A stretch of 7,630 nucleotides of DNA from the NCBI GenBank assembly GCA_024278345.1, contig JAJRTK010000262.1, forward strand, positions 1 to 7,630, written 5' to 3'. Origin of the DNA: a bacterium (GTDB lineage: Bacteria > CSSED10-310 > JAJRTK01). The position numbers and the translations under genes were made by a program. Numbering within the stretch: the first letter of the stretch is position 1; each line of letters opens with the position of its first letter. This document shows, in pieces, positions 1 through 7,630 of this stretch. The notes under the pieces were generated by a model. It did no database searches. It was not told where the DNA came from and saw only the letters and a list, made by a program, of their open reading frames with translations.

Positions 1-1
1 A

Positions 2-1516
2 AGGAGATCCCAGGAGGTCGGGTCAGAGCAAACCCCGGACCAAAAGAGGGCCGACGGTGGAGGATCCCAGCAGCACGGGCAACAGAGCATCGAATTCTCC
101 CCCCACAAGTCGAGCTCCGATGACGGCATCGGTCATCGGTGGTCGGCGGAGCCGACTCTTCCTTCGGTGGGCACCGGCCACCCCCCAAATAGCGCGCAGC
201 ACGCAAAGATGTGGGTCCAGGGAGCGCGCTCCCTGGCGAGGTCCAGGAGCAGCGCTCCTGGCGGAGATATGGAGGCGGAGCCTCCGCCGGGGGCTGGGGC
301 CGAAATTCACTGGGTGGTCGGATCCGAGCGACAGCGAGAGCTGCCGATGGCACCACCGAGGACCGAGGCCCCCGATGACGATACGAGCAAGGAGCCCGGT
401 TCCCGAGGCGGAAAACTCCTTGGAGCAACCTTGGCCTTCCTGTTTTCCTTTCTTCTGTACTTGCCTTTTCACCTGTCGTTCCAGTCCCAGCAAGCCCAGG
501 GAGTTGGCTTGGCGTGGCGCCGCACGGGGCTCGGAAACTTCTTCGTCATCCACGGGCTCTTTTTCTTCGTTCTTGTCACCGAGCTCCTTTCCAGGGCGGG
601 CTATCTCAATCCAAAACTCCCCTGGCCCAGAAAAGAAAGAGCCCTCATGCTGCTCATCTTGGTCTTCGTCCCCATGGGACTTCTGCTGGACAGCTCCCTG
701 GTCGTCCTCTTGGCGGGAATGCTGGTACTGCTGGCAGGATCATGGTGGCGATCCGCCGGGGAGCCTCAGCCGGAACAGGTGTTCGTCGATCTCCTCACCC
801 TGTCGATACTGGGCCTCCTTCTTGGCTGCGAGCTTTTTTATATCAAGGACTTTTACGGCGGAAACCTCCACCGGTTGAACACCGTCTTTAAGCTCTACTA
901 CCAGGCGTGGCTCCTTCTGGCACCGGTGACGGCCTGGAGCCTGTACCGGCTGGCGGCACGGGAAAAGGGTCGAGGAGGCGCAGGCCCCTGGAAGGCTTTC
1001 TTCGCCATCCTGTTGGTGGCGGCCTTGGTCTACCCGGTGCTGGGGACCAGGGCGCGCTACTTCCGCCAGGAACCGGCGGGCACTCTCTATGGCCGGGACC
1101 ATCTCATCAAATACCATCCCGACGAACATGCGGCCATGCTCTGGCTGGAAGAAAATGCACCCATGGGCTCCCGCCTCCTGGAGGTCCCGGGCCCGCCCTA
1201 CCAGTACTATGGAAGGTTTTCAGCCAACACGGGAATTCCCACGGTCCTTGGATGGGTCCAGCACGAGGCGTTCTGGCGAGACAACACCTACGTGATCCCC
1301 AAAGCCCGAGAGAAAGAGGTGAAAGAGTTCTACCGAGCGCCCCGCTGGTCACCGAAGCTCCGGGAATTCCTCCGCCGCTATTCCATCGACTACATCATCG
1401 TGGGAGAACTAGAACGCAAGGAAGTCTCGGCGGCGGGATTGGCAAAGCTCAACGAATTGCCCCTCCTCTTCGAGAAGGGGGACGTCAAGATCTACTCCGC
1501 GGCCGTTCCCGAATGA
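2..1516 (+). CDS. DUF2298 ('YYY' family) multi-pass membrane protein, C-terminal part
   Basis: The frame is open from the window edge to a TGA at 1514-1516, so the gene begins upstream. From about 407 onward it matches my knowledge of DUF2298 (PF10060; TIGR03662, Chlor_Arch_YYY). A membrane helix leads into LPFHLSFQSQ, several more helices follow (about 415-770), then the hallmark LHRLNTVFKLYYQAWLLL (near 865-920), a last helix (about 990-1045) and a soluble tail with YQYYGRFS, TGIPTVLGW, HEAFWR and IDYIIVGELERK. The upstream family motifs (the WDxPT helix) are outside the window. These proteins resemble GT-C glycosyltransferases; the reaction is not established, so an envelope glycosylation role is inference. 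Bases 2-406 encode a Gly/Ser/Pro/Arg-rich hydrophilic stretch with no family similarity that I recognise. It sits just before the first visible helix and is full of palindromes, so it is probably an expanded loop. The GTG at 167 is an internal codon, not a likely start. The last 32 bases overlap the convergent dehydratase gene. Confidence 0.88.
   Translation, partial: RRSQEVGSEQTPDQKRADGGGSQQHGQQSIEFSPHKSSSDDGIGHRWSAEPTLPSVGTGHPPNSAQHAKMWVQGARSLARSRSSAPGGDMEAEPPPGAGAEIHWVVGSERQRELPMAPPRTEAPDDDTSKEPGSRGGKLLGATLAFLFSFLLYLPFHLSFQSQQAQGVGLAWRRTGLGNFFVIHGLFFFVLVTELLSRAGYLNPKLPWPRKERALMLLILVFVPMGLLLDSSLVVLLAGMLVLLAGSWWRSAGEPQPEQVFVDLLTLSILGLLLGCELFYIKDFYGGNLHRLNTVFKLYYQAWLLLAPVTAWSLYRLAAREKGRGGAGPWKAFFAILLVAALVYPVLGTRARYFRQEPAGTLYGRDHLIKYHPDEHAAMLWLEENAPMGSRLLEVPGPPYQYYGRFSANTGIPTVLGWVQHEAFWRDNTYVIPKAREKEVKEFYRAPRWSPKLREFLRRYSIDYIIVGELERKEVSAAGLAKLNELPLLFEKGDVKIYSAAVPE
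217..288. repeat. Cluster of three palindromes inside the DUF2298 gene
   Basis: Three inverted repeats follow one another within 72 bases. The first, 217-236, is a perfect palindrome, CCAGGGAGCG joined directly to its reverse complement. The second, 243-261, has arms CCAGGAGC and GCTCCTGG around a 3-base spacer. The third, 274-288, has arms GGCGGAG and CTCCGCC around one base. The first two share the CCAGG-GAGC and GCTC-CCTGG core, so they look like diverged copies of one unit. The surrounding sequence has more: 117-139 (arms CCGATGAC and GTCATCGG) and 142-156 (arms GTCGGC and GCCGAC). In the gene's frame they encode a polar linker and add no stop. This resembles palindromic repeat families known to enter genes in frame, such as Rickettsia palindromic elements. 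Family membership is inference. Confidence 0.75.
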
Positions 1517-3464
1517 GGTTTTCCACGCCACCCGCAACGATCAGCTCTTGGGCCACCGGGGCCAAGGGAGCGAATGGCCATTCCTTCCCACAATACCGCA
1601 AGCGGGAGGCGGCAAAATCGATCTCCAGCAGGCCTGGCATGGGGTTGGTCAATGCGGTTAGGCCATGAGTGGCGGCTTCCCGCTCCAGGCGATCCACGAG
1701 GCCCGGACACTCCAGGACGATAAACCCGTTATTGAAGGCGTTCCGCTTATAGGTTTGTGAAAAGGATCGGGCCACCACCAGGCGGATTCCCCGAAACTTC
1801 AGCGCCGTGGCCGCCTGTTCCCGGGAGGAACCACTGCCAAAGCTCCTGCCGGAGACCAGAATATCCCCTTCCCTGGCGATCTCCTGGAACTTGGGATCGT
1901 AGTTCAACATGGCCACGGCGCCCATCTCTTCGGGGGGCAGCTCTTTGTAGGTCCAGTCCTTCCCATAGATCCCATCGGTGTCGAGGCTGTCTTTGGGAAG
2001 ATAGAGAATCCGGCCCACCACCCGTGTGGGGAAACCGGCTAGAATGGGGACAGGGTCATTCTCCACGCTGCTGGCGGGGCCAACGGTGCTTCCGGGTAAG
2101 AGAACGGCGGGCTCAACGTCTACCGGAAGATCCGGGTCCGTTGGACCACAGATGAAACCCGCGGCAGCGCTTGCCGCCACCACCAAAGGACTGGCCAAGT
2201 AGCATTCCGCCTCCCTGGACCCCATGCGCCCCCTGAAGTTCCGGTTCGTGGCGGAGATCCCTACCTGCCCCGGCTCCAACGTTCCACGGCCAAGGCCGAT
2301 GCAGGGGCCGCAGCCCGCGGGCAGAACGATGGCGCCAGCCTTCAAAAGCCTCTCCCAGGCCCCGAGTCGGACCGCCTCTTTTTCGATCTCCGACGAGGCC
2401 GCGGCCAAGTAGAACTCCACGCCCGGTGCCACGCGCTTTCCCTCCAAAACCTCGGCCGCTTGCACGATGTCCTCAAGGCGCCCGTTGACACAAGACAACA
2501 AGTAGGCCTTGTGGATGGGTACGCGCCTGGCCTGGATCGCCTCAAGGGGAACCAGGCAATCCACGGCGTTTGGGCCGGCCACGTGAGGGCGAATCTTTCC
2601 GAGATCCACCATCACGACATTTCCGTAGACCGCGTCAGGATCGGGTCTCAACTCATCCCAGAGCCCTTGAAACGAATCGACATCTTCCAAGGTCAGGCGC
2701 GGAACCGGATCGCCGCGCTCCGCCAAGAATCGCGCTCGCTCCCGCAAATAGGCGGCGGTCACCTCGTCGTAGGGAAAGACCCCCGCCAAGACGCCCCACT
2801 CGGTGGTCATGTTCGCGATGGTCATCCGTGGTTCCATGCCCAAATTCGCCAGGCCCGGCCCGTGGAACTCTACTGCATGGTTCAAGAACTCACCGCCCGA
2901 GAGTTTCCCAATGAGGGTCAAGATGAGATCCTTGGCTGTCACACCTGGCCGTAGAACCCCTTCGAAGACGACCTTGGAAACCACCGGAACCTGCCACCAG
3001 GTCTCACCGCTGGCCCAAAGCGCGGCAGCATCCGTCCGCACCACGGGCGTGCCCAAGGCCCCCAGAGCCCCATACAAGTTGGAATGGGAATCCGAGCCCA
3101 CCACCAGGGCCCCGGGACGGCAAAAGCCCTCCTCCATCATGATCTGGTGGCCGATGCCGCGACCTGCGGGAAAGAAGGCGATCCCCTGGCTGGCAGCAAA
3201 GGCCTCGATCCGGCTGTATTTCGCCAGGTTCGCGGTGCTACGGTTTTGCACGTCGTGGTCTAGGCAAAAGACGGGCTGGCTGGGGTCCAGGACCCGGGAG
3301 GCACCGATTCCCTGGAACTTCGTCAGAACCGGAGCCGTGTTGTCGTGGGTCATGACGTGGCGGGGCCGGATCCGGACGAAATCGCCGATCCCCACGGTCT
3401 GTCCCTGTTCCAGGCCAACGGCAAACCGCTGGACGATCTTTTCGACGGTCGTTTGACGCGGCAT
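1485..3464 (-). CDS. Homoaconitase-like (LYS4-type) aconitase-superfamily dehydratase
   Basis: This 659-residue protein holds all aconitase domains in one chain: the three [4Fe-4S] domains (about 1-440) and the swivel domain (about 470-650). Visible motifs are THDNT (39-43), SDSH (124-127), the first cluster Cys in SCVNGR (C325), the other two in GCGPCIG (C385, C388), NRNFRGRMG (408-415) and swivel GSGSSREQA (543-551) with the catalytic Ser region. Length and signature segments such as HDVQNRS, RTDAAALWASGETWWQ, TIANMTTEWG and TDGIYGKDWTY look like fungal homoaconitase Lys4 rather than TCA-cycle AcnA/AcnB or two-subunit LeuCD. The family reaction is homocitrate to homoisocitrate via homoaconitate in the cytosol, the alpha-aminoadipate route to lysine. 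No partner gene (homocitrate synthase, homoisocitrate dehydrogenase) is in the window, so the substrate is inferred; citrate or another 2-alkylmalate is possible. The ATG at 3464 has AGGGAAG nine bases before it. The cluster loop has Val where SCTN is usual. Confidence 0.85.
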   Translation of the reverse strand: MPRQTTVEKIVQRFAVGLEQGQTVGIGDFVRIRPRHVMTHDNTAPVLTKFQGIGASRVLDPSQPVFCLDHDVQNRSTANLAKYSRIEAFAASQGIAFFPAGRGIGHQIMMEEGFCRPGALVVGSDSHSNLYGALGALGTPVVRTDAAALWASGETWWQVPVVSKVVFEGVLRPGVTAKDLILTLIGKLSGGEFLNHAVEFHGPGLANLGMEPRMTIANMTTEWGVLAGVFPYDEVTAAYLRERARFLAERGDPVPRLTLEDVDSFQGLWDELRPDPDAVYGNVVMVDLGKIRPHVAGPNAVDCLVPLEAIQARRVPIHKAYLLSCVNGRLEDIVQAAEVLEGKRVAPGVEFYLAAASSEIEKEAVRLGAWERLLKAGAIVLPAGCGPCIGLGRGTLEPGQVGISATNRNFRGRMGSREAECYLASPLVVAASAAAGFICGPTDPDLPVDVEPAVLLPGSTVGPASSVENDPVPILAGFPTRVVGRILYLPKDSLDTDGIYGKDWTYKELPPEEMGAVAMLNYDPKFQEIAREGDILVSGRSFGSGSSREQAATALKFRGIRLVVARSFSQTYKRNAFNNGFIVLECPGLVDRLEREAATHGLTALTNPMPGLLEIDFAASRLRYCGKEWPFAPLAPVAQELIVAGGVENLIRERPRSRS

Positions 3465-3518
3465 GACTTCGAGCTTCCCTGGCGAAAGGCCACAAGAGCG
3501 GTGACGAATGGCGGACAG

Positions 3519-3538
3519 CAGGTGCGCGCCCGCACCTG
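3519..3538. promoter_or_regulatory. Palindrome upstream of the homoaconitase-like gene
   Basis: Perfect 8-base arms CAGGTGCG and CGCACCTG flank a 4-base centre. It lies between the stop of the 65-residue gene and the dehydratase ATG, about 55 bases before that ATG. As RNA it would form a strong GC hairpin. No T run follows on either strand, so it is not a classical intrinsic terminator. An operator, a processing or stability hairpin, or a leader element are all possible; the sequence does not decide. Confidence 0.5.
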
Positions 3539-3551
3539 ATGGGAGCGGAAC

Positions 3552-3749
3552 TCAACCCTCTTCCCCCAGTAAATCCCGTGCGTGACGGCGAGCCAGGCGG
3601 AGCATCTTGAGATTGGAAATCTTGGCCAGTGTGCTGGCGTCCCCGATCTTCCTTGAAGAAAGCATCTTGGCAAAGGCCTTTTTTGCCTTGCGATGGTCGT
3701 CCTGGCCGGTTATCTTCTGGATCTGGCGCATGGGAGTCAGCGTGGTCAT
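3552..3749 (-). CDS. Small basic protein of unknown function (65 aa)
   Basis: I do not recognise this protein. Its start is well supported: GGAGGAA lies at 3756-3762, leaving eight bases between GGAGG and the ATG, the best Shine-Dalgarno sequence in the window. The product carries 15 Lys/Arg against 6 Asp/Glu, has no Cys, no signal peptide and no membrane segment. From about residue 17 it reads as helical, with basic patches such as RKAKKAFAKM and RLARRHARDLL that suggest nucleic acid or ribosome contact; that role is inference. It sits 142 bases after the sulfatase-like gene and 87 bases before the dehydratase, all on one strand, so it may be co-transcribed with the dehydratase. A leader-peptide role is less likely given its length and lack of a biased residue run. 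Confidence 0.62.
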   Translation of the reverse strand: MTTLTPMRQIQKITGQDDHRKAKKAFAKMLSSRKIGDASTLAKISNLKMLRLARRHARDLLGEEG

Positions 3750-3805
3750 CGTCGGTTCCTCCAGGATTCCTGAGTCAATGGTTCACGGCGAGTGTTTTCT
3801 AGCAT

Positions 3806-3824
3806 TTGCCCCCGAATCGGGCAA
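3806..3824. other. Inverted repeat in the leader of the small gene
   Basis: Arms TTGCCC and GGGCAA surround seven bases, with an alternative nested pairing CCCGA/TCGGG at 3811-3821. It lies between the sulfatase-like gene's stop and the ribosome binding site of the 65-residue gene. There is no T run on either side, so it is not a convincing terminator. It may be an operator or a leader hairpin, or carry no function. Confidence 0.35.
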
Positions 3825-3891
3825 GTCTGGACGGGCTCGAACCAAAGATAGCCACAAAAACTCCGCGAAAAGAGAGCCGGAAGTAGGCCTG

Positions 3892-6486
3892 TTAGCGGAC
3901 GTAGCCCAGGGCCCGAAGCTTCTCTAGTTCGGCCTCGTCCACATCGGTGCCAAGAAGCCGCCCCTTTGCCTCTTCTTCGAGCTGCTCCAGTCTCAGTTTC
4001 AACTCCGCCACTCGCCGAGGCCAGTCGTTGGCGACATTCCGTTCTTCTCCCGGGTCTTTCGGGACGTTGTAGAGTTCGAGTCGATCCCAGCCCTGACTCC
4101 AAATCAGTTTCCAACCTTCTCTCAACAGTGCGCGGCGTTCCTGTGTCGATTCAGGCATGAAAGACTGAAGGAATATCTCCTTGTTGCCTCCGGCCCAAGA
4201 CAGTGCGGCGTTTGGGCCTCCCACGAAATGCAAAGGCAGGACGCGACCCTGGACGTCCCCCCGTTCGGGCAAACCGAGTAAGGAAAGGAGAGTGGGCCGC
4301 TCGTCCACGTGCTGGCCGGGCAAATTCTCCACCGCCGCTTCGAGCCGGCCTGGAAGATAGAGCAAGAAGGGCGAATGAACAGATTCCTGGTAAAGCTGCT
4401 CCACGTGCCCGGGAAATCCATGATTCCAAAGTCCTTCCCCGTGGTCGTTGGTCACCACTACCAGGGTCTCCCGCCGGGGACTCTTTTTTTCCACCGCCTC
4501 CAATAGCAGCCCCAGCTCCGAATCAACGAATTCCACTTCTTGGGCATAGGCTTCCAAAGCCCGGGCACGATCAATACTCTCCAGCGCCCAGAAGCCCAAC
4601 ACTAATCCACTTTTCGCATGCCCCTTGTTCAGGATATCGACCACGCCACGCCCAGTGAAGCGATAGCAACCATTCCTACCGGGTCCGGAAAAGCCAGCTC
4701 CATAACTGATCCCTGTTTCCGGGCTTGCCAGCGCCAGTTTGCGAATCTGAACGCTTTTCGCCTCCTTGGATCCGGAAACAACGGAACGAAAGACCAAACG
4801 ACTTGCGCCGGATGGTACATCCACCTGGATCTCCAGGTATCGCCCACTCCTTGGATTGTAGGTTGCCACGACCTTGTCATTGAGAATGAGCTCCACGGGA
4901 GCGCCCACGGATCCCGGGGAGGTGTACGGCTCATGAGGATCTGAATAGTGGACCCAAAGGAAAAAGGGAGAATCATCGGGGAAGGCATGTAGCCGCTCCA
5001 TGGCTCCCCGCGTCACGGCAGAGGCGATCCGCCACCACGGGTCGCGAAACCAATCATCGTAGAGATCGAAGCCTTGTGCGAAACCCAAGCTGGAGTGAAG
5101 AACCGCCAGGGAAACCACCGCCGCGGTCCGCCAACCGCACGCCCTAAGGATCTCCGCGAGAGTCTCCTCCCGCGCCACTAAAGGCTGCGCGTTGTTCCGA
5201 ACCCCCGTCGTCAAGGGGTATCGGCCGGTAAAGATGGCCGAGTGGGACGGACCCGTGATGGGGGTCTGCGAGTGAATATCGCTGTACAGAGTTCCCAGCC
5301 GGAAGAGCCGATCCATGTTGGGCGTCCGAATCGCTGGATGACCGTAAGCCCCAAGGTGATCGGCCCGGAAGGTGTCTAGGGTGATGAACAGGATGTCGGG
5401 AGCCTCCGCCGGCGGCACTGTATGAACGACCAGCCGCCGGATCCTTACCTTGGGTCGCGGGACCCTGGCCTCCCCAGAACGAACCCTCAAGATCAACTCC
5501 CCACGGCCTCGCGGCAGGTCCAGCCTTCCGGAAGCCGACAGATGGCTGAACCAGCCATGGCCCAGGGCAAACTCCGCCACCGGCTCGATTTTTCCTCCAG
5601 ACAGCCGCCATTCCAACTGGACTAGCGCATCCGTGGGCGATTCCAGGGAGAATTCATATTCCAGCGAGCCGCCTAGGAGGAGCGGCAATTCCCATGATGC
5701 ACTGGCTGGCGCCGCCAGCTCCAACTCCCCTTGGGGCGGTTCACTCCGCCCGGGCGCTCCCTCGTCAATCCCCGGAACCCAGTGCGGAAACAAGGGGATT
5801 CGGCTAGTCACCTTCCCCACGAGGTCTGAAAACCGTGGAAAGCCGTTCCCGTCAGGCTCGCCGAACCGCACGTGAAACAAGGCGACTCCGAGCCGCCGCG
5901 GGTCCTTGGAGCCTGGAATCACATCGGAGACCAGGACGGAACGGGAAGGAACGATCCGTAGATGATTCTCCCCTATCTTCAAGAGCTCCGGCCACAGCAA
6001 TAAACGCCACAGGCGATCTCCTTCCAACGAGATCTTCCCCGCAAGCTGGCCGTTCACCTCCACGGCGACTTCGCCTTCGCTGGCACCGGGGTATTCAAAC
6101 GCCCGAATGGCAAGCTCCAGATCGAGTGGCCGTACGTCGGCGACGAAAAAAAGGATGTCGGCGGGACCGTTCACGGTCCAGACAAAAGTCTGGTCCCCGG
6201 CGAATGCGGCTGACAGAGGCACCGTCTCATCCCCAGCCCAGCCGCGCTTGAGAAAAGGACGCGCCCAGCCTTCTCCCAAATCAACCCAGGTGGTCTCTTC
6301 CACGATGCGCGCGGCTGGCAGAGTCCGTAACAGGTTCTGCTCCGACAGTTCGGGATCTGAAGCGCAACCAGGCAGCAGAGCGTAGCAAACAAGAAAAAAT
6401 GCGGCCAGCCGGCCGGACCAGTCTCTGTTGAACAACGGAATCTCCCTTGGCATGCCCTGGGAAAAAATGCCAGCACCAAAAAACAT
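3892..6486 (-). CDS. Sulfatase-like hydrolase/transferase, large predicted lipoprotein
   Basis: This 864-residue member of the alkaline phosphatase/sulfatase superfamily starts at the ATG at 6486, which has AAGGA eight bases upstream (6495-6499). The internal ATG at 6453 lacks a spaced ribosome binding site. Residues 27-41 form a hydrophobic signal ending in LLPGC, so Cys41 is probably lipidated and the enzyme faces the periplasm or cell surface. Residues 60-355 are beta-rich, apparently two sandwich modules. The catalytic domain begins at PDILFITLD (metal ligand D371) and continues with TGPSHSAIFTGRYP (411-424), HYSDPHEPY (513-521), TNDHGEG (679-685) and the family tail LRALGYV. The nucleophile position of the C/S-x-P-x-R motif is Thr411 and the Arg is His415, so formylglycine formation is not expected; phosphoester hydrolysis or group transfer is as likely as sulfate hydrolysis. 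Residues about 523-645 are an extra beta-rich domain inserted in the catalytic fold. The substrate is unknown. Confidence 0.92.
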   Translation of the reverse strand: MFFGAGIFSQGMPREIPLFNRDWSGRLAAFFLVCYALLPGCASDPELSEQNLLRTLPAARIVEETTWVDLGEGWARPFLKRGWAGDETVPLSAAFAGDQTFVWTVNGPADILFFVADVRPLDLELAIRAFEYPGASEGEVAVEVNGQLAGKISLEGDRLWRLLLWPELLKIGENHLRIVPSRSVLVSDVIPGSKDPRRLGVALFHVRFGEPDGNGFPRFSDLVGKVTSRIPLFPHWVPGIDEGAPGRSEPPQGELELAAPASASWELPLLLGGSLEYEFSLESPTDALVQLEWRLSGGKIEPVAEFALGHGWFSHLSASGRLDLPRGRGELILRVRSGEARVPRPKVRIRRLVVHTVPPAEAPDILFITLDTFRADHLGAYGHPAIRTPNMDRLFRLGTLYSDIHSQTPITGPSHSAIFTGRYPLTTGVRNNAQPLVAREETLAEILRACGWRTAAVVSLAVLHSSLGFAQGFDLYDDWFRDPWWRIASAVTRGAMERLHAFPDDSPFFLWVHYSDPHEPYTSPGSVGAPVELILNDKVVATYNPRSGRYLEIQVDVPSGASRLVFRSVVSGSKEAKSVQIRKLALASPETGISYGAGFSGPGRNGCYRFTGRGVVDILNKGHAKSGLVLGFWALESIDRARALEAYAQEVEFVDSELGLLLEAVEKKSPRRETLVVVTNDHGEGLWNHGFPGHVEQLYQESVHSPFLLYLPGRLEAAVENLPGQHVDERPTLLSLLGLPERGDVQGRVLPLHFVGGPNAALSWAGGNKEIFLQSFMPESTQERRALLREGWKLIWSQGWDRLELYNVPKDPGEERNVANDWPRRVAELKLRLEQLEEEAKGRLLGTDVDEAELEKLRALGYVR

Positions 6487-6637
6487 GGCTCACATCCTTC
6501 ATGAGGCAAAAACATGAGATTTCCCGCAAATGAATCTAGCGGATTTCTGAGCCAGGTTCTGGCAGCGGCTTCACCAACGAGATCGCATCAAATCTCAAGG
6601 AAGGCAAGAGCTGGGCTGGCAAGATGCATAGTTACGT

Positions 6638-6658
6638 GTTGCCCAAGCTTTGGGCAAC
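6638..6658. promoter_or_regulatory. 9+3+9 palindrome beside the rpsT promoter, candidate operator
   Basis: Perfect arms GTTGCCCAA (6638-6646) and TTGGGCAAC (6650-6658) flank GCT. The element ends 11 bases before the -35 box of the predicted rpsT promoter and about 150 bases upstream of the divergent sulfatase-like gene. No T run follows it on either strand. The shape fits a dimeric regulator site or a hairpin; which protein would bind cannot be told. Confidence 0.5.
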
Positions 6659-6669
6659 GGATTCCGAAC

Positions 6670-6698
6670 TTGACACAATCGCCCACAAGCGTTAGAAG
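6670..6698 (+). promoter_or_regulatory. Predicted sigma70-type promoter of rpsT
   Basis: A consensus -35 TTGACA (6670-6675) is followed after exactly 17 bases by TAGAAG (6693-6698), which matches the -10 consensus at four of six positions. The start of transcription would fall near 6705 and give a leader of about 95 bases before the rpsT TTG. Placement directly upstream of a ribosomal protein gene supports it. Confidence 0.6.
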
Positions 6699-6750
6699 AT
6701 AGGCTCGTTTTCCCTGATCTCCCATTTTTTTTATTCGCCGGCAGGCTGCA

Positions 6751-6779
6751 TCCGCCGTTTGGCCCAGAAAGCTGGCGGA
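6751..6779 (+). promoter_or_regulatory. rpsT leader hairpin
   Basis: Arms TCCGCC (6751-6756) and GGCGGA (6774-6779) pair perfectly, with a possible inner TTT/AAA pairing. The hairpin ends nine bases before the ribosome binding site AGGAG (6789-6793). S20 is known to repress its own translation in E. coli; a role for this hairpin in such control is inference. Confidence 0.4.
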
Positions 6780-6800
6780 GGCTCTTATAGGAGTAAGAAG

Positions 6801-7085
6801 TTGCCCAATCACAAGTCCGCTGAAAAGAGAATGCGCCAAAATCAGAAACGCCGGGCCATCAATCGGTCGCGCAGGTCTGCACTCCGGACCCAGATCAAAA
6901 AGTTCCGGGCGGCTGTCGAAGCTGAGAATCCAACATTGGAAGAGCTCAAGAGCGTGTACCGCGAAAGTCAGATCACCCTTGATCGCGCCGTGAGCCAGAG
7001 GGTGATTCACCGAAACAAGGCGGCACGATTGAAGTCCCGGATGGTGGCGGCGATCTCAAGAAAAACGGGCAGCTCCATCGACTAG
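6801..7085 (+). CDS. rpsT: 30S ribosomal protein S20 (bS20)
   Basis: The 94-residue product has the S20 signature at its N-terminus (PNHKSAEKRMRQNQKRR), long basic helices, and the C-terminal IHRNKAARLKSRM motif. It binds 16S rRNA and acts in 30S assembly. The start is TTG at 6801: AGGAG at 6789-6793 lies seven bases before it, and translation from here gives the usual N-terminus in which the second residue precedes NHKSAEKR. An in-frame TTG at 6759 would add 14 residues not seen in the family and falls inside the leader hairpin, so I reject it. E. coli rpsT also starts with UUG, where the weak codon takes part in autoregulation. Expression is probably driven by the promoter at 6670-6698. pgpA follows on the same strand 141 bases downstream, and no clear terminator separates them. 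Confidence 0.96.
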   Translation: MPNHKSAEKRMRQNQKRRAINRSRRSALRTQIKKFRAAVEAENPTLEELKSVYRESQITLDRAVSQRVIHRNKAARLKSRMVAAISRKTGSSID

Positions 7086-7098
7086 GCGCCCAGTGGGT

Positions 7099-7177
7099 CT
7101 CTGAGTTCCCTTGGAGCCCTGACAGAAGCCGCAAACGGTCGGCCTCTGCCTTCCCTTGGAGCCCTGACAGAGGCCGC
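7099..7177. repeat. Imperfect 45-base-period tandem duplication between rpsT and pgpA
   Basis: Two copies of a 34-base segment (7099-7132 and 7144-7177) are spaced 45 bases apart and differ at three positions. The 27-base cores at 7106-7132 and 7151-7177, beginning TTCCCTTGGAGCCCTGACAG, differ by a single A/G. Base pairing is also possible between CGGCCTCTG (7140-7148) and CAGAGGCCG (7168-7176), so the second copy can close a hairpin with a 19-base loop. There are only two copies and no coding sequence, so this is a local duplication, not a CRISPR array. Confidence 0.75.
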
Positions 7178-7226
7178 GAGCCGACGGCATCGCCTTGCGG
7201 TACCCGGATAGGGGAAAGGCCAAAAC

Positions 7227-7630
7227 TTGGATCCACTTCGAACAAACAGATGGCAGCGGATCCACCTGCGAGTCGCCACTTTCTTCGGAGCGGGCTATCT
7301 TCCGAAAGCGCCGGGCACATGGGGCTCTTTGGCAGCCGTTCTTCTCTACGTTCTCGTGCTCGTGCATCTGCCAGGCGCTCTGTTTCCGTGCCTTGTGCTG
7401 GTCACGACCGGTGTGGGGATTCTGAGCTCCTCTATTGCGGAAGAGGTGCTTGAGCGTGAAGATCCGCCGGAAGTCGTGATCGATGAAGTGGCTGGCCAGT
7501 GGGTGGCACTTCTTCCCTTGCACTTCATGGGTAGATCGGACTGGAGCTTGGTTTTCCTGGCTTTTGCGGCGTTCCGTCTTCTTGACATCTTCAAGCCATT
7601 TCCCTGCGGCTGGCTGCAGGAACATTGCCA
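7227..7630 (+). CDS. pgpA: Phosphatidylglycerophosphatase A, 3' end cut off by window
   Basis: The frame opens after a TAG at 7209-7211 and runs off the window end, giving the first 134 residues of a family usually near 160-170. PgpA removes the phosphate from phosphatidylglycerophosphate to make phosphatidylglycerol at the inner membrane. Family motifs are clear: FFGAGYLPKAPGTWGSL near the N-terminus, a membrane segment rich in Val and Leu (about 7325-7430), then the acidic site EDPPEVVIDEVAGQWVALLPLHF with the DE pair expected to hold Mg2+, and FRLLDIFKPFP near the edge. TTG at 7227 is the only ATG, GTG or TTG codon between the stop and the first conserved motif, with AAAGG at 7215-7219 as a modest ribosome binding site. 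It lies 141 bases after rpsT, across the tandem duplication, and may share its transcript. Confidence 0.93.
   Translation, partial: MDPLRTNRWQRIHLRVATFFGAGYLPKAPGTWGSLAAVLLYVLVLVHLPGALFPCLVLVTTGVGILSSSIAEEVLEREDPPEVVIDEVAGQWVALLPLHFMGRSDWSLVFLAFAAFRLLDIFKPFPCGWLQEHC

Follow-up and report, generated by a model that had tools for sequence, protein, structure and literature searches.

A high-copy, hairpin-rich MITE-like element as the very likely source of an in-frame segment in a DUF2298 gene of the phylum CSSED10-310

The window analysed here is a stretch of 7,630 nucleotides (contig C186) from the draft genome of an uncultured bacterium of the phylum CSSED10-310; the 6.06-Mb draft comprises 550 contigs and is 88% complete. 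The window begins with an interrupted DUF2298 gene, whose Pfam match to DUF2298 sets in at residue 135, near base 404, and whose TIGR03662 match runs on to about 1498. An earlier note on this DNA, made from the sequence alone, had placed the onset of conservation at about base 407, close to the start of the profile match, and had read the palindrome-rich DNA in front of it as a repeat that entered the gene without breaking the frame. The locus raises the question of what this segment is, and whether it recurs elsewhere in the genome. The features of the region are as follows.

2 to 1516, plus strand: open frame of the interrupted DUF2298 gene, with the 5' end cut by the contig end
2 to 124, plus strand: polar segment 5' of the element; open frame, contiguity deduced from the target duplication, weak coding score
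117 to 125, no strand: left copy of the target-site duplication, CCGATGACG
125 to 370, plus strand: MITE-like palindromic element of 246 bp, open in the ORF frame; copies genome-wide with common ends and duplications
125 to 143, plus strand: left terminal inverted repeat GGCATCGGTCATCGGTGGT, read from the sequence; this family of ends is common genome-wide
217 to 236, no strand: internal hairpin 1, CCAGGGAGCGCGCTCCCTGG, a perfect 20-nt palindrome that recurs in the genome
243 to 261, no strand: internal hairpin 2, CCAGGAGCagCGCTCCTGG, found exactly in 13 genome places
271 to 288, no strand: internal hairpin 3, GGAGGCGGAGCCTCCGCC
352 to 370, minus strand: right terminal inverted repeat ACCACCGAGGACCGAGGCC, read from the sequence
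372 to 380, no strand: right copy of the target-site duplication, CCGATGACG
404 to 919, plus strand: C-terminal part of DUF2298 (Pfam profile 324-488), a profile match

The target duplication of the window copy is perfect over 9 bp, and the left terminal repeat matches the reverse complement of the right end at 17 of 19 bases. Since the elements begin with G and finish with C, the ends are ambiguous by one base, and reading the 9-bp duplication as CCGATGACG shifts the boundaries to 126-371. With either pair of boundaries the element is shorter than the 117-406 proposed in the earlier note, and the inverted repeat listed there at 117-139 proved to be a chance overlap of the target duplication and the element end. 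The palindromes further inside are real, those at 217-236, 243-261 and 271-288 being exact or nearly so, and the folding of 125-370 beats that of dinucleotide shuffles (z -3.1). These short hairpins were not picked up by a generic inverted-repeat search over bases 1-700; a looser listing of elements, which contains many overlapping pairings, was used for the boundaries of the window copy only. The net insertion in the DUF2298 gene amounts to 255 bp, or exactly 85 codons free of stops in the host frame, and the visible frame at 2-1516 remains open, in agreement with the earlier claim that the frame was kept. If the interrupted frame is translated, peptides from GIGHRWSAEPTLPSVGTGHPPNSAQHAK would be expected, and the empty site before insertion is expected to read ...TCCGATGACGATACG...

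Similar DNA is dispersed over the whole genome. Bases 200-300 of the window recur at about 40 listed places, mostly with 87-99% identity, and the terminal-repeat pattern gave 366 genome matches versus 3 for a reversed-pattern control, a recurrence well above chance. In 853 kb of unselected contigs the element was found at 79 places, which extrapolates to approximately 560 per genome (about 90 copies per Mb). The family elements are roughly 200-270 bp long, have the ends GGCCTCGGTCAT...ATGACCGAGGCC, enclose three or four GC-rich hairpins and contain no transposase gene. Three subtypes were distinguished.

Subtype A: GGCCTCGGTCATGGTACCGGCCAC, 201 bp long, with 24-bp terminal inverted repeats
Subtype B: GGCCTCGTCCATCGTTTCGGCCAC, also with 24-bp terminal inverted repeats
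Subtype C: an extra hairpin within the terminal repeat

Target duplications of 8-9 bp (with at most one mismatch) were found at 28 copies, one of which, on locus L091, is doubtful and was omitted from a later analysis; the common net insertion across copies is 209 bp. The unit recurs genome-wide with fixed ends and target duplications, which settles in the affirmative the recurrence raised in the earlier note, and the dispersed element transposes. Because it combines terminal inverted repeats, internal hairpins and 8-9 bp target duplications, the family is described here as MITE-like, and it is abundant without encoding a transposase itself. The element is absent from the 7 other genomes of the phylum that were compared, and an exact scan of genome contigs for the terminal repeat listed no other host among those it covered. 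Many contigs of the draft terminate inside subtype A copies, and the repeat accounts for part of its fragmentation.

The segment in the window is very likely a copy of this high-copy, non-autonomous, hairpin-rich family that transposed into the part of the DUF2298 gene coding for a polar loop. A trans-acting transposase would recognise the GGCC... ends and make a staggered cut in the target. Insertions would land widely, and purifying selection would purge the ones that disrupt needed genes; the few frame-keeping insertions in a tolerant loop, tail or spacer may survive as an added stretch of probably disordered peptide. The role of the hairpins presumably lies with the element rather than with the host protein. 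A transposase with matching ends was not found among the ISL3, IS256 and IS1595 families checked in the draft assembly: ISL3 is represented by a remnant with no such ends nearby, IS256 is absent, and the IS1595 copies start with GGCTCTATATG.

Most copies of the family are intergenic. Of the 41 testable copies, 5 have coding sequence to the left and to the right (one strand or either), as compared with 898 of 1500 random sites when a single strand is considered (p = 8e-10), and the net insertion length modulo 3 is 0, 1 and 2 in 9, 7 and 12 copies, respectively. With an insertion length unconstrained modulo 3 and a mostly intergenic placement, the family does not constitute a dedicated in-frame cassette. 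A fixed in-frame cassette had been considered from the lengths of 201 and 246 bp, both multiples of 3, and was dropped when the duplications gave a common net insertion of 209 bp.

About 1.1 Mb of sampled sequence, partly chosen for holding copies, was searched for in-frame cases, so that those given here are not a genome-wide count. A DUF2270 gene has a full copy in frame where it encodes a polar N-terminal region (perfect duplication CCACCGAGG, net insertion 276 bp), and a 73-bp fragment of the element is in frame in a TPR-containing membrane protein. The copies in the window and in the DUF2270 gene are read in the same phase along much of the element (RWSA[EK]PTLP[SA]VGTGHP, EAEPPPG), though not at the 3' end. 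The idea of one protected reading phase was dropped, the other phases being open nearly as often. In contig C5, a copy truncates an ISL3 transposase by a stop in the right end of the element, which ruled it out as a further in-frame case. Frame-breaking copies are also present in a transposase-like gene (C58) and a nuclease-like gene (C14), names that come from reading the translations and not from a database. Of the protein-coding repeat family envisaged earlier, the in-frame copies are real, but they are a minority in a family that is mostly intergenic and not tuned to codons in its length.

The DUF2298 frame could also be the remnant of an earlier truncated or rearranged gene, with the element lying in relaxed or spacer-like DNA and its in-frame state meaningless for the protein. 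Indeed, the 88%-complete assembly lacks the N-terminal half of DUF2298, encoded by the gene's 5' half; yet the contig simply stops at base 1 of the window, so the frame upstream of it is out of sight. Bases 1-124 have a weak coding score, near zero, although the ORF frame is the best of the six, and 35 bases to the left of the element (window 79-113) match, at 89% identity, a seemingly non-coding part of contig C180 (14360-14394). Open frames of this kind are also not rare in GC-rich DNA, a given frame lacking stops in about 23% of shuffled elements. On the other side, the frame has a strong coding score from 521 onwards and is intact to its stop. The target duplication implies contiguity, and bases 1-124 therefore adjoined the C-terminal half of DUF2298 before the insertion. 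At the same point, six related proteins (five of the same phylum) have a variable polar loop of about 10-70 residues and lack any homologous segment, the absence from relatives by which the earlier note had proposed to recognise an insertion. With these points on both sides, we regard a gene remnant as rather unlikely. The polar segment at 2-124 is probably the native loop of the DUF2298 protein, and the pre-insertion loop can be reconstructed as ...SPHKSSSDDDTSKEPGSRGGKLLGATLAF. The 130-odd polar residues of the earlier note accordingly divide into about 50 that were once contiguous (bases 2-124 and 380-406) and 85 contributed by the insertion.

The polar loops of the relatives vary at this position, and one of them (genome G006, locus L063) is a very long acidic stretch, as might be expected if the segment were an ordinary native low-complexity loop with palindromes arisen by chance. 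This origin is hardly conceivable, however, for DNA whose identical type recurs, with defined ends, in unrelated genes and at intergenic sites. Palindromes of the REP/BIME type, mobilised by a Y1 (TnpA-REP) transposase, would share the high copy number, the GC-rich hairpins and the mostly intergenic placement. Target duplications and long terminal inverted repeats are not known as products of Y1 transposition, but the copies here carry both. REPs are extragenic palindromes of 20-40 bp (PMC3733652), whereas the elements here measure 200-270 bp, and a REP/BIME origin appears highly improbable.

As a transposed MITE-like copy, the segment can be compared with known systems. Prokaryotic MITEs such as Correia/NEMIS and ERIC/RU-1 (reviewed in PMC10969869 and PMC2229807) are likewise short and non-autonomous, with terminal inverted repeats, target duplications, high copy numbers, mostly intergenic positions and occasional in-frame gene fusions. 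The element described here differs from them in its new end sequence, its new host phylum, its 8-9 bp duplications and the modular arrangement of its three or four hairpins. Rickettsia palindromic elements (RPEs) and the protein-coding palindromes of Wolbachia also lengthen conserved proteins by an in-frame palindromic repeat, as seen here in the window, the DUF2270 gene and the TPR protein fragment, a likeness of placement and description in which no sequence relationship is claimed. RPEs are 105-146 bp long, and nearly half of 44 are located in genes (PMC10969869), whereas the present element is mostly intergenic, has clear target duplications and usually inserts a length that is not a multiple of three. 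The likeness to RPEs drawn in the earlier note is therefore apt for the in-frame principle and not for a literal RPE, the element being a MITE with terminal repeats and duplications. Because in-frame MITE fusions, RPEs notably, are already established (PMC10969869; PMC2229807), this kind of element is already known, while the repeat family itself and its host appear to be undescribed in the literature searched.

A second repeat family (around GGCGAGTGGCGCG..GCGGA..GAGCGACGGGAGCGGAACACAACCCAAGAA) was found in frame in three other genes.

L286, 1844-1915 (contig C66): copy in the LpxK gene, in frame between two conserved-domain parts
L270, 5044-5105 (contig C49): copy in the gene of a 1970-aa PMT-DUF2298-NHL protein, in frame within a loop
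L132, 4204-4272 (contig C282): copy in a subtilase gene, in frame upstream of the peptidase domain

In bacteria with lipid A, LpxK is as a rule an essential enzyme; its Pfam matches on either side of the repeat cover profile positions 2-246 before it and 228-326 after it. The loop of the PMT-DUF2298 protein has more than 70 residues, versus roughly a dozen in four relatives. The motif GGGACCTATCAGATCCGGTTGACAA occurs together with an inverted copy on L013 (near 1640-1723) and L147 (about 1260-1430), and its repetition suggests a third dispersed element. The window also contains a short direct repeat, CCTTGGAGCCCTGACAGA, at 7108-7180 between the gene of ribosomal protein S20 and the next gene, and on the minus strand (1485-3464) it encodes a 659-aa protein that has the aconitase and aconitase C-terminal domains in a single chain.

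Protein-coding palindromes were first described in intracellular bacteria. With a perfect target duplication and relatives that lack the segment, the DUF2298 insertion offers a clear case of a selfish repeat joining a reading frame outside such organisms. A broader and tentative reading, which we consider doubtful, would make this lineage a counterpart of Rickettsia outside intracellular bacteria, in which at least two high-copy families have lengthened many conserved proteins genome-wide (here DUF2298, DUF2270, LpxK, PMT-DUF2298, the TPR membrane protein and the subtilase) and selfish DNA is a main source of new protein segments. Several such insertions, including that in LpxK, provide a test of how well proteins tolerate repeat-encoded loops.
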